Shown one piece after another: positions 1-64,000 of a stretch of DNA of 64,000 bases. Location: NCBI RefSeq assembly GCF_003934165.1, contig NZ_ML133510.1:30810-94809 (forward strand), written 5' to 3'. Both the position numbers and the translations under genes were made by a program. The stretch comes from Borborobacter arsenicus (lineage in GTDB: Bacteria > Pseudomonadota > Alphaproteobacteria > Rhizobiales > Rhizobiaceae). Every line of letters begins with the position of its first letter. Position 1 is the stretch's first letter. The notes beneath the pieces are model-generated. The model saw nothing but the letters and a program-made list of their open reading frames with translations. It searched no databases and was not told the DNA's origin.

Positions 1-41
1 TCGAGGAGATTTGGCAGGGGCTGAAGCAATATGTGGAGTAG
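1..41 (+). CDS. 3' end of an upstream gene, probably an ABC transporter ATPase (partial)
   Basis: Only the last 12 codons before a TAG at 39-41 are present. They read EEIWQGLKQYVE in the frame that stops seven bases before the permease start. An I-W-x-x-L ending is common at the C terminus of NitT/TauT-type ABC ATPases, and such ATPases usually lie directly upstream of this type of permease. The ATPase identity is an inference from position and this short tail; nothing else is visible. Confidence 0.45.
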   Translation, partial: EEIWQGLKQYVE

Positions 42-47
42 GACGCG

Positions 48-800
48 ATGACCCTGTTTGGCTACCGCGTGCCGATGATGGCCTCGCTGCTGGTCTGGTG
101 CGTGCTGTGGGAGATCGTGGGGCGGCTCGAACTGATGTTCATCCTGCCGCCCTTCAGCGATGTGCTGGTGGCGGCTGTGGACCTGGTGCAGCTTCCGTCC
201 TGGCAGAGTGCGACGGTGACGACGCTGCGGGCTTTCCTGATCGGCATGTTTCTGGCCATCGTGGTCGGCATCCCGCTCGGCATGCTGATGGGCCGGGTCA
301 AGATCGCCGACGACCTGCTCGGCATGTGGGTCAACATCTTCTCCAGCGCGCCGCTCTCGGCCATCGTGCCGGTGCTGATGATCCTGTTCGGCTTCGGCGA
401 GAACACGATCATCGCCGCTGTGTTCCTTTTCGCCATCTGGATCATCGTGCTCGATACGCGCGCCGGCGTGCGCCATATCTCGCCCTCGCTGATCGAGATG
501 GCGCGTTCCTATGGCGCCTCGCAACCGGCGCTCTATGGCAAGATCATCGTCTGGGCGGCCTTGCCCGAAATCCTCGCCGGTATAAGGCTGGGGCTCATCA
601 GGGGCGTCAAGGGCGTGGTCATTGGCCAGTTGCTGGTGGCGATCGTCGGCTATGGCGCGCTGTTCGAGACGTTTTCGCGCAATTTCCGCATGCCCCAGTT
701 CTGGGCGCTGACCATCATTCTGTTCGCCTTCGCGCTCGTGGTCTCGGCACTGATCGAGCGGGCCGAGGCGAAAGTCGAATTCTATGCAGGAGTAAGATAA
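48..800 (+). CDS. ABC transporter permease, NitT/TauT (SsuC/TauC) type
   Basis: A 250-residue inner membrane protein that would form the channel of an import ABC transporter. It is hydrophobic throughout with about six membrane segments, the first at residues 8-28. The cytoplasmic loop around residues 146-183 has the EMARSYGAS...PEILAGIRLG pattern, which is the EAA-like loop contacting the ATPase. Length and pattern fit the SsuC/TauC/nitrate-type permeases (BPD_transp_1 fold). The ATG lies seven bases after the stop of the preceding gene and its TAA overlaps the next ATG (TAATG), so it sits in a tight operon with an FAH hydrolase and a CoA ligase. The substrate cannot be read from the sequence; the neighbours suggest an organic acid or aromatic-derived compound rather than sulfonate. 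The substrate-binding protein must lie outside the window. Confidence 0.9.
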   Translation: MTLFGYRVPMMASLLVWCVLWEIVGRLELMFILPPFSDVLVAAVDLVQLPSWQSATVTTLRAFLIGMFLAIVVGIPLGMLMGRVKIADDLLGMWVNIFSSAPLSAIVPVLMILFGFGENTIIAAVFLFAIWIIVLDTRAGVRHISPSLIEMARSYGASQPALYGKIIVWAALPEILAGIRLGLIRGVKGVVIGQLLVAIVGYGALFETFSRNFRMPQFWALTIILFAFALVVSALIERAEAKVEFYAGVR

Positions 801-1504
801 TGAATATCCAGGATGCGGCCTCCAACTATGTGATCAAACCGCCCGCGATCGCCGCGCTGCCGGTTGCCGGTTCGGACCGGCAGTTTCCGGTCCACCGGGT
901 CTATTGCGTCGGCCGCAACTATGCCGCGCATGCGGTGGAGATGGGACACGACCCCGACAAGGAACCGCCCTTCTTCTTCCAGAAGAATCCCGACAATCTC
1001 GATACCAGCGGACAGTTCCCCTATCCGCCGGCCTCCAATGATGTGCATCATGAGATCGAGATGCTGGTGGCGCTGAAAGGCGGCGGCAGGGACATCCCGT
1101 TGGAGAAAGCGCTCGACTGCGTCTACGGCTATGGCGTTGCCCTCGACATGACAAGGCGCGACCTGCAGGGCAAGGCCAAGGAGATGGGCCGGCCGTGGGA
1201 AGTGGGCAAGGCCTTCGAGGCATCCGCGCCCTGCGGTGCGCTGGTGCCGGCCGAAAAGATCGGCCATCCGAACCAGGGTGCCGTCTGGCTCGACGTCAAT
1301 GGCGAACGCAAGCAGACCGGCGATCTCAACCAGATGATCTGGAAGGTGCCGGAGATGATCAGCTATCTGTCCGGCCTGTTCACGCTGATGCCGGGCGATG
1401 TCATCCTGTCGGGAACGCCTTCAGGCGTCGGCGCGGTCAATCGCGGCGACGTGCTGCGCGGCCATGTCGAAGGGATCGGCGAGATCGAGGTCCGTGTTGT
1501 CTGA
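800..1504 (+). CDS. fumarylacetoacetate hydrolase (FAH) family protein, fumarylpyruvate hydrolase-like
   Basis: A 234-residue cytoplasmic enzyme of the FAH superfamily, which cleaves C-C bonds in fumarylacetoacetate-like or fumarylpyruvate-like diketo acids. The family core is present: VYCVGRNYAAH at 34-44, metal-binding E85 and E87 in HHEIE, D116 in ALDMTRRD, K137 in WEVGKAFE and SGTPSGVG at 204-211. The short length and the PPFFFQKNPDNL segment at 56-67 fit the NagK/YcgM-like short branch better than full-length FAH. The ATG at 800 overlaps the permease stop by one base. The same frame stays open upstream to base 11, but that is antisense-free shadow over the permease and encodes nothing recognisable. 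The true substrate is unknown; fumarylpyruvate, maleylpyruvate or oxaloacetate chemistry are all possible. Confidence 0.88.
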   Translation: MNIQDAASNYVIKPPAIAALPVAGSDRQFPVHRVYCVGRNYAAHAVEMGHDPDKEPPFFFQKNPDNLDTSGQFPYPPASNDVHHEIEMLVALKGGGRDIPLEKALDCVYGYGVALDMTRRDLQGKAKEMGRPWEVGKAFEASAPCGALVPAEKIGHPNQGAVWLDVNGERKQTGDLNQMIWKVPEMISYLSGLFTLMPGDVILSGTPSGVGAVNRGDVLRGHVEGIGEIEVRVV

Positions 1505-3014
1505 GCAGGGATCGATCATCGAGCGGCTGGTGCGCGGACAGCACGACGCCCCCGCGATTCTTGCGCCGGAACGAAGCGCGCTGACGCATGGCGGCCTGCG
1601 CCGATTGATGGCGGATGCTGCCGGCCAGTTGCATGCGCGCGGGATAGGGCGGGGCGATCGCGTCGCCATCGTGCTGCCCAACGGGCCGGAAATGGCGACG
1701 GCTTTCCTGAGCGTTGCCGCCGCCGCCACCACCGCGCCGCTCAACCCCGCCTATCGTGCCGAGGAACTCGACTTCTACCTGACCGATATCGGCGCCAAGG
1801 CGATCCTTGTCGCGGAAGACGAAACCGGCCCGGCCGTCAGCGTTGCCGAGCGGCTCGGGATCGGCGTGCTGCGGCTGGTGGCGCTGCATGACGCGCCGGC
1901 GGGCAGCTTCCGGATAGAAAGCGAGGCGGGGGTGCCGGCGGCATCCGATCTGGCGCAGGTGGAGGATGCAGCGCTTTTGCTGCACACATCGGGCACCACA
2001 TCGCGGCCCAAGCTGGTGCCGCTGCGCCACGCCAATCTGGCGGCGTCGGCCGCCCATATCGGCGCGACGCTGAAGCTTGGCGAGGCGGATCGCTGCCTCA
2101 ACATCATGCCGCTTTTCCATATTCACGGGCTGGTCGCGGCGGTGCTGTCCTCGCTTGCCGCCGGCGCCAGCGTGTTCTGCACGCCGGGCTTCAATGCACT
2201 GAAATTCTTCCAATGGCTGAGCGAGGCGCGGCCGAGCTGGTACACGGCGGTGCCGACCATGCACCAGGCGATACTGGCAAGGGCGGCGCGCAATGGCGAA
2301 ACGGTGACGGAAGCGCAATTGCGCTTCATCCGCTCCTCATCCGCCTCGTTGCCGGCGCAGGTGATGGCGGAACTGGAGGCGACCTTCCGCTGCCCGGTGA
2401 TCGAGGCCTACGGCATGACCGAGGCGGCGCACCAGATGGCTTCGAACCAGTTGCCGCCGGGCAAGCGCAAGCCGGGCAGCGTCGGCCCGGCAGCCGGACC
2501 GGAGATTGCCGTGATGGCGGCGGACGGACGGCTGCTCGGACCGGGCGAGACCGGCGAGGTGGTGATCCGCGGCCCCAACGTCACCGCCGGCTACGAGAAA
2601 AACCCCGATGCCAATCTTGCCGCCTTCGCCCATGGCTGGTTTCATACCGGCGACCAGGGCGTGCTCGATGACGACCGCTATCTGCGCGTAACCGGCCGGC
2701 TCAAGGAGATCATCAATCGCGGCGGCGAGAAAATCTCGCCTCTGGAAGTGGACGAGGTGCTGATGGATCATCCCGCTGTCGCACAAGTGGTCACCTTCGC
2801 TATGCCGCATGACAAGCTTGGCGAGGAGGTGGCGGCGGCGATCGTGCTGCGCGAAGGCAGCGTGGCCGGCGAAAGCGAAATCCGCGATTTCGCTTCCGGC
2901 CGTCTCGCCGATTTCAAGGTGCCGCGCCGTATCGTGATCCTCGAGGAAATCCCGAAAGGCGCTACCGGCAAGCTGCAGCGGATCGGCCTTGCGGCCAAGC
3001 TCGGGCTTGGCTGA
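1497..3014 (+). CDS. acyl-CoA synthetase (AMP-forming), oxalate-CoA ligase (AAE3/Pcs60)-like
   Basis: A 505-residue member of the ANL adenylate-forming superfamily that would activate a carboxylic acid to its CoA thioester via an acyl-adenylate. The ATP loop HTSGTTSRPK is at 163-172. It is followed by an LPLFH-like motif (MPLFHIHGL), WYTAVPTMHQ, RFIRSSSASL and EAYGMTEAAHQM; the catalytic lysine is K492 in PKGATGKLQR. The TTSRPK loop, FHIHGL and WYTAVPT combination is how plant AAE3 and yeast Pcs60 oxalyl-CoA synthetases read, so oxalate or another short diacid is a reasonable candidate substrate (inference). The start is ambiguous: TTG 1497 sits six bases after GAGG (1487-1490), while GTG 1494 is only three away. 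Either way it overlaps the FAH stop, implying coupling. Confidence 0.88.
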   Translation: MSEQGSIIERLVRGQHDAPAILAPERSALTHGGLRRLMADAAGQLHARGIGRGDRVAIVLPNGPEMATAFLSVAAAATTAPLNPAYRAEELDFYLTDIGAKAILVAEDETGPAVSVAERLGIGVLRLVALHDAPAGSFRIESEAGVPAASDLAQVEDAALLLHTSGTTSRPKLVPLRHANLAASAAHIGATLKLGEADRCLNIMPLFHIHGLVAAVLSSLAAGASVFCTPGFNALKFFQWLSEARPSWYTAVPTMHQAILARAARNGETVTEAQLRFIRSSSASLPAQVMAELEATFRCPVIEAYGMTEAAHQMASNQLPPGKRKPGSVGPAAGPEIAVMAADGRLLGPGETGEVVIRGPNVTAGYEKNPDANLAAFAHGWFHTGDQGVLDDDRYLRVTGRLKEIINRGGEKISPLEVDEVLMDHPAVAQVVTFAMPHDKLGEEVAAAIVLREGSVAGESEIRDFASGRLADFKVPRRIVILEEIPKGATGKLQRIGLAAKLGLG

Positions 3015-4012
3015 TGCGTATAGCAGTATTCGGTGCGGGGGCGATCGGCGGCTATCTGGCGGCAAAGCTTGCCGGTGCCGGCCGGGTCGAGCTGTCGATC
3101 GTGGCGCGTGGCGCACATCTTGAAGCCATCCGCAAGGATGGGCTGCGGCTCATCGAGGATGGGCAGGAGAGCGCTCATCCGGTGAGGGCTGCAGCCGACG
3201 CAGGCGAATTGGGCGTGCAGGACTATGTCGTGCTGGCGCTGAAGGCGCATTCGCTAGGGCGCGCGCTTGACCAGATCACGCCGCTGCTCGGGGCCCAGAC
3301 TGCCGTGGTGACCATGCAGAACGGCGTGCCCTGGTGGTATTTCTACAAGTCCGGCGAGGCATTGGAGGGGACCCGGATCGCCGCCGTCGATCCGGATGGA
3401 GCGATCTGGGATCGGCTCGACCCCGAGCGGGTGATCGGATCGGTGGTCTATCCGGCGGTCGAGGTCGATGCGCCGGGCTTGATCCGCCATGTCGATGGCA
3501 GGCGCTTTTCGCTGGGCGAGCCATCCGGCGACAAGAGCGAAAGGGTCAGGCTTTTGGCCGAGGAACTGATCGCGGCCGGGCTGCAGGCGCCGGTGCGCGA
3601 CGACATACGCGCCGAGATATGGGTCAAGCTCTGGGGCAATCTCTGCTTCAATCCGATCTCGGCGCTGACCGGCAGCACGCTGGAGGCCATCGTCGCCGAC
3701 GAGGCAACACGAACGCTGGCGCGCAACATGATGTTGGAGGCGCAGGCGATCGGCGAGAAACTCGGCGTGCGCTTTCCGGTCGATGTCGATCGGCGCATCA
3801 GGGGTGCCGGCGCGGTCGGTGCCCACAAGACCTCGATGCTGCAGGACCTGGAGCGGGGGCGGCCGATGGAAGTCGATGCGCTGGTGACGGCGGTGCAGGA
3901 GCTTGGCCGTCTTGCCGGGCAGGAGACGCCGACCATCGATGCGGTGCTGGCGCTGGTGCGCCGCTTAGCAATCGAGCGTGGCTGCTATCCGGGGCAGGCG
4001 TCCGCAAATTGA
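3014..4012 (+). CDS. ketopantoate reductase family oxidoreductase (PanE/ApbA-like)
   Basis: A 332-residue NADP-binding enzyme with an N-terminal Rossmann motif GAGAIGGYLAAKL at residues 7-19 and the C-terminal ApbA helical domain. The segment EIWVKLWGNLCFNPISALT carries the conserved lysine and asparagine of ketopantoate reductases. The ATG overlaps the ligase TGA by one base, so it is the last gene of the operon. In a catabolic operon of this composition, a role in reducing a 2-oxo acid is more likely than pantothenate synthesis; many PanE-like paralogues are not pantothenate enzymes. The specific substrate is not deducible. It ends about 75 bases before the small transcription unit at 4088. 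Confidence 0.87.
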   Translation: MRIAVFGAGAIGGYLAAKLAGAGRVELSIVARGAHLEAIRKDGLRLIEDGQESAHPVRAAADAGELGVQDYVVLALKAHSLGRALDQITPLLGAQTAVVTMQNGVPWWYFYKSGEALEGTRIAAVDPDGAIWDRLDPERVIGSVVYPAVEVDAPGLIRHVDGRRFSLGEPSGDKSERVRLLAEELIAAGLQAPVRDDIRAEIWVKLWGNLCFNPISALTGSTLEAIVADEATRTLARNMMLEAQAIGEKLGVRFPVDVDRRIRGAGAVGAHKTSMLQDLERGRPMEVDALVTAVQELGRLAGQETPTIDAVLALVRRLAIERGCYPGQASAN

Positions 4013-4040
4013 GATCGGCCCTTGCATGTGCCGCCGCAAC

Positions 4041-4055
4041 CCTCCACATTGGAGG
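4041..4055 (+). promoter_or_regulatory. leader hairpin CCTCCA/TGGAGG upstream of the small ORF
   Basis: CCTCCA (4041-4046) and TGGAGG (4050-4055) form a six-base-pair stem with a three-base loop. The CCTCC at 4041-4045 could instead pair with the GGAGG of the ribosome-binding site at 4076-4080. The two pairings are mutually exclusive, so this leader could open or close the ribosome-binding site. The pairings are read directly from the sequence; the switching role is inference. No clear -35/-10 pair was found to say where the transcript starts. Confidence 0.45.
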
Positions 4056-4071
4056 CCGTGTTCAACCAATC

Positions 4072-4086
4072 GAAAGGAGGTGATCC
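4072..4086 (+). promoter_or_regulatory. 15-base perfect anti-16S (extended Shine-Dalgarno) sequence
   Basis: GAAAGGAGGTGATCC is the exact reverse complement of GGATCACCTCCTTTC, the 3' end of 16S rRNA in Rhizobiales. Typical Shine-Dalgarno matches here are four to six bases, so this is extreme. The GGAGG core is seven bases before the ATG at 4088, an ideal spacing. It could give very strong initiation, hold 30S subunits on the leader, or act as a ribosome-titrating RNA; the sequence alone does not decide. Confidence 0.8.
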
Positions 4087-4087
4087 G

Positions 4088-4159
4088 ATGTCGAGTGATT
4101 TCGTTTTCCAGAGCGTGGGCTCCGCGGATTGCCTTTTGGGGGAGCAGCCTCTCCTGTGA
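4088..4159 (+). CDS. small ORF, 23 codons, unknown function
   Basis: An ATG placed ideally behind the extended Shine-Dalgarno sequence opens a 23-codon frame ending in TGA at 4157-4159. The peptide begins MSSDFVFQSVGSADCLL and ends in GEQPLL, with no membrane segment or known domain. It is too short for ordinary gene calling. Support comes from the perfect ribosome-binding site, the leader hairpin and the dedicated terminator 70 bases downstream; nothing else in the segment explains those signals. Whether the peptide or the act of translation matters is unknown. I do not recognise a named family. Confidence 0.55.
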   Translation: MSSDFVFQSVGSADCLLGEQPLL

Positions 4160-4176
4160 AGGCATGATGCGCGGGA

Positions 4177-4192
4177 AGTGACCTAGCAGTCA
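4177..4192 (+). promoter_or_regulatory. hairpin GTGAC/GTCAC after the small ORF
   Basis: GTGAC and GTCAC flank a six-base spacer just downstream of the small ORF. Further on, GGCCGC at 4201-4206 can pair with GCGGCC at 4249-4254, the right arm of the terminator. An alternative fold that disrupts termination is therefore possible. This is a structural reading only; no ligand or regulator is implied. Confidence 0.35.
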
Positions 4193-4228
4193 CTGATAAC
4201 GGCCGCGCACTGGACGAAAGCCACGGAA

Positions 4229-4258
4229 GGCCGCTGTTTTCATGAACAGCGGCCTTTT
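4229..4258 (+). terminator. rho-independent terminator of the small transcription unit
   Basis: A ten-base-pair perfect stem, GGCCGCTGTT (4229-4238) with AACAGCGGCC (4245-4254), has a six-base loop and is followed by TTTT then GTGTTT. It ends the + strand unit just before the convergent VWA gene, whose stop is at 4281. Confidence 0.85.
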
Positions 4259-4280
4259 GTGTTTCAAGCCGTTGCCTTGA

Positions 4281-5639
4281 TTACCGGGTCAGCGCCAGGC
4301 CTTCGATATTGCTGACGATGGTATCGAAGGCAGCCTTGAGCTGCTCGCCTGTGGCGGCTTCGTAATAATGCTTGAATGAAGACGTGTCCGGCGTGGCGCA
4401 GCTCCTCATCACGTCCTTGGCATCGTCTTCTCGCAGGTCGAAGCCGATGGTGAAGACCTCGATGCCGTCCTTGCGCATGGCTTCGCACAGCGCCTTGGCA
4501 TGCGGCATGGAACGGAGCTTGGCTGCGGTGCCATAGACCTGATCGACATTCGCGGCGTCGGCATAGCCGAGATTGAATTCGCCGTCGGTCATCAGGATGG
4601 CGTATTTGCCGACCTTTTTCGGATCTTTCGCCGCCGGCGCCGCCGCTGCGCCGACGACATCGGCCCACTGGCGGGACAGCATGTACCAGCTCCATTGAAT
4701 GCCGATATGGCCTGCGGTGCCGCCCTCGGCGACAAAGCCTCCGATGGTGTCGGTCAGCCTGGCTGCGTCGGCCGTCAGCGGAACCATCACGGATTTCTGC
4801 GAACAGGTCGGCGTCCTGTATTTTTCCGCATAGGCGCCGAGCAGCAGGTCACGATTGACCATGGAGGCCGACGGACCCTCATTGCTGTAGCGATAGTCGC
4901 CCTTGCGCTCGGTGGCGCAATTGTCGGGGCGTGCGGCGGAGACGAGCTTGGGGTCGTTGCTGGAAGGCGCCTGTGTCCGCTCGCTTTTTTTGGTCTCAAC
5001 GAAAACAGCCTTTTCGGCGACAGCCTTGCCGACATTGACCGAGTTCGCATAGGGCACGAGCGCAACGCGCACGCGCGGATTGTTCGGATCGAGATTCTTT
5101 TCCAGGAGCCTGCCGACGGCGCTGGCGGCGGCGGTCTTCAGGTCCTTGATCTTGTCCCCTGCCATAGATCCGGTGATGTCCAGCATCATCGCCACTTCGA
5201 TCTTGCGGTCCGAATAGAGGGCAGCCGAGTCGATGCTGACACGTGGGTCTTTGTCCGTGAAGATCGGAAAGGCAAGTGCCACATTGGCAGAGGCGGTGGC
5301 GCTCACCGTTCTGGTGAGGGGATCGACATCCAGGGTGTCGAGCACGAAGCCATCCTGCACGGAAAACTTCGAATCGCTGTTGGCACGAAGGAATGCCTCG
5401 ACCACGGTGCGGGCATCTTCCACCTTGATGGCGCCGATGGTGAGGTCGCGCGCGGTCGAGGTGACGGCTGCGTCGAGCGCGTTCTGCAGGCTCGACTTGA
5501 CCTGATAGGACTGCGCGACATTGACGCCGAAGCCGACGGCAAGCATCAGCGCTGACGCACACACTGCGGTCAGAATGGCGAAGTTGCCGCTTTTGTCTGC
5601 TGCAAATCGCGAGATTGCGCGAGTCCCGAAATGCTTCAT
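4281..5639 (-). CDS. TadG-like pilus assembly protein with von Willebrand factor A domain
   Basis: A 452-residue membrane-anchored protein. Residues about 11-65 form the TadE/TadG-type N terminus: a charged SGNF segment, one membrane helix at about 19-42, then LQNALDAAVTSTA. A VWA domain follows, with the metal-site motif D154-I-T-G-S-M. It would be an envelope protein linked to Flp/Tad pilus or adhesion functions, as TadG proteins are. The start was set at ATG 5639, which has GGAG six bases upstream; an in-frame ATG at 5651 is possible and the frame stays open further back without a recognisable protein. No other tad/flp genes are in the window, so this is an orphan copy. Two CtrA-like half-site pairs lie upstream. 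Confidence 0.82.
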   Translation of the reverse strand: MKHFGTRAISRFAADKSGNFAILTAVCASALMLAVGFGVNVAQSYQVKSSLQNALDAAVTSTARDLTIGAIKVEDARTVVEAFLRANSDSKFSVQDGFVLDTLDVDPLTRTVSATASANVALAFPIFTDKDPRVSIDSAALYSDRKIEVAMMLDITGSMAGDKIKDLKTAAASAVGRLLEKNLDPNNPRVRVALVPYANSVNVGKAVAEKAVFVETKKSERTQAPSSNDPKLVSAARPDNCATERKGDYRYSNEGPSASMVNRDLLLGAYAEKYRTPTCSQKSVMVPLTADAARLTDTIGGFVAEGGTAGHIGIQWSWYMLSRQWADVVGAAAAPAAKDPKKVGKYAILMTDGEFNLGYADAANVDQVYGTAAKLRSMPHAKALCEAMRKDGIEVFTIGFDLREDDAKDVMRSCATPDTSSFKHYYEAATGEQLKAAFDTIVSNIEGLALTR

Positions 5640-5780
5640 GCCTGTCTCCATCCGCCTTCGCCCGTGGGCCAACTGACAGCGGTGGTGCAGGAATCCTGCC
5701 GGACTACGGCCTGGCAGGGTGTGAAGGCCCTTGTGTCTCATCAACCTGTTGTTTTCATTGTCCTTTCGTCACAAGCTTGG

Positions 5781-5834
5781 TTAAGCGACGGTAAATGTTC
5801 CTTGTCGGCGCGATGGCCGTTAAGACCTGGTTTA
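5781..5834. promoter_or_regulatory. two CtrA-like sites in the gap upstream of the VWA gene
   Basis: TTAA-N7-TAAA lies at 5781-5795 and TTAA-N7-TTTA at 5820-5834. Each matches the alphaproteobacterial CtrA full site TTAA-N7-TTAA at seven of eight positions. They sit 140-195 bases upstream of the VWA start, in the 269-base gap (5640-5908) that otherwise shows no gene. CtrA controls Tad pilus genes in Caulobacter and rhizobia, which makes the placement plausible. AT-rich chance matches are also possible. Confidence 0.35.
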
Positions 5835-5908
5835 CCACACGCCGGGGCTCCCGGCCGCTCGGTCTCCGGGACGTCCTGAAACGGGACAACGCCGTGTGCC
5901 ATAACGGT

Positions 5909-6370
5909 TCAGCCGCACCAACCCTGCCGTTTGCCGCCCGAATAGGGACGGACGAATTGCCGGTCGAGCAGGGTCGTGCCGACCGCCTCGCCGGCCTCGG
6001 TTTCGACATCGGCGAGCACACGGCCGTAATATTTGGCGCCGCCTATGTTGGAAATCGAGACGGTGGCCTCACCGATCATGCCCGAAAGCGCTGCCTGCGC
6101 CCGCAAGGCGGCGGCACGTTCGCCGCGGCAGCGGCTCTTCATTTCCGGCGCGTCGATGCCGCGAATGCGGATATTGATCCTGATCGACTGGCCCGGCCAG
6201 ATATGGGCATCGGCCAGGAACGTATCGCCGTCGATGACCTGGACGACGCTGGCCATGACCGGTCCCTTGAAAGGTTTGCGCGACCTGGCTTCGGCGGATG
6301 GAGCGATGACAAGCGCCGCCGCCAAGAGCGTCGCCAGTCCTGTTGCAATACAGACTCCGTTCAACATCAT
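5909..6370 (-). CDS. thermonuclease-family (SNase-like) exported protein
   Basis: A 153-residue protein with an N-terminal hydrophobic signal sequence (about 1-28, ending near SAEARS). A staphylococcal-nuclease-like OB fold follows. VIDGDTF, the IRGIDAPE motif with its catalytic-type arginine, the GERAA glutamate and KYYGRVLADV are present in family order. It would act in the periplasm or outside the cell on nucleic acid, though many rhizobial members have not been assayed. ATG 6370 and ATG 6367 are consecutive, so either may be used. It is a single gene, with the SDHAF4-like gene about 90 bases away on the same strand. Confidence 0.82.
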   Translation of the reverse strand: MMLNGVCIATGLATLLAAALVIAPSAEARSRKPFKGPVMASVVQVIDGDTFLADAHIWPGQSIRINIRIRGIDAPEMKSRCRGERAAALRAQAALSGMIGEATVSISNIGGAKYYGRVLADVETEAGEAVGTTLLDRQFVRPYSGGKRQGWCG

Positions 6371-6459
6371 GGATAAGGTATTTATTCCTATCTCATGATG
6401 TTTGCAACCGGCGGTTCGCGCCTTGTCGGCTCAACCATTGAGGTTTTGGCGGATCTTAC

Positions 6460-6678
6460 TCAGAAATCGGCGGTGAGGCCCTTGATCTCCCAGTCGCCAT
6501 AGCGCACTGGCTCGAGCCCGCCGCGACCGCTGATTTCGCGAGGGACGGCAGCCTCCAGCTCCAGATAGGCCTTGCGGCGCGCCTCGGCTTCCTGCAACGC
6601 GCGCTGGGCTGCGGCGGACAGGGGTTTGCGAAGCTCCGGCTGCTCCTGTCCGGCTTGTTCGAATTTGCTTTCGGCCAT
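6460..6678 (-). CDS. DUF1674 / succinate dehydrogenase assembly factor 4-like protein
   Basis: A 72-residue soluble protein whose C terminus RGGLEPVRYGDWEIKGLTADF-type ending (GGLEPVRYGDWE, then K-G, closing in DF) is the hallmark of DUF1674. The eukaryotic homologue SDHAF4/Sdh8 protects the flavinated SdhA subunit during complex II assembly. The bacterial role is inferred from that homology. The N-terminal half is charged and helical. The start was set at the ATG whose complement is 6676-6678, preceded by AGGAG; the frame continues upstream without family similarity. It is divergent from htpX. Confidence 0.85.
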   Translation of the reverse strand: MAESKFEQAGQEQPELRKPLSAAAQRALQEAEARRKAYLELEAAVPREISGRGGLEPVRYGDWEIKGLTADF

Positions 6679-6787
6679 GTGGTCTCCTGCGCGCAACTGA
6701 TTGAAACCGGGCGGGTTGTTACCCATCATATAGCGAAACCTGCCGTGCGGATCGAGCCCTCGCTTCGCCGGCCTGATGGAGTGGACG

Positions 6788-7804
6788 ATGAACACCATTC
6801 GCACCGCGATGCTGCTGGCGGCCATGACGGCGCTGTTCATGGGCGTCGGCTATCTGATCGGCGGCTCGGGCGGCATGATGATCGCGTTTCTGATCGCTGC
6901 CGGCATGAATCTGTTCAGCTACTGGAACGCCGACAAGATGGTGCTGCGGATGCATCATGCAGTCGAGGTGGATGAGCGCAACGCGCCCGAATATTACGGG
7001 ATCGTGCGCGACCTTGCCGCGCGCGCCGGCCTGCCGATGCCGAAGGTCTATCTGATCGACAACCCGCAACCCAATGCGTTCGCGACCGGGCGCAACCCGC
7101 AGAATGCGGCGGTCGCGGCCACCACCGGCCTGCTCGACCGGCTGTCCTATGAGGAGGTCGCCGCGGTGATGGCGCATGAACTGGCGCATGTGCAGAACCG
7201 CGACACGCTGACCATGACGATCACCGCTACGCTTGCCGGTGCGATCTCCATGCTCGGCAATTTCGCCTTCTTCTTCGGCGGCAACCGCGACAACAACAAT
7301 CCGCTTGGCATCGTCGGCGTGCTGGTGGCGATGATCGTCGCGCCTTTCGCAGCCATGCTGGTGCAGATGGCGATCAGCCGCACGCGCGAATATTCCGCCG
7401 ACCGGCGCGGCGCCGAAATCTGCGGCAATCCGCTCTGGCTGGCCGCTGCCCTTGACAAGATCGCGCGAAGCGCCGAACGCATCCATAACCCCGACGCGGA
7501 GCGCAACCCGGCGACCGCGCATCTCTTCATCATCAATCCACTTTCCGGCGAGCGCATGGACAATCTGTTTTCGACGCATCCGAACACCGAAAATCGCATC
7601 GCCGCGTTGCAGGATATGGCGCGGCAGGGCGTCGGTGGCGGTGGAGGCGGGCAGGGCATGTCTGCGCCGCATGAGCCGCAACAGCCCCAAGCCGGCGGCC
7701 CTTGGGAAAATGCGGCGAGGCCCGAAGCCGAGGCCAAGCCGGCAAAGCCTCGTCCCGGCCCGTGGGGCCGCAACCCGACCGGGCCGAAGGGCCCATGGTC
7801 GTGA
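6788..7804 (+). CDS. htpX: zinc metalloprotease HtpX (M48B)
   Basis: A 338-residue integral membrane protease that degrades misfolded membrane proteins. Two membrane segments occupy about residues 5-46. The zinc motif HELAH is at 130-134, another membrane pair lies at about 143-195, and the third zinc ligand E201 is in [12 protein letters not shown]. The C-terminal 50 residues are Gly/Pro/Ala-rich (GGGGGQG, then PRPGPWG), a common disordered tail in rhizobial HtpX. ATG 6788 was chosen because GGAG lies six bases upstream; ATG 6776 in the same frame has no such site. The last ten bases overlap the rsmB start, suggesting coupled translation. Confidence 0.93.
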
Positions 7805-9195
7805 CGGTGAACCAGCGACCGCAACGCGCAAGCAGACCGAAAAGAGAGACGGCTGCTCCTGACACGGCCGGGCCTGACGTGCCCGGCCTTGCCGCGCGCA
7901 AGGCTGCCGCAAAGCTGCTCGCAGCGGTCGTCGATGCCCGGACCTCGCTCGACGGCCTGGCCGACCATGTCCACGGCCATCCGCAGTTCCTGGCGCTCGA
8001 CATGCGCGACCGGGCGTTGGTGCGCGCCATTTTGGTGACAGCGCTGCGCTATCGGCGCAGCATCGACGCTTTGATTTCAGCGCGGCTGGAAAGGCCGCTG
8101 CCGGCCAATGCGACGGCGCTGGCGCATCTATTGCATGTGGCAGCCGCCCAGATCCTTTTCCTCGACATTCCCGACAGTGCGGCAGTCGACGTCGCCGTCA
8201 CCCATGCCAAGGCCGATCCGCGCACGGCGCGGTTTTCCGGTCTGGTCAATGGGGTTCTGCGTGCCCTTTCGCGCCGCAAGGAAGCGGCGCTGCCGGTGGT
8301 GCTGGCGCGCACGCAGGATGCGCCCGACTGGTTTTGCGAACGGCTGGTCTCGGCCTATGGCGAGGCGGTCGCAGGGCGCGTTCTCGATGCGCACAGGCTG
8401 GAGGCGCCGGTCGATTTCTCGGTGAAATCCGATCCGGAGGGCTGGGCGCAGAGGCTTGGCGGCATCGTGCTGCCGACCGGTTCGGTGCGGGTCGAGCGCC
8501 TCGGAGCCAATGTGCCGGACCTGCCGGGCTATCAGGAAGGAGCATGGTGGGTGCAGGACGCGGCGGCGAGCCTGCCGGCACGGCTGCTTGGCGATGTCGC
8601 TGGGCTGCATGTCGCCGATCTGTGCGCCGCGCCCGGCGGCAAGACCGCGCAACTGGCGCTGGCCGGGGCGCGGGTGACCGCGCTCGACAGTTCGAAGAAC
8701 AGGCTGGCGCGGCTGCAAGAAAATCTCGACCGGCTCGGACTGCGGGCCGAAGCCATCCATGCCGACATCTTCAAGTTCGAGCCGGCCGCGCTGTTCGACG
8801 CGGTGCTACTCGACTCCCCCTGTTCCTCGACCGGCACGGTGCGCCGCCATCCCGACGTGCCATGGACGAAATCGGCGGCGGACATAGAGACGCTGGCCAA
8901 TCTGCAGCGCCGCATGCTGCAGCACGCCGTGACTCTGGTGAAGCCTGGCGGGCGCATCGTCTTTTCCAACTGCTCGCTCGATCCGCTTGAGGGCGAAGTG
9001 CTGCATGAGGCTTTCCTGGCGGCCACAACCGATGTGATCGATGACCCGGTGCAGCCGGGCGAGATCGTCGCTGCCGATGCTTTCCTGACGCCGCGCGGCA
9101 CGCTTCGTACCACGCCGGCCGACATGGATATGGGTCGGCCCGAAATTTCGGGACTGGACGGTTTCTTTGCCGCCCGGATGCGGCGGGCAAACTGA
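7795..9195 (+). CDS. rsmB: RsmB-type 16S rRNA m5C methyltransferase
   Basis: A 466-residue SAM-dependent RNA (cytosine-5) methyltransferase. A NusB-like N-terminal domain spans about 30-165. The NOL1/NOP2/Sun catalytic domain follows, with motif I CAAPGGKT at 277-284, motif [10 protein letters not shown] with C343 and motif VI FSNCSL with C393. C343 and C393 match the release and nucleophile cysteines of the family. Motif VI reads NCS instead of the usual TCS, a small departure. The ATG overlaps the end of htpX by ten bases. The frame is open upstream to 7702 but that part overlaps htpX. The exact rRNA position (C967 in E. coli) is by homology. Confidence 0.88.
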
Positions 9196-9305
9196 AAGCG
9201 GCCGATTTTCCGGTCAAGGCCGCCCTGCGAAAATCCGCCTTCGCATAGAGTCTTGAATCATATAAGCTTATTGGCGGCGGGCTTTGTTTTTTTGGAGGGT
9301 ATTTC

Positions 9306-11030
9306 GTGTCGATGGCCGCGGGCAACACCGCGCGTCTCTGGACGCTCGTCGCCAAGGAGATCTGGCGCAAGACCCGGCGCCGCCTGCGCGCGGGACCAGT
9401 GTACAGATGGCGCTATACCGGCCGCACGCCCGAACGGGTGCTGATCGCGCCGCCTGATCTGAGGCTCGCCGACCAGCAGATTGCACTGGAAATCTATTAT
9501 GGCCGCTATCCGCTTTCCGGCCATGTCGTGGAGACCGGTGGCCAATCGCCGTTCCAGATCGAGGTCGCCAATCGCGGCTGGCAGCGCTCGCTGCACGGGT
9601 TTCGCTGGCTGCGCCATATGCGCGCCGCCGGCACCGACCTTGCCGCAGCCAATGCCCGCGCGCTGGTCTCGGACTGGATCACCACCAATGGCGGTCGCAT
9701 CGCCGGTGTCGCCTGGGAGCCGGCAATCACCGCCAGGCGCATCATCGCCTGGCTGCAGCATTCTTCCGTGGTGCTGCAGGGCGCGGAGTTTCCCTTCTAC
9801 CGCGCCTATCTGAAATCGTTGGCGCTGCAGATCCGCTACCTGCGCTCCATGGCGCATGAAATGCCGGATGGCGAAGACCGGCTGCGCACGCGCATCGCGC
9901 TTGCCTTTGCGGCGCTATCGCTGCCGGCCGCGCCTTCCGCGTTGCGCAGCGCCAGCCGCCACCTTGCCGAGGAACTCGACCGGCAGATATTGCCGGATGG
10001 CGGCCATATCTCACGCAACCCGATGGTGGTGCTGGAACTTCTGGCCGACCTCCTGCCCCTGCGCCAGACCTACACCAACCAGGCCGAGACGCCGCCCGAG
10101 GCGCTGATCGGCGCGGTCGAGCGCATGCTGCCGGCACTGCGCTTCTTTCGTCATCAGGATGGCAGCATCGCCCGCTTCAACGGCATGGGGGTGACCATCC
10201 ACGACCGTATCGCGGCAATCATGCGCCATGACGATACGGTCGGCGCGCCGCTGCTGCATGCGCCGCATTCGGGCTATGAGCGGCTGTCGATGGGCGACAC
10301 CACGGTGATCGCCGATACCGGTGCCGCACCACCAACCGACGTCTCCGACAAGGCGCATGCCGGATGCCTGTCCTTCGAAATGTCCAGCGGGCGGCAGCAT
10401 TATATTGTCAATGCCGGCGTCGATGCCTATGGCGCGGAGGAGTTTCGCCCGCTCGCCCGGGCCACGGCGGCTCATTCCACCGCCTGTCTCAACGATACAT
10501 CTTCGGCCCGCTTCACCCATTCGGCCCGCGTCAACGGATTGCTGGGCTCGCCGCTATTGGGTGGCCCCCGCCATGTTCCCTGCGAGCGAACCGACGAAAA
10601 GGGCGTGCAGGGTTTCGTTGCCAGTCACGACGGCTATGTCGCGCGCTTCGGCATCTATCATGAGCGGGAATTGTCGCTTTCGGCAGAGGGTGCCATTCTG
10701 AGCGGCCTGGACCGTTTCGTCCGTTCCGGTGGCGCACGGCCGCTGGACAATGGCCAGGATCTGGTGACGATCCGCTTCCACGTGCATCCCGACATCGAGC
10801 TTTTCCGCAACGATAGCGGCCGGATGGTGCTTGCCTCGCAAGAAGCCGACGCGTGGGTGATGGACTGCGAGGAGGTCAGGCCGGAAATCGAGGAATCGAT
10901 CTTCTTCGCCGGCCTAGGCGGTCCTCGCCGCAGCCGCCAGATCGTCCTGTCCTTCAAAGCCTCGCAAACGCCCGTGGTCCATTGGGAGTTCAAGCGCATG
11001 CCGCGAAACGGGCAAGCGTATGGGAACTGA
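9306..11030 (+). CDS. heparinase II/III family protein
   Basis: A 574-residue protein. The N-terminal half is alpha-helical, with repeats around YPLSGHVVETG, GFRWLRHM and ISRNPMVVLELLADLLPLR. The C-terminal half (about 320-560) is the beta-rich heparinase II/III-like domain, containing CLSFEMSSGRQHYIVNAG and HSTACLNDTSSARF. Such lyases cleave acidic polysaccharides, but rhizobial members in this locus have unknown substrates. GTG 9306 is seven bases after GGAGGG (9293-9298); ATG 9312 is 13 bases away and less likely. There is no clear signal peptide. It lies alone between rsmB and purH, a gene order I associate with Rhizobiales. Confidence 0.85.
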   Translation: MSMAAGNTARLWTLVAKEIWRKTRRRLRAGPVYRWRYTGRTPERVLIAPPDLRLADQQIALEIYYGRYPLSGHVVETGGQSPFQIEVANRGWQRSLHGFRWLRHMRAAGTDLAAANARALVSDWITTNGGRIAGVAWEPAITARRIIAWLQHSSVVLQGAEFPFYRAYLKSLALQIRYLRSMAHEMPDGEDRLRTRIALAFAALSLPAAPSALRSASRHLAEELDRQILPDGGHISRNPMVVLELLADLLPLRQTYTNQAETPPEALIGAVERMLPALRFFRHQDGSIARFNGMGVTIHDRIAAIMRHDDTVGAPLLHAPHSGYERLSMGDTTVIADTGAAPPTDVSDKAHAGCLSFEMSSGRQHYIVNAGVDAYGAEEFRPLARATAAHSTACLNDTSSARFTHSARVNGLLGSPLLGGPRHVPCERTDEKGVQGFVASHDGYVARFGIYHERELSLSAEGAILSGLDRFVRSGGARPLDNGQDLVTIRFHVHPDIELFRNDSGRMVLASQEADAWVMDCEEVRPEIEESIFFAGLGGPRRSRQIVLSFKASQTPVVHWEFKRMPRNGQAYGN

Positions 11031-11137
11031 CGATTAAGTCGGTCCGTCACTCGAGACTGTAGACCTACGGCCTTTGATTTCCCAATGCGCTGTGATAGGC
11101 CGCACGCACCCTCTCGACATCATGAAGGACAAGCAGG

Positions 11138-12754
11138 ATGGCCGTCCCCGCCAAGAAGATTCCCGCTCCCGACCTCGTTTCCGTGCGCCGCGCACTGCTG
11201 TCGGTTTCCGACAAGACCGGGCTAATCGAATTTGCGCAGGCGCTTGCCGGGGCAGGGGTGGAACTGGTCTCGACTGGGGGAACCGCCAAGGCGATTGCCG
11301 CGGCCGGCATTGCGGTGCGCGACGTGTCGGAACTGACCGGCTTTCCTGAAATCATGGACGGCCGCGTCAAGACGCTGCATCCTTCCGTGCATGGCGCGCT
11401 ACTTGGCGTGCGCGACGATCCGGAACATGCGCAGGCGATGCGCGAGCACAATATCGCACCGATCGACCTGCTCGTGGTCAATCTCTATCCGTTCGAGGAG
11501 GTGCGCCGCTCCGGCGCGGACTATGCGTCGATCGTGGAAAATATCGACATTGGCGGCCCGGCCATGGTGCGAGCGTCCGCCAAGAACCACGCCTATGTCG
11601 CGGTGGTGACCGATCCGGAAGACTATGCCGCCGTGCTCAATGCGCTGGAGATGAACACCGGCAGCCTGTCTCTGGAATTCCGCCAGAAGCTCGCCGCCAA
11701 GGCGTTTGCGCGCACCGCCGCCTATGATGCGGCGATCTCGGGCTGGTTTGCCGAAGCGCTCGACATTGAACAGCCGGCCTGGCGCGCCTTTGGCGGCAGG
11801 CTCGAAAGCGTCATGCGCTATGGCGAGAACCCGCATCAGACGGCGGGCTTCTACGTCACCGGCGAGGAGCGGCCGGGTGTCGCCACCGCGCGACAATTGC
11901 AGGGCAAGCTGCTTTCCTACAACAATATCAATGATACCGATGCTGCCTTCGAACTGGTCGGCGAGTTCGACCCGGCGCAAGGAGCGGCGGTCGCCATCAT
12001 CAAGCATGCCAATCCCTGCGGCGTGGCCGAAGCTGCGGATCTGCGCCAAGCCTATCTGAAGGCGCTGGCCTGCGATCCCGTCTCGGCCTTTGGCGGCATC
12101 GTCGCCGTCAACCGGCTGCTCGATGCCGAGGCGGCGGAGGAAATCGTCAAGACCTTCACCGAGGTCATCATCGCGCCGGAAGCTTCGGAAGAGGCGCAGG
12201 CGATCATCGCGGCCAAGAAGAATCTGCGCCTGCTGGTGACCGGCGGCCTGCCGGACCCGCGCAAATCCGGGCTTCTGGTCAAGTCGGTGGCCGGCGGCCT
12301 TTTGGTGCAGGGCCGCGACAACGCTGTCGTCGGCGATCTGGAACTGAAGGTGGTGACCAAGCGGGCGCCGTCGGCGCAGGAGATGGCGGATCTGAAATTC
12401 GCCTTCCGGGTTGCAAAGCACGTCAAATCCAATGCCATCGTCTATGCCAAGGATCTTGCCACGGTCGGCGTCGGCGCGGGCCAGATGAGCCGTGTGGATT
12501 CGGCCCGTATCGCGGCGCGCAAGGCGCAGGATGCCGCCGAGGCCGCGGGGCTAGCGGAGCCGCTGACCAAGGGGTCGGTCGTGGCGTCGGATGCGTTCTT
12601 CCCCTTCGCCGACGGGCTTTTGTCGGCGGTCGAGGCCGGCGCCACCGCCGTCATCCAGCCGGGCGGATCGATGCGCGACGAGGATGTGATCGCCGCAGCC
12701 GACGAGCATGGCATCGCCATGGTGTTCACCGGGGTGCGGCATTTCCGGCACTGA
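11138..12754 (+). CDS. purH: bifunctional AICAR formyltransferase / IMP cyclohydrolase
   Basis: A 538-residue enzyme carrying out the last two steps of IMP synthesis. The N-terminal MGS-like IMP cyclohydrolase domain (about 14-150) includes STGGTAKAI and [16 protein letters not shown]. The AICAR transformylase domain follows, with the KHANPCGVA motif that holds the catalytic Lys-His pair. Length matches the family. The ATG has AAGGA about seven bases upstream. The 107-base leader (11031-11137) shows no riboswitch fold that I recognise. A short inverted repeat ends the gene. Confidence 0.97.
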
Positions 12755-12761
12755 CCGATCG

Positions 12762-12786
12762 TACCCTCCCCCCAAGGGGGAGGGTA
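12762..12786. terminator. G/C hairpin between convergent purH and the MFS gene
   Basis: An 11-base-pair perfect stem (T-A-C-C-C-T-C-C-C-C-C with its complement) at 12762-12772 and 12776-12786 has a three-base loop. There is no T tract, so termination is inferred from stability and convergent placement. CCCTCCCCC/GGGGGAGGG hairpins of this kind occur often between genes in Rhizobiales, so it may be a copy of a short dispersed repeat. Confidence 0.55.
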
Positions 12787-12790
12787 AAGA

Positions 12791-14215
12791 TCAGCGCCGC
12801 GCCTTGTCGGCCGGATAGGGCGTCGGCCACAGGATCGCCATGCCGCCCAGCAGGAAAAGCAGGATGGTGGCCATGCCGAGGCGCATCGAGCCCGAGGCAG
12901 CGGTGACGGTGGCGACTACGAACGGCGCTGCAAAGCTGGTGACGCGCCCAGCCAGCGCATAGATGCCGAAATAGCGGCCGGCCTCGTCGGCCGAGACGCT
13001 TCGGGCGAGGTACGAACGCGATGAGGCCTGCACCGGCCCGAAGGCAATGCCGATCAGCAGGCCGAAAATTATATAGGCCTTTTCGGCCGGTGTGCCGAAC
13101 AGCCCGCCCGAATCCGCGCCCGGCAGTGGGAACAGGCCGAACAGCGTGAAGCCGGGTCCGGTCGAGACGATGCCGAAAGTGGCCACGCACAGCAGCACCA
13201 GCGAGATCATCACCACGGATTTGGAGCCGAGGCCGGTGTCGAGCCGGCTGGCGACGAGGCAGCCGAAGATCGCCACGACATTGAGGATGATGCCGAAGAC
13301 GCCGATTTCGGTGATCGACCAACCGAACATGGCCGCAGCAAACACGCCGCCGAGGCCGAGCAGCGCGTTGACGCCATCCTGATAGACCATGCGCGCAATG
13401 AGGAAACGCAAGATGCCGCTGCGTCTTCTCACCTCCCCGAAGCTGGACTTCAGCTCGGCCAGGCCTTGGCGAACCGCCGGCAGGAGTCGCATGCCCTTGC
13501 CGCTGTCGGGGGTGAACAGGAACATCGGCAGGATGAAGACCAGATACCACAGTGCCGAGAGCGGCCCGGTCGCACGGGCGTCCTCGCCGAGCCTGGGATC
13601 GAGCCCGAACAACGGCTCCGTGCCGATGATCGTCCGCCCCGTCTCGGGCGAGCCGGCCATGAGCGCCACCACAAAGATCAGCACGATCATGCCGCCGAGA
13701 TAACCGAGGCCCCAGGCGATGTTGGAGATCCGGCCGATCTGCGCTTTCGACACCAGTCGGGGCATCATGGAATCGTTGAAGACGACGGAGAATTCGGCGG
13801 CGACCGAAGCCAGCGAGAACAGAAGGATGACCGGTAGCAGCGGTGAACCCGGAGCCGCAAACCACAGCGCACTGAGGCAGGCGATCTTGATGACCGCGAA
13901 GAAGGCGATCCACGGTTTGCGCGGGCCGGTCTGGTCGGCGATGGAGCCGAGCACCGGCGACAGGAGCGCGATGGCAAAGCCGGCGATGGCCAGCCCATAG
14001 CCCCAGGCGGCCTGGCCCATGGCGGGGTCGGTTGCCATGCGCGACACGACATAGGGGCCGAAGATGAAGGTGGTGACCACGGTGAAGAAGGGCTGGGCTG
14101 CCCAGTCGAAGAACATCCAGCCCCAGATGCCGGCGCGCGAGGCCGTGCCGGGCGATCCGGAGGGGACCGCCGCTTCGGCAGGAGGCGCGGCGGTCTTTTG
14201 CGGGTCCGGTCTCAA
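12791..14215 (-). CDS. MFS transporter, UMF1 / Atg22-like
   Basis: A 474-residue membrane protein with about 12 segments, a hydrophilic N terminus (1-30) and a central loop at about 200-255. [34 protein letters not shown] and [14 protein letters not shown] are typical of the UMF1/Atg22 branch of the major facilitator superfamily, related to vacuolar amino-acid effluxers. It is likely an exporter; in bacteria the substrate is not established. Its ATG overlaps the stop of the glutamate dehydrogenase gene (ATGA, 14212-14215), so it is translated from the same message. This suggests, but does not prove, a link with amino-acid handling. Confidence 0.85.
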
Positions 14216-17200
14216 ACCGAGAGATCGCTCATCAGGCCGGCGGCGACCGACAGGCGCGACACGGTGATGTCGCCGCCCTCGGTCAGCCCCTGCAGGCGCT
14301 CGCGGATGCGCGCAATGCGTTCGCCGCCGGCTTCCAGCCAGGCAGCCACCGGATCGGCGGATTTGGCAAAGCCGGTCAGCGCCGATATGGCAATGCCCCG
14401 GCGTGCCGCATCGATCACGTCGGTGGCGCGAGATAGCGCCAGCCCGTCATAGTAATCCGACGGCATGATCGCGCGGGCGGCCTCTTCTATCCGCGCGATG
14501 CGGAAGGCGTCGCTGACGGCGAAGAAGGCGCGGGCGGCGAGGGTGATTTCAGCCCCCGCGGTCTTGGCGACCAACGCAATGTCGGGAATGAGTTCGGCCA
14601 CGTCGGTCAGGGCAAGCCGCGTGGCAAGGCCCTCCGGCGCGCCGGCGGCAAGGAAGCTCTGCCGCCGCTCTTCAAGTGCGGCCTTGTTGAAGGCGGGCAG
14701 CAGGGAGCCCAGCTTCGGCTCCAGCGCCTTGCGGGCTTCGACCAGTTCGGCGATCCGCTCATCGACCGCGCCGCCACCGGTATCGTTGCGCAGGAACCAG
14801 CCGCTGGTGACGAAGATCAGCCGGCCGACCGCCTGATAGAGATCAAGCTGCACCTGCCCGTCCACGCGGTTGTCCAGCGCATCGATGTCGCGGTAAAGCG
14901 CAGGCAGGTCGAAACCGGCCCGCACCACCACGAATGCCCTGACCACATCGGAGGCGGTGCGCCCGGTCGCCTCCTGCAGGCGGTTGACGAAGGACGGCCC
15001 GCCGCGATTGACCACCTCATTGGCCGTCACGCGCGCGATGATCTCGCGCCGCAGCCGATGGCCGGCGATTTCGGCGGCGTATTTCTTCGCCATCTTTTCG
15101 GGGAAGTAGCTGCTGAGGTCATGCGCGAAATGCGGATCGTCGAGCAGGCTGCTGGTGACGATGTCGGAAAACAGCACGATCTTGGCATAAGCAAGCAGCA
15201 CGCCGAGCTCGGCCCGGGTCAGCGGCTCGCCGCGCGCCTCGCGTTCGGCGAATGCGGTTGCGGAGGGCAGCGTCTCGACCGCGCGGTCGAGCAGGCCGCG
15301 CGCCTCAAGCGCTGCGATGAAGCGGGCCTGATGGGCGAGGTCGGCCAGGCCGCGCTTGCGCTGCAGCGAAAGCGCCAGCGTCTGCTGATAATTATTGGCA
15401 AGAACCAGTGCGGCGACCTCGTCGGTCATGTCCGCCAAGAGCCTGTTGCGGTTCGGATGGGTGAGCGTTGCCTTGCGCATGGCCGAGGCCAGCGCAATCT
15501 TGATATTGACCTCGACGTCTGACGAGTTGACGCCGCCCGAATTGTCGATGGCGTCGGAGTTGATGGCGCCGCCGGCTAGGCCGAATTCGATACGCGCGCG
15601 CTGGGTGACGCCGAGATTGGCGCCTTCGCCGACGACCCTGACGCGCAAGTCGGCGGCGTTGACGCGGATGGAATCGTTGGCGCGGTCGCCGACCTCCGGA
15701 TTGGCCTCGCCGCTTGCCTTCACATAGGTGCCGATGCCGCCGAACCAGAGCAGGTCGACGGGCGCCGTCAGCACCGCACGCATGATCTCGGCGGGCGAGG
15801 CAACGGTCTTGTCGAGGCCGATCGCGGCGGCCGCCGCTGCCGGAAGGGTCACCGATTTCTGGCTGCGCGACACGATCAGGCCACTGGGCGAAAGCTTCGA
15901 CTTGTCGTAGTCCTGCCAGCTCGAACGCGGCAACTCGAACAGCCGCTTGCGCTCGGCAAAGGAGCCGGCAGCGTCCGGATCAGGGTCGATGAAGATGTCG
16001 CGATGGTCGAAGGCGGCAATCAGTTTGGTTGCCGGCGAAAGCAGCATGCCGTTGCCGAAAACGTCGCCCGACATGTCGCCGACGCCGACCACCGTGAAAG
16101 GCTCGGTCTGGATGTCGCGGTTCATCTCGCGAAAATGCCGCTTGACCGCCTCCCAGCCGCCCCTTGCGGTGATGCCCATCTTCTTATGGTCGTAACCGGC
16201 CGAGCCGCCGCTGGCGAAGGCATCGTCGAGCCAGAAATCATGCGCCTGGCTGATGGCGTTGGCGGTGTCGGAAAAGGTTGCGGTGCCCTTGTCGGCGGCG
16301 ACGACGAAATAGGGATCGTCGTTGTCGTGGCGGACCACATGCTCCGGCGTGACGACGCGATCACCATCGAGATTGTCGGTGACCGAAAGCAGGCTGGAGA
16401 CGAAATTGACATAGGCCTTCTTGCCGGCCTCGAACACTGCCTCGCGGCTGCCGCCAACAGGCGGGCGTTTGGGGAAGAAGCCGCCCTTTGCACCGACCGG
16501 CACTATGACGGCGTTCTTGACCTGCTGCGCCTTGACCAGCCCGAGCACTTCGGTGCGGTAGTCCTGAGCGCGATCCGACCAGCGCAAGCCGCCGCGCGCC
16601 ACCGGGCCGAAGCGCAGATGCACGCCTTCGACCTCCGAGCCATAGACGAAAATCTCCCGCCATGGCCGTGGCTCCGGCAGGCCGGTGATGCTGCGTGAAT
16701 CGAGTTTGATGGCGAGCGACTGGCCCTTCTTTTCCGTTTCGGGAACGAAATGATTGGTGCGCAGCGAGGAGTCGATGAGGTTGAGGTAGCGGCGGATGAT
16801 GGTGTCGTCGTCGATATTGGGCACCGCCTCGAGCGCATCCTTGATTGCCGCCTTAAGATGCTTGCTGGTGACCTCTCCTTGTGCCTGCGCGGCAGGATCG
16901 AAGCGGGCAACGAAGAGATCGAACAGAGCATGCGCGATCTGCGGATAGCGATTGAGGGCAGCGGCGATGAAATCCTGGCTTTGCGGAATGCCAGCCTGCT
17001 GCAGATAGCGCCCATAGGCGCGCAATATGCCGATGGAAGAAGAGGGCAGGGCGGCCGTCTGCGCCAGCGCATTGTAGCCGTCATTGTCGGCATCGCCATG
17101 CCAGACGGACAGGAACACCTCCTCGAACAAGGCGCCGCCATCGGCAAGGTCGATCGCCCGGCCAAAGGCGCTTTCAAGCTCCATGTCGTGGATGAAGACC

Positions 17201-19002
17201 GGATTGCCGTCGGCGTCGCTGACCTCGAAGGTGCGCTCGCTGATCACCCTAAAGCCCATATGTTCCAGGATCGGCACGCGCCGCGACAGGGCGACCGGTG
17301 TGCCGTGATGGTAGATTTTAAGTGACGCCTGTTCGGTGGTCTGGGCGACATCGCGATAATAGTCGACGGAGATGGGATGCTGGGCATCGATGCCGGCAAT
17401 CTCGCGGGCATCGACAAGGGCGACGGATGGCGAAAAGCTGCCGCGATAGCTTTCGGGAAAACGCGAGGCTATTGCGGCGAGGCCGGCATCGATCCCGGAG
17501 GCGGATGCAGCCTCTGCCAGCGCATCCTCCCAGGTGCGGACAATGTCGCGGAGCGCGGCCTCGATCGCCTTCTGCTCGACCTTCGGTGTCTTGCCGCCGG
17601 AACGGCCGATGATGAAGTGGACGCGCGCCAGGCCGCCTTCGGGGAAGGCCGGATAATAGGCGGAAAGGCGACCGTCGAATACCGTCTTCAGATAGTCGCC
17701 GATGCGTTCGCGCACGACGCTGTCGTAGCGGTCGCGCGGCACGAAAACCAGCACCGAGACGAAGCGGTCGAACTGGTCGACGCGCACGAGCGCACGCACG
17801 CGCGGCCGCTCGATGAGGCCGAGAATGGCTTCGGCATGCTTGCGCAGGGTCGGTGTGGCGATCTGGAACAGCTCGTCGCGCGGATAGGATTCCAGCACGC
17901 TGATCAGTGCTTTGCCGGAATGGTCGGCAGGATCGAAGCCGGATTTGGCGACGACCGTATTCACCTTGGACCGCAGATAAGGGATCTTGGCGACCGAGCG
18001 CGTATAGGCGGTGGAGGTGAACAGGCCGACGATGCGCAATTCGCCCAGCAGCGCGCCCTTGGCGTCATAGGTCTTGACGCCGACATAGTCGAGATAGGCG
18101 CGCCGGTGCACCAGCGACTTGGCGTTGGCCTTGGTGACGATGAGCGGATCGGGGCCATGAAGGAAGGCCCGGATTTCGGGCGTGGTGCGGTTGTCGGGCT
18201 CGGCCTCGCGGCGCAGCACCAGCACACTGGAATCGGCCAGTATGCCAAGGCCGGGTTTGTCGACGCGGTTGAGCGTGCCGCTTTTCTCGCCGCCCGAATA
18301 GCGGAATTCGCGCATGCCGAGGAAGGTGAAATTGTCGTCGCGCAGCCATTCCAGGAAGGCGATGGCTTCGGCCACCGCATCCTTTTGCAGCGGCAGCGGC
18401 GCGTAACGGTATTCCGAAATGGCCTGATCGAGGCGCGCCAGCATCGGTTTCCATTCGGTGACGGCGGCGCGGACCTGGCCGACGACGCGCTGCAGCCTTT
18501 CCTTCAGGCCCCGGGCCTGATCATCTGTCAGCGATCTGATGTGGACATGGATGACGCTGACCCGGTTCGCCCCGTGATCGATTTTGACAGAGCCGCCCTC
18601 GCCGAGGATTTCTTCGACCCCGTTCCTGCCGTGGCGCACCGCAAGGACGGGATGGGTGACGAAGCTTGCCTCGCCGGCCGTTTCGGTGATCTCGCCGAGG
18701 ACCGAATCGAACAGGAACGGCATGTTGTCGTTGACGACGGTGACGACGGTGAGCGGGCGGCCGTCAAAGCTCACACCGGCGTTACGATCGATGGCGATGA
18801 CGCTCTCGCCCTTGCGATGCCCGGCGAGCGCCTGTTCGGCCAATTCGGCCGCCTTGGCCAGCGAGGCGGGATCATAGGCATTGACGTCTTCATCCGGCGC
18901 CCGTGCAAGCAGATAGTCAGCCAGCCGCGGCGGTTTTTCGCCAAGCTTCGGCGAGGAGAATGATTTCCCTGCCGCTGATTTTGCTTTCAGATTGGATGGC
19001 AT
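14212..19002 (-). CDS. NAD-dependent glutamate dehydrogenase, large (180 kDa) type
   Basis: A 1596-residue enzyme oxidising glutamate to 2-oxoglutarate and ammonia with NAD. The size is right for the bacterial NAD-GDH family seen in alphaproteobacteria, Streptomyces and Pseudomonas. The N-terminal half holds the ACT-like regulatory segments. The catalytic core in the third quarter contains LRFGPVARGGLRWSDR, VPVGAKGGFFPKRP and TFSDTANAIS, and the nucleotide-binding part follows (FGGIGTYVKAS, VVGEGANLG). The start was set at ATG 19002, 11 bases after GGGGGAG; TTG 19011 is in frame but too close to that site. It likely serves glutamate catabolism and nitrogen balance. The last four bases overlap the UMF1-type transporter. 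Confidence 0.93.
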   Translation of the reverse strand: MPSNLKAKSAAGKSFSSPKLGEKPPRLADYLLARAPDEDVNAYDPASLAKAAELAEQALAGHRKGESVIAIDRNAGVSFDGRPLTVVTVVNDNMPFLFDSVLGEITETAGEASFVTHPVLAVRHGRNGVEEILGEGGSVKIDHGANRVSVIHVHIRSLTDDQARGLKERLQRVVGQVRAAVTEWKPMLARLDQAISEYRYAPLPLQKDAVAEAIAFLEWLRDDNFTFLGMREFRYSGGEKSGTLNRVDKPGLGILADSSVLVLRREAEPDNRTTPEIRAFLHGPDPLIVTKANAKSLVHRRAYLDYVGVKTYDAKGALLGELRIVGLFTSTAYTRSVAKIPYLRSKVNTVVAKSGFDPADHSGKALISVLESYPRDELFQIATPTLRKHAEAILGLIERPRVRALVRVDQFDRFVSVLVFVPRDRYDSVVRERIGDYLKTVFDGRLSAYYPAFPEGGLARVHFIIGRSGGKTPKVEQKAIEAALRDIVRTWEDALAEAASASGIDAGLAAIASRFPESYRGSFSPSVALVDAREIAGIDAQHPISVDYYRDVAQTTEQASLKIYHHGTPVALSRRVPILEHMGFRVISERTFEVSDADGNPVFIHDMELESAFGRAIDLADGGALFEEVFLSVWHGDADNDGYNALAQTAALPSSSIGILRAYGRYLQQAGIPQSQDFIAAALNRYPQIAHALFDLFVARFDPAAQAQGEVTSKHLKAAIKDALEAVPNIDDDTIIRRYLNLIDSSLRTNHFVPETEKKGQSLAIKLDSRSITGLPEPRPWREIFVYGSEVEGVHLRFGPVARGGLRWSDRAQDYRTEVLGLVKAQQVKNAVIVPVGAKGGFFPKRPPVGGSREAVFEAGKKAYVNFVSSLLSVTDNLDGDRVVTPEHVVRHDNDDPYFVVAADKGTATFSDTANAISQAHDFWLDDAFASGGSAGYDHKKMGITARGGWEAVKRHFREMNRDIQTEPFTVVGVGDMSGDVFGNGMLLSPATKLIAAFDHRDIFIDPDPDAAGSFAERKRLFELPRSSWQDYDKSKLSPSGLIVSRSQKSVTLPAAAAAAIGLDKTVASPAEIMRAVLTAPVDLLWFGGIGTYVKASGEANPEVGDRANDSIRVNAADLRVRVVGEGANLGVTQRARIEFGLAGGAINSDAIDNSGGVNSSDVEVNIKIALASAMRKATLTHPNRNRLLADMTDEVAALVLANNYQQTLALSLQRKRGLADLAHQARFIAALEARGLLDRAVETLPSATAFAEREARGEPLTRAELGVLLAYAKIVLFSDIVTSSLLDDPHFAHDLSSYFPEKMAKKYAAEIAGHRLRREIIARVTANEVVNRGGPSFVNRLQEATGRTASDVVRAFVVVRAGFDLPALYRDIDALDNRVDGQVQLDLYQAVGRLIFVTSGWFLRNDTGGGAVDERIAELVEARKALEPKLGSLLPAFNKAALEERRQSFLAAGAPEGLATRLALTDVAELIPDIALVAKTAGAEITLAARAFFAVSDAFRIARIEEAARAIMPSDYYDGLALSRATDVIDAARRGIAISALTGFAKSADPVAAWLEAGGERIARIRERLQGLTEGGDITVSRLSVAAGLMSDLSV

Positions 19003-19118
19003 GACGATCAAATCTCCCCCGTCACATGCTTTTATGGCTATCGTAGCAGATGCATCGTGTTTCGCGACACGACATCGAAGGCAAAATGCGAACTTTGCAT
19101 GAAAGGGAAATGACGCTC

Positions 19119-19685
19119 ATGAACGACAGAATTACGGCGCTCGACCTGCCGCCGGCGGAAAATCTCAGCGAGCCGACGAAGGCCTATTTCGCCAAATGCC
19201 AGGAGAAGCTGGGGCTGATCCCGAATGTACTCCTGTCCTATGCGTTCGACGAGAAAAAGCTGCGCGCCTTCACCGACATGTATAACGACCTGATGCTGGG
19301 CGATTCCGGCCTGAGCAAGCTGGAGCGCGAGATGATCGCGGTCGCGGTGTCCAGCATCAACCACTGCTATTATTGCCTGACGGCGCATGGCGCGGCGGTG
19401 CGCCAGCTCTCCGGCGATCCGGCGCTGGGCGAGATGATGGTGATGAATTTCCGCGCCGCCGAACTGACGCCGAGGCAACGGGCGATGCTCGAATTCGCCG
19501 TCAAGATGACGGAAGAACCGGCCAAGATGGTGGAGGAGGACCGCGAGGCGCTGCGCAAGGCAGGCTTCAGCGACCGCGACATCTGGGACATTGCCTCCAC
19601 CGCCGCCTTCTTCAACATGTCGAACCGGCTGGCATCGGCCATCGACATGCGCCCGAATGCCGAATATCACGCCATGGCGCGCTGA
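19119..19685 (+). CDS. AhpD-like / carboxymuconolactone decarboxylase family, peroxidase-related protein
   Basis: A 188-residue all-helical protein with the alkylhydroperoxidase D signature NHCYYCLTAHGAAV, where C-x-x-C followed by histidine forms the redox site. The flanking LSEPTKAYFAKCQEKLG and DIWDIASTAAFFNMSNRLA segments fit the 'uncharacterised peroxidase-related enzyme' subgroup. It would reduce peroxides through its cysteine pair; the electron donor is unknown. ATG 19119 is the most likely start because AAGGGA lies about 11 bases upstream; in-frame ATGs at 19110, 19086 and 19050 are alternatives. It is divergent from the glutamate dehydrogenase gene across a 116-base gap. Confidence 0.85.
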   Translation: MNDRITALDLPPAENLSEPTKAYFAKCQEKLGLIPNVLLSYAFDEKKLRAFTDMYNDLMLGDSGLSKLEREMIAVAVSSINHCYYCLTAHGAAVRQLSGDPALGEMMVMNFRAAELTPRQRAMLEFAVKMTEEPAKMVEEDREALRKAGFSDRDIWDIASTAAFFNMSNRLASAIDMRPNAEYHAMAR

Positions 19686-19734
19686 GAACCGGTTCCATTT
19701 TTCGCTGATGCGAATCTTCGGTCGGGATCATGTT

Positions 19735-20103
19735 CTACCGGTCGAGCAGCAGGTCGCGCAGCACGATCGCGTTGTTGAGGGTTTCGTCCTTTGCCGAATA
19801 GACCAGCGTGACGGGACCTTTGCGTGCCCGTTCGCGCAGGTCCTCGACAAGATCCTGATGCGCCTTCAACTCCTCGGCATAGCGGCGGCGGAACTCGTCC
19901 TGGCGGGAAGCATCGTGGTTGTACCATTTGCGCAACTCGTTGCTGGGCGAAATCTCCTTCATCCAGAGTTCGAGTTTGGCGTCGTCCTTGCTGATGCCGC
20001 GTGGCCACAGGCGATCGACCAGAATGCGCTCGCCGTCCTGCGGGGAGGGCGGTTCATAGGCCCGTTTCACCTTGATATTGTCGGCCGGGATGTTCCTGCT
20101 CAT
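19735..20103 (-). CDS. DUF488 family protein (YeaO-like)
   Basis: A 122-residue soluble protein matching DUF488. VDRLWPRGISKDDAKLELW, the SPSNELRKWYNHD block, and VTLVYSAKDETLNNAIVLRDLL are the conserved parts. The function of the family is not established. The ATG at 20103 is followed at once by MSRNIPADNIKVKRAY, typical of the family start. It is convergent with the AhpD-like gene and divergent from the LysR gene. Confidence 0.85.
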   Translation of the reverse strand: MSRNIPADNIKVKRAYEPPSPQDGERILVDRLWPRGISKDDAKLELWMKEISPSNELRKWYNHDASRQDEFRRRYAEELKAHQDLVEDLRERARKGPVTLVYSAKDETLNNAIVLRDLLLDR

Positions 20104-20178
20104 CGCGCCTCGTCTCCGCTGCCGATAATAGGGTCGAAACGGATGGTGCGGTCAAACGAAATTAGCAGCGTATTGAGT

Positions 20179-20202
20179 GCATTTTTTATGCTAGGCAACG
20201 CA
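20179..20202 (+). promoter_or_regulatory. GCAT/ATGC inverted repeats just upstream of the LysR start
   Basis: GCAT-TTTTT-ATGC at 20179-20191 is a perfect short palindrome. ATGC-N8-GCAT at 20188-20202 shares its middle arm. LysR regulators bind dyads of the T-N11-A type, often overlapping their own promoter, so autoregulation is a natural guess. The arms are only four bases long, so the call is weak. Confidence 0.3.
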
Positions 20203-20203
20203 T

Positions 20204-21052
20204 ATGGATACCGAACTCGCCAGGACATTCTTGGAAATCGTATCGGCCGGCAGCTTCATCCGGGCGGCCGAGCGCCTGAACGTCGCCCAGACCACGGTCA
20301 GTTCGCGTATCCGCATATTGGAGGAGCGCATCGGGCGGCCGCTTTTCGTGCGCAACAAGACCGGGGCCTCGCTGACGCCGGCCGGCGAACAGTTCCTTCG
20401 CTATGCGCCGACCTTCCTGCTGCTGTGGGAGCGGGCGCGCCACCAGGTGGCGGTGCCGGCCGGTCATAGCACGGTGCTGGCGGTGGGCGGAGAGCTCAGC
20501 CTGTGGCAGCCGCTGCTGCTCGACTGGGTGGTGTGGATGCGCCGCTCGATGGCCGATGTGGCGCTGCGGGTGCAGGTGGATTTGCGGCGCGACCTGATCA
20601 GCCAGGTGGCGGAGGGGCTGGTGGACATCGCCATCGTCTATGCGCCGCAGCACAGGCCCGGCCTCAAGATCGACCTGATCATGGAAGAGAAGCTGGTGCT
20701 TGTCAGCAGCAGTCCCAATCCGGGTCCGGTCGGCGGCGCAGACTATGTCTATGTCGATTGGGGCCCGGATTTTGCGCTTCACCATGCGCGGACCTTCCCG
20801 GATGCCAGCAATCCCGGCCTTTCGGTGGCGCTCGGGCCGCTGGCGCTGGACTATATCCTTGCCAATGGCGGCTCCGGCTATTTCCGGATGCGCGTGGTGC
20901 AGAAATATCTGGAGACCGGGCGGCTGCATCTCGTGGCCGGAATGCCGCAATTCTCCTATCCGATCTATGCTGTTCACTCGACAGGGCTCGACGAAGCGCT
21001 GCTCAACGCAGCACTTGCCGGTTTGCACGCGGTGTCGGAAGGCGAGGCCTGA
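20204..21052 (+). CDS. LysR-family transcriptional regulator
   Basis: A 282-residue regulator. The winged helix-turn-helix is at the very N terminus (SAGSFIRAAERLNVAQTTVSSRI, about residues 15-37), followed by the linker helix and a periplasmic-binding-protein-like effector domain to the C terminus. It is convergent with, and only 22 bases from, the end of the sulfite reductase operon. CysB-type LysR proteins often regulate sulfur assimilation, but this protein does not resemble CysB closely by eye, so its target is unassigned. No -35/-10 pair stands out in the 100-base gap upstream. Confidence 0.88.
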   Translation: MDTELARTFLEIVSAGSFIRAAERLNVAQTTVSSRIRILEERIGRPLFVRNKTGASLTPAGEQFLRYAPTFLLLWERARHQVAVPAGHSTVLAVGGELSLWQPLLLDWVVWMRRSMADVALRVQVDLRRDLISQVAEGLVDIAIVYAPQHRPGLKIDLIMEEKLVLVSSSPNPGPVGGADYVYVDWGPDFALHHARTFPDASNPGLSVALGPLALDYILANGGSGYFRMRVVQKYLETGRLHLVAGMPQFSYPIYAVHSTGLDEALLNAALAGLHAVSEGEA

Positions 21053-21074
21053 TGGCCTCGCTTCTCGTTGAAGG

Positions 21075-22820
21075 TCAGTCGTTGAAATAACGGCCTTCTG
21101 TGACCTCGGCGACATAGCCGGCGCGGATGGCGAAATCGCCGAAGCGCTCGCCTGTCTCACGGTCCTTGGCGTAATGGGCGAACAGCTTCTCGAATTCGGC
21201 GAGGATGACCGGCTCGCCGACATTTTCCAGATAGAGCTTGTTCAGCCGCTGGCCGTGGAAGCCGCCGCCGAGATAGACATTGTACTTGCCGGGCGCGCGC
21301 CCGGTGAAGGCGATCTCGGCGATATAGGGCCGCGAGCAGCCATTGGGACAGCCGCTCATGCGCAGGGTTATCGGCTCCTTCTCCAGCCCGTTCTTCTCCA
21401 GGATCGGTTCCAGCTTGGTGATCAGCGTGGGCAGGTAGCGTTCGCTCTCGGCCATCGCCAATCCGCAGGTCGGCAGGGCCACGCAGGCCATGGAATTGAG
21501 CCGCAGCGTGGAGGCGCCATTGGCGCCGGCGAGGCCATACTGATCCAGAAGATCGGCAATACGCCGCCTGTCCGCCGGCTCGATGTCGGAGATGACCAGG
21601 CTCTGGTTGGGGGTCACCCGGAAGGTGCCCTTATGGACTTTGGCGATCTCGCGGATGCCTTCCATCAGCCGGTATTCGCCTTGATCGCGCACGCGGCCGT
21701 TCTCGATGAACAGGGTGAAGTGATGGCGGCCGTCGGTGCCGGTCTGCCAGCCCAGCACATCGCCATTGGTGTCGAAGCGGTAGTCGCGCGCCGGCGCCAG
21801 GTCGAAGCCGAGGCGGCGTTCGATCTCGGCCTTGATCCAGTCCAGGCCCTTGTCGTCGATGGTGTATTTGAAGCGGGCATGGGCGCGCACGACCCGGTCG
21901 CCATAATCGCGCTGGACGCTGATGATGGCTTCGGCAGCTTCGAGCACCCTGTCCTTCGGGATAAAGCCGATCACGCTGGCAAGCCGCGGATAGGTTTCAG
22001 GCGCGTTATCGGTGCGGCCCATGCCGCCACCGATGGCGACGTTGAAGCCTTCAAGCTCGCCATCCGCGCCGGCAATGGCGATGAAGCCGAGATCCTGCGA
22101 ATAGACGTCGATATCGTTTACCGGCGGGATGACGAAGCCGATCTTGAACTTGCGCGGCAGATAGGTGGGGCCGTAGAGCGGCTCCTCCTCGCCGGAAGTG
22201 GCGACCTTCTCCTCGTCCAGCCAGATTTCGTGATAGGCGCGGCTGCGGGGAATGACATGGTCGCTGGTCTGCTTGGCGAGCGCGTGAAGCTCGGCATGCA
22301 GGCTGGACAGGCTCGGATTGACCGAGGACATGACGCCGCGCGAATCGTCGCCGCAGGCTGCGATGGTGTCGAGCAACACCTCGTTCATGTTCTTTATGGC
22401 CCGCTTCAGGTTCCACTTCAGCACGCCATGGAACTGGAAGGTCTGGCGCGTGGTCAGACGCAGGCTGTTGTCGCCATAGAAGCGGCCGATCTCGTCGAGC
22501 TTCAGCCATTGCTCGGGCGTGCAGACGCCGCCGGGCAGCCGCACGCGGATCATGAACTGATAGGCGGGCTCCAGCTTCTGGCGGCGGCGCTCCTCGCGCA
22601 GGTCGCGGTCGTCCTGCTGGTAGATGCCGTGGAACTTCATCAGCTTGATGTCGGTGCCGGGCACGGCTGCCGTCGTCGGCACGACGAGCCCCTCGGCGAT
22701 GGTGCCGCGCAGGTAGCGGCTTTCCTTCTTCATCGTCTCGTCGGGGCCGAGCCGGTCGAGCGGTTGCGAAAGGTCGTGGCTGCGATCTACCGGCAGCGTG
22801 GTGTCGATGGTGCTGGTCAC
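21075..22820 (-). CDS. cysI: sulfite reductase hemoprotein (beta subunit)
   Basis: A 581-residue cytoplasmic enzyme with two ferredoxin-like/sirohaem repeats, reducing sulfite to sulfide with electrons from the flavoprotein encoded just upstream. The four cysteines binding the 4Fe-4S cluster coupled to sirohaem are C446 and C452 (C-x5-C) and C491 and C495 (CPNGC). GTG 22820 was chosen because it is ten bases after the flavoprotein stop and begins a CysI-like N terminus (LSQPLDRLGPDETMKKESRYLRGT is in the first 50 residues); the frame is open to 22901 only within the preceding gene. The KESRYLRGTI motif separates it from ferredoxin-nitrite reductase. It is the last gene of a three-gene operon. 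Confidence 0.9.
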   Translation of the reverse strand: MTSTIDTTLPVDRSHDLSQPLDRLGPDETMKKESRYLRGTIAEGLVVPTTAAVPGTDIKLMKFHGIYQQDDRDLREERRRQKLEPAYQFMIRVRLPGGVCTPEQWLKLDEIGRFYGDNSLRLTTRQTFQFHGVLKWNLKRAIKNMNEVLLDTIAACGDDSRGVMSSVNPSLSSLHAELHALAKQTSDHVIPRSRAYHEIWLDEEKVATSGEEEPLYGPTYLPRKFKIGFVIPPVNDIDVYSQDLGFIAIAGADGELEGFNVAIGGGMGRTDNAPETYPRLASVIGFIPKDRVLEAAEAIISVQRDYGDRVVRAHARFKYTIDDKGLDWIKAEIERRLGFDLAPARDYRFDTNGDVLGWQTGTDGRHHFTLFIENGRVRDQGEYRLMEGIREIAKVHKGTFRVTPNQSLVISDIEPADRRRIADLLDQYGLAGANGASTLRLNSMACVALPTCGLAMAESERYLPTLITKLEPILEKNGLEKEPITLRMSGCPNGCSRPYIAEIAFTGRAPGKYNVYLGGGFHGQRLNKLYLENVGEPVILAEFEKLFAHYAKDRETGERFGDFAIRAGYVAEVTEGRYFND

Positions 22821-22830
22821 GTGTCTAATC

Positions 22831-24672
22831 TCAATAAACGTCGCGCTGGTAGCGACCGTCGCGCTGCAGGTTGCGGATATAGGCGTCGGCTTCTTCGGCA
22901 CCGACCTTGCCCTGTTGGGCCACGATGTCGATCAGTGCGCGATGGACATCGGGGGCAAGCCCCTCGGCGTCGCCGCAGACATAGACATGCGCGCCATTCT
23001 CCAGCCAGTCATAGAGGTCGCGGCCCTGCTCGCGCATGCGATGATGGACATATGTCTTTTCGGCCTGATCACGCGAGAAGGCGAGATCGAGGCGCGACAG
23101 TCTTCCCTCGTCGAGATGGCGCTGCCACTCGACCTGATAGAGGAAATCGGTGCGGAAATTGCGCTCGCCGAAGAACAGCCAAGTCGGGGAGGTTGCGTCA
23201 TTGGCCTCGCGATCCTGGAGGAAGGCGCGGTAGGGCGCAACGCCGGTGCCGGCACCGATCATGATGACAGGCCGGTCCGGGTCTTCCGGCAGGCGGAAAT
23301 GCGGGTTCTCCTGAATATAGACGGGGATGGTAGCGTCTTCTTCCGTGAGGGTGGCAAGATGGGTCGAGGCGACACCGCCGCGCTGCGTGCCGTTGAGATC
23401 GTAGCGCAGGGTCGACACGGTCAGATGGACCTCGTCCTCGGCGAGGCTCGAACTGGAGGCAATGGAATAGAGGCGTGGCTGCAGCGTGCGCAGACCGGCA
23501 GCGAAATCGGCCGCGGTCAGGCCCTTGACCGGAAATGCCTCGAGAACATCGACAATGTGGTTGCGACCCATATAGGAGGTCAGCTCGCCGCGCTTACCCT
23601 CGCCAAGCAGGCCGGCAAGCTCCGAGGCGCCCGACAGCTTTGCCCAGTGCTCGATGAAGCGCGGCGTCAGCGCCGTGATCTCGAAATGCGACGAGAGCGC
23701 GTCTGCGAGTGTGGCCGGCTGCGCCTTGATCTCGATGGCGTCGGGAGGGTTGAGGCCGGCGGCAGCCAGCAGCCGATCGATCAGGCGGCCGTCATTGCGC
23801 GGAACGATGCCCAGCGCGTCGCCTGGTCGATAGGAGAGGCCCGAGCCTTCCAGCGACAATTCGATATGACGCGTCTCCTTGCTTGAGCCGCGGCCGGTGA
23901 TGACGATGTTTTCGATCACCGGTGCAAGGAACGGGCGGCGCTTGTCGTAGCCGCCGGCAACCGGGGGCACATGAGCGAACTGCGCTGCCGCGACCGAAGA
24001 AGTGGCGGTAGCCTTGGCGGCAAGACCGGCAAGAGTCTCTTCCACCCATGCGGCGGCCGGGTCCTCATAGTCGACGTCGCAGTCGATCCGCTCTGCCAGG
24101 CGCTCGGCACCCAGTTCCAGGAAACGCTCGTCAATACGCCTGGCAGCGCCGCAGAAATGCTCATAGGTGGAATCGCCAAGGCCGAGTACGGCAAAGCGGA
24201 TGCCAGCAAGCTTCGGCGCCTTGCGGCCGAACAGGAATTCAAAGAATTCGGCGGCCGGCTCCGGGGCGTCGCCCTCGCCATGGGTGCTGACGACGACAAG
24301 CAGGTCCTGCTCGTCCTTCAACTGGCGGGTCTTGTAGCCGGCCATATCGGCGACCGTGGCCTTAATGCCCTTGGCCTCGGCCTGGGTCTTGACCCGGCGG
24401 GCGAGGTCGGCGCTGTTGCCGGTCTCGCTGCCATAGAGGATCGTCAGGCTGCGGGCCGCACTGCCGGTGACGGTCGCGAGATCCGGCACGCCGGCGATTG
24501 CCGCGCTCGGCAGGATACTGGTGCTGCTGCGCAGCGCATGGCCGACGCCGGCAAAATAGCCGCTGGCCCAGAGCGCCTGTTCAGGCGAAAGGCTGTGGGC
24601 GAGCGACTGCAATTGCTCCCACTGCGTATTCGAAACGGGAAACCCTGGGGCGGGCGCGACGGTCATGTTCAT
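22831..24672 (-). CDS. cysJ: NADPH-sulfite reductase flavoprotein (alpha subunit)
   Basis: A 613-residue diflavin reductase that passes electrons from NADPH via FAD and FMN to the sirohaem subunit. A flavodoxin domain follows a 65-residue N-terminal segment, with TILYGSETGNSADLARRV and the STHGEGDAPEPA loop. Then come the FAD-binding domain (RLYSIASSSS) and the NADPH domain (MIGAGTGVAPYRAFLQDREA, FFGERN, YVCGDAEG). The C terminus RYQRDVY is the standard CysJ ending. ATG 24672 and ATG 24666 are both possible starts. It lies 64 bases after the sulfurtransferase and ten bases before cysI. Confidence 0.92.
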   Translation of the reverse strand: MNMTVAPAPGFPVSNTQWEQLQSLAHSLSPEQALWASGYFAGVGHALRSSTSILPSAAIAGVPDLATVTGSAARSLTILYGSETGNSADLARRVKTQAEAKGIKATVADMAGYKTRQLKDEQDLLVVVSTHGEGDAPEPAAEFFEFLFGRKAPKLAGIRFAVLGLGDSTYEHFCGAARRIDERFLELGAERLAERIDCDVDYEDPAAAWVEETLAGLAAKATATSSVAAAQFAHVPPVAGGYDKRRPFLAPVIENIVITGRGSSKETRHIELSLEGSGLSYRPGDALGIVPRNDGRLIDRLLAAAGLNPPDAIEIKAQPATLADALSSHFEITALTPRFIEHWAKLSGASELAGLLGEGKRGELTSYMGRNHIVDVLEAFPVKGLTAADFAAGLRTLQPRLYSIASSSSLAEDEVHLTVSTLRYDLNGTQRGGVASTHLATLTEEDATIPVYIQENPHFRLPEDPDRPVIMIGAGTGVAPYRAFLQDREANDATSPTWLFFGERNFRTDFLYQVEWQRHLDEGRLSRLDLAFSRDQAEKTYVHHRMREQGRDLYDWLENGAHVYVCGDAEGLAPDVHRALIDIVAQQGKVGAEEADAYIRNLQRDGRYQRDVY

Positions 24673-24736
24673 CGAGGCATTTTCCGTGTTCGGGGGGCGA
24701 ATGTGCCGGCCGCAAGGCGGCCGGCAAACGGTACGG

Positions 24737-25600
24737 TTACTTGCCGAGCCAGACGGTTCCGGACTTGTTCTCCACTGGCACGCCGACGGCATTGCCGTAT
24801 TCGGTCCAGGAGCCGTCATAGTTGCGGACCTCGTAGCCGAGGATGCGCTTCAGCGCGAACCAGCTATGGCTGGAGCGCTCGCCGATGCGGCAATAGGTGA
24901 TGATGGGCTTGGAACCATCGACGTCCTTGGCGGCATAGATCTCGCGGATCTTGTCGATCGGCAGAAACGTGCCGTCCTCATTGACGATGGTTGCCCATGG
25001 CACATTCTCGGCGCCCGGGATATGGCCGGCACGGATGGACAGTTCCTTGACGCCCTCTGGCGCGAAGATCTTGCCGAGATATTCGTCGGGCGAACGGATA
25101 TCAACCAGCTTGCCGTCGATCCTGCCCTCAACGACGTCGAGCACATTGACGAGACGGGCGCGCAGGGCATTGTTGCGCTCCGGCAGTTCGATCGAGGAAG
25201 CGGCGAAGGAAGGGACCTTGTCGGTGAGCGGCAATTTGCGCGCTTCCCAGAGCTTGCGGCCGCCGTCGAGCAGCTTCACGCGCTCGCCAAAGCCGTAGAC
25301 GTCCAGCACCCAGGCGCCCCAGGCGGCAAACCAGTTGTTGTGATCGCCATAGATGATGACGGTCGTCTTATCGGTGACGCCGGCCTTGCGCAGCGTCTGC
25401 TGCAGTTTCTCGCGCGGGGCGATATCGCGATTGATTGTATCGACCAGATCGACATGCCAGTCGAGATTGACGGCGCCGGGGATATGGCCGCCGGCAAAGA
25501 CGCCGGGGTCGACGCTGACCTCGAAAACCCGGACATCCGGATTTTCGAGATTGGCGGCGAGCCAATCCGCAGTAACGAGAGGGCCTGAGGGATGCGACAT
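24737..25600 (-). CDS. sulfurtransferase (thiosulfate / 3-mercaptopyruvate, rhodanese tandem)
   Basis: A 287-residue protein with two rhodanese domains. The N-terminal one is inactive and the C-terminal one carries the active-site loop C237-R-I-G-E-R-S. CRIGERS loops are typical of thiosulfate:cyanide sulfurtransferases, while mercaptopyruvate enzymes usually read CGSGVTA, so thiosulfate is favoured as donor. The ATG at 25600 follows GAAAGGAAATC. It is the first gene of the operon with cysJ and cysI, so a role in assimilating reduced sulfur, for instance from thiosulfate, is likely (inference). Confidence 0.9.
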   Translation of the reverse strand: MSHPSGPLVTADWLAANLENPDVRVFEVSVDPGVFAGGHIPGAVNLDWHVDLVDTINRDIAPREKLQQTLRKAGVTDKTTVIIYGDHNNWFAAWGAWVLDVYGFGERVKLLDGGRKLWEARKLPLTDKVPSFAASSIELPERNNALRARLVNVLDVVEGRIDGKLVDIRSPDEYLGKIFAPEGVKELSIRAGHIPGAENVPWATIVNEDGTFLPIDKIREIYAAKDVDGSKPIITYCRIGERSSHSWFALKRILGYEVRNYDGSWTEYGNAVGVPVENKSGTVWLGK

Positions 25601-25797
25601 TGCCTGATTTCCTTTCTCGGAGATGACTGCGCGCATCCTAGAGATTTTTGGCCCGGGCCGATGGAAATGGCGTCACAAATTGCCGGTGCAAACCGGAATA
25701 AATTCGGGGTGAATCAAGGCGGGGCGCAAATGCGTTCTGGCGGAGGCTTTCGTCGGCTGCCGCCTCGTCGGTGCAGGCAAGCCTGCAGCCGCATATG

Positions 25798-25835
25798 AAA
25801 AAGGCCGGTGCGAAGCGGTACGCACCGGCCTTTTT
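25798..25835 (-). terminator. terminator downstream of acs (works in either direction)
   Basis: A 15-base perfect inverted repeat, AAAAAGGCCGGTGCG at 25798-25812 and its complement at 25821-25835, has an eight-base loop. The outer A/T tracts give a run of T after the stem on either strand. It lies 20 bases beyond the acs stop. The rest of the 255-base gap (25601-25855) shows no gene. Confidence 0.85.
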
Positions 25836-25855
25836 GTCTGATGTTCAGATAGTGA

Positions 25856-27811
<1,956 letters not shown>

Positions 27812-28115
27812 TTCGATATTCTCTCCCCGGAATAACTGCGGCAGGGCGCCGCCGATTGCGCTGAGTGGCGCGGATACGGGAACTAATAACATTCCTCCGC
27901 CCTAGGCAACATTAGACCTTGGATTTGGCCGCTGTCACGAGGCGGGCGGCCGCTCCACCCCCGGGCAGGATCAGCAGCACTTCAGGCTGCTTGCTGCCAA
28001 GCTTTTGATTTCATGCATAAATACCGGAATCGTGCTAGACTGGCCATGCTGGTCGAGCCGTGTATCGCTCCACCCCGCGATTCGCGGCAGATCGAAGACG
28101 GGCGGGAGAACGATC
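27812..28115. other. 304-base gap between divergent acs and usg
   Basis: It holds the promoters of two divergent genes. GTGCTAGAC at 28032-28040 resembles an extended -10 element and recurs in the leader of the atp operon (37314-37322); no matching -35 at the usual distance was found. No small ORF, tRNA or repeat was seen. Confidence 0.4.
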
Positions 28116-28388
28116 ATGCGCGACAATTCCGAACTGGAACTGATGCTGAAGGGTTATGGGCTGACCACGGCGCAGTTTCTCTATCACATGCCGGACCACC
28201 CGCATCTGCTGCAGACATTCATCTGGCAGGATTACGATCTGGCGCCGGACTTTCCGGGCCTGTTCACCTTCATCGACTTCTGGCGGGCAAAGCTCGACGG
28301 TCCGCTGCATTCGGTCAGCTACACGCATAAGAGGCTGATAGCGCCGAACGAGTGGCGCAACGTGCATGGCGAATTCCTGCTGAACTAG
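28116..28388 (+). CDS. Usg family protein
   Basis: A 90-residue protein beginning MRDNSELELMLKGYGLTTAQ and containing YHMPDHPHLLQTFIWQDYDLAP-type sequence, the signature of the alphaproteobacterial Usg family (named for its position upstream of trp genes in Caulobacter). The function is unknown. GGGAGA lies six bases before the ATG. Here it is not next to trp genes but stands alone between acs and a LivK-type gene, as in other rhizobia. Confidence 0.85.
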   Translation: MRDNSELELMLKGYGLTTAQFLYHMPDHPHLLQTFIWQDYDLAPDFPGLFTFIDFWRAKLDGPLHSVSYTHKRLIAPNEWRNVHGEFLLN

Positions 28389-28553
28389 GTCCTGACCCTA
28401 GCGGCTGACGGGAATTGGCCGGGGGAGCGCTGGCACAAGCCAATAGCTGCGGATGCCGCGGCTGGGCCGATTGCCAATGTTGCCCCGGAACGGTATTGCC
28501 TGATCCAGAACTTTCGTCGAACCCGAACAGTTCGCCGTTTGAGGAGTAGGATC

Positions 28554-29660
28554 ATGAACATAAAGTCATTCGCGGGCATGACGCTCGCCGCTTCCCTTGC
28601 GTTTGTGCCAGCAGCCCAGGCCGATATCGTCATCGGCCTCATTGCCCCGCTCACCGGCCCGGTTGCGGCCTATGGCGATCAGGTCAAGAACGGCGCCGAG
28701 GCCGCCGTTGAGGTCATCAACAAGAATGGCGGCATCCTCGGCGAGACCGTGGTGCTGAAGCTTGCAGACGACGCAGGCGATCCCAAGCAGGGCGTCTCCG
28801 CCGCGAATAATCTGGTCGGCGATGGGATTCGCTATGCCGTGGGCCCGGTCACATCGGGCGTGGCGATGGCCGTCTCGGACGTTTTGGCCGAGAATGGCGT
28901 TCTGATGGTTACGCCGACGGCCACCGCACCCGACCTCACCAATCGCGGCCTGACCAATGTGCTGCGCACCTGCGGCCGTGACGATCAGCAGGCGGAAGTC
29001 GCCGCCAAATACGTCCTCGAGCACCTGAAGGACAAGAAGGTCGCCGTACTCCATGACAAGGGAACCTATGGCATGGGCCTGGCCGACGCCTTCAAAAAGG
29101 TGCTGAACGAAGGCGGGGTGACGGAAGTTCTCTATGAAGGCCTCACTGCGGGTGAGAAGGATTATTCGGCAATCGTCGGCCGGCTGAAGCAGACCGGCGC
29201 CGAGGTCATCTATTTCGGCGGCTACCATCCCGAGGGCGGCCTGCTTGCCCGCCAGCTCGCTGACGGCGGCGTGAAGGCGCAGATCATCGGCGGCGAAGGC
29301 CTGTCCAACACCGAATATTGGGCCATCGGCAACCAGGCGGCTGCCGGCACGCTGTTCACCAATGCTTCCGATGCTCTGAAGAGCCCCGATTCGGCCGAAG
29401 CCGTCGAGGTCCTGAAGGGCAAGGGCATTCCCGCGGAAGCTTTCACGCTCAACGCCTATGCAGCCGTGCAGGTGCTGAAGGCGGGCATCGAGAAGGCCGG
29501 CAAGGCTGACGACACCGCTGCCGTCGCTACGGCCCTGAAGGACGGAGCGCCGATCCAGACTGCCATCGGCAAGCTGACCTATGGCGAGAATGGCGACCTC
29601 TCCTCGCCGAGCTTCTCGCTCTACAAGTGGGAAGACGGCAAGATCGTCGCCGCCGAGTAA
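28554..29660 (+). CDS. branched-chain amino acid ABC transporter substrate-binding protein (LivK type)
   Basis: A 368-residue periplasmic protein with a cleavable signal peptide (about 1-23, ending PAAQA|D). A type I periplasmic binding fold follows: [23 protein letters not shown]-type start, [31 protein letters not shown] and [13 protein letters not shown]. It captures leucine/isoleucine/valine or related amino acids for a Liv-type transporter. No permease or ATPase genes are near, so it must work with components encoded elsewhere. GAGGAG lies seven bases before ATG 28554, which decides the start over an upstream in-frame codon at 28539. Confidence 0.9.
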
Positions 29661-29685
29661 AATCGGTCAACTGTTGTATTGAAAG

Positions 29686-29713
29686 AGGCCGGGCGGCTCG
29701 CTCCGGCCTTTTT
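29686..29713 (+). terminator. terminator after the LivK-type gene
   Basis: The stem AGGCCGG (29686-29692) with CCGGCCT (29703-29709) has a ten-base loop and is followed by TTTTTC. It lies 25 bases beyond the stop and before the convergent YggS gene. Confidence 0.8.
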
Positions 29714-29727
29714 CTTTCGGTGTCGGG

Positions 29728-30390
29728 TTACCGACTGCCGAAGATCGCAGAGCCGACCCGCACACAGGTCGCGCCGAAGGCGATGGCAAGCTCGTAGTCT
29801 GCGGACATGCCCATGGAGAGCTTTTCCACGCCGGCCTGCCGGGCGAGTTTTTCCAGAAGCGCGAAATGCGGACCGGGGTTCTCATCCGCCGGGGGAATGC
29901 ACATGAGGCCCTCGACCTCGATGCCGTGGACTTCCCGGCAGCGGGCGACGAAGGCAACGGTCTCCTTTGGCTCCACGCCCGCCTTTTGCGGCTCGGAGCC
30001 GGTATTGACCTGTATGTAAAGGCGCGGCGACTTGCCCTGCTTGCGCATTTCCTTGGCGAGTTCGGCGGCGATCTTCTCGCGATCGACGGATTCGATGACA
30101 TCGAACAGCGCGACGGCTTCCTTCGCCTTGTTGGATTGGAGCGGCCCGATCAGATGAAGCTCCGTGTCCAGGAATTCCTCGCGCAGTGCCGGCCATTTGC
30201 CTTGGGCTTCCTGCACCCGGTTCTCGCCAAAGACACGCTGGCCGGCTTCGAGCGCGGGGCGGATCGCGCCGGCATCGAAGGTTTTCGAAACGGCGACCAG
30301 CGTGACGGAGCCGGCAGCTCGCTTTGCTTCCCGTTCTGCCGCCGCGATCCTGTTTCGCACTGTTTCAAGCCGTTCGAGCGTGTCTGTCAT
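29728..30390 (-). CDS. YggS family pyridoxal-phosphate homeostasis protein
   Basis: A 220-residue single-domain alanine-racemase-like TIM barrel. The PLP lysine is K36 in LVAVSKTF. ENRVQEAQGK, HLIGPLQSNK and LSMGMSADYELAIAFGATCVRVGSAIFG-type blocks are in place. The protein buffers PLP and affects amino-acid balance in E. coli; it has no catalytic activity of its own. The usual HFIGHLQSNK reads HLIGPLQSNK here. The start was set at ATG 30390, which begins MTDTLERLE; the open frame continues to 30450 without similarity. It is divergent from leuS. Confidence 0.92.
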   Translation of the reverse strand: MTDTLERLETVRNRIAAAEREAKRAAGSVTLVAVSKTFDAGAIRPALEAGQRVFGENRVQEAQGKWPALREEFLDTELHLIGPLQSNKAKEAVALFDVIESVDREKIAAELAKEMRKQGKSPRLYIQVNTGSEPQKAGVEPKETVAFVARCREVHGIEVEGLMCIPPADENPGPHFALLEKLARQAGVEKLSMGMSADYELAIAFGATCVRVGSAIFGSR

Positions 30391-30537
30391 GATAAAGTCC
30401 TGCTGCTTTTCGTCGCCGGAAGATTTGCTTGGAGTTGACGGGTCCGGCAATCCGTGTTGAACACCCGCCCATGGATTTTGCGAACTGCCGGATGGCGGCC
30501 CGCAGCTTGATGCAAGCTTTTAAGTGAAACGCACCCG

Positions 30538-33156
30538 ATGGCAACCGAACGATACAATCCGCGCGCGGCAGAACCCAAATGGCAGAAGGCCTGGGACGCC
30601 AGGAAACTGTTCGAGACGAAGAACGACGATCCACGCCCTAAATATTACGTCCTCGAGATGTTCCCCTATCCATCGGGACGCATCCATATCGGCCATGTCC
30701 GCAACTACACGATGGGCGATGTGGTGGCGCGGTTCAGGCGTGCGCGCGGCTTCAACGTGCTGCACCCGATGGGCTGGGACGCCTTCGGCATGCCGGCCGA
30801 GAACGCCGCCATGCAGAACAATGTCCATCCCAAGGACTGGACCTACCAGAACATCGCCACGATGCGCGGCCAGCTCAAGACGATGGGGCTGTCGCTCGAC
30901 TGGAGCCGTGAGTTCGCCACCTGCGATGTCGACTACTACCACCGCCAGCAGATGCTGTTCCTCGACTTCGTCGACAAGGGGCTGGTGACGCGCAAATCGT
31001 CCAAGGTGAACTGGGACCCGGTCGACATGACGGTGCTCGCCAATGAGCAGGTCATCGACGGGCGCGGCTGGCGCTCGGGCGCGCTGGTCGAGCAGCGCGA
31101 ACTGACGCAGTGGTTCTTCAAGATCACCGATTACGCCGAGGACCTGCTGGTCTCGCTGGATGAACTGAACGAGTGGCCGGAAAAGGTGCGCATCATGCAG
31201 CGCAACTGGATCGGCCGGTCGGAGGGCCTGCTGATCCGCTGGGAGCTGGCGCAAGGCACCGCCCCTGAAGGCGAGAGCGAGCTGGAAGTCTATACGACGC
31301 GCCCCGATACGATCTTCGGCGCTTCCTTTATGGCGGTTGCCGCCGATCATCCGCTGGCGAAGAAGGCCGCGCAGAACAATCCGGCGCTGGCCGCCTTCAT
31401 AGACGATGTGCACCATATGGGCACCTCGGTCGCGACGCTGGAAGCCGCGGAAAAGAAGGGCATGGACACCGGCATCCGGGTTGTCCACCCGTTCGATCCG
31501 AACTGGACGCTGCCCGTCTATGTGGCGAATTTCGTGCTGATGGACTACGGCACGGGCGCGATCTTCGGCTGCCCGTCGGGCGACCAGCGTGACCTCGACT
31601 TCGCCAATAAATACGGCCTGCCGGTGGTGCCGGTGGTGATGCCGGAGGGTGGCGATGCGGCCACGTTCCAGATCACCGATGAAGCCTATGTCGATGACGG
31701 CGTGATGATCAATTCGCGCTTCCTCGACGGCATGAAGCCGCAAGCCGCCTTCGATGAGGTGGCAAAGCTGCTGGCCGACAGGACCGTCGGCAACCGCCCG
31801 ATGGCCGAGCGCAAGGTGAATTTCCGCCTGCGCGACTGGGGGATTTCGCGCCAGCGCTATTGGGGCTGCCCGATCCCCATGATCCACTGCGAGGATTGCG
31901 GCGTGGTGCCGGTGCCGCGCGCCGACCTGCCGGTGAAGCTGCCGGATGACATCGAGTTCGACCGGCCGGGCAATCCGCTCGACCGGCATCCGACCTGGCT
32001 TAATGTGAACTGCCCGAAATGCGGCAAGGCAGCGCGGCGCGAGACCGACACGATGGACACCTTCGTCGATTCGTCGTGGTATTTTGCCCGCTTCACCGCG
32101 CCATGGGAAAGCGAGCCCACCGACCGCAAGGCCGTCAACGAATGGCTGCCGGTCGATCAGTATATCGGCGGTGTCGAGCATGCGATCCTGCATCTGCTCT
32201 ATTCGCGCTTCTTTACACGCGCGATGCGTGAGACCGGCCATCTCGATCTGGCCGAGCCGTTCAAGGGCCTGTTCACGCAAGGCATGGTCGTCCACGAGAC
32301 CTATAAGGGTCCCGATGGCTGGGTGCTGCCCGCAGATGTCAAGGTCGAGGAAATCGACGGTAAACGGCAGGCCAGGCTGATCGCCACCGGCGAGAAAGTC
32401 GAGATCGGCTCGATCGAGAAGATGTCGAAGTCGAAGAAGAATGTCGTCGACCCGGACGACATCATCGCCAGCTATGGCGCCGATACGGCGCGCTGGTTCA
32501 TGCTTTCCGACTCGCCGCCGGATCGCGATGTGATCTGGACCGAGGCAGGCGTCGAAGGCGCGCATCGTTTCGTCCAGCGTGTGTGGCGGCTGATTTCGGA
32601 AGCCGCCCCGGCGCTCGCTGCTATCAAGCCGCAGGCGCAGGGCGCGGGCGATGCGGGGGCTGTCTCCAGATCAGCCCACAAGATATTGAAGGCGGTCGGC
32701 GACGATATCGGCAAGCTTGCCTTCAACCGGGCGGTGGCGCGCATCTATGAGCTGGTCAATCTGCTCCAGGCTCCAGTGGCCGAGATCACTGCCGGCAAGG
32801 CTTCTGCCGAAATGCAGGGCGCGGTGCGCGAGGCGGTCGACATCCTGGTTGCTATGATTGCGCCGATGACGCCGCATCTGGCGGAAGAGTGCTGGGAGGC
32901 CCTGAAAGGTTCTGGCCTGGTGGCCGAGCGGGCCTGGCCGGATTTCGATCCGGCGCTGATCGTGGACGACCAGATCGTCTATCCGGTGCAGGTCAACGGC
33001 AAGAAGCGCGGGGATTTGACAATCGCGCGCGACGCAGATCAATCTGCGGTCGAAAAGGCAGCGCTCGATCTCGACTTCGTGCAAAAGGCGCTGGAAGGAA
33101 AGACGCCGCGCAAGGTAATCGTCGTGCCGCAAAGGATCGTCAATGTCGTTGCCTGA
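30538..33156 (+). CDS. leuS: leucyl-tRNA synthetase
   Basis: An 872-residue class I aminoacyl-tRNA synthetase. HIGH is at residues 50-53 within [14 protein letters not shown], the editing (CP1) domain holds [12 protein letters not shown] and the [12 protein letters not shown] block, and KMSKS is at 628-632. The anticodon-binding domain and the C-terminal extension with [17 protein letters not shown] complete it. Length equals the bacterial norm. The 3' end overlaps lptE by 14 bases, the usual arrangement in rhizobia. Confidence 0.97.
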
Positions 33157-33712
33157 TCAGACGCGCAAGTCCTCGGCCCACATTTCACATCGAGCGATTA
33201 TCCTCGGCCTGTCGCTGTCGCTGGCTGCCCTGTCGGCCTGCACGGTGCGTCCGCTCTATTCCGATGCCGGGATGGCTGCGGGGGCACATGCCGGCGCGAG
33301 CGCGGGATTGTCCTCGATTGCGATCAAGCCGGTGACCACGCGTTATGCGCAGGAAGTACGCAACCATCTGATCTTCGGTTTCAATGGCGGCGCGGGTCAG
33401 CCGGCGAACCCGCTTTATTCGCTGACGCTGAACGTTACCGCGCTGGCTACTTCGGCCGCCAATATCCAGCGCGCGCTTGAAGAGGAGCCGACCGCCAGCA
33501 TGATGACGGTGGGCGCGACCTATGTGCTGACCGATGCCAAGACCGGCAAGGTGGTGGCACGCGGGCGGCGCGAAGCGTCGTCCTCCTATGACGTGCCGCG
33601 CCAATCATTTGCAGCGTTGCGCGCCCAGCGCGACGCGGAGAACCGTGCTGCGCGCGAGCTTGCCGAACTGCTGCGGCTGGCGATCGGGCAGGACCTTGCC
33701 AAAGCCCGCTGA
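33143..33712 (+). CDS. lptE: LPS-assembly lipoprotein LptE
   Basis: A 189-residue outer-membrane lipoprotein that partners LptD in inserting lipopolysaccharide. The signal peptide ends in a lipobox LSAC around residues 31-34, followed by TVRPLYSD. The mature part has the LptE-like SLTLNVT and [12 protein letters not shown] beta strands and a C-terminal helix rich in Arg/Ala ([14 protein letters not shown]). The identity rests on the lipobox, the RPLY start and its place directly after leuS. The gene usually following it, holA, is not here; a hairpin and the convergent transaldolase gene follow instead. Confidence 0.85.
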
Positions 33713-33719
33713 GTGGGCC

Positions 33720-33748
33720 ACGCGGCGTATTCCTGGGATATGCCGCGT
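33720..33748. terminator. hairpin between convergent lptE and the transaldolase gene
   Basis: ACGCGGCGTAT (33720-33730) pairs with ATATGCCGCGT (33738-33748), with one G-U pair and a seven-base loop. There is no T tract, so termination is inferred from its location. Confidence 0.45.
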
Positions 33749-33768
33749 AAGACCTGAAAATCTCGGAT

Positions 33769-34422
33769 TCAGCCGATCTTCTGGCCGGTCTTGGCCCAGT
33801 CGGCGAGGAAGCTTTCCAGCCCCTTGTCGGTGAGCGGGTGCTTGACCAGCGCCTTCAACGTTGCCGGCGGGATGGTGGCGACATCGGCGCCGATCAGGGC
33901 CGCCTGCTTGACATGGTTGACGGTGCGGATCGAGGCGGCGAGGATTTCGGTCTGGAAATGATAGTTGTTGTAGATCTGCCGGATCTCGGCGATCAGTTCC
34001 ATGCCGTCGATGCCGATATCGTCAATGCGGCCGATGAAGGGCGAGATGAAGGTCGCGCCGGCCTTGGCGGCAAGCAGCGCCTGGTTTGCCGAGAAGCACA
34101 GCGTGACATTGACCTGGCGGCCATCGGAGGTGATGGCCTTGCAGGCCCGCAGCCCGTCCAGCGTGAGCGGCACCTTGATGCAGATATTGTCGGCGATCTT
34201 CGATAGGACCTCTGCCTCGCGCATCATCTCAGCATATTCGGTGGCGACGACCTCGGCCGAGACCGGACCCTTGACGATGTTGCAGATTTCCTTGGTGACT
34301 TCCGCGATATTGCCGCCGGATTTTAGGATCAGCGAGGGGTTGGTGGTGACGCCGTCAAGCAGCCCAAGCTCGTTCAGTTCGCGGATTTCCTTCACATCAG
34401 CGGTATCGACGAAGAATTTCAT
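33769..34422 (-). CDS. transaldolase / fructose-6-phosphate aldolase family protein
   Basis: A 217-residue short transaldolase. The Schiff-base lysine is K83 in [35 protein letters not shown] begins the barrel in pattern, and [24 protein letters not shown] and [12 protein letters not shown] follow. Subfamily 3B enzymes are annotated as transaldolase in most alphaproteobacteria; the split from fructose-6-phosphate aldolase cannot be made by eye. ATG 34422 sits seven bases after AAGGAG, whereas ATG 34428 would be only one base from it. It is divergent from priA. Confidence 0.9.
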
Positions 34423-34515
34423 CGCCATTCTCCTTGATCTTTTTCAGCGCTCCGTGAGCAAGCGCTGCTGGTTCGGCCTTTGCTCTAACCTAAAGTCCGG
34501 GCAAGGTCACGCACC

Positions 34516-36726
34516 ATGAAACAAGATTCGCCCCAACGCCTGACAGAGGAAAAACCGGCTGCCGGCCGTTCGGTTCCGGTGCTGGTGCCGATGCCGGCGG
34601 AGCGTCCCTATAGCTATGCGGTGCCGGGCGATATGTGTGTCGAGCCCGGTTCGATCGTACGCGTGCCGCTCGGCCCGCGGCAGGTGGCGGGCATCGTCTG
34701 GGACGGCGAGTGTGAGGCCATCGACCCAAGGAAACTGAGGCCGATCAGCCATGTCTTCGACTGCCCGCCGATCGATGCCGACATGCGCCGCTTCATCGAC
34801 TGGATCGCCGCCTATACGCTGTCGCCGCCCGGCATGGTGGCGCGCATGATCCTGAGGGCGCCGGAGGCTTTCGATCCGGAACCGTGGGTGGAGGGCCTGC
34901 AGGCGACCGGCGCGGGACCCGACCGGCTGACGGCGGCGCGCACGCGCGTGCTGGAACTTGCAGCCAACGGCATGGCGTGGACGCGCTCCGGCCTTTCGCA
35001 TGCGGCCGGCGTCTCCTCCACCGTCATCGACGGGCTGAAGGCGCAAGGCGTGTTCGAGACGGTGATGATCCCGCCGCGGCCGGTGGTGGCGGCGCCCGAC
35101 CCCGCTTATGCCTCGGCTGAACTGACCGGGGATCAGGAGGAGGCAGCCCGGATGCTGCGCGACAGCGTGGCGGCCGATCGGTTTGCGGTTACGTTGCTTG
35201 ACGGCGTAACAGGTTCGGGCAAGACGGAAGTCTATTTCGAGGCGGTCGCGGCTGCGCTGGAAGAGGGGAGGCAGGTGCTGATCCTGCTGCCGGAAATCGC
35301 GCTGACGCAGGCTTTCCTCGAGCGGTTCCAGGACCGGTTCGGCACCAAGCCGGCGGAATGGCATTCCGATGTCGCGCCGCGCAAGCGCGAACGGGTCTGG
35401 CGTCAAGTGGCCGAAGGCGGGGTGCGAGTGGTCGCCGGTGCGCGCTCGGCGCTGTTCCTGCCGTTCAAGGAACTTGGCCTGATCGTGGTGGATGAGGAGC
35501 ACGATCCCGCCTACAAGCAGGAGGATCGCGTCTTCTACAATGCGCGCGACATGGCTGTGGTGCGCGGGCATATAGGCGGCTTTCCGGTAGTGCTGGCTTC
35601 GGCGACGCCCTCGGTCGAAAGCCGCGTCAATGCAAGCCAGGGCCGCTATGCGCGCGCCGTTCTGCATGCCCGCTTTGCCGAAGCGGCGCTGCCGTCGATC
35701 AGGGCGGTCGACATGCGCCGCTCGCCACCGGCACGGGGCGGTTTCCTGTCACCGATGCTGCTGTCGCATATGCGCGAGACACTGGAGCGGAGCGAGCAGT
35801 CGCTGCTCTTCCTCAACCGGCGCGGCTATGCGCCGCTGACGCTGTGCCGGGTGTGCGGCCATCGCTTCCAGTGTCCCTCCTGTTCTTCATGGCTGGTCGA
35901 GCACCGGTTTCGCGGGCAGCTCCAGTGCCATCATTGCGGCCATGCTGAAAAGCGGCCGGAAGCCTGTCCGGAATGCGGGACGCTCGACCATCTCGTGGCT
36001 TGCGGGCCGGGGGTCGAGCGTATTGCCGAGGAAGTGGTCGGCCAGTTTCCGGATGCGCGCACCATCGTGCTTTCCTCCGATATTCTGGGCGGCGTCAAAA
36101 GGCTGCGGCTGGAACTCGAAGCCATTGCCAATGGCGAGGCCGATATCGTGATCGGCACCCAATTGGTGGCGAAGGGGCACAATTTCCCCAACATGACGCT
36201 GGTCGGCGTGGTCGATGCCGATCTCGGCCTTGCCAATGGCGATCCGCGGGCCGCCGAGCGGACGTTTCAGTTGCTCAGCCAGGTGACCGGGCGGGCCGGG
36301 CGCACCGGCAAGAAAAGCCTCGGCCTGTTGCAGACATTCCAGCCGGACCATCCGGTGATGCGGGCAATCGTGTCGGGTGATGCCGAGGCCTTCTATGAAC
36401 GCGAAATCGATGAACGGCAGAAAGCCGGTCTGCCGCCTTTCGGCCGGCTTGCCGGCATCATCGTGAGTGCTGCGACGCGCGCGGAGGCGGAGGGCCATGC
36501 GCGCGGCTTGCGGCGCGCTGCGCCGCCGGCAAATGACATTCATATACTCGGGCCTGCGGAGGCGCCGCTGGCCCTGATTGCCGGTCGCCACCGGTTCAGG
36601 CTGCTGGTGCAGGGCGAGCGCGCGGCCGACATGCAAGCCTATCTGCGCCGGCTTCTCGCCACTGGCCCGAAGATCCGCGGTTCGGTGCGTGTGCAGGTGG
36701 ATGTCGATCCGCAGAGTTTCCTGTGA
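34516..36726 (+). CDS. priA: primosomal replication helicase PriA
   Basis: A 736-residue superfamily 2 DNA helicase that reloads the replisome at stalled forks. The N-terminal 3'-DNA-binding domain is followed by Walker A GVTGSGKTEVY and the DEEH box (VVDEEHDPAYKQED). A zinc-binding module of eight cysteines lies between CRVCGHRFQCPSC and CPECG, and the C-terminal helicase lobe has GTQLVAKGHNFPNMTLV and QVTGRAGRTGKKSLG. Length is typical of alphaproteobacteria. It is monocistronic by spacing and divergent from the transaldolase gene. Confidence 0.95.
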   Translation: MKQDSPQRLTEEKPAAGRSVPVLVPMPAERPYSYAVPGDMCVEPGSIVRVPLGPRQVAGIVWDGECEAIDPRKLRPISHVFDCPPIDADMRRFIDWIAAYTLSPPGMVARMILRAPEAFDPEPWVEGLQATGAGPDRLTAARTRVLELAANGMAWTRSGLSHAAGVSSTVIDGLKAQGVFETVMIPPRPVVAAPDPAYASAELTGDQEEAARMLRDSVAADRFAVTLLDGVTGSGKTEVYFEAVAAALEEGRQVLILLPEIALTQAFLERFQDRFGTKPAEWHSDVAPRKRERVWRQVAEGGVRVVAGARSALFLPFKELGLIVVDEEHDPAYKQEDRVFYNARDMAVVRGHIGGFPVVLASATPSVESRVNASQGRYARAVLHARFAEAALPSIRAVDMRRSPPARGGFLSPMLLSHMRETLERSEQSLLFLNRRGYAPLTLCRVCGHRFQCPSCSSWLVEHRFRGQLQCHHCGHAEKRPEACPECGTLDHLVACGPGVERIAEEVVGQFPDARTIVLSSDILGGVKRLRLELEAIANGEADIVIGTQLVAKGHNFPNMTLVGVVDADLGLANGDPRAAERTFQLLSQVTGRAGRTGKKSLGLLQTFQPDHPVMRAIVSGDAEAFYEREIDERQKAGLPPFGRLAGIIVSAATRAEAEGHARGLRRAAPPANDIHILGPAEAPLALIAGRHRFRLLVQGERAADMQAYLRRLLATGPKIRGSVRVQVDVDPQSFL

Positions 36727-36828
36727 GATCACGGTGATTTGGCGGTTCCCACCAGTCGGCTGCATGTTCTAGAACTAGCGACAACTAGCAAAGTGATTTC
36801 AGCATGAAATCAGTCTGGAGGGGACATC

Positions 36829-37224
36829 ATGGAATTCGCATTTCCCTGGCCATTCACGCAGGGAGAATGGCTGGCGTGGTCTTCGGCGGCCGTAACGGTG
36901 CTGCTCGGCCTGATCCTGCTTTTCGCACCCGCCGTCTCTTTCCGTCTCCTGAGGCTGCGGCCTGCCGAGAATCATCCCGAAGCCGTAGCCGAGGCCCGCG
37001 CCCGCATGGCGGGCTTTTATCTCGGCCTTGGCCTGTGCTGTATTCTCCTGGCTCAACCGCTGCTTTACATGGCGCTCGGATTCTCATGGCTGCTGACCGC
37101 CTTTGGTCGTATCGTCTCGATGCTGTCGGACCGTGGCAACACACTTTTCAACTGGATTTCGGTTGCGGTGGAACTGGTGCTGGCACTGCTGCCGCTTGCC
37201 TTCGCCTTTGGCCTGGTGCCCTGA
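36829..37224 (+). CDS. small four-helix membrane protein, unknown function
   Basis: A 131-residue very hydrophobic protein with about four membrane segments (roughly 16-38, 60-80, 82-97 and 108-130). A cytoplasmic stretch RLLRLRPAENHPEAVAEARARMAG lies between the first two in pattern. The GGAGGG-like site (CTGGAGGGGAC) is upstream of the ATG. The overall shape recalls DUF4345-type proteins, but I am not certain of the family. It lies between priA and the atp operon, 236 bases before atpH. Confidence 0.65.
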   Translation: MEFAFPWPFTQGEWLAWSSAAVTVLLGLILLFAPAVSFRLLRLRPAENHPEAVAEARARMAGFYLGLGLCCILLAQPLLYMALGFSWLLTAFGRIVSMLSDRGNTLFNWISVAVELVLALLPLAFAFGLVP

Positions 37225-37294
37225 TAGCGGCCCGTTTCGGCATAACTGCCGGCAAGATGCGACAAAACTGCCTGAATGGCGCATCCTCAACGTG

Positions 37295-37321
37295 TTGCGA
37301 CTCTGAAAGGCGTGTGCTAGA
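37295..37321 (+). promoter_or_regulatory. candidate promoter of the atpHAGDC operon
   Basis: TTGCGA (37295-37300) and GCTAGA (37316-37321) are separated by 15 bases. The -10 is preceded by TGT, as in extended -10 elements. The spacing is shorter than the ideal 17, so the call is tentative. The leader down to atpH would be about 130 bases; no other feature was seen in the gap 37225-37460. Confidence 0.3.
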
Positions 37322-37460
37322 CGGCAATCGACTTTCGATCGGGGGATACGACAGCCGTTTCTTTTCGATCGATAAACCGTAGCAAGGTCAAAGATTTAGC
37401 CAGAGTTTACAGCTCGCGCCAAGAATCTTGCGGCCTGTCAGAAAAGAGAAACGACGGCCC

Positions 37461-38020
37461 GTGGCAAAGTCTAGTTCGCCGATCTCCGCAGTTGCCGAAC
37501 GCTATGCAGGCTCCCTCTACGAACTTGCCGCCCAGGCGAATGCCGTAGTGAAGGTGGAAAAGGACCTCGGGCGCTTCGAGGCACTGCTTGCCGGCAGCCC
37601 CGAACTTTCACGCATGATCAAGAGCCCGGTCTTTTCGTCCGACGAACAGTTCAGGGCCATAGAGAAGATCGCCGACAAGGCGGGGATCACCGGCCTGGTT
37701 GGTAATTTTCTGCGTGTCGTGGCCAAGAACCGGCGGCTGTTTGCCGTTCCCGGCATGATCCAGGCCTTCCGCGAAATCGCCGCCGAGCAGCGCGGCGAGG
37801 TTGCCGCCGAGGTCACCTCGGCACATGCGCTGACGGCAGCGCAGCAAACCGAATTGAAGGCGGCGCTGAAAAGCGTGGCCGGAAAGGACGTTTCGATTAC
37901 GGCCAGCGTCGATCCCTCGCTGCTCGGTGGGCTCGTCGTGCGCATCGGTTCGCGCCAGATCGATACGTCGCTCAAAACCAAACTCAACTCGCTTAAGCTT
38001 GCACTGAAAGAGGTCGGCTG

Positions 38021-38021
<1 letters not shown>
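37461..38021 (+). CDS. atpH: ATP synthase F1 delta subunit
   Basis: A 186-residue peripheral-stalk protein. The N-terminal helical bundle contains [12 protein letters not shown] and the C-terminal part [20 protein letters not shown] and [25 protein letters not shown], the delta/OSCP signature. GTG 37461 was taken as the start because the family begins about ten residues before AERYA; a weak AGAGA lies upstream. The stop overlaps the atpA ATG by one base. As in other alphaproteobacteria, the F0 genes are elsewhere. Confidence 0.93.
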
Positions 38022-39550
<1,529 letters not shown>

Positions 39551-39566
39551 GGCTGATGGATAAGGC

Positions 39567-42127
<2,561 letters not shown>

Positions 42128-42129
42128 AA

Positions 42130-42218
42130 CGGCAATCGGCAATAGGGAGTAGGCAGTCGGATAGGGGCGGATGGCGGCAATATTTTCGTAACTGCCGACT
42201 GCCCACTGCCGACTGCCG
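42130..42218. repeat. inverted heptamer-repeat element between atpD and atpC
   Basis: The left arm (42130-42157) is four seven-base units close to CGGCAGT. The right arm (42191-42218) is four units in opposite orientation. The arms match at 23 of 28 positions and are separated by 33 bases that include another CGGCAAT. In RNA this would fold into a long hairpin between the two cistrons. It fills nearly the whole 100-base gap. Confidence 0.8.
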
Positions 42219-42227
42219 AATGAAAAC

Positions 42228-42626
42228 ATGGCTGAATCTTTCAAATTCGAACTGGTCTCTCCCGAGCGGCTGCTTGTGTCCGAGCAGGTCGAGCAGGCCG
42301 TCATTCCCGGTACGGATGGCGAGATGACGGTGCTGGCCAACCATGCGCCCGCCATGACCACCGTGAAACCGGGCGTGGTGACGGTGAAATTGGCTGGCGG
42401 CCAGGAAGATCGCTATGTGGTGTTCGGCGGCTTCGCCGATATTGTTCCCTCCGGCTGCACCTTGCTGGCCGAATCGGCAGTACGCGTTGCCGATGTGGAT
42501 CGCCAGGACCTTGCTCGCCGCATCCAGGATGCGCGTGAAGACGCGGCCGATGCCAAGGACGATCAGTCACGTGCCAAGGCCGAACAGTTCCTCAATAATC
42601 TGACGACGCTGCAGGACGCGCTCTGA
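42228..42626 (+). CDS. atpC: ATP synthase F1 epsilon subunit
   Basis: A 132-residue subunit that couples the rotor and inhibits hydrolysis. The N-terminal beta sandwich reads FKFELVSPERLL, PGTDGEMTVLANHAP and VVFGGFADIVP; a C-terminal helical hairpin follows. The start ATG has no purine-rich Shine-Dalgarno sequence: the ten bases before it are CCGAATGAAAAC-like, coming straight out of the repeat element. An in-frame alternative is not evident. It is the last gene of the operon and is followed by a strong terminator. Confidence 0.95.
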   Translation: MAESFKFELVSPERLLVSEQVEQAVIPGTDGEMTVLANHAPAMTTVKPGVVTVKLAGGQEDRYVVFGGFADIVPSGCTLLAESAVRVADVDRQDLARRIQDAREDAADAKDDQSRAKAEQFLNNLTTLQDAL

Positions 42627-42665
42627 CGTCTCGGAAACCTCCCGCTGGTTTCCAAAGTTCTTAAG

Positions 42666-42698
42666 AAGGCCTCCATCGACATCGATGGAGGCCTTTTT
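42666..42698 (+). terminator. rho-independent terminator of the atp operon
   Basis: A stem of about 13 base pairs, AAGGCCTCCATCG (42666-42678) with CGATGGAGGCCTT (42683-42695), has a four-base loop and ends in TTTTT. Confidence 0.9.
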
Positions 42699-42762
42699 GC
42701 TGAAGTGTGTCCCGAGCAGCGTTTTCGACAAGGCATCTCTCGAGCCAGCGGGGCGCCCACAA

Positions 42763-42800
42763 AAACAAAAACGGCCTCGCTGAGGGGGCCGATTTTTCTT
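42763..42800 (-). terminator. terminator of typA
   Basis: Read on the minus strand, CGGCC and GGCCG arms with an inner CTC/GAG pair are followed by TTTTTGTTTTTG. It lies about 25 bases past the typA stop, back to back with the atp terminator. Confidence 0.7.
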
Positions 42801-42818
42801 GGGTTGGAGAGGAAGGAA

Positions 42819-44645
<1,827 letters not shown>

Positions 44646-44762
44646 ATGTCAGCTCGGAGGGGTTGCGGGCACAGCCCGGAGGGCGCGCCGCGTTTCACTT
44701 GGGCGCGCTCTTACAGGTTTTTTCGCAAATGCGAAAGGGGCAGGCGAAAAAAGCCCGGCCAG

Positions 44763-46847
44763 TCAGGTCAATCCGCGCTTTTCCATCATGGCGTCGGGTG
44801 AGGGCATCTTGCCGCGAAAGGCGGTATAGAGTTCTTCGGGATCGGCCGAGCCACCGGCGGCATAGATGAATTTGCGCAAGCGTTCGGCCATGGCCGGATC
44901 GAAGGCGTTGCCGGTTTCCTCGAAGGCGGCAAAGGCATCCGCGTCCAGCACTTCCGACCACATGTAGGAGTAATAGCCGGCCGAATAGCCTTCGCCCGAA
45001 AAGACATGCTGGAAGTGCGGCGTGCGGTGGCGCATGACGATGGCATCCGGCATATGCAGTTTTTCCAGCGTCTCGGCCTCAAAGGCCAGCGGATCTTGCG
45101 GGGCTTCGGCGCGCGTGTGATAGGCCATGTCCACCAGCGCGGAGGCAGTGAATTCAACCGTGTTGAAGCCGGCGGCGAAATTGCGTGCCTTCAGCATCTT
45201 GTCGAGGAGAGCCTTGGGCATGGGCTTGCCGGTCTTGTCGTGGAGCGCGTGCTTTTCCAGCACTTCCGGCACCGTCAGCCAATGCTCGTAAAGCTGCGAG
45301 GGCAGTTCGACGAAATCGCGCGAAACCGAGGTGCCGGCAACCGACGGCCAGGTGATGTCGGTGAGCAGGCCGTGCAGCGCATGGCCGAATTCATGAAACA
45401 GGGTCTTTGCCTCGTCCAGCGACAATAATGCGGCCTCGCCTTCACCCGGCTTGGCGAAATTCATGATGTTGTAGATGACGGGGCTGGAGCCGTCGCCAAG
45501 CTTGTAGCCGGATTGCAGCGCGCTCATCCAGGCACCCGATCGCTTCGACGGCCGGGCGAAATAATCGGCCAGGAACAGGCCGCGTTCGCTGCCATCTTCA
45601 TTGCGCACCTCGAAGGTCCGCACATCCGGATGCCAGGCAGGGATACCCGATCTTTCGACAAAGCTGATGCCGAAGAGCCGCGTGGCCACGTCGAAGCAGG
45701 CCTCGATGATGCGCTCGAGTTGCAGATAGGGCTTCAGCTCGGCTTCATCGAAGGCGTATTTCTCGACGCGCAGCTTTTCCTGATAATAGCGCCAGTCCCA
45801 GGCGGCGAGCTTCTCGTTGCTGCCCTCGGCGGCGGCAAGGCGCTGCAGCTCGACCTGGTCGGAGGCGGTTTTTTCGCGGGCCTTGTCCCATACCGGCTCC
45901 AGCAACGCCATCACCGCGGCCGGCGTCTTGGCCATGGTGTCGTCCAGCTTCAGCGCCGCATAGCTCTCATAGCCGAGCAGCCGGGCTTTTTCGGCGCGCA
46001 GCTTCAGTGTCTGCGCCACCACCTTGCCGTTGTCGGTGGCGCCTCCGTTCTGGCCGCGGTTTGCGAAGGCGCGAAACGCTTTTTCACGCAGATCGCGGCG
46101 TTGCGAGAAGGTGGTGAACGGCTCATAGATCGAACGCGACAGGGTCACCGCATAGCGGCCCTTCTGGCCACGGCTTTCAGCCGCCTGCGCCATGGCGTTG
46201 CGGAGGAAGTTCGGCAGGCCGGCAAGGTCGGTTTCGTCGAGAAACAACGCCCATTCGCTCTCGTCGGCAAGCACATTCTGACCGAAAGTCGCGCCAAGGG
46301 ATGCCAATTCCTCGTTGATGGCGGCAAGCCGTGCCTTGCCCTGCGGATCGAGCTTGGCGCCGGCGCGAACGAAACCCTTCCATGTCCGCTCCAGCACGCG
46401 CAGGGTCTCGGCATCGAGCCCGAGCGTATCGCGCTTTGCATAGAGGTCATCGATCCGGGCAAAGAGCTTCTCGTTCATCGAAATGGCCGAGAAATGCCGC
46501 GCCATTTTGGGCGAGATGTCGCGCTCCAGCGCCTGGATATCGGGGTTGGTGTGGGCGCCGGCGCGGCACCAGAAGATGGACGAGACACGGTCGAGCGCCT
46601 GGCCTGAGAGTTCCAGCGCCTTCAGCGTGTTGTCGATGGTCGGCGCTTCGGGACTGTCGGCGATCGCCGCGATTTCCGTCTCATGGCTTGCCAGCGCGGC
46701 CTCAAAAACCGGCGCAAAATCACCGTCGCCGATGCGGGTGAAGTCCGGCAGCCCCAGCGGGCCGTTCCATAGCGTGAGTGCGTGGCTCTCAAGATCCAGG
46801 GCGGCTTTTTGCGACGACATCGGCTGCACTTTCATAAGGTTCGACAT
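44763..46847 (-). CDS. M3 family oligopeptidase / peptidyl-dipeptidase (Dcp/PrlC-like)
   Basis: A 694-residue cytoplasmic zinc metallopeptidase. HEFGH is at residues 485-489 in TLFHEFGHALHGLL, and the third ligand glutamate lies 25 or so residues later in SRDFVELPSQLYEHW. The long N-terminal helical domain and the C-terminal GEGYSAGYYSYMWSEVLDADAF block are typical of the M3A group. It would trim short peptides. Whether it is dipeptidyl carboxypeptidase or oligopeptidase A cannot be settled by eye. ATG 46847 is used; ATG 46820 (MSSQKAAL) is an alternative. It is divergent from a MarR gene. Confidence 0.92.
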   Translation of the reverse strand: MSNLMKVQPMSSQKAALDLESHALTLWNGPLGLPDFTRIGDGDFAPVFEAALASHETEIAAIADSPEAPTIDNTLKALELSGQALDRVSSIFWCRAGAHTNPDIQALERDISPKMARHFSAISMNEKLFARIDDLYAKRDTLGLDAETLRVLERTWKGFVRAGAKLDPQGKARLAAINEELASLGATFGQNVLADESEWALFLDETDLAGLPNFLRNAMAQAAESRGQKGRYAVTLSRSIYEPFTTFSQRRDLREKAFRAFANRGQNGGATDNGKVVAQTLKLRAEKARLLGYESYAALKLDDTMAKTPAAVMALLEPVWDKAREKTASDQVELQRLAAAEGSNEKLAAWDWRYYQEKLRVEKYAFDEAELKPYLQLERIIEACFDVATRLFGISFVERSGIPAWHPDVRTFEVRNEDGSERGLFLADYFARPSKRSGAWMSALQSGYKLGDGSSPVIYNIMNFAKPGEGEAALLSLDEAKTLFHEFGHALHGLLTDITWPSVAGTSVSRDFVELPSQLYEHWLTVPEVLEKHALHDKTGKPMPKALLDKMLKARNFAAGFNTVEFTASALVDMAYHTRAEAPQDPLAFEAETLEKLHMPDAIVMRHRTPHFQHVFSGEGYSAGYYSYMWSEVLDADAFAAFEETGNAFDPAMAERLRKFIYAAGGSADPEELYTAFRGKMPSPDAMMEKRGLT

Positions 46848-46900
46848 GCCGACTGTGTAGGGCGGGCGGCGGCCCCACGCAACTCTTGACCTCGGGGCAT

Positions 46901-46929
46901 GGAGATAATATGTCTCCCTTATAATAAGG
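46901..46929 (+). promoter_or_regulatory. promoter/operator of the marR-MFS operon
   Basis: CCTTAT-A-ATAAGG (46917-46929) is an inverted repeat with one central base and contains a perfect -10 hexamer TATAAT (46920-46925). A second dyad, GGAGA-N7-TCTCC, lies at 46901-46917. MarR proteins bind short palindromes over their own promoters, so this is the likely operator. No good -35 was found at 17 bases upstream. Confidence 0.55.
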
Positions 46930-46944
46930 AAGACTGATTATATC

Positions 46945-47421
46945 ATGCCCCGCAATCTCAACCCCGACACGATAGGATTTCTGGTGACCGATGTGGCGCG
47001 GCTGGTTCGTTCCGAGATGGACCGTCGTATCACCGATGCCGGTCTTGGCATCACGCCCAGCGAAGCGCGAACGCTGATCCATGCAGAGCGCGCCGGCGCG
47101 GTGCGTCAGAACGTCCTCGCAGAGCGCATGGGTGTGGAAGCAATGACGCTGAGTGGTGCGCTCGACCGGCTGGAGGCGCAAAATCTGATCGAGCGCTTGC
47201 CCGACCCGACCGATCGCCGGGCCAAGCTGGTCCATCTGACCGCCGAGGCTGACGTCATGCTCGACCGGATAGCGCCGATCAGCGCGTCGCTGCGTGCCGA
47301 TGCGTCGCGTGGCTTCGCGCCGGAGGTGTGGCTACAGCTTCTGGAGCATCTGAAGATCGTGCGCAGCAACCTGCATGATGCCAAGGCGGCTTCGACAGCC
47401 AGGGAAGACGTGGTGTCATGA
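46945..47421 (+). CDS. MarR-family transcriptional regulator
   Basis: A 158-residue winged-helix regulator. The recognition region LAERMGVEAMTLSGALDRLEAQNLIERLPDPTDRRAKLVHLT-type (about residues 60-100) is the MarR pattern, with the DxRxK-like wing. It probably represses itself and the overlapping efflux gene until a ligand binds. Its stop overlaps the MFS ATG (ATGA at 47418-47421). The upstream palindromes fit its expected operator. Confidence 0.92.
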   Translation: MPRNLNPDTIGFLVTDVARLVRSEMDRRITDAGLGITPSEARTLIHAERAGAVRQNVLAERMGVEAMTLSGALDRLEAQNLIERLPDPTDRRAKLVHLTAEADVMLDRIAPISASLRADASRGFAPEVWLQLLEHLKIVRSNLHDAKAASTAREDVVS

Positions 47422-48653
47422 ACATGCAGTCCATGCCAAGGCTTGCGCCGGTAATGAGCGAGCGGCGTGTTTCGGTAATCGGCGGTCTCATGGTGTCGAT
47501 CGGGCCGATCTCGATGGCACTGTTCACGCCAGCCATGCCGGAGATCGTGCAGGCGTTCGGCACCACCGAAGCTGCGGTTAAGATGACCGTCTCGGTTTAT
47601 TTTGGCGGCTTCGCGTTTGCGCAGCTGGTGTGCGGCCCGCTGTCGGACGGTTATGGCCGCAGGCCCGTGACCTTGGGCTTCATGGCGATCTATCTAGTCG
47701 CAAGCGTGATCGCTCTGCTTGCCCCCACAATCGAAACGCTGATTGCCGCCCGTTTCATCCAGGGTATCGGTGCGGCAGCCGGCGTGGCGATTTCGCGCGC
47801 GATGGTGCGCGATCTCTTCACGCATGAACGCTCTGCGCGGATCATGAACCTGATCGGCATCATCCTTGCCGTCGGTCCCGCCATCGCCCCGACGGTGGGC
47901 GGCTTGACCATGGAGTTCTTCGGCTGGCATGCGATCTTCCTGCTGATGGTCTTCATGGGCCTGACAATCGTAGGCATGGTGCTTTTCGCCATGCGTGAAA
48001 CCGTCATGCGGGACCCCTCGCGCATCCGCCCGGCGGCATTGGTGCGAACCTATGGCAAGCTGCTTACGACGCCGTATTTCATGCTGGCCTCTCTCGTCAT
48101 TGCCGGTACTAGCGGTGCGCTCTACACGCAGGCAAGCGTCCTGCCCTTCATCATGATGGATCAGGTCGGTCTGTCGCCGACGCAATTCGGGCTCGCAATG
48201 CTGATGCAGACGGGCAGCTTCTTTTGCGGCTCGCTGGCCGGACGCGTGTTCATCGATCGCTATGGTGCGGCGCGTCTGGTGCTGCCGGGCCTCTTCTTCG
48301 TCGGTGTCGGCAGTGTCGGCATTGCGGTTCTGCTAGGCTTTTATGAGCCGACATTCCTGTCGGTGATGGGGCCGGTCGGTTTCTATGCCTTCGGCATCGC
48401 CCTTGTCATGCCAGCCATGATGACGGCCGCGATGGCGCCTTTTCCCGAAAATGCGGGCGCTGCCTCGGCCTTGATGGGTTTCACGCAGATGGGTGCCGGC
48501 CTGCTGGGCGGTTCGCTAGCAGCGCTGATCGGTGCGCCTTCCCTTGCGATGGGGACCATCATCCCGGTGATGGGCCTTACCGCGATCGTGTCATGGATTG
48601 TGTGGCGAAGCCTGCCGGAGCCGAACGTGCTGATCATCGACCGCCACGGATGA
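47418..48653 (+). CDS. MFS drug-resistance transporter, Bcr/CflA family
   Basis: A 411-residue, 12-segment exporter. Motif A reads GPLSDGYGRRPV after segment 2, with RFIQGIGAAAGVAISRAMVRDL in segments 4-5, both diagnostic for the Bcr/CflA group of H+/drug antiporters. It would expel a toxic small molecule, sensed by the MarR protein encoded just before it. Translation is coupled by a four-base overlap. Confidence 0.9.
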   Translation: MNMQSMPRLAPVMSERRVSVIGGLMVSIGPISMALFTPAMPEIVQAFGTTEAAVKMTVSVYFGGFAFAQLVCGPLSDGYGRRPVTLGFMAIYLVASVIALLAPTIETLIAARFIQGIGAAAGVAISRAMVRDLFTHERSARIMNLIGIILAVGPAIAPTVGGLTMEFFGWHAIFLLMVFMGLTIVGMVLFAMRETVMRDPSRIRPAALVRTYGKLLTTPYFMLASLVIAGTSGALYTQASVLPFIMMDQVGLSPTQFGLAMLMQTGSFFCGSLAGRVFIDRYGAARLVLPGLFFVGVGSVGIAVLLGFYEPTFLSVMGPVGFYAFGIALVMPAMMTAAMAPFPENAGAASALMGFTQMGAGLLGGSLAALIGAPSLAMGTIIPVMGLTAIVSWIVWRSLPEPNVLIIDRHG

Positions 48654-48681
48654 GCGAGGAAGTGGCTACGTTCGACGTAAC

Positions 48682-49092
48682 TCAGAACGTGTCGCAGTTT
48701 TCGGCAACCGTCGCTTGCGTATTCTCGACGATCAGGCTGCCGGTTACGGTGAAGGTCTCCTGCATCAGCATATCGTTTCCCGGGAAGTCGTAGCAGGCAA
48801 GCACGGTCATCACAGTGCCGTGCTTCTCAACGATGCGATGACGGATGGCAGCGCCTTCGGCGGCCACCTGCCACTCATCCATCGATGCGATGAATTCGGA
48901 TTTCGACTGCTCGACTTCGAGATCTGTCAGCTTGATGATCGCTTCGTCGGCAAGCAGCGACGACAGGCCGTCACGGTCAACTGCAAGCAGCGCCTGGTAC
49001 CAACGTTCCACCAACGCTTCGTCGGCCGCAGCCGGCAAGGCCGAAATCACCAGGGCCAAGGTGCTCAATATTGCTGCAAGTGCCTTCTTCAT
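48682..49092 (-). CDS. exported NTF2-like (SnoaL-type) small protein
   Basis: A 136-residue protein with a clear signal peptide (residues 1-23, MKKALAAILSTLALVISALPAAA). The mature domain ALVERWYQALLAVDRDGLSSLL...HRIVEKHGTVMTVLACYDFPG has the alpha-plus-beta cone pattern of NTF2-like proteins, though the assignment is by eye. A conserved-looking NCDTF ends the chain. ATG 49092 was preferred over ATG 49119 because the signal peptide starts there. It is 42 bases after the carbonic anhydrase stop on the same strand, so the two may share a message. Function unknown. Confidence 0.7.
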   Translation of the reverse strand: MKKALAAILSTLALVISALPAAADEALVERWYQALLAVDRDGLSSLLADEAIIKLTDLEVEQSKSEFIASMDEWQVAAEGAAIRHRIVEKHGTVMTVLACYDFPGNDMLMQETFTVTGSLIVENTQATVAENCDTF

Positions 49093-49134
49093 CGTGAAAC
49101 ACCTGCCAGCGCCCTTCAAGAGCGCGTCCGGGAT

Positions 49135-49779
49135 TCAATTCAGATCGGGGCGCACGAAATCGCCGGTCTGGCTGTCCATGACCCACAATTCGCCGGTCGA
49201 GATGTCGAACCACGCCCCGAATAGCTTGAGCTTGCCCTTCTCCTCGAGGATTTTCACACAAGGGAAGGTGCGCAGATTGGCGATCGAATAGCGGATGGAA
49301 ATGCGCTCCAGCGCAGTCTGGCGCTCGCCTGGCGTCATCAGCGAATTGCCGGCAACCGCATCGGCGGACGGCGCCAGCAGACTCATCCATTTGCCGATGA
49401 AATCGCCGGGCGAAAGCGGTGGCGACTTATGATCGAGCGCAGCCTTGATACCGCCGCAGCGGCCATGCCCCATGACGACGATGTTCTTGACCTTCAGCGC
49501 CTGCACCGCAAATTCCAGCGCCGCGGATGTGGAGTGGAATTCGCCGTCGGGAGCGTAGGGCGGTATGAGATTAGCGACATTGCGCAACACGAACAATTCG
49601 CCGGCACCTGCACCGAAGATGATTTCGGGTGCGGAACGAGAGTCACAACAGGCAATGACCAGTGTTTCGGGGGCCTGACCGTCACGAGCAAGATCGCGGT
49701 ATTTTTGTGTTTCCGACAGGAAACGACCGCTCATGAAATGCTTGTATCCGGCAAGAAGCCGTTCAGGAAGGTGGGTCAT
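49135..49779 (-). CDS. beta-class carbonic anhydrase
   Basis: A 214-residue zinc enzyme interconverting CO2 and bicarbonate. Zinc ligands C44 in CCDSR (with D46 and R48 forming the dyad), H105 and C108 in HGRCGG are all present. GAGELFVLRNVANLIPP is the standard helix-strand after the first motif. ATG 49779 begins MTHLPERLLAGYKHF, a typical family start; the frame is open back to 49842. It supplies bicarbonate for carboxylases in cells growing in air. Confidence 0.93.
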   Translation of the reverse strand: MTHLPERLLAGYKHFMSGRFLSETQKYRDLARDGQAPETLVIACCDSRSAPEIIFGAGAGELFVLRNVANLIPPYAPDGEFHSTSAALEFAVQALKVKNIVVMGHGRCGGIKAALDHKSPPLSPGDFIGKWMSLLAPSADAVAGNSLMTPGERQTALERISIRYSIANLRTFPCVKILEEKGKLKLFGAWFDISTGELWVMDSQTGDFVRPDLN

Positions 49780-49857
49780 GGGAGGGAAATAACGGGATCG
49801 CCGGGCGCGATCAATAAAAATCGGAGAGTTACAGCGAATCAATAGATGGCAATTCGT

Positions 49858-50742
49858 CTAAGCCGGCTGATCCTTCCCGGACCGGACCAGATGGCGCAAT
49901 TGAACCATGGCCATCGGGTGCGACAGGCTTTGCGCGTCGGTTTCCAGTTGCAGTTCATCGCCGCCGCGTTTGGCTGTTCGCGCGAGGATCTCGAACACGG
50001 AAGCGGTCGTGGACCGCAGCGCCTTGTCGAGCGGTTGGCCGCCGAGAAGCCGCGCGAGGAATACGGCCGCCGTCAGGTCGCCGAGCCCATTCGGCGGACG
50101 CTCGATGATGCGATGTTCCGCCAGCAGCGTCGTGGACGGGGTGACAAGCAGATTGCCGGTGCTGCCCGCCAGCATCGCCGGCGCGGAAGTGATAAGCATT
50201 TTCTCGGGCCCGAGCTGAGATGCGGCCCGTGCGACAGAGGAGATGTCGTCAAGCCGGGCGCCGCCTGACAGCCATTCGAGTTCGTAACGGTTGGGGGTGG
50301 CGATATCGGCGATCGGAATGAGTTCGTCGCGAAGTGCGGCGGCCAGCGCTTCCGGCACGTAAAGGCCGCCAAGGTCGCCCATCACCGGATCGCATATATA
50401 AACGGCCTTGGGATTGCGGGCACGCACTGCGGCAACCAGCGAGGCGACGGCGGCTGCTTGTGTCGCATCGCCCAGATAACCGGAAAGGACGCCTGCCACC
50501 TCGCCAAGCCAAGGCGCGGTTTCCAGGTCCTTCATCAGGGCGGAGAACTGTTTCGTATCCGGTACGATCCGTGTCGCGCGGCCATGGCCGGGGTGCCAGG
50601 GCAGTATGACCGTAGGCACCGCCCAGACCGGGTAGCCGAGCGTCTCGAGCGCGAAGACCGCGGCCCGGTTGCCCACCGATCCACGCGCCACATGGCTTGA
50701 AATGACGATGACCGCGCGGGGCGCCCCTGTCTCGACGCTCAT
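49858..50742 (-). CDS. pdxY: pyridoxal kinase
   Basis: A 294-residue ribokinase-fold enzyme that phosphorylates pyridoxal in the PLP salvage pathway. ISSHVARGSVGNRAAVFALETLG opens the fold in PdxY style. CDPVMGDLGGLYVPE, PNRYELEWLSGG and the catalytic GLGDLTAAVF loop follow. The start was placed at ATG 50742, four bases after the stop of the small membrane protein gene; the longer open frame overlaps that gene. Such tight spacing suggests one transcript. Confidence 0.92.
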   Translation of the reverse strand: MSVETGAPRAVIVISSHVARGSVGNRAAVFALETLGYPVWAVPTVILPWHPGHGRATRIVPDTKQFSALMKDLETAPWLGEVAGVLSGYLGDATQAAAVASLVAAVRARNPKAVYICDPVMGDLGGLYVPEALAAALRDELIPIADIATPNRYELEWLSGGARLDDISSVARAASQLGPEKMLITSAPAMLAGSTGNLLVTPSTTLLAEHRIIERPPNGLGDLTAAVFLARLLGGQPLDKALRSTTASVFEILARTAKRGGDELQLETDAQSLSHPMAMVQLRHLVRSGKDQPA

Positions 50743-50746
50743 TGGA

Positions 50747-51001
50747 TCACCCGCTCTGCAGGACGGATGAGAGCAACCAGACGAGCAAAACGGTGCAGAC
50801 CACCAGGCCAAGCACCCGGCCGATGCGGGTTCCCCAATATTCGATCCGGTCGGAGGGGTCGGCATCGCTCGCCGAAATATGGTCGTGGGCCCGTTTGGCG
50901 GTGCGCGAGATCATGGAGGGTCCGCTGCTGTCGGCTTCCCGCATCACGCGATCGAGGATGCGCCGGGATTCCGTCTCCCTGTCCTGATCTGGGTTTGGCA
51001 C
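50747..51001 (-). CDS. small protein with one C-terminal membrane helix, unknown function
   Basis: An 84-residue protein. The first 60 residues are hydrophilic and charged (RETESRRILDRVMREADSSG), and the last 23 form a membrane segment (VLGLVVCTVLLVWLLSSVL). It starts with GTG 51001, which has AGGAGA eight bases upstream. It is probably translated together with pdxY. No family recognised; a tail-anchored-like topology is all that can be read. Confidence 0.72.
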   Translation of the reverse strand: MPNPDQDRETESRRILDRVMREADSSGPSMISRTAKRAHDHISASDADPSDRIEYWGTRIGRVLGLVVCTVLLVWLLSSVLQSG

Positions 51002-51139
51002 GGTCGACTTCTCCTGTCACCCGAAGGCTATAACGTATTCGCCGGCCAAGCGGTATGCCAGTTTCTGCAGCGATGCCGGTTTTCTTCGAGGGGGATTGTG
51101 CTACCTGTTGGTCATTCGATTTGATCCAGGGAATGACCC

Positions 51140-51772
51140 ATGTTCGCCCAGAGCTTTCCGTCGACCTTGTCACTCCGGACCTTGCCGGCCTTTCTTCTGC
51201 TGGCCATCGTGCTGCCATTGCTGGCGGGGTGCGGGTTCAACACCATTCCGACTGCCGAGGAACAGGCCAAGGCGGCCTGGAGCGAGGTGCTCAACCAGTA
51301 TCAGCGCCGCGCCGACCTCATTCCCAATCTTGTCGAAACGGTGAAGGGCTATGCTTCCCACGAAAAGGAGGTGCTGGAATCCGTGGTTGAGGCACGCGCC
51401 AAGGCCACTCAGGTGACGCTGCCGCTCGATGCGCTTGATGACCCGGCGAAGTTCAAGGCCTTCCAAGACAGCCAGTCCGGCCTGACCAGCGCGCTATCGC
51501 GCCTGCTTGCCGTGGTGGAGAACTATCCCGACCTCAAGGCCAATCAGAATTTCCTCGCCTTGCAGGCGCAACTCGAAGGCACTGAAAATCGTATCGCGGT
51601 GGCACGGCGCTACTATATCGAGGCGGTGAGGGTTTATAACACCACGCTGCGCACCTTCCCGTCGATCCTCTGGGCAAAGCTCTGGTTCACCGACAACCAG
51701 CCGTTCCAGAACTTCACTGTCGCCGAAGACAAGCTTGAGGCGCCCAAGGTCGATTTCAACACGGGCGGGTGA
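51140..51772 (+). CDS. LemA family lipoprotein
   Basis: A 210-residue protein with a lipobox LLAGC around residues 27-31 and then the LemA core: WSEVLNQYQRRADLIPNLVETVKGYASHEKEVLESVVEARAKA in pattern, and LQAQLEGTENRIAVARRYYIEAVRVYNT. LemA forms an extended helical bundle at the membrane; its function is unknown. It is followed after three bases by two TPM-domain genes, a pairing seen across bacteria. Confidence 0.92.
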   Translation: MFAQSFPSTLSLRTLPAFLLLAIVLPLLAGCGFNTIPTAEEQAKAAWSEVLNQYQRRADLIPNLVETVKGYASHEKEVLESVVEARAKATQVTLPLDALDDPAKFKAFQDSQSGLTSALSRLLAVVENYPDLKANQNFLALQAQLEGTENRIAVARRYYIEAVRVYNTTLRTFPSILWAKLWFTDNQPFQNFTVAEDKLEAPKVDFNTGG

Positions 51773-51775
51773 GGC

Positions 51776-52633
51776 GTGGTCGCTCACGCGCTGCGCAGAC
51801 GCGTCGATAGCGTTCGGCTGATCGGACGAAGTGCCGCTGCGATTGTGGCGGTGCTGTTGTTGGCCGGTGCTGCCCTGGCCGCGCAATTGCCGGCCCTTAG
51901 CGGCCGTGTCGTCGACCAGGCCGGCCTGATGACGGCTGTCGAGCGTAGTGCGCTGGAACAAAAGCTTGAAGCATTCGAGCAGAAATCCTCCGACCAGCTC
52001 GTCGTCGCCACCATTCCGAGCCTGGATGGGGAGGCGATCGAACCCTATGCCAACCGCCTGTTCCGTAGCTGGGAGCTGGGGCAGGCAGGCGAGGACAATG
52101 GCATCCTGCTTCTGGTGGCAAAAGCCGACCGCAGGATGCGCATCGAGGTTGGCTATGGGCTTGAAGGCACGCTGACCGACCTGCATTCGAAGCTGATCAT
52201 CGAAAATACCATGGTTCCGGCATTTCGCGCCGGTGACTTCGCCGGCGGCATCAGCGGTGCCGTCGATGACATCATCATGGTGCTGGAGGGCAATGGCGCG
52301 GAACTGGAAGCGCGCGCCCGGCGCAACCAGGCAAGCGATGCAGAGCCGGTTGACATCGTCCTGCTGCTCTTTCTGGCCGTCTGGGCAACGATCTTCTTCG
52401 GTGGCCTTGCGGCCGCCGTCCTGCCGCCGATCTTCGGCCGGAAGCTGGGGCCCGGCCGCTACAGGTGGCTTGGCATGGACTTCACCTATGGCGGCAGCGG
52501 GCACTCGTCCGGAAGCGGCTGGTCCGGCGGCAGCGGGGGCTGGTCCGGAGGTGGCGGCGGATGGTCTGGCGGCGGCGGCTTTTCAGGTGGGGGCGGATCA
52601 TCCGGTGGCGGTGGTTCGTCGGGGAGTTGGTGA
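51776..52633 (+). CDS. TPM-domain (YgcG-like) membrane protein with Gly/Ser-rich tail
   Basis: A 285-residue protein. A signal peptide (to about residue 40) is followed by a TPM domain (LPALSGRVVDQAGLM, DQLVVATIPSLDG, NGILLLVAKADRRMRIEVGYGLEG). A membrane helix comes at about 195-220 and a tail of glycine, serine and tryptophan (SGGGGWSGGGGF-like units) fills the last 50 residues. It starts at GTG 51776, three bases after the LemA stop. Its stop overlaps the next ATG. TPM domains have been linked to phosphatase-like activity and photosystem repair in plants; the bacterial role is open. Confidence 0.88.
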   Translation: MVAHALRRRVDSVRLIGRSAAAIVAVLLLAGAALAAQLPALSGRVVDQAGLMTAVERSALEQKLEAFEQKSSDQLVVATIPSLDGEAIEPYANRLFRSWELGQAGEDNGILLLVAKADRRMRIEVGYGLEGTLTDLHSKLIIENTMVPAFRAGDFAGGISGAVDDIIMVLEGNGAELEARARRNQASDAEPVDIVLLLFLAVWATIFFGGLAAAVLPPIFGRKLGPGRYRWLGMDFTYGGSGHSSGSGWSGGSGGWSGGGGGWSGGGGFSGGGGSSGGGGSSGSW

Positions 52634-53277
52634 TGGGTACGAATTCAACATCGCTCGATGCCACGCAGCATGCCCGTATCGCCGCTGCCATCCGCGCGGC
52701 GGAAGCGAAGACTGCCGGCGAGATCTATTGCGTGGTGGCACGCAGCAGCGACAGCTATTTCTTTCCGGCCGCCTTCATTCTCAGCGCTGCCATGCTGTTG
52801 GCCAGCCTGCCGGTGGCGCTCGGGCTCGAATATTGGTGGGTGAGCATCAGGCTGCCGTTCTTTGTTGCCGCGCAGCTCCTCGCGCTTGCCAGCGCCTTGC
52901 TGCTGCTCTGGATCGTGCCTTCACTTCGCATCCGGCTGGTGCCGAGAGCACTGCAATATCGCCGCGGGCATGACAATGCGCTGAAGCAGTTCCTGGCCCG
53001 CAATGTCCATATTACCACGGCAAGGACCGGGGTGCTGATTTTCGTCTCGCTTGCCGAGCATTATGCAGAGATTGTCGCCGACAGCGGCATCAACCGGCAT
53101 GTGCCGCAGGGGGAATGGGATGCGATCCTGCGCGATCTGCTGGCCCATGCTCGCGCAGAGCGCCTGGCCGACGGTTTCGTTGTGGCGATAGGCGCCGTGG
53201 GAGAGCACCTGACGAAATATTTTCCAGTGTCGGCAGGGGACGTCAACGAGCTGGACGACCATCTCGTGGAAATCTGA
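52633..53277 (+). CDS. TPM-domain membrane protein, second copy
   Basis: A 214-residue protein with an N-terminal TPM segment (IAAAIRAAEAKTAGEIYCVVARSSD), two membrane helices at about 43-95, and a C-terminal TPM half (NVHITTARTGVLIFVSLAEHYAEIVADSGINRHVPQGEW in pattern). Two hydrophobic helices thus interrupt the domain, the usual build for the partner of a YgcG-like protein. The ATG overlaps the preceding TGA by one base, completing a LemA-TPM-TPM operon. Function unknown. Confidence 0.85.
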   Translation: MGTNSTSLDATQHARIAAAIRAAEAKTAGEIYCVVARSSDSYFFPAAFILSAAMLLASLPVALGLEYWWVSIRLPFFVAAQLLALASALLLLWIVPSLRIRLVPRALQYRRGHDNALKQFLARNVHITTARTGVLIFVSLAEHYAEIVADSGINRHVPQGEWDAILRDLLAHARAERLADGFVVAIGAVGEHLTKYFPVSAGDVNELDDHLVEI

Positions 53278-53403
53278 CCGATCCTGATCGAGGGATGCGG
53301 CCGGTCTTCAAGATGCTCCGCCTCCTTTACGAGTCTCCGATCGATGAACGCAGCCATGAGTTGCTTGCAATGGCCCCGGCCTCGCGTTTATGGTTAACAA
53401 ACC

Positions 53404-53910
53404 ATGAATACGCTGACGATCGACATCAGGAAAGCCGAGCCGCGCGATGCGGAGCAGATCGCCGATGTGCACCATTCCGCCTGGCAGGGCGCCTATGCCG
53501 GTATCATACCCTATAAGGCACTGAATTCGATGATCGGCCGTCGCGGCAGCGCTTGGTGGGCCAATGCGATAAGACGTGCCGCGACCGTCCTGGTCGTGGA
53601 AATTGGCGGCACCGTTGCCGGTTACGCCACCATCGGCCGCAATCGCGCGCGCGAATTGCCGCAGCAGGGCGAGATCTACGAGCTTTATCTGCGCCCCGAA
53701 TATCAGGGCGTCGGGCTTGGCACCCGCCTTTTTGCCGCTGCACGCGAGAAGCTTGCCGCACATGGCCTGCATGGCCTTGTGGTGTGGGCACTGGAAGACA
53801 ACGCCAATGCGCTTGCATTTTATGCCGGCGCCGGCGGCCGCGATGTCGCCGAAGGTGTGGAAGTCTTCGACCAGAAGGCACTGCGCAAGGTCGCCTTCGT
53901 CTGGGACTGA
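53404..53910 (+). CDS. GNAT family N-acetyltransferase
   Basis: A 168-residue acetyl-CoA-dependent transferase. IRKAEPRDAEQIADVHHSAWQGAYAGIIP begins the fold in pattern, and the acetyl-CoA site is LRPEYQGVGLGTRLFAAAREKL (Q/R-x-x-G-x-G/A). The N-terminal HHSAWQGAY block is shared with many small-molecule or protein N-acetyltransferases; no substrate can be named. It stands alone, 126 bases after the TPM gene. Confidence 0.88.
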   Translation: MNTLTIDIRKAEPRDAEQIADVHHSAWQGAYAGIIPYKALNSMIGRRGSAWWANAIRRAATVLVVEIGGTVAGYATIGRNRARELPQQGEIYELYLRPEYQGVGLGTRLFAAAREKLAAHGLHGLVVWALEDNANALAFYAGAGGRDVAEGVEVFDQKALRKVAFVWD

Positions 53911-54087
53911 GAGAGTTGCGAACCCTGCCCTGCCGGCCATCTGATGCGGCTGGGCGAGTTGTCAAACCGTCTCTCTGAACGCTTCCAGCATCGTCTATAC
54001 AAAAGTTGAGCGGCAATCCGTGTTCGTGCTGTTGCGCCGATGGCGCGGCGCCGCTATTCGGGGCGCGACAAAGGAGAAATACCGGTA

Positions 54088-54627
54088 ATGCGTATAGAAG
54101 CGATCCCCACGGGAAAGAACCCACCCGAGGACATCAACGTTATCATCGAGGTTCCGGTCGGCGGCGAGCCGATCAAATATGAGCTGGACAAGGAGGCCGG
54201 TACGCTTTTCGTCGACCGCTTCCTCTACACGCCGATGCGCTACCCCGGAAATTACGGATTCGTACCGCACACGCTGTCGGGCGACGGCGATCCGATCGAT
54301 GTTCTGGTGTGCAACACCCGCGCGCTGGTGCCCGGCTGCGTGATCAATGTCAGGCCGATCGGCGTGCTGATCATGGAAGACAATGCCGGCCAGGACGAGA
54401 AGATCATCGCCGTGCCTTCCGGCGACATCACCAAGCGCTACGACAAGATATTCAACTATACCGACCTGCCGCAGATCACGCTTGAGCAGGTGGCGCATTT
54501 CTTCGAGCACTACAAGGATCTGGAGCCCGGCAAGTGGGTCAAGATAGGTGGCTGGCACGATGCTGCACGCGCCAAGGAGATGATCGTGGAAGCGGTCGAG
54601 CGGGCGAAGGCGAACGGCGTCGGTTGA
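54088..54627 (+). CDS. ppa: inorganic pyrophosphatase (family I)
   Basis: A 179-residue soluble enzyme hydrolysing PPi. [42 protein letters not shown] and [14 protein letters not shown] are the conserved metal- and phosphate-binding segments. ATG 54088 follows AAGGAG by about ten bases; an ATG at 54040 is in frame but gives a non-family N terminus. It is monocistronic and convergent with a DUF167 gene. Confidence 0.96.
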
Positions 54628-54652
54628 GACGCGACCTGCAAAGATGACGATT

Positions 54653-54678
54653 GCAGCCTCGCCTCAAGGGGAGGCTGC
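54653..54678. terminator. hairpin between convergent ppa and the DUF167 gene
   Basis: GCAGCCTC (54653-54660) and GAGGCTGC (54671-54678) form an eight-base perfect stem with a ten-base loop. No T tract follows, so its terminator role is inferred from position. Confidence 0.5.
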
Positions 54679-54693
54679 GTCAGGCGAGGATGT

Positions 54694-55014
54694 TCACTCC
54701 GCTGTCGCGGTGAGCTTGCGCAGCAGGCTGGCGATGGCGTCCGGATTTCCCGCCACGCGGATGGTTTTCAGACGCGCAGTGGTGCCTGCGATCACGCAAA
54801 CCGTGCTTTGCGGCACGCCCAGAAAACCGGCGATAAGCTTTTCGAGTGCGGCATTGGCGGCTCCCTTTTCGGGCACGGCGCGCACGCGGGCGTTCAGGTG
54901 GAATCGACCATCCGCGCCTTCATCCACGTTGCCAATGGCATCCCTGGCCGCGCGCGGGGTCAGACGCACGAAAATGTCCAACCCCTTGTCATGGGTCCTG
55001 AAGAAACCCGCCAC
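54694..55014 (-). CDS. DUF167 family protein (YggU-like)
   Basis: A 106-residue protein with the YggU fold pattern: IFVRLTPRAARDAIG, LNARVRAVPEKGAANAALEKLIAGFLGV and a closing IRVAGNP. Function unknown. It starts at GTG 55014, thirteen bases after the YggT stop. YggT and DUF167 neighbours are common in proteobacteria, supporting one operon. Confidence 0.88.
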   Translation of the reverse strand: MAGFFRTHDKGLDIFVRLTPRAARDAIGNVDEGADGRFHLNARVRAVPEKGAANAALEKLIAGFLGVPQSTVCVIAGTTARLKTIRVAGNPDAIASLLRKLTATAE

Positions 55015-55027
55015 CCGATACGATCCC

Positions 55028-55318
55028 TCAGAGGATGAGCGGCGCGATCGTGGTCAGGATGAACTGGCGGAGAAAGAAGAGGATCAGCAGCACGATGATC
55101 GGTGAAATGTCGATGCCGCCGAGATCCGGCATGAAGCGCCGGATCGGAGCCAGGACGGGTTCGGTCGCCCGGAACAGGAAGTTACCGATCGTGCCGACGA
55201 ACTGGTTGCGCGAGTTGACGACATTGAACGCGTAGAGCCATGAGAAGATGGCCGAGACGATGATGATCCACCAGTAAAGGTCCAGCGCCAGAACCACGGT
55301 CTGAATGAGAGCGAGCAT
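55028..55318 (-). CDS. YggT family membrane protein
   Basis: A 96-residue protein with two membrane segments (about 4-32 and 72-92) separated by the YggT signature [29 protein letters not shown]. Family members have been implicated in membrane or division-related processes, without a settled function. ATG 55318 has GGAGA upstream; the longer open frame to 55852 crosses the tRNA gene and is not coding. Confidence 0.9.
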
Positions 55319-55411
55319 GCCATTCTCCGTTGAATTGGCGACATTTAGCGGCTGGGCGGCGGTGCGGCAAGTGCCAGGCGAAGCGTTGTGCTCATGGCCT
55401 GCGCAGATCGC

Positions 55412-55440
55412 TTGACAGCAATTGGCGCCGACCATAAATA
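55412..55440 (+). promoter_or_regulatory. promoter of the tRNA-Ala gene
   Basis: TTGACA (55412-55417), exactly 17 bases, then TAAATA (55435-55440); the tRNA begins 16 bases later. This is the best sigma-70-type promoter in the window. Confidence 0.85.
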
Positions 55441-55456
55441 CGACCATCCACTGAAC

Positions 55457-55532
<76 letters not shown>

Positions 55533-55852
55533 GTGGATCGGAACACGCGCAGCGTGAACCTGCCTTTCTGTCGATGCGCGTAACGCCGAAGTGGCGGCGG
55601 ATTAGCTCCTAACGAACCCGGTATTGTTGGCACAGGCCGCTGAACGCGGTGGTGGAGCTCGATGACCGAGCGGCGACAGGTCAACCCGGCCACGAGATCA
55701 GGCGGCCGTGAGCATCCCTCATATATGAAAATACTATGCGCGGCGGCCGCGAGCCGTCTCGAAAATATATGCCCTTCCGGCCAATTTTTACCGGTTCGCG
55801 GCTCACGGGCCTGATGGTCAGCCAGCCGCGCGAGCGCTGGAGATTGGTTCAA
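55533..55852 (+). other. 320-base gap between tRNA-Ala and the kdp operon
   Basis: A short CACGC/GCGTG hairpin lies just after the tRNA. Two AT-rich tracts, around 55721-55737 and 55759-55769, stand out in GC-rich surroundings and are the likeliest place for the kdp promoter and KdpE binding. No clear -35/-10 pair was fixed. The open frame from 55736 leading into the 27-codon gene is not supported by a ribosome-binding site. Confidence 0.4.
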
Positions 55853-55936
55853 ATGCTCGACATGGCGATGCTGGCAATCGGCCTTGGTTTCTTTGCCCTG
55901 GCAATGGCTTACGGCATGGCCTGCGACCGGCTGTGA
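55853..55936 (+). CDS. 27-residue KdpF-like membrane peptide
   Basis: An ORF of 27 codons directly before kdpF. It is one hydrophobic helix ([18 protein letters not shown]) ending in CDRL. Similar single-helix peptides ending in C-D/E-R-L precede kdpF in many proteobacteria (recalled). GGAG lies about ten bases before ATG 55853. It probably sits in the membrane with the Kdp complex, but that is inference. Confidence 0.65.
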
Positions 55937-55947
55937 GGGAACCGACG

Positions 55948-56037
55948 ATGGTTTTCGACTATGCGCTGGGCGGCATCATGGCTGCCCTAATCCTTGGCTA
56001 CCTCGTCTACGCGCTCATTCGGCCCGAACGGTTCTGA
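55948..56037 (+). CDS. kdpF: potassium-transporting ATPase subunit KdpF
   Basis: A 29-residue single-helix peptide with [20 protein letters not shown], the standard KdpF pattern of helix then Y-x-x-x-x-P-E-R-F. It stabilises the KdpABC complex. It lies 11 bases after the preceding ORF and nine bases before kdpA. Confidence 0.9.
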
Positions 56038-56046
56038 GGCTTTGCG

Positions 56047-57750
56047 ATGACCATCAATGGCTGGATTCAAATCCTGATCTTCTGCGCGATCGTGGTCGCT
56101 CTGGTAAAGCCGCTCGGCTGGTACATGGCACGCGTGTTCGAAGGTGAGCGCACGCTGCTTTCGCCCGTCCTGATCCCGGTCGAGCGCGGACTCTACGCGA
56201 TCGCCGGCGTCGATGAGCGCCGGGAGCAGCACTGGCTCACCTATGCCGTGGCGCTGCTGTTCTTCAATGCTGCCGGGTTCCTTCTGCTCTTCCTGCTGCA
56301 GCGCCTCCAGGGTCTTTTGCCCCTCAATCCGATGGGCTTGGGCGCTGTTGCCCCGGATTCCTCCTTCAATACCGCCGTCAGCTTCGTCACCAACACCAAC
56401 TGGCAGGGCTATGGCGGCGAAAGCACGATGGGCTATCTGGTGCAGATGGCCGGGCTGACCGTGCAGAATTTCGTTTCTGCCGCCACCGGCATTGCCGTCG
56501 CCATGGCGCTGATTCGCGGCTTCTCGCGTGCCTCGGCCCGCGTCGTCGGCAATTTCTGGGTCGACCTTGTGCGCGGCACGCTCTACATCCTGCTGCCGAT
56601 CTCGCTGGTCTATGCGTTGTTCCTCGTATTCCAGGGCGTGCCGCAAACGCTTTCCGCCTATGTGGATGCCACGACGCTCGAGGGCGGCAAACAGACCATC
56701 GCCGTTGGCCCGGTCGCCTCGCAGCTTGCGATCAAGATGCTCGGCACCAATGGCGGCGGTTTCTTCAACGCCAACTCTGCACATCCGTTCGAGAATCCGA
56801 ACGCGATCACCAATCTTGTGCAGATGGTGTCGATTTTCGCCATCGGTGCGGCACTGACCAATGTGTTCGGCCGCATGGTCGGCAACCAGCGGCAGGGCTG
56901 GGCAATCCTCGCCGCCATGGGCATCCTGTTCATTGCTGGCGTGGCGGTGGCCTATTGGGCCGAAGCCGCCGGCAACCCGGCCTTTGCCGCCTTGGGCATC
57001 GATGGCGGCAATATGGAAGGCAAGGAGGTGCGCTTCGGGGTCGCGCTGTCGGCGCTGTTTGCGGTCATCACCACGGCCGCATCCTGCGGCGCGGTCAACG
57101 CCATGCATGACAGTTTCATGCCGCTTGGCGGCATGATTCCGCTGATCAACATGCAACTCGGCGAGGTGATCATCGGCGGCGTCGGCGCCGGGCTCTACGG
57201 CATGCTGCTCTTTGTCATCCTCGCGATCTTCATCGCAGGCCTGATGGTCGGCCGCACGCCCGAATATCTCGGCAAGAAAATCGAGGCCAGGGAAGTCAAG
57301 ATGACGATGCTCGCCATCCTGTCGCTGCCATTGGCCATGCTCGGCTTCAGCGCCATGGCGGTTGTGCTCCCGACGGCTCTCGCCTCGCTTGCCAATCAAG
57401 GGCCGCACGGCTTTTCCGAGGTCCTCTACGCCTACACTTCGGGCGCGGCCAACAATGGCAGCGCTTTTGCAGGGCTCTCAGCCAATACGCTCTGGTACAA
57501 TCTGACGATCAGCCTTGCCATGCTGATGGGCCGCTTCCTGATCATCGTGCCGGTATTGGCAATCGCCGGCTCGCTCGCCGCCAAGAAGACCGTCCCGGCA
57601 TCGGTCGGCACCCTTCCTACCGATAGCGGTCTCTTCGTCGGGCTTCTGACCGGTGTGGTGCTCATCGTCGGCGGCCTTACCTTCCTTCCGGCTCTGGCAC
57701 TTGGTCCGATCGTCGAACAGCTGGCGATGCTGGCCGGTCAGACGTTCTGA
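56047..57750 (+). CDS. kdpA: potassium-transporting ATPase, K+-binding subunit KdpA
   Basis: A 567-residue membrane channel-like subunit. The four selectivity-filter regions are visible in order, including [29 protein letters not shown] and [14 protein letters not shown]. About ten membrane segments are predicted by eye. Length equals E. coli KdpA within ten residues. It binds K+ and passes it to KdpB. Confidence 0.97.
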
Positions 57751-57775
57751 GACCCTGCGTTTCGAGGAATCAGCC

Positions 57776-59869
57776 ATGGCTCGCTCCGTAAAGATCGACG
57801 TCTTCAGCAACGAAATCCTTTGGCCCGCAGTCAGCTCGGCCGTCGCCAAGCTCGATCCGCGTCGGCAATTGCGCAATCCGGTGATGTTCGTGGTCGAGGC
57901 CGTTGCCATATTGGCTACGGTGCTTCTGCTGCGTGATCTCGGGTTCGGGGGAGATAAGCTCGGCTTCTCCTTCCAGATCGTGCTGTGGCTCTGGTTTACG
58001 CTTCTGTTTGCCAATTTCGCCGAGGCTGTCGCCGAGGGACGCGGCAAGGCCCAGGCGGACGCGCTGCGCCGCACGCGCACCGAAACCGATGCCAAGCTTC
58101 TGTCGCCCGACAGGCATACGACCTACGAACTGGTTCCGGCCACCAGCCTCAAGGTCGGAGACGTCGTCGTGGTGGAGGCCGGGGACATCATTCCCTCCGA
58201 TGGCGAGGTGATCGAAGGGGTCGCTTCCGTCAACGAGGCCGCCATCACCGGCGAATCGGCACCCGTCATTCGCGAGGCTGGCGGCGACCGATCGGCGGTC
58301 ACCGGCGGCACCCAGGTCCTTTCCGACCAGATCAAGGTGCGCATCACGGCTGCCGCCGGCTCGACCTTCCTCGACCACATGATCAGCCTGGTGGAGGGGG
58401 CGCAGCGCCAGAAGACGCCAAACGAGATCGCGCTGAACATTCTGCTTGCCGGCATGACCCTCATCTTCGTGCTGGCGGTCGCTACCATCCCGAGTTTCGC
58501 ATCCTATGCAGGCGGCACGGTTTCCGTCGTGGTGCTGGCAGCCCTGTTCGTGACGCTCATTCCGACAACAATCGGCGCGCTGTTGTCGGCGATCGGCATT
58601 GCCGGCATGGACAGGCTCGTCCGCTTCAACGTGCTCGCCATGTCCGGCCGGGCCGTGGAGGCCGCAGGCGATATTGACACGCTGCTTCTCGACAAGACCG
58701 GTACGATCACGCTCGGCAATCGACAGGCGACGGAGTTCCTGGCGCTGCGCGGGGTTGACGAGCGTGACCTGGCCGATGCAGCGCAGCTTGCCTCGCTGGC
58801 TGATGAAACACCCGAAGGCCGCTCCATCGTCGTGCTTGCCAAGGAGAAATACGGCATTCGCGGGCGCGACATGGGACAGTTGCACGCCCATTTCGTGCCG
58901 TTTACCGCACAAAGCCGGATGAGCGGCGTGGATGTGGAGGGAAGTTCGATCCGCAAGGGCGCGATCGATGCCGTGCTTGCTCATGTGGGTGCGCCGGCTT
59001 CCAGCACTCGGGGCGGCGAGCTGCGGTTGCTCCGTCCGGGCGTCAATGCCGAGAGCGTGCGTGAAATGCAGGCCATTGCCGAGCGCATCGCCAAGGCAGG
59101 AGGCACCCCTCTTGCAGTCACACGCGACGGGCGGCTGCTCGGCGTCATCCACCTGAAGGACGTGGTCAAAGGCGGCATCCGCGAGCGCTTCGCCGAACTC
59201 CGGCGCATGGGCATCCGCACGGTGATGATCACCGGCGACAACCCGATGACGGCCGCGGCTATCGCCGCCGAGGCAGGCGTCGACGACTTCCTCGCCCAGG
59301 CAACGCCTGAAAACAAGCTTCAGCTGATCCGAAATGAGCAGGCGCTGGGCAAGCTGGTCGCCATGTGCGGCGACGGCACCAATGACGCACCCGCGCTCGC
59401 CCAGGCCGATGTGGGCGTTGCCATGAACACCGGTACGGTGGCCGCGCGCGAAGCGGGCAACATGGTCGACCTCGACAGTGACCCGACCAAGCTCATCGAG
59501 ATCGTCGAGATCGGAAAGCAGCTTCTGATGACGCGCGGTTCGCTGACCACATTTTCCATCGCCAATGACGTTGCCAAATATTTCGCGATCATCCCGGCGA
59601 TGTTCGTCGCCTTCTACCCGCAGCTCCAGACGCTCAATGTGATGCGGCTCGAAACTCCGGAAAGCGCGATCCTCTCCGCTATAATCTTCAACGCGCTCAT
59701 CATCATCGCGTTGATCCCGCTTGCCCTGAAAGGGGTCCGGTATCGCGCCATCGGTGCCGCCGCGCTGCTGCGCCGCAATCTCCTCCTCTACGGCCTCGGC
59801 GGCGTCGTCATCCCGTTCATCGGCATCAAGGCGATCGACCTTCTGATCACCACCATCGGGCTCGCATAA
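57776..59869 (+). CDS. kdpB: potassium-transporting P-type ATPase catalytic subunit KdpB
   Basis: A 697-residue P-type ATPase. The actuator loop is TGESAPV, the phosphorylation site D306-K-T-G-T, the nucleotide-binding part has KGAIDAV, and the hinge is [16 protein letters not shown]. Seven or so membrane helices are present. ATG 57776 begins [13 protein letters not shown]; the frame is open upstream only within kdpA. It drives K+ import at low external potassium. Confidence 0.97.
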
Positions 59870-59880
59870 GGACCAAGACC

Positions 59881-60450
59881 ATGCTGGCTGAGCTTCGCCC
59901 CGCACTCATCATGATGACCGCGCTGACCCTGATCACCGGGCTTGCCTATCCGCTTGCGGTGACGGGCATTGCGCAAACGGTCTTTCCGAACCAAGCCAAT
60001 GGCAGCCTGATCGAACGTGATGGCAAGGTGATCGGCTCCACGCTCATCGGACAATCATTTGCTGGCGAGCGATATTTCCATCCACGTCCTTCTGCTGCCG
60101 GTAGCGGCTATGATGCGGCCGCCTCGGGCGGCTCCAATCTTGGCCCGACCAGCCAGAAGCTGATCGAGCGGGTCACCGCCGACGCGGCAGGGCTGAAGAG
60201 CCAGAACCCGTCGATGCCGATCCCTGTCGATCTGGTCGCCACCTCCGGCAGCGGCCTCGATCCGCATATCTCGCCGCAAGCGGCGCTGTTCCAGGTGCCG
60301 CGGGTCGCGCGGGCGCGCGGCATTGCCGAAGAACGGCTGCGCGAGATCGTTGCAGCTCATATCGAAGACCGGACGCTGGGGCTATTCGGCGAAGCCAAAG
60401 TGAACGTTCTTATCCTGAACCTGGCACTCGATGCAGAAACGGCGCGATGA
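59881..60450 (+). CDS. kdpC: potassium-transporting ATPase subunit KdpC
   Basis: A 189-residue protein with one N-terminal membrane helix (about 8-30) and a periplasmic domain: [23 protein letters not shown] and [32 protein letters not shown]-type motifs. It assists K+ binding by the complex. It starts 11 bases after kdpB; the next gene starts 10 bases after its stop. Confidence 0.96.
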
Positions 60451-60460
60451 GGTCCTGACA

Positions 60461-60913
60461 ATGCTGAAAATAGGCAGTTTGCTCCGACCCGAAAACGTGG
60501 CCGTCGGCGTGAAGGCGGCAAGCAAGAAGCAGGTCTTCCTGGAGGCTGCGAAAATGCTGGCCGCGTCCTCCGGGTTGACGGAAGCGGAGATATTCAGGGC
60601 GCTGCTCGATCGCGAGAACCTCGGCTCCACCGGGTTCGGACGAGGAGCGGCGGTGCCGCACGCCCGCATCCACGATCTCGGCAACACATATATGGTTTTC
60701 ATGCGATTGGCTCAGCCGGTGGATTTCGACGCCAATGACGGTCAGCCCGTCGATCTGGTCTGCGCGATCGTGGGCAATTACGGCGCGACGGTGGAGCCGT
60801 TGAAGGCCCTGGCCGGAGCCTGTCGCAGCTTGCGAAATTCGGATACCTTGGCAAAGCTGCGGCAAGCGAGGAACGCGGCCGATCTTTACGCCGGCCTGAT
60901 TGAGGCAGGCTGA
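60461..60913 (+). CDS. PTS EIIA-Ntr-like (PtsN-type) domain protein inside the kdp operon
   Basis: A 150-residue soluble protein with the EIIA-fructose/Ntr fold. The phosphoacceptor histidine would be H67 in GFGRGAAVPHARI, in the same context as the active histidine of PtsN. KKQVFLEAAKMLA and DLVCAIVGNYGATVEPLKALA are other family blocks. GAGG lies nine bases before ATG 60461, giving a better start than 60431. It sits between kdpC and kdpD. In E. coli and Rhizobium leguminosarum EIIA-Ntr is known to bind KdpD and alter its activity, so a dedicated partner of the sensor is a strong inference. No EI or HPr gene is nearby. Confidence 0.87.
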   Translation: MLKIGSLLRPENVAVGVKAASKKQVFLEAAKMLAASSGLTEAEIFRALLDRENLGSTGFGRGAAVPHARIHDLGNTYMVFMRLAQPVDFDANDGQPVDLVCAIVGNYGATVEPLKALAGACRSLRNSDTLAKLRQARNAADLYAGLIEAG

Positions 60914-60927
60914 GCCTGGGCCAAGCC

Positions 60928-63624
60928 ATGTCCGACCAGTCCATGCAGGACAAGCGTCCGTCCCCCGAAGCTCTTCTCGAAGAGGCCGCACGGGAAACGC
61001 GCGGCCGCCTGAAAATCTTCCTTGGGGCAGCGCCTGGCGTCGGAAAGACCTATGAGATGCTGCTGAGCGCCGCCGCACGCCGGCGCGACGGCGTCGACGT
61101 GGCGATCGGCATCGTCGAGACCCATGGGCGCGAGGAGACGCAGGCGCTGGTCGAAGGGTTCGAGGTCATTCCGCGCAAGCGTGTCGATTACAAGGGACGC
61201 ACGCTGGAGGAGATGGATCTCGAAGCGATCCTCCAACGGGCACCGCAACTCGTCCTGGTCGACGAACTCGCGCATACCAATGCCGCTGGAGGCCGGCATC
61301 CCAAGCGGCACATGGATGTCGAGGATCTGCTGGCCGCCGGCATCGATGTCTACACCACGGTCAACATCCAGCATCTCGAAAGCCTGAACGACGTCGTCGC
61401 CCAAATCACGCGAATCCGGGTGCGCGAGACCGTACCCGATGCTTTTGTGGACCAGGCCGACGAGATCGAAGTCATCGACATCACGCCGGGCGACCTCATC
61501 CAGCGGCTGAAAGAGGGCAAGGTCTATGTGCCAAAGACCGCGCATCGCGCCCTGACCCATTATTTCTCGCCGGGCAACCTCACCGCGCTTCGTGAACTGG
61601 CCCTGCGACGCACTGCCCAACGCGTCGACCAGCAACTCCTCACCCATATGCAGGCGCATGCGATCTCGGGGCCGTGGGCGGCGGGCGACCGCGTCCTCGT
61701 GGTGATCAACGAGCATCCCAAGGCCGCGGCCCTGCTGCGCTATGCGCGGCGGCTTGCCGAGCGGCTCCGTGCTCCCTGGGTGGCGCTCTATGTCGAGACG
61801 CAGCATGCGCTGCGTCTTTCGGAAGCGGAGCGCGACCGCATCGCCGACGCCATGCGGCTGGCCGAAAGGCTCGGCGGTGAAGCGGTCACAATTCCCGGAG
61901 GTGAACTGGCGAATGATATTCTGCGCTATGCGGAAGCCAATAATTTCAGCCATCTGGTCATTGGCCGCACCAAGCGCTCGCGCCTTTACGAGATGTTCTT
62001 CGGGTCGGTCACCTACGAACTTGTCCGATCCGCCGGAAATATCGCCGTGCATGTCGTCACGGGACAGGAACATGAACAGATCGGTGCCAAGACCGTTGCG
62101 ACCCGGCCGGTGTCCACCAGCGGCGATCCATGGTCCTATCTGGTCAGCACCGGCCTGGTGGGAGCAGCACTTGGCGTCGGCCTGGTTCTCACCCGGATTC
62201 TCGAGGTCCAGAATGTCGCCCTGGTCTTTTTCGCTTCCGTTCTCGTGAGTGCCGTCGCCTACGGTCTTTGGCCGGCGCTGTTCGTCAGCGCCCTTAGCGT
62301 GCTTGCCTTCAACTTCTTTTTCCTCCCGCCGCTCTACACCTTCACGATCAGCGACCCAGAGAATGTGGTGGCGCTTTTCTTCTTTCTTGTGGTGGCGCTG
62401 ATTGCGAGCAACCTGACGGCCAATGTCAGGCGGCAGGCCATGGTCGCGCGCAGGCGGGCCAAGACGACCGAGGACCTTTACCTGTTCAGCCGCAAACTTG
62501 CCGGTATCGCGTCACTCGACGATCTGCTGTGGGTGACGGCCTCCCAAGTGGCGTCGATGTTGCAGGTCAGGGTGGTCCTTTTCCTTCCTGACAATGGTCC
62601 GCTTGCCCTCAAGGCCGCATGGCCGCCCGAAGATGTGGCCGAGGAGGCGGACCTCGCGGCAGCGAAATGGTGCTGGGAGAGCAACAAGCCGGCCGGACGC
62701 GGCGCCGACACGCTTCCGGGCGCACGACGCCTGTTCCTGCCGATGCGGACGGGCCGCGGGCCGGTCGCCGTCATCGGCATCGACAGCGACAAGACGGGAC
62801 CGATCCTCGACCCGGACCAGAGGCGGCTCCTCGATGCGCTGACCGATCAGGCGGCGCTGGCGATCGAGCGGGTCAACCTGGCCGAGGATGTCGACAGGGC
62901 GGAACGCGCAGCCGAGAAGGATCGCCTGCGGTCCGCCTTGCTTACCTCCATCTCGCATGACCTGCGTACACCGCTCGCCTCGATTCTCGGGGCGGCGGCA
63001 AGCCTCAGAACCCTATCCGGGCTGAGCGCCACCGACAGGGAGGAGCTGCTGTCGACCATTCAGGAGGAGTCCGAGCGGCTCAACCGCTTCATCGCCAACC
63101 TACTCGATATGACGCGCCTGGAATCCGGGGCGATCGCACCGAATATGAGCCTCCTCTATATCGGCGAGATCGTGGCGAGCGCGCTGCGACGGGCTGAGAA
63201 AATCCTTGCGGGCCATCGTATCGAGCGCCGCATTGCGGCCGATCTGCCGATGGTGAAGCTTGATGCGGTATTGTTTGAGCAGGTGCTGTTCAACCTGCTC
63301 GACAACGCCTCCAAATACGCGCCACCGAACTCGACCATACGCATCCAGAGCTGGAGCGACGGGACAGCGGTGCACCTTCAGGTGCTCGATGAAGGCGATG
63401 GTATCCCGAAAGAGGACCTGCCACGCATATTCGACAAATTCTATCGCGTTCGCAAAAGCGACAGTCAGCGAGCTGGAACCGGCCTTGGACTTGCTATTTG
63501 CCGCGGCTTCGTTGAAGCGATGGGTGGCCTGATCGAAGTTGCCAACCGAAGCGACCGGTCCGGAGCGGTGTTCACCATCACGCTGCCCGTGCCAGCCGAG
63601 CAGCCGGAAACGGAAGCAGCATGA
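60928..63624 (+). CDS. kdpD: potassium sensor histidine kinase KdpD
   Basis: An 898-residue membrane kinase. The N-terminal KdpD domain has Walker A GAAPGVGKT (33-41) and DELAHTNAAGGRHPKRHMD-type sequence, then a universal-stress-protein domain (to about 365). Four membrane helices lie at about 400-500, a GAF-like domain follows, and the HisKA phospho-site is H677 in SISHDLRTPLASILGAAASL. The ATPase has N, G1 and G2 boxes (DNASKYAP, DEGDGIP, GTGLGLAI). Its stop overlaps kdpE (ATGA). It senses low K+ and phosphorylates KdpE. Confidence 0.96.
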   Translation: MSDQSMQDKRPSPEALLEEAARETRGRLKIFLGAAPGVGKTYEMLLSAAARRRDGVDVAIGIVETHGREETQALVEGFEVIPRKRVDYKGRTLEEMDLEAILQRAPQLVLVDELAHTNAAGGRHPKRHMDVEDLLAAGIDVYTTVNIQHLESLNDVVAQITRIRVRETVPDAFVDQADEIEVIDITPGDLIQRLKEGKVYVPKTAHRALTHYFSPGNLTALRELALRRTAQRVDQQLLTHMQAHAISGPWAAGDRVLVVINEHPKAAALLRYARRLAERLRAPWVALYVETQHALRLSEAERDRIADAMRLAERLGGEAVTIPGGELANDILRYAEANNFSHLVIGRTKRSRLYEMFFGSVTYELVRSAGNIAVHVVTGQEHEQIGAKTVATRPVSTSGDPWSYLVSTGLVGAALGVGLVLTRILEVQNVALVFFASVLVSAVAYGLWPALFVSALSVLAFNFFFLPPLYTFTISDPENVVALFFFLVVALIASNLTANVRRQAMVARRRAKTTEDLYLFSRKLAGIASLDDLLWVTASQVASMLQVRVVLFLPDNGPLALKAAWPPEDVAEEADLAAAKWCWESNKPAGRGADTLPGARRLFLPMRTGRGPVAVIGIDSDKTGPILDPDQRRLLDALTDQAALAIERVNLAEDVDRAERAAEKDRLRSALLTSISHDLRTPLASILGAAASLRTLSGLSATDREELLSTIQEESERLNRFIANLLDMTRLESGAIAPNMSLLYIGEIVASALRRAEKILAGHRIERRIAADLPMVKLDAVLFEQVLFNLLDNASKYAPPNSTIRIQSWSDGTAVHLQVLDEGDGIPKEDLPRIFDKFYRVRKSDSQRAGTGLGLAICRGFVEAMGGLIEVANRSDRSGAVFTITLPVPAEQPETEAA

Positions 63625-64000
63625 ACGGTAGTGCCACAAGAGTCCTGATCGTCGAAGACGAGCCGCCGATCCGCCGCCTGCTGCGCACCAGTCTCGCCTC
63701 ACAAGGCTTTTTGGTGACGGAGGCAGCAACAGGTCGCAGCGCGCTCGCCGAAATCGAGCGAGCCGAGCCTGACCTGGTCATTCTTGACCTCGGCTTGCCC
63801 GACATTGAAGGGAGTGAGTTGATCCGCGAGCTGCGGAACCAGGGCTCCTCGGTGCCGATCCTGGTTTTGTCCAGCCGCGCTGACGAGCCGGGCAAGGTGG
63901 AAGCGCTCGATCTCGGCGCCGATGATTATGTGACCAAGCCCTTCGGCACCGACGAATTGCTGGCCAGAATAAGAACCGCGCTGCGCCATCGTCTTCAGCG
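63621..64000 (+). CDS. kdpE: response regulator KdpE (5' part, cut by the window end)
   Basis: The first 126 codons of an OmpR-family regulator are present. The receiver domain has acidic residues E12-D13, phosphoacceptor D56 in VILDLGLPD and K in VTKPFGTDELLARI. The DNA-binding domain lies beyond base 64000. The ATG overlaps the kdpD stop. It would activate the kdp operon upstream. Confidence 0.95.
   Translation, partial: MNGSATRVLIVEDEPPIRRLLRTSLASQGFLVTEAATGRSALAEIERAEPDLVILDLGLPDIEGSELIRELRNQGSSVPILVLSSRADEPGKVEALDLGADDYVTKPFGTDELLARIRTALRHRLQ

Follow-up and report, generated by a model that had tools for sequence, protein, structure and literature searches.

A small alphaproteobacterial RNA related to CC2171, with a ribosome-binding site complementary to the 16S rRNA tail and two predicted competing folds

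Within the window, a 64,000-nucleotide stretch of the Borborobacter arsenicus genome (contig NZ_ML133510.1), positions 4021–4260 of the plus strand hold a whole small gene, with promoter, ORF, hairpins and terminator, set between panE upstream (3014–4012) and a Tad/VWA gene downstream (4281–5744) that lies on the minus strand and is convergent with the element. All features of the element are on the plus strand. Its sequence places a promoter at CTTGCA (4021–4026) and CACATT (4045–4050), separated by an 18-nt spacer; the upstream TTG is conserved, occurring at -48 to -50 from the 15-mer described below in 74 of the 90 loci of the window's order. The leader, GTGTTCAACCAATC (4058–4071), begins where sequence conservation sets in, at about 4058, which is the likely start of the transcript. 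It is followed by a 15-nt complement of the 3' tail of 16S rRNA, GAAAGGAGGTGATCC (4072–4086), an extended Shine-Dalgarno sequence, and by a 23-codon ORF (4088–4159) for the peptide MSSDFVFQSVGSADCLLGEQPLL, with its ATG (4088–4090) placed 7 bases past GGAGG and its TGA at 4157–4159. Pairing comparisons across loci define a long-range helix, P1, between a 5' strand, GTG.ATTTCG..CCAG.GCGTGG (4095–4118), and a 3' strand, CCGCGC..CTGGACGAAA..CAC (4203–4224), at the base of the terminator. Further features are an internal segment like the 16S tail, CGGATTGCC (4125–4133), which is complementary to GGTGATCCG (4079–4087); a hairpin, P2 (4138–4154), with the loop CAGC (4145–4148), identified from a loop survey and an alignment of 21 sequences; and an alternative helix (4169–4208) formed by GCGCGG (4169–4174) and CCGCGC (4203–4208) around the hairpin AGTGAC/GTCACT (4177–4194). 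An intrinsic terminator, recognised by its fold and with a helix that is 98.6% paired, occupies about 4227–4258.

The predicted transcript (4058–4262), about 200 nt long (roughly 205 nt), folds at -99.6 kcal/mol with a z-score of -6.1, and none of 200 shuffles was equally stable. Terminators were found at 234 of 252 loci by the final version of our finder (run with no control places), and by two earlier versions at 140 of 205 loci (control places, 48 of 708) and at 130 of 207 (control places, 79 of 683). The element also contains GGAGCAGCC, which may resemble SRP RNA or 23S rRNA. A sequence-only reading of this DNA had described a compact discrete unit in which a 23-codon ORF at good spacing is followed by hairpins and a very strong terminator, and this anatomy holds up. 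That reading had also let an upstream CCTCC pair either with a local partner or with the ribosome-binding site. The motif (4041–4045) sits between the promoter boxes, abutting CACATT and upstream of the likely start; because of the conserved TTG at -48 to -50 and the onset of conservation near 4058, it is probably outside the RNA, whose start site is predicted rather than mapped, and as part of the promoter it was ruled out as a partner of the ribosome-binding site. The broader notion of competing structures survives in that the ribosome-binding site is involved, although the partners differ from those proposed: CGGATTGCC competes for the ribosome-binding site, and CCGCGC (4203–4208) can pair with either GCGTGG (4113–4118) or GCGCGG (4169–4174).

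At gathering scores, Rfam returns a single match in the whole window, a tRNA-Ala (CGC; 55457–55532, plus strand) that is also its sole tRNA. Below those scores, the element aligned end to end (model positions 1–159) with the model of RF01867, the Caulobacter sRNA CC2171, at 39.3 bits (E 3.3e-7 for 236 bases), short of the gathering score of 75 bits. At E 0.01 or better, the same model found matches in 68 of the 101 family genomes, the window element included, with none above the gathering cut-off; 65 of these genomes have a single match and three have a second one. Among 14 control genomes, Caulobacter vibrioides and Deinobacterium chartae gave matches, one of them above the cut-off, presumably that of Caulobacter. 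The window element and CC2171 have in common the 5' core CAAUCGAAAGGAGGUGAUCC (the consensus 5' end of RF01867 is cAAcaAucGAAAGGAGGUGAUCCAGUGUCUCAU), a start-like codon followed by UC, and a closing helix immediately before the terminator. They differ in the start codon (AUG in the window, GUG in CC2171), in codon 3 (AGU against CAU, compensated on the 3' strand) and in the internal mimic of the 16S tail, and a hairpin with a CARC loop sets the window element apart. Other sub-threshold Rfam matches (RefA9, CC1840, ar35 and others) fell mainly in the terminator region and were taken as chance. Judged by sequence, the window element is a sub-threshold homologue of RF01867 CC2171, which removes the earlier suggestion of an undescribed element belonging to no named family.

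An RNA labelled RF01867, MH_s33 of Mesorhizobium huakuii 7653R, was seen by RNA-seq as a transcript of 215 nt (PMC5596092, where a table row is its single mention), similar in length to the roughly 205 nt expected here; neither an ORF nor 16S pairing nor a structure is described for it in the accessible part of that paper. The sequence-only reading had proposed looking for a discrete transcript of about 180–230 nt, a range that takes in the length of this RNA, which is linked to ours by its label. RF01867 is listed with one additional covarying pair in the part of PMC11701678 available to us, and two predicted Caulobacter ncRNAs are reported to be translated (PMC4117421), their names being absent from the accessible portion of that source. 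In the literature searched, which was in part accessible only as excerpts, the RF01867 name and a Caulobacter catalogue entry were already known, with no function attached; we found no experiment on the function of an RF01867-type RNA and, supplementary tables apart, no description of 16S-tail complementarity, an ORF or a mimic in one.

To place the element among bacteria, we combined three kinds of search. BLAST matched 67 of 121 genomes, the window's own counted, of which 66 hold the element and one (L068) the terminator alone. A degenerate pattern retrieved at least 118 loci, and the 80 pattern matches listed come mainly from Rhizobiales and Sphingomonadales; Hyphomonadaceae, Parvularculaceae, Azospirillum and further groups are represented too. 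A 42-position sequence-only model, run with filters that drop weak matches, matched 150 of 387 genomes of the class at E 0.01 or better; the 112 of these matches that lie below 1e-3 are candidate elements, and those above 1e-3 were mostly only the stretch antisense to 16S and were excluded as elements. In a phylum sample of 397 genomes, 107 matched at 1e-3, 105 inside the class and two outside. One of the two (L272; G871:C34:59803-59832), from the same phylum, is a complete element that has the ORF, the P1 ends and the terminator; the other (G604) was rejected as an ordinary gene start. Elements are also present in two records titled Gammaproteobacteria (L135, L147), a placement taken from the title. 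The element was not matched in the plasmids and phages searched. BLAST, pattern and model searches all find the element beyond close strains, confinement to which the sequence-only reading had named as a refutation, and by these searches it is widespread in Alphaproteobacteria.

The most conserved part of the element is the 16S complement together with the start. In the window's 5.4-Mb draft genome, GAAAGGAGGTGATCC at 4072–4086 is the only site with at most one mismatch. The 16S tail was readable in five of 25 genomes queried (G013, G025, G132, G272 and G475) and is GGATCACCTCCTTTC in each, confirming the perfect 15-base anti-16S match that had been claimed; in the other queried genomes it seems to be masked. 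The window's own draft genome gave no reverse match, and the tail is therefore missing or masked there. The 15 bases presumably make up the full single-stranded tail beyond helix 45, going by the E. coli 16S structure, and their duplex with 16S is predicted at -26.8 kcal/mol. Across 252 loci, 117 of which were fetched by a pattern holding most of the 15-mer constant and could hardly vary, 195 have the exact 15-mer and 246 have all 15 pairs when G-U and one inserted base are allowed. All 15 pairs are kept in 64 of 66 loci found by BLAST and in 24 of 24 found with the Caulobacter model, each of these searches being somewhat biased toward the motif. At positions 1–14 of the 15-mer, 37 changes preserve pairing (A to G, C to T) and three abolish it, counting loci rather than independent events and permitting a single inserted base and a spacer longer or shorter by one; the three losses are confined to two loci. 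An earlier count that ignored insertions gave 48 changes keeping pairing and 37 losing it, the difference arising because the inserted-base clade and the first position were handled differently. In that clade all 15 complementary bases are present, and the predicted pairing moves from -26.8 to -23.0 kcal/mol. The base preceding the start codon is A or G in 249 of 252 loci, and either can pair with the next 16S base, U. These comparisons argue that the 15-mer is selected for pairing with the 16S tail along its full length. An ordinary strong ribosome-binding site, under selection for nothing more than high initiation, could leave a similar record.

Start codons at the 252 loci are ATG (232), GTG (19) and TTG (1), and every locus has TCN as codon 2 (third base T 131, G 111, A 8, C 2), counts that are partly built in because the finder seeks [AGT]TGTC; read without that filter, RTGTC is present in all 66 loci found by BLAST and all 24 found with the Caulobacter model. 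Of 151 dissimilar representatives, 150 keep frame 0 open; the other two frames are open in 81 and 50, and shuffles give 81.7 ± 6.3. By contrast with this constancy of the frame, pN/pS in frame 0, a rough guide because RNA structure constrains codons too, ranges from 0.72 to 1.49 and is below the shifted frames in one of three groups, that with 24–27 codons (0.72–0.80 against 0.89–0.94). Only in that group do the values lean slightly toward the synonymous substitution that the sequence-only reading had proposed to look for, and a functional peptide, for which the other two groups give no support, was rejected as a general account. The peptides start with M-S, mostly followed by S, H or N, and the residues after these differ among clades. 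Neither Pfam nor NCBIfam gave a match for the 23-aa ORF, and a type I toxin mRNA was set aside by eye, MSSDFVFQSVGSADCLLGEQPLL not being a hydrophobic membrane peptide. From the open frame, the pN/pS values and the clade-variable residues, it appears that an open frame is kept rather than a peptide, and we infer that the ORF is translated. ORFs of 56–59 codons occur at six Azospirillaceae-type loci (L102, L133, L142, L202, L255 and L256), with a secreted-protein-like start (for example the signal-peptide-like MSHGAKPVIAVLFGISALLTAGVASA); because of this length and start the peptide may matter there, and Pfam gave no match for the two such ORFs submitted.

P1 connects the sequence from codon 3 on with the base of the terminator stem. 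Its ends covary among clades: AGTGAG/CTCACG, AATGAG/CTCATG, CATGGT/ACCATG and CATTGT/ACAATG. Among 197 distinct sequences, mean contiguous pairing is 4.80 with the sequence's own partner and 2.71 with a partner from another group, and runs of at least four pairs occur with 69% of own and 24% of other-group partners. A first register, in which the first base of codon 3 had to be paired, gave mean runs of 2.46 against 1.88, the weakness being due to an A-G mismatch at that base in the AGTG group. In a duplex swap test, means were -29.0 for own, -21.5 for foreign and -22.1 for shuffled partners; 46 of 137 sequences beat all 30 foreign partners and 33 beat all 60 controls, a result that we graded as moderate. 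Across 21 sequences from the window's family, 92.3% of the cells of the P1 fold are paired and 18 pairs are changed on both sides (six in P1, seven in P2 and five in the terminator). Together, these comparisons argue for P1 across clades. The P2 loop is CAGC or CAAC (CARC) in 80 of 151 representatives, the next loop word being found in nine; it falls in each of the three reading frames (61, 4 and 15) and at times lies past the stop, which identifies the CARC hairpin as an element at the RNA level.

The internal segment CGGATTGCC (4125–4133), which pairs with GGTGATCCG, is similar to the 16S tail, GGATCACC. In the same 21 sequences the mimic helix has 98.9% of its cells paired, with one pair changed on both sides, and the mimic fold as a whole has 97.3% paired and 15 double-sided changes (one in the mimic helix, two in the alternative helix, seven in P2 and five in the terminator). 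Over 500 shuffles, no measure was reached for either fold, save one measure once for the P1 fold. At 83 loci the base ahead of the start codon varies together with the one ahead of GGAT, the combinations being G-C (52), A-T (12), G-T (5), A-C (4) and others (10). Caulobacter-type loci read CTGGAT..TCGCCTC. In the inserted-base clade (L044, L224, L227, L229, L230, L232, L233, L234, L237 and L239), the insertion lies within the ribosome-binding site and a CCTTCC-type segment stands directly after the stop; this segment prefers its own bulged site over the canonical one in nine of ten loci, by 3.8 kcal/mol on average, in a clade that may represent one event. The reverse control was weak, the canonical site being better or equal in 122 of 211 canonical loci with a mean difference of 0.57 kcal/mol. 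With groups assigned by simple sequence rules, the mean z of internal pairing to the site was -2.4 for the window type (26 representatives), -1.8 for the inserted-base type (8), -1.4 for the Caulobacter type (17) and -1.2 for others (67); the sphingomonad-type mimic did no better than shuffles (-0.67, 20 representatives). The comparison supports the mimic well in the window's clade and some others, and not in sphingomonads.

P1 and the mimic helix cross and are therefore mutually exclusive unless a pseudoknot forms. The predicted energy gap between the two folds averages 1.9 kcal/mol over 21 sequences (range -11.5 to +12.7), with P1 the more stable in 17, so that not all sequences are balanced. 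Pairing with 16S brings a predicted net gain of 17 to 23 kcal/mol in these sequences. The predicted 16S duplex ends one base before the ATG and P1 starts seven bases past its A; ordinary initiation would have to melt part of both.

Our preferred reading, to which we give a probability of about 0.5, is that of an RNA that is translated and has two states, with the 30S tail and the internal mimic contending for its ribosome-binding site. The 5' end of the RNA would pair with the entire free 3' tail of 16S rRNA, up to the start codon, and the mimic would rival that tail for the 15-base site, giving an open fold closed by P1 and a shut fold in which the ribosome-binding site is held by the mimic. 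A 30S subunit that wins the site would translate a short ORF of largely irrelevant sequence, and passage of the ribosome would melt P1, the mimic or P2 and so keep the site open. The output would be the state of the RNA, expressed through its stability or through P1 and P2 strands exposed to partners. We infer that the two folds interconvert and that 30S binding drives the switch. The sequence-only reading had offered a ribosome-availability sensor among its interpretations; the anatomy is compatible with one, and the sensing itself belongs to the model. In its fullest form the proposal is of an RNA device, present throughout the class, that would gauge how available free 30S subunits are or what state they are in, its open fold being latched by translation of an arbitrary short ORF; this is distinctly more doubtful than the two-state RNA itself.

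Such a device would be a regulator with the ribosome's own rRNA tail as its ligand, and if the switch model holds, bacteria would possess a direct RNA sensor of ribosome availability or heterogeneity. Even as an ordinary sRNA, RF01867 merits widening and annotation with a probably translated ORF. New here are the evidence for selection on 15-mer pairing, an open frame without a conserved peptide, P1 covariation, the CARC-loop hairpin and the internal mimic.

Among the alternatives, a conventional trans-acting sRNA would pair with target mRNAs through the CARC loop or freed P1 strands, leaving the ribosome-binding site and ORF to serve stability or a second role. This would suit the typing of CC2171 as an sRNA in Rfam and the RNA-level CARC-loop P2 of 80 of 151 representatives. 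However, the loop search found no CARC loop in the other 71, and conservation peaks at the 16S complement and start rather than at the loop; we consider this explanation unlikely.

A second alternative is a sensor of the state of the 30S platform, for example of subunits lacking bS21, in which only those with a free tail would pair fully. According to the available part of PMC9976891, bS21-less ribosomes of Flavobacterium favour the rpsU mRNA, with predicted pairing below -13 kcal/mol, and the -26.8 kcal/mol of the 15-mer duplex exceeds this, although the values come from different programs; in E. coli, bS21 would be an obstacle to an extended helix (PMC13009471, from the portion accessible). 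Yet the locus shows no link to bS21: its neighbours are panE and the Tad/VWA gene and its ORF is not bS21, which makes such a sensor rather improbable. Flavobacterium rpsU is still the best precedent for the regulatory use of an extended site, exceptionally strong 16S-tail pairing being the point of likeness; as far as that source goes, rpsU encodes and autoregulates bS21, whereas the window element would be an autonomous RNA with a non-conserved ORF and a mimic. Pairing past the canonical Shine-Dalgarno toward the start codon is also described for Staphylococcus aureus, with two extra pairs in a solved complex and a predicted occurrence at ~30% of sites (PMC13009471, same portion); in the window it extends over all 15 bases in a single RNA.

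Still somewhat less probable is a sponge that holds 30S subunits or slows global initiation. The predicted gain of 17–23 kcal/mol upon 16S pairing would fit, and a helix ending one base before the ATG should impede P-site placement, but 65 of 68 matched genomes have a single match, and a sponge would have no need of an open reading frame. A small mRNA whose product is a functional peptide and whose ribosome-binding site is unusually strong would explain the conserved open frame and start codon and the signal-peptide-like ORFs of the six Azospirillaceae-type loci; against it stand the pN/pS values, lower than in shifted frames only in the 24–27-codon group, the reading of the same RNA motif in different frames and the lack of a Pfam or NCBIfam match, and we regard it as very improbable. 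The closest parallel known to us for a translated tiny ORF in an alphaproteobacterial small RNA is rnTrpL/peTrpL of Sinorhizobium, which differs, in the part of PMC10117765 available, in being leaderless, derived from trp attenuation and endowed with a functional peptide; translation of the window ORF is predicted. A leader-peptide attenuator, which the sequence-only reading had considered and which the order of short ORF, hairpins and terminator recalls, has next to no likelihood, since the next gene is convergent and lies behind the terminator, a gene of the Tad/VWA family is found downstream, on the minus strand, at 32 of 213 loci, and clades do not share the same largest neighbour families.

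Neighbouring genes at these 213 loci vary from clade to clade in their largest families. A gene of the AMP-binding family is near the element in 47 of them, upstream and on the same strand in 46; the one near L132 is an acetyl-CoA synthetase, and the window's own member lies at 1398–3014, with panE between it and the element. Farther along the window, an ORF at 5909–6370 on the minus strand resembles, by eye, a small secreted thermonuclease-type protein.
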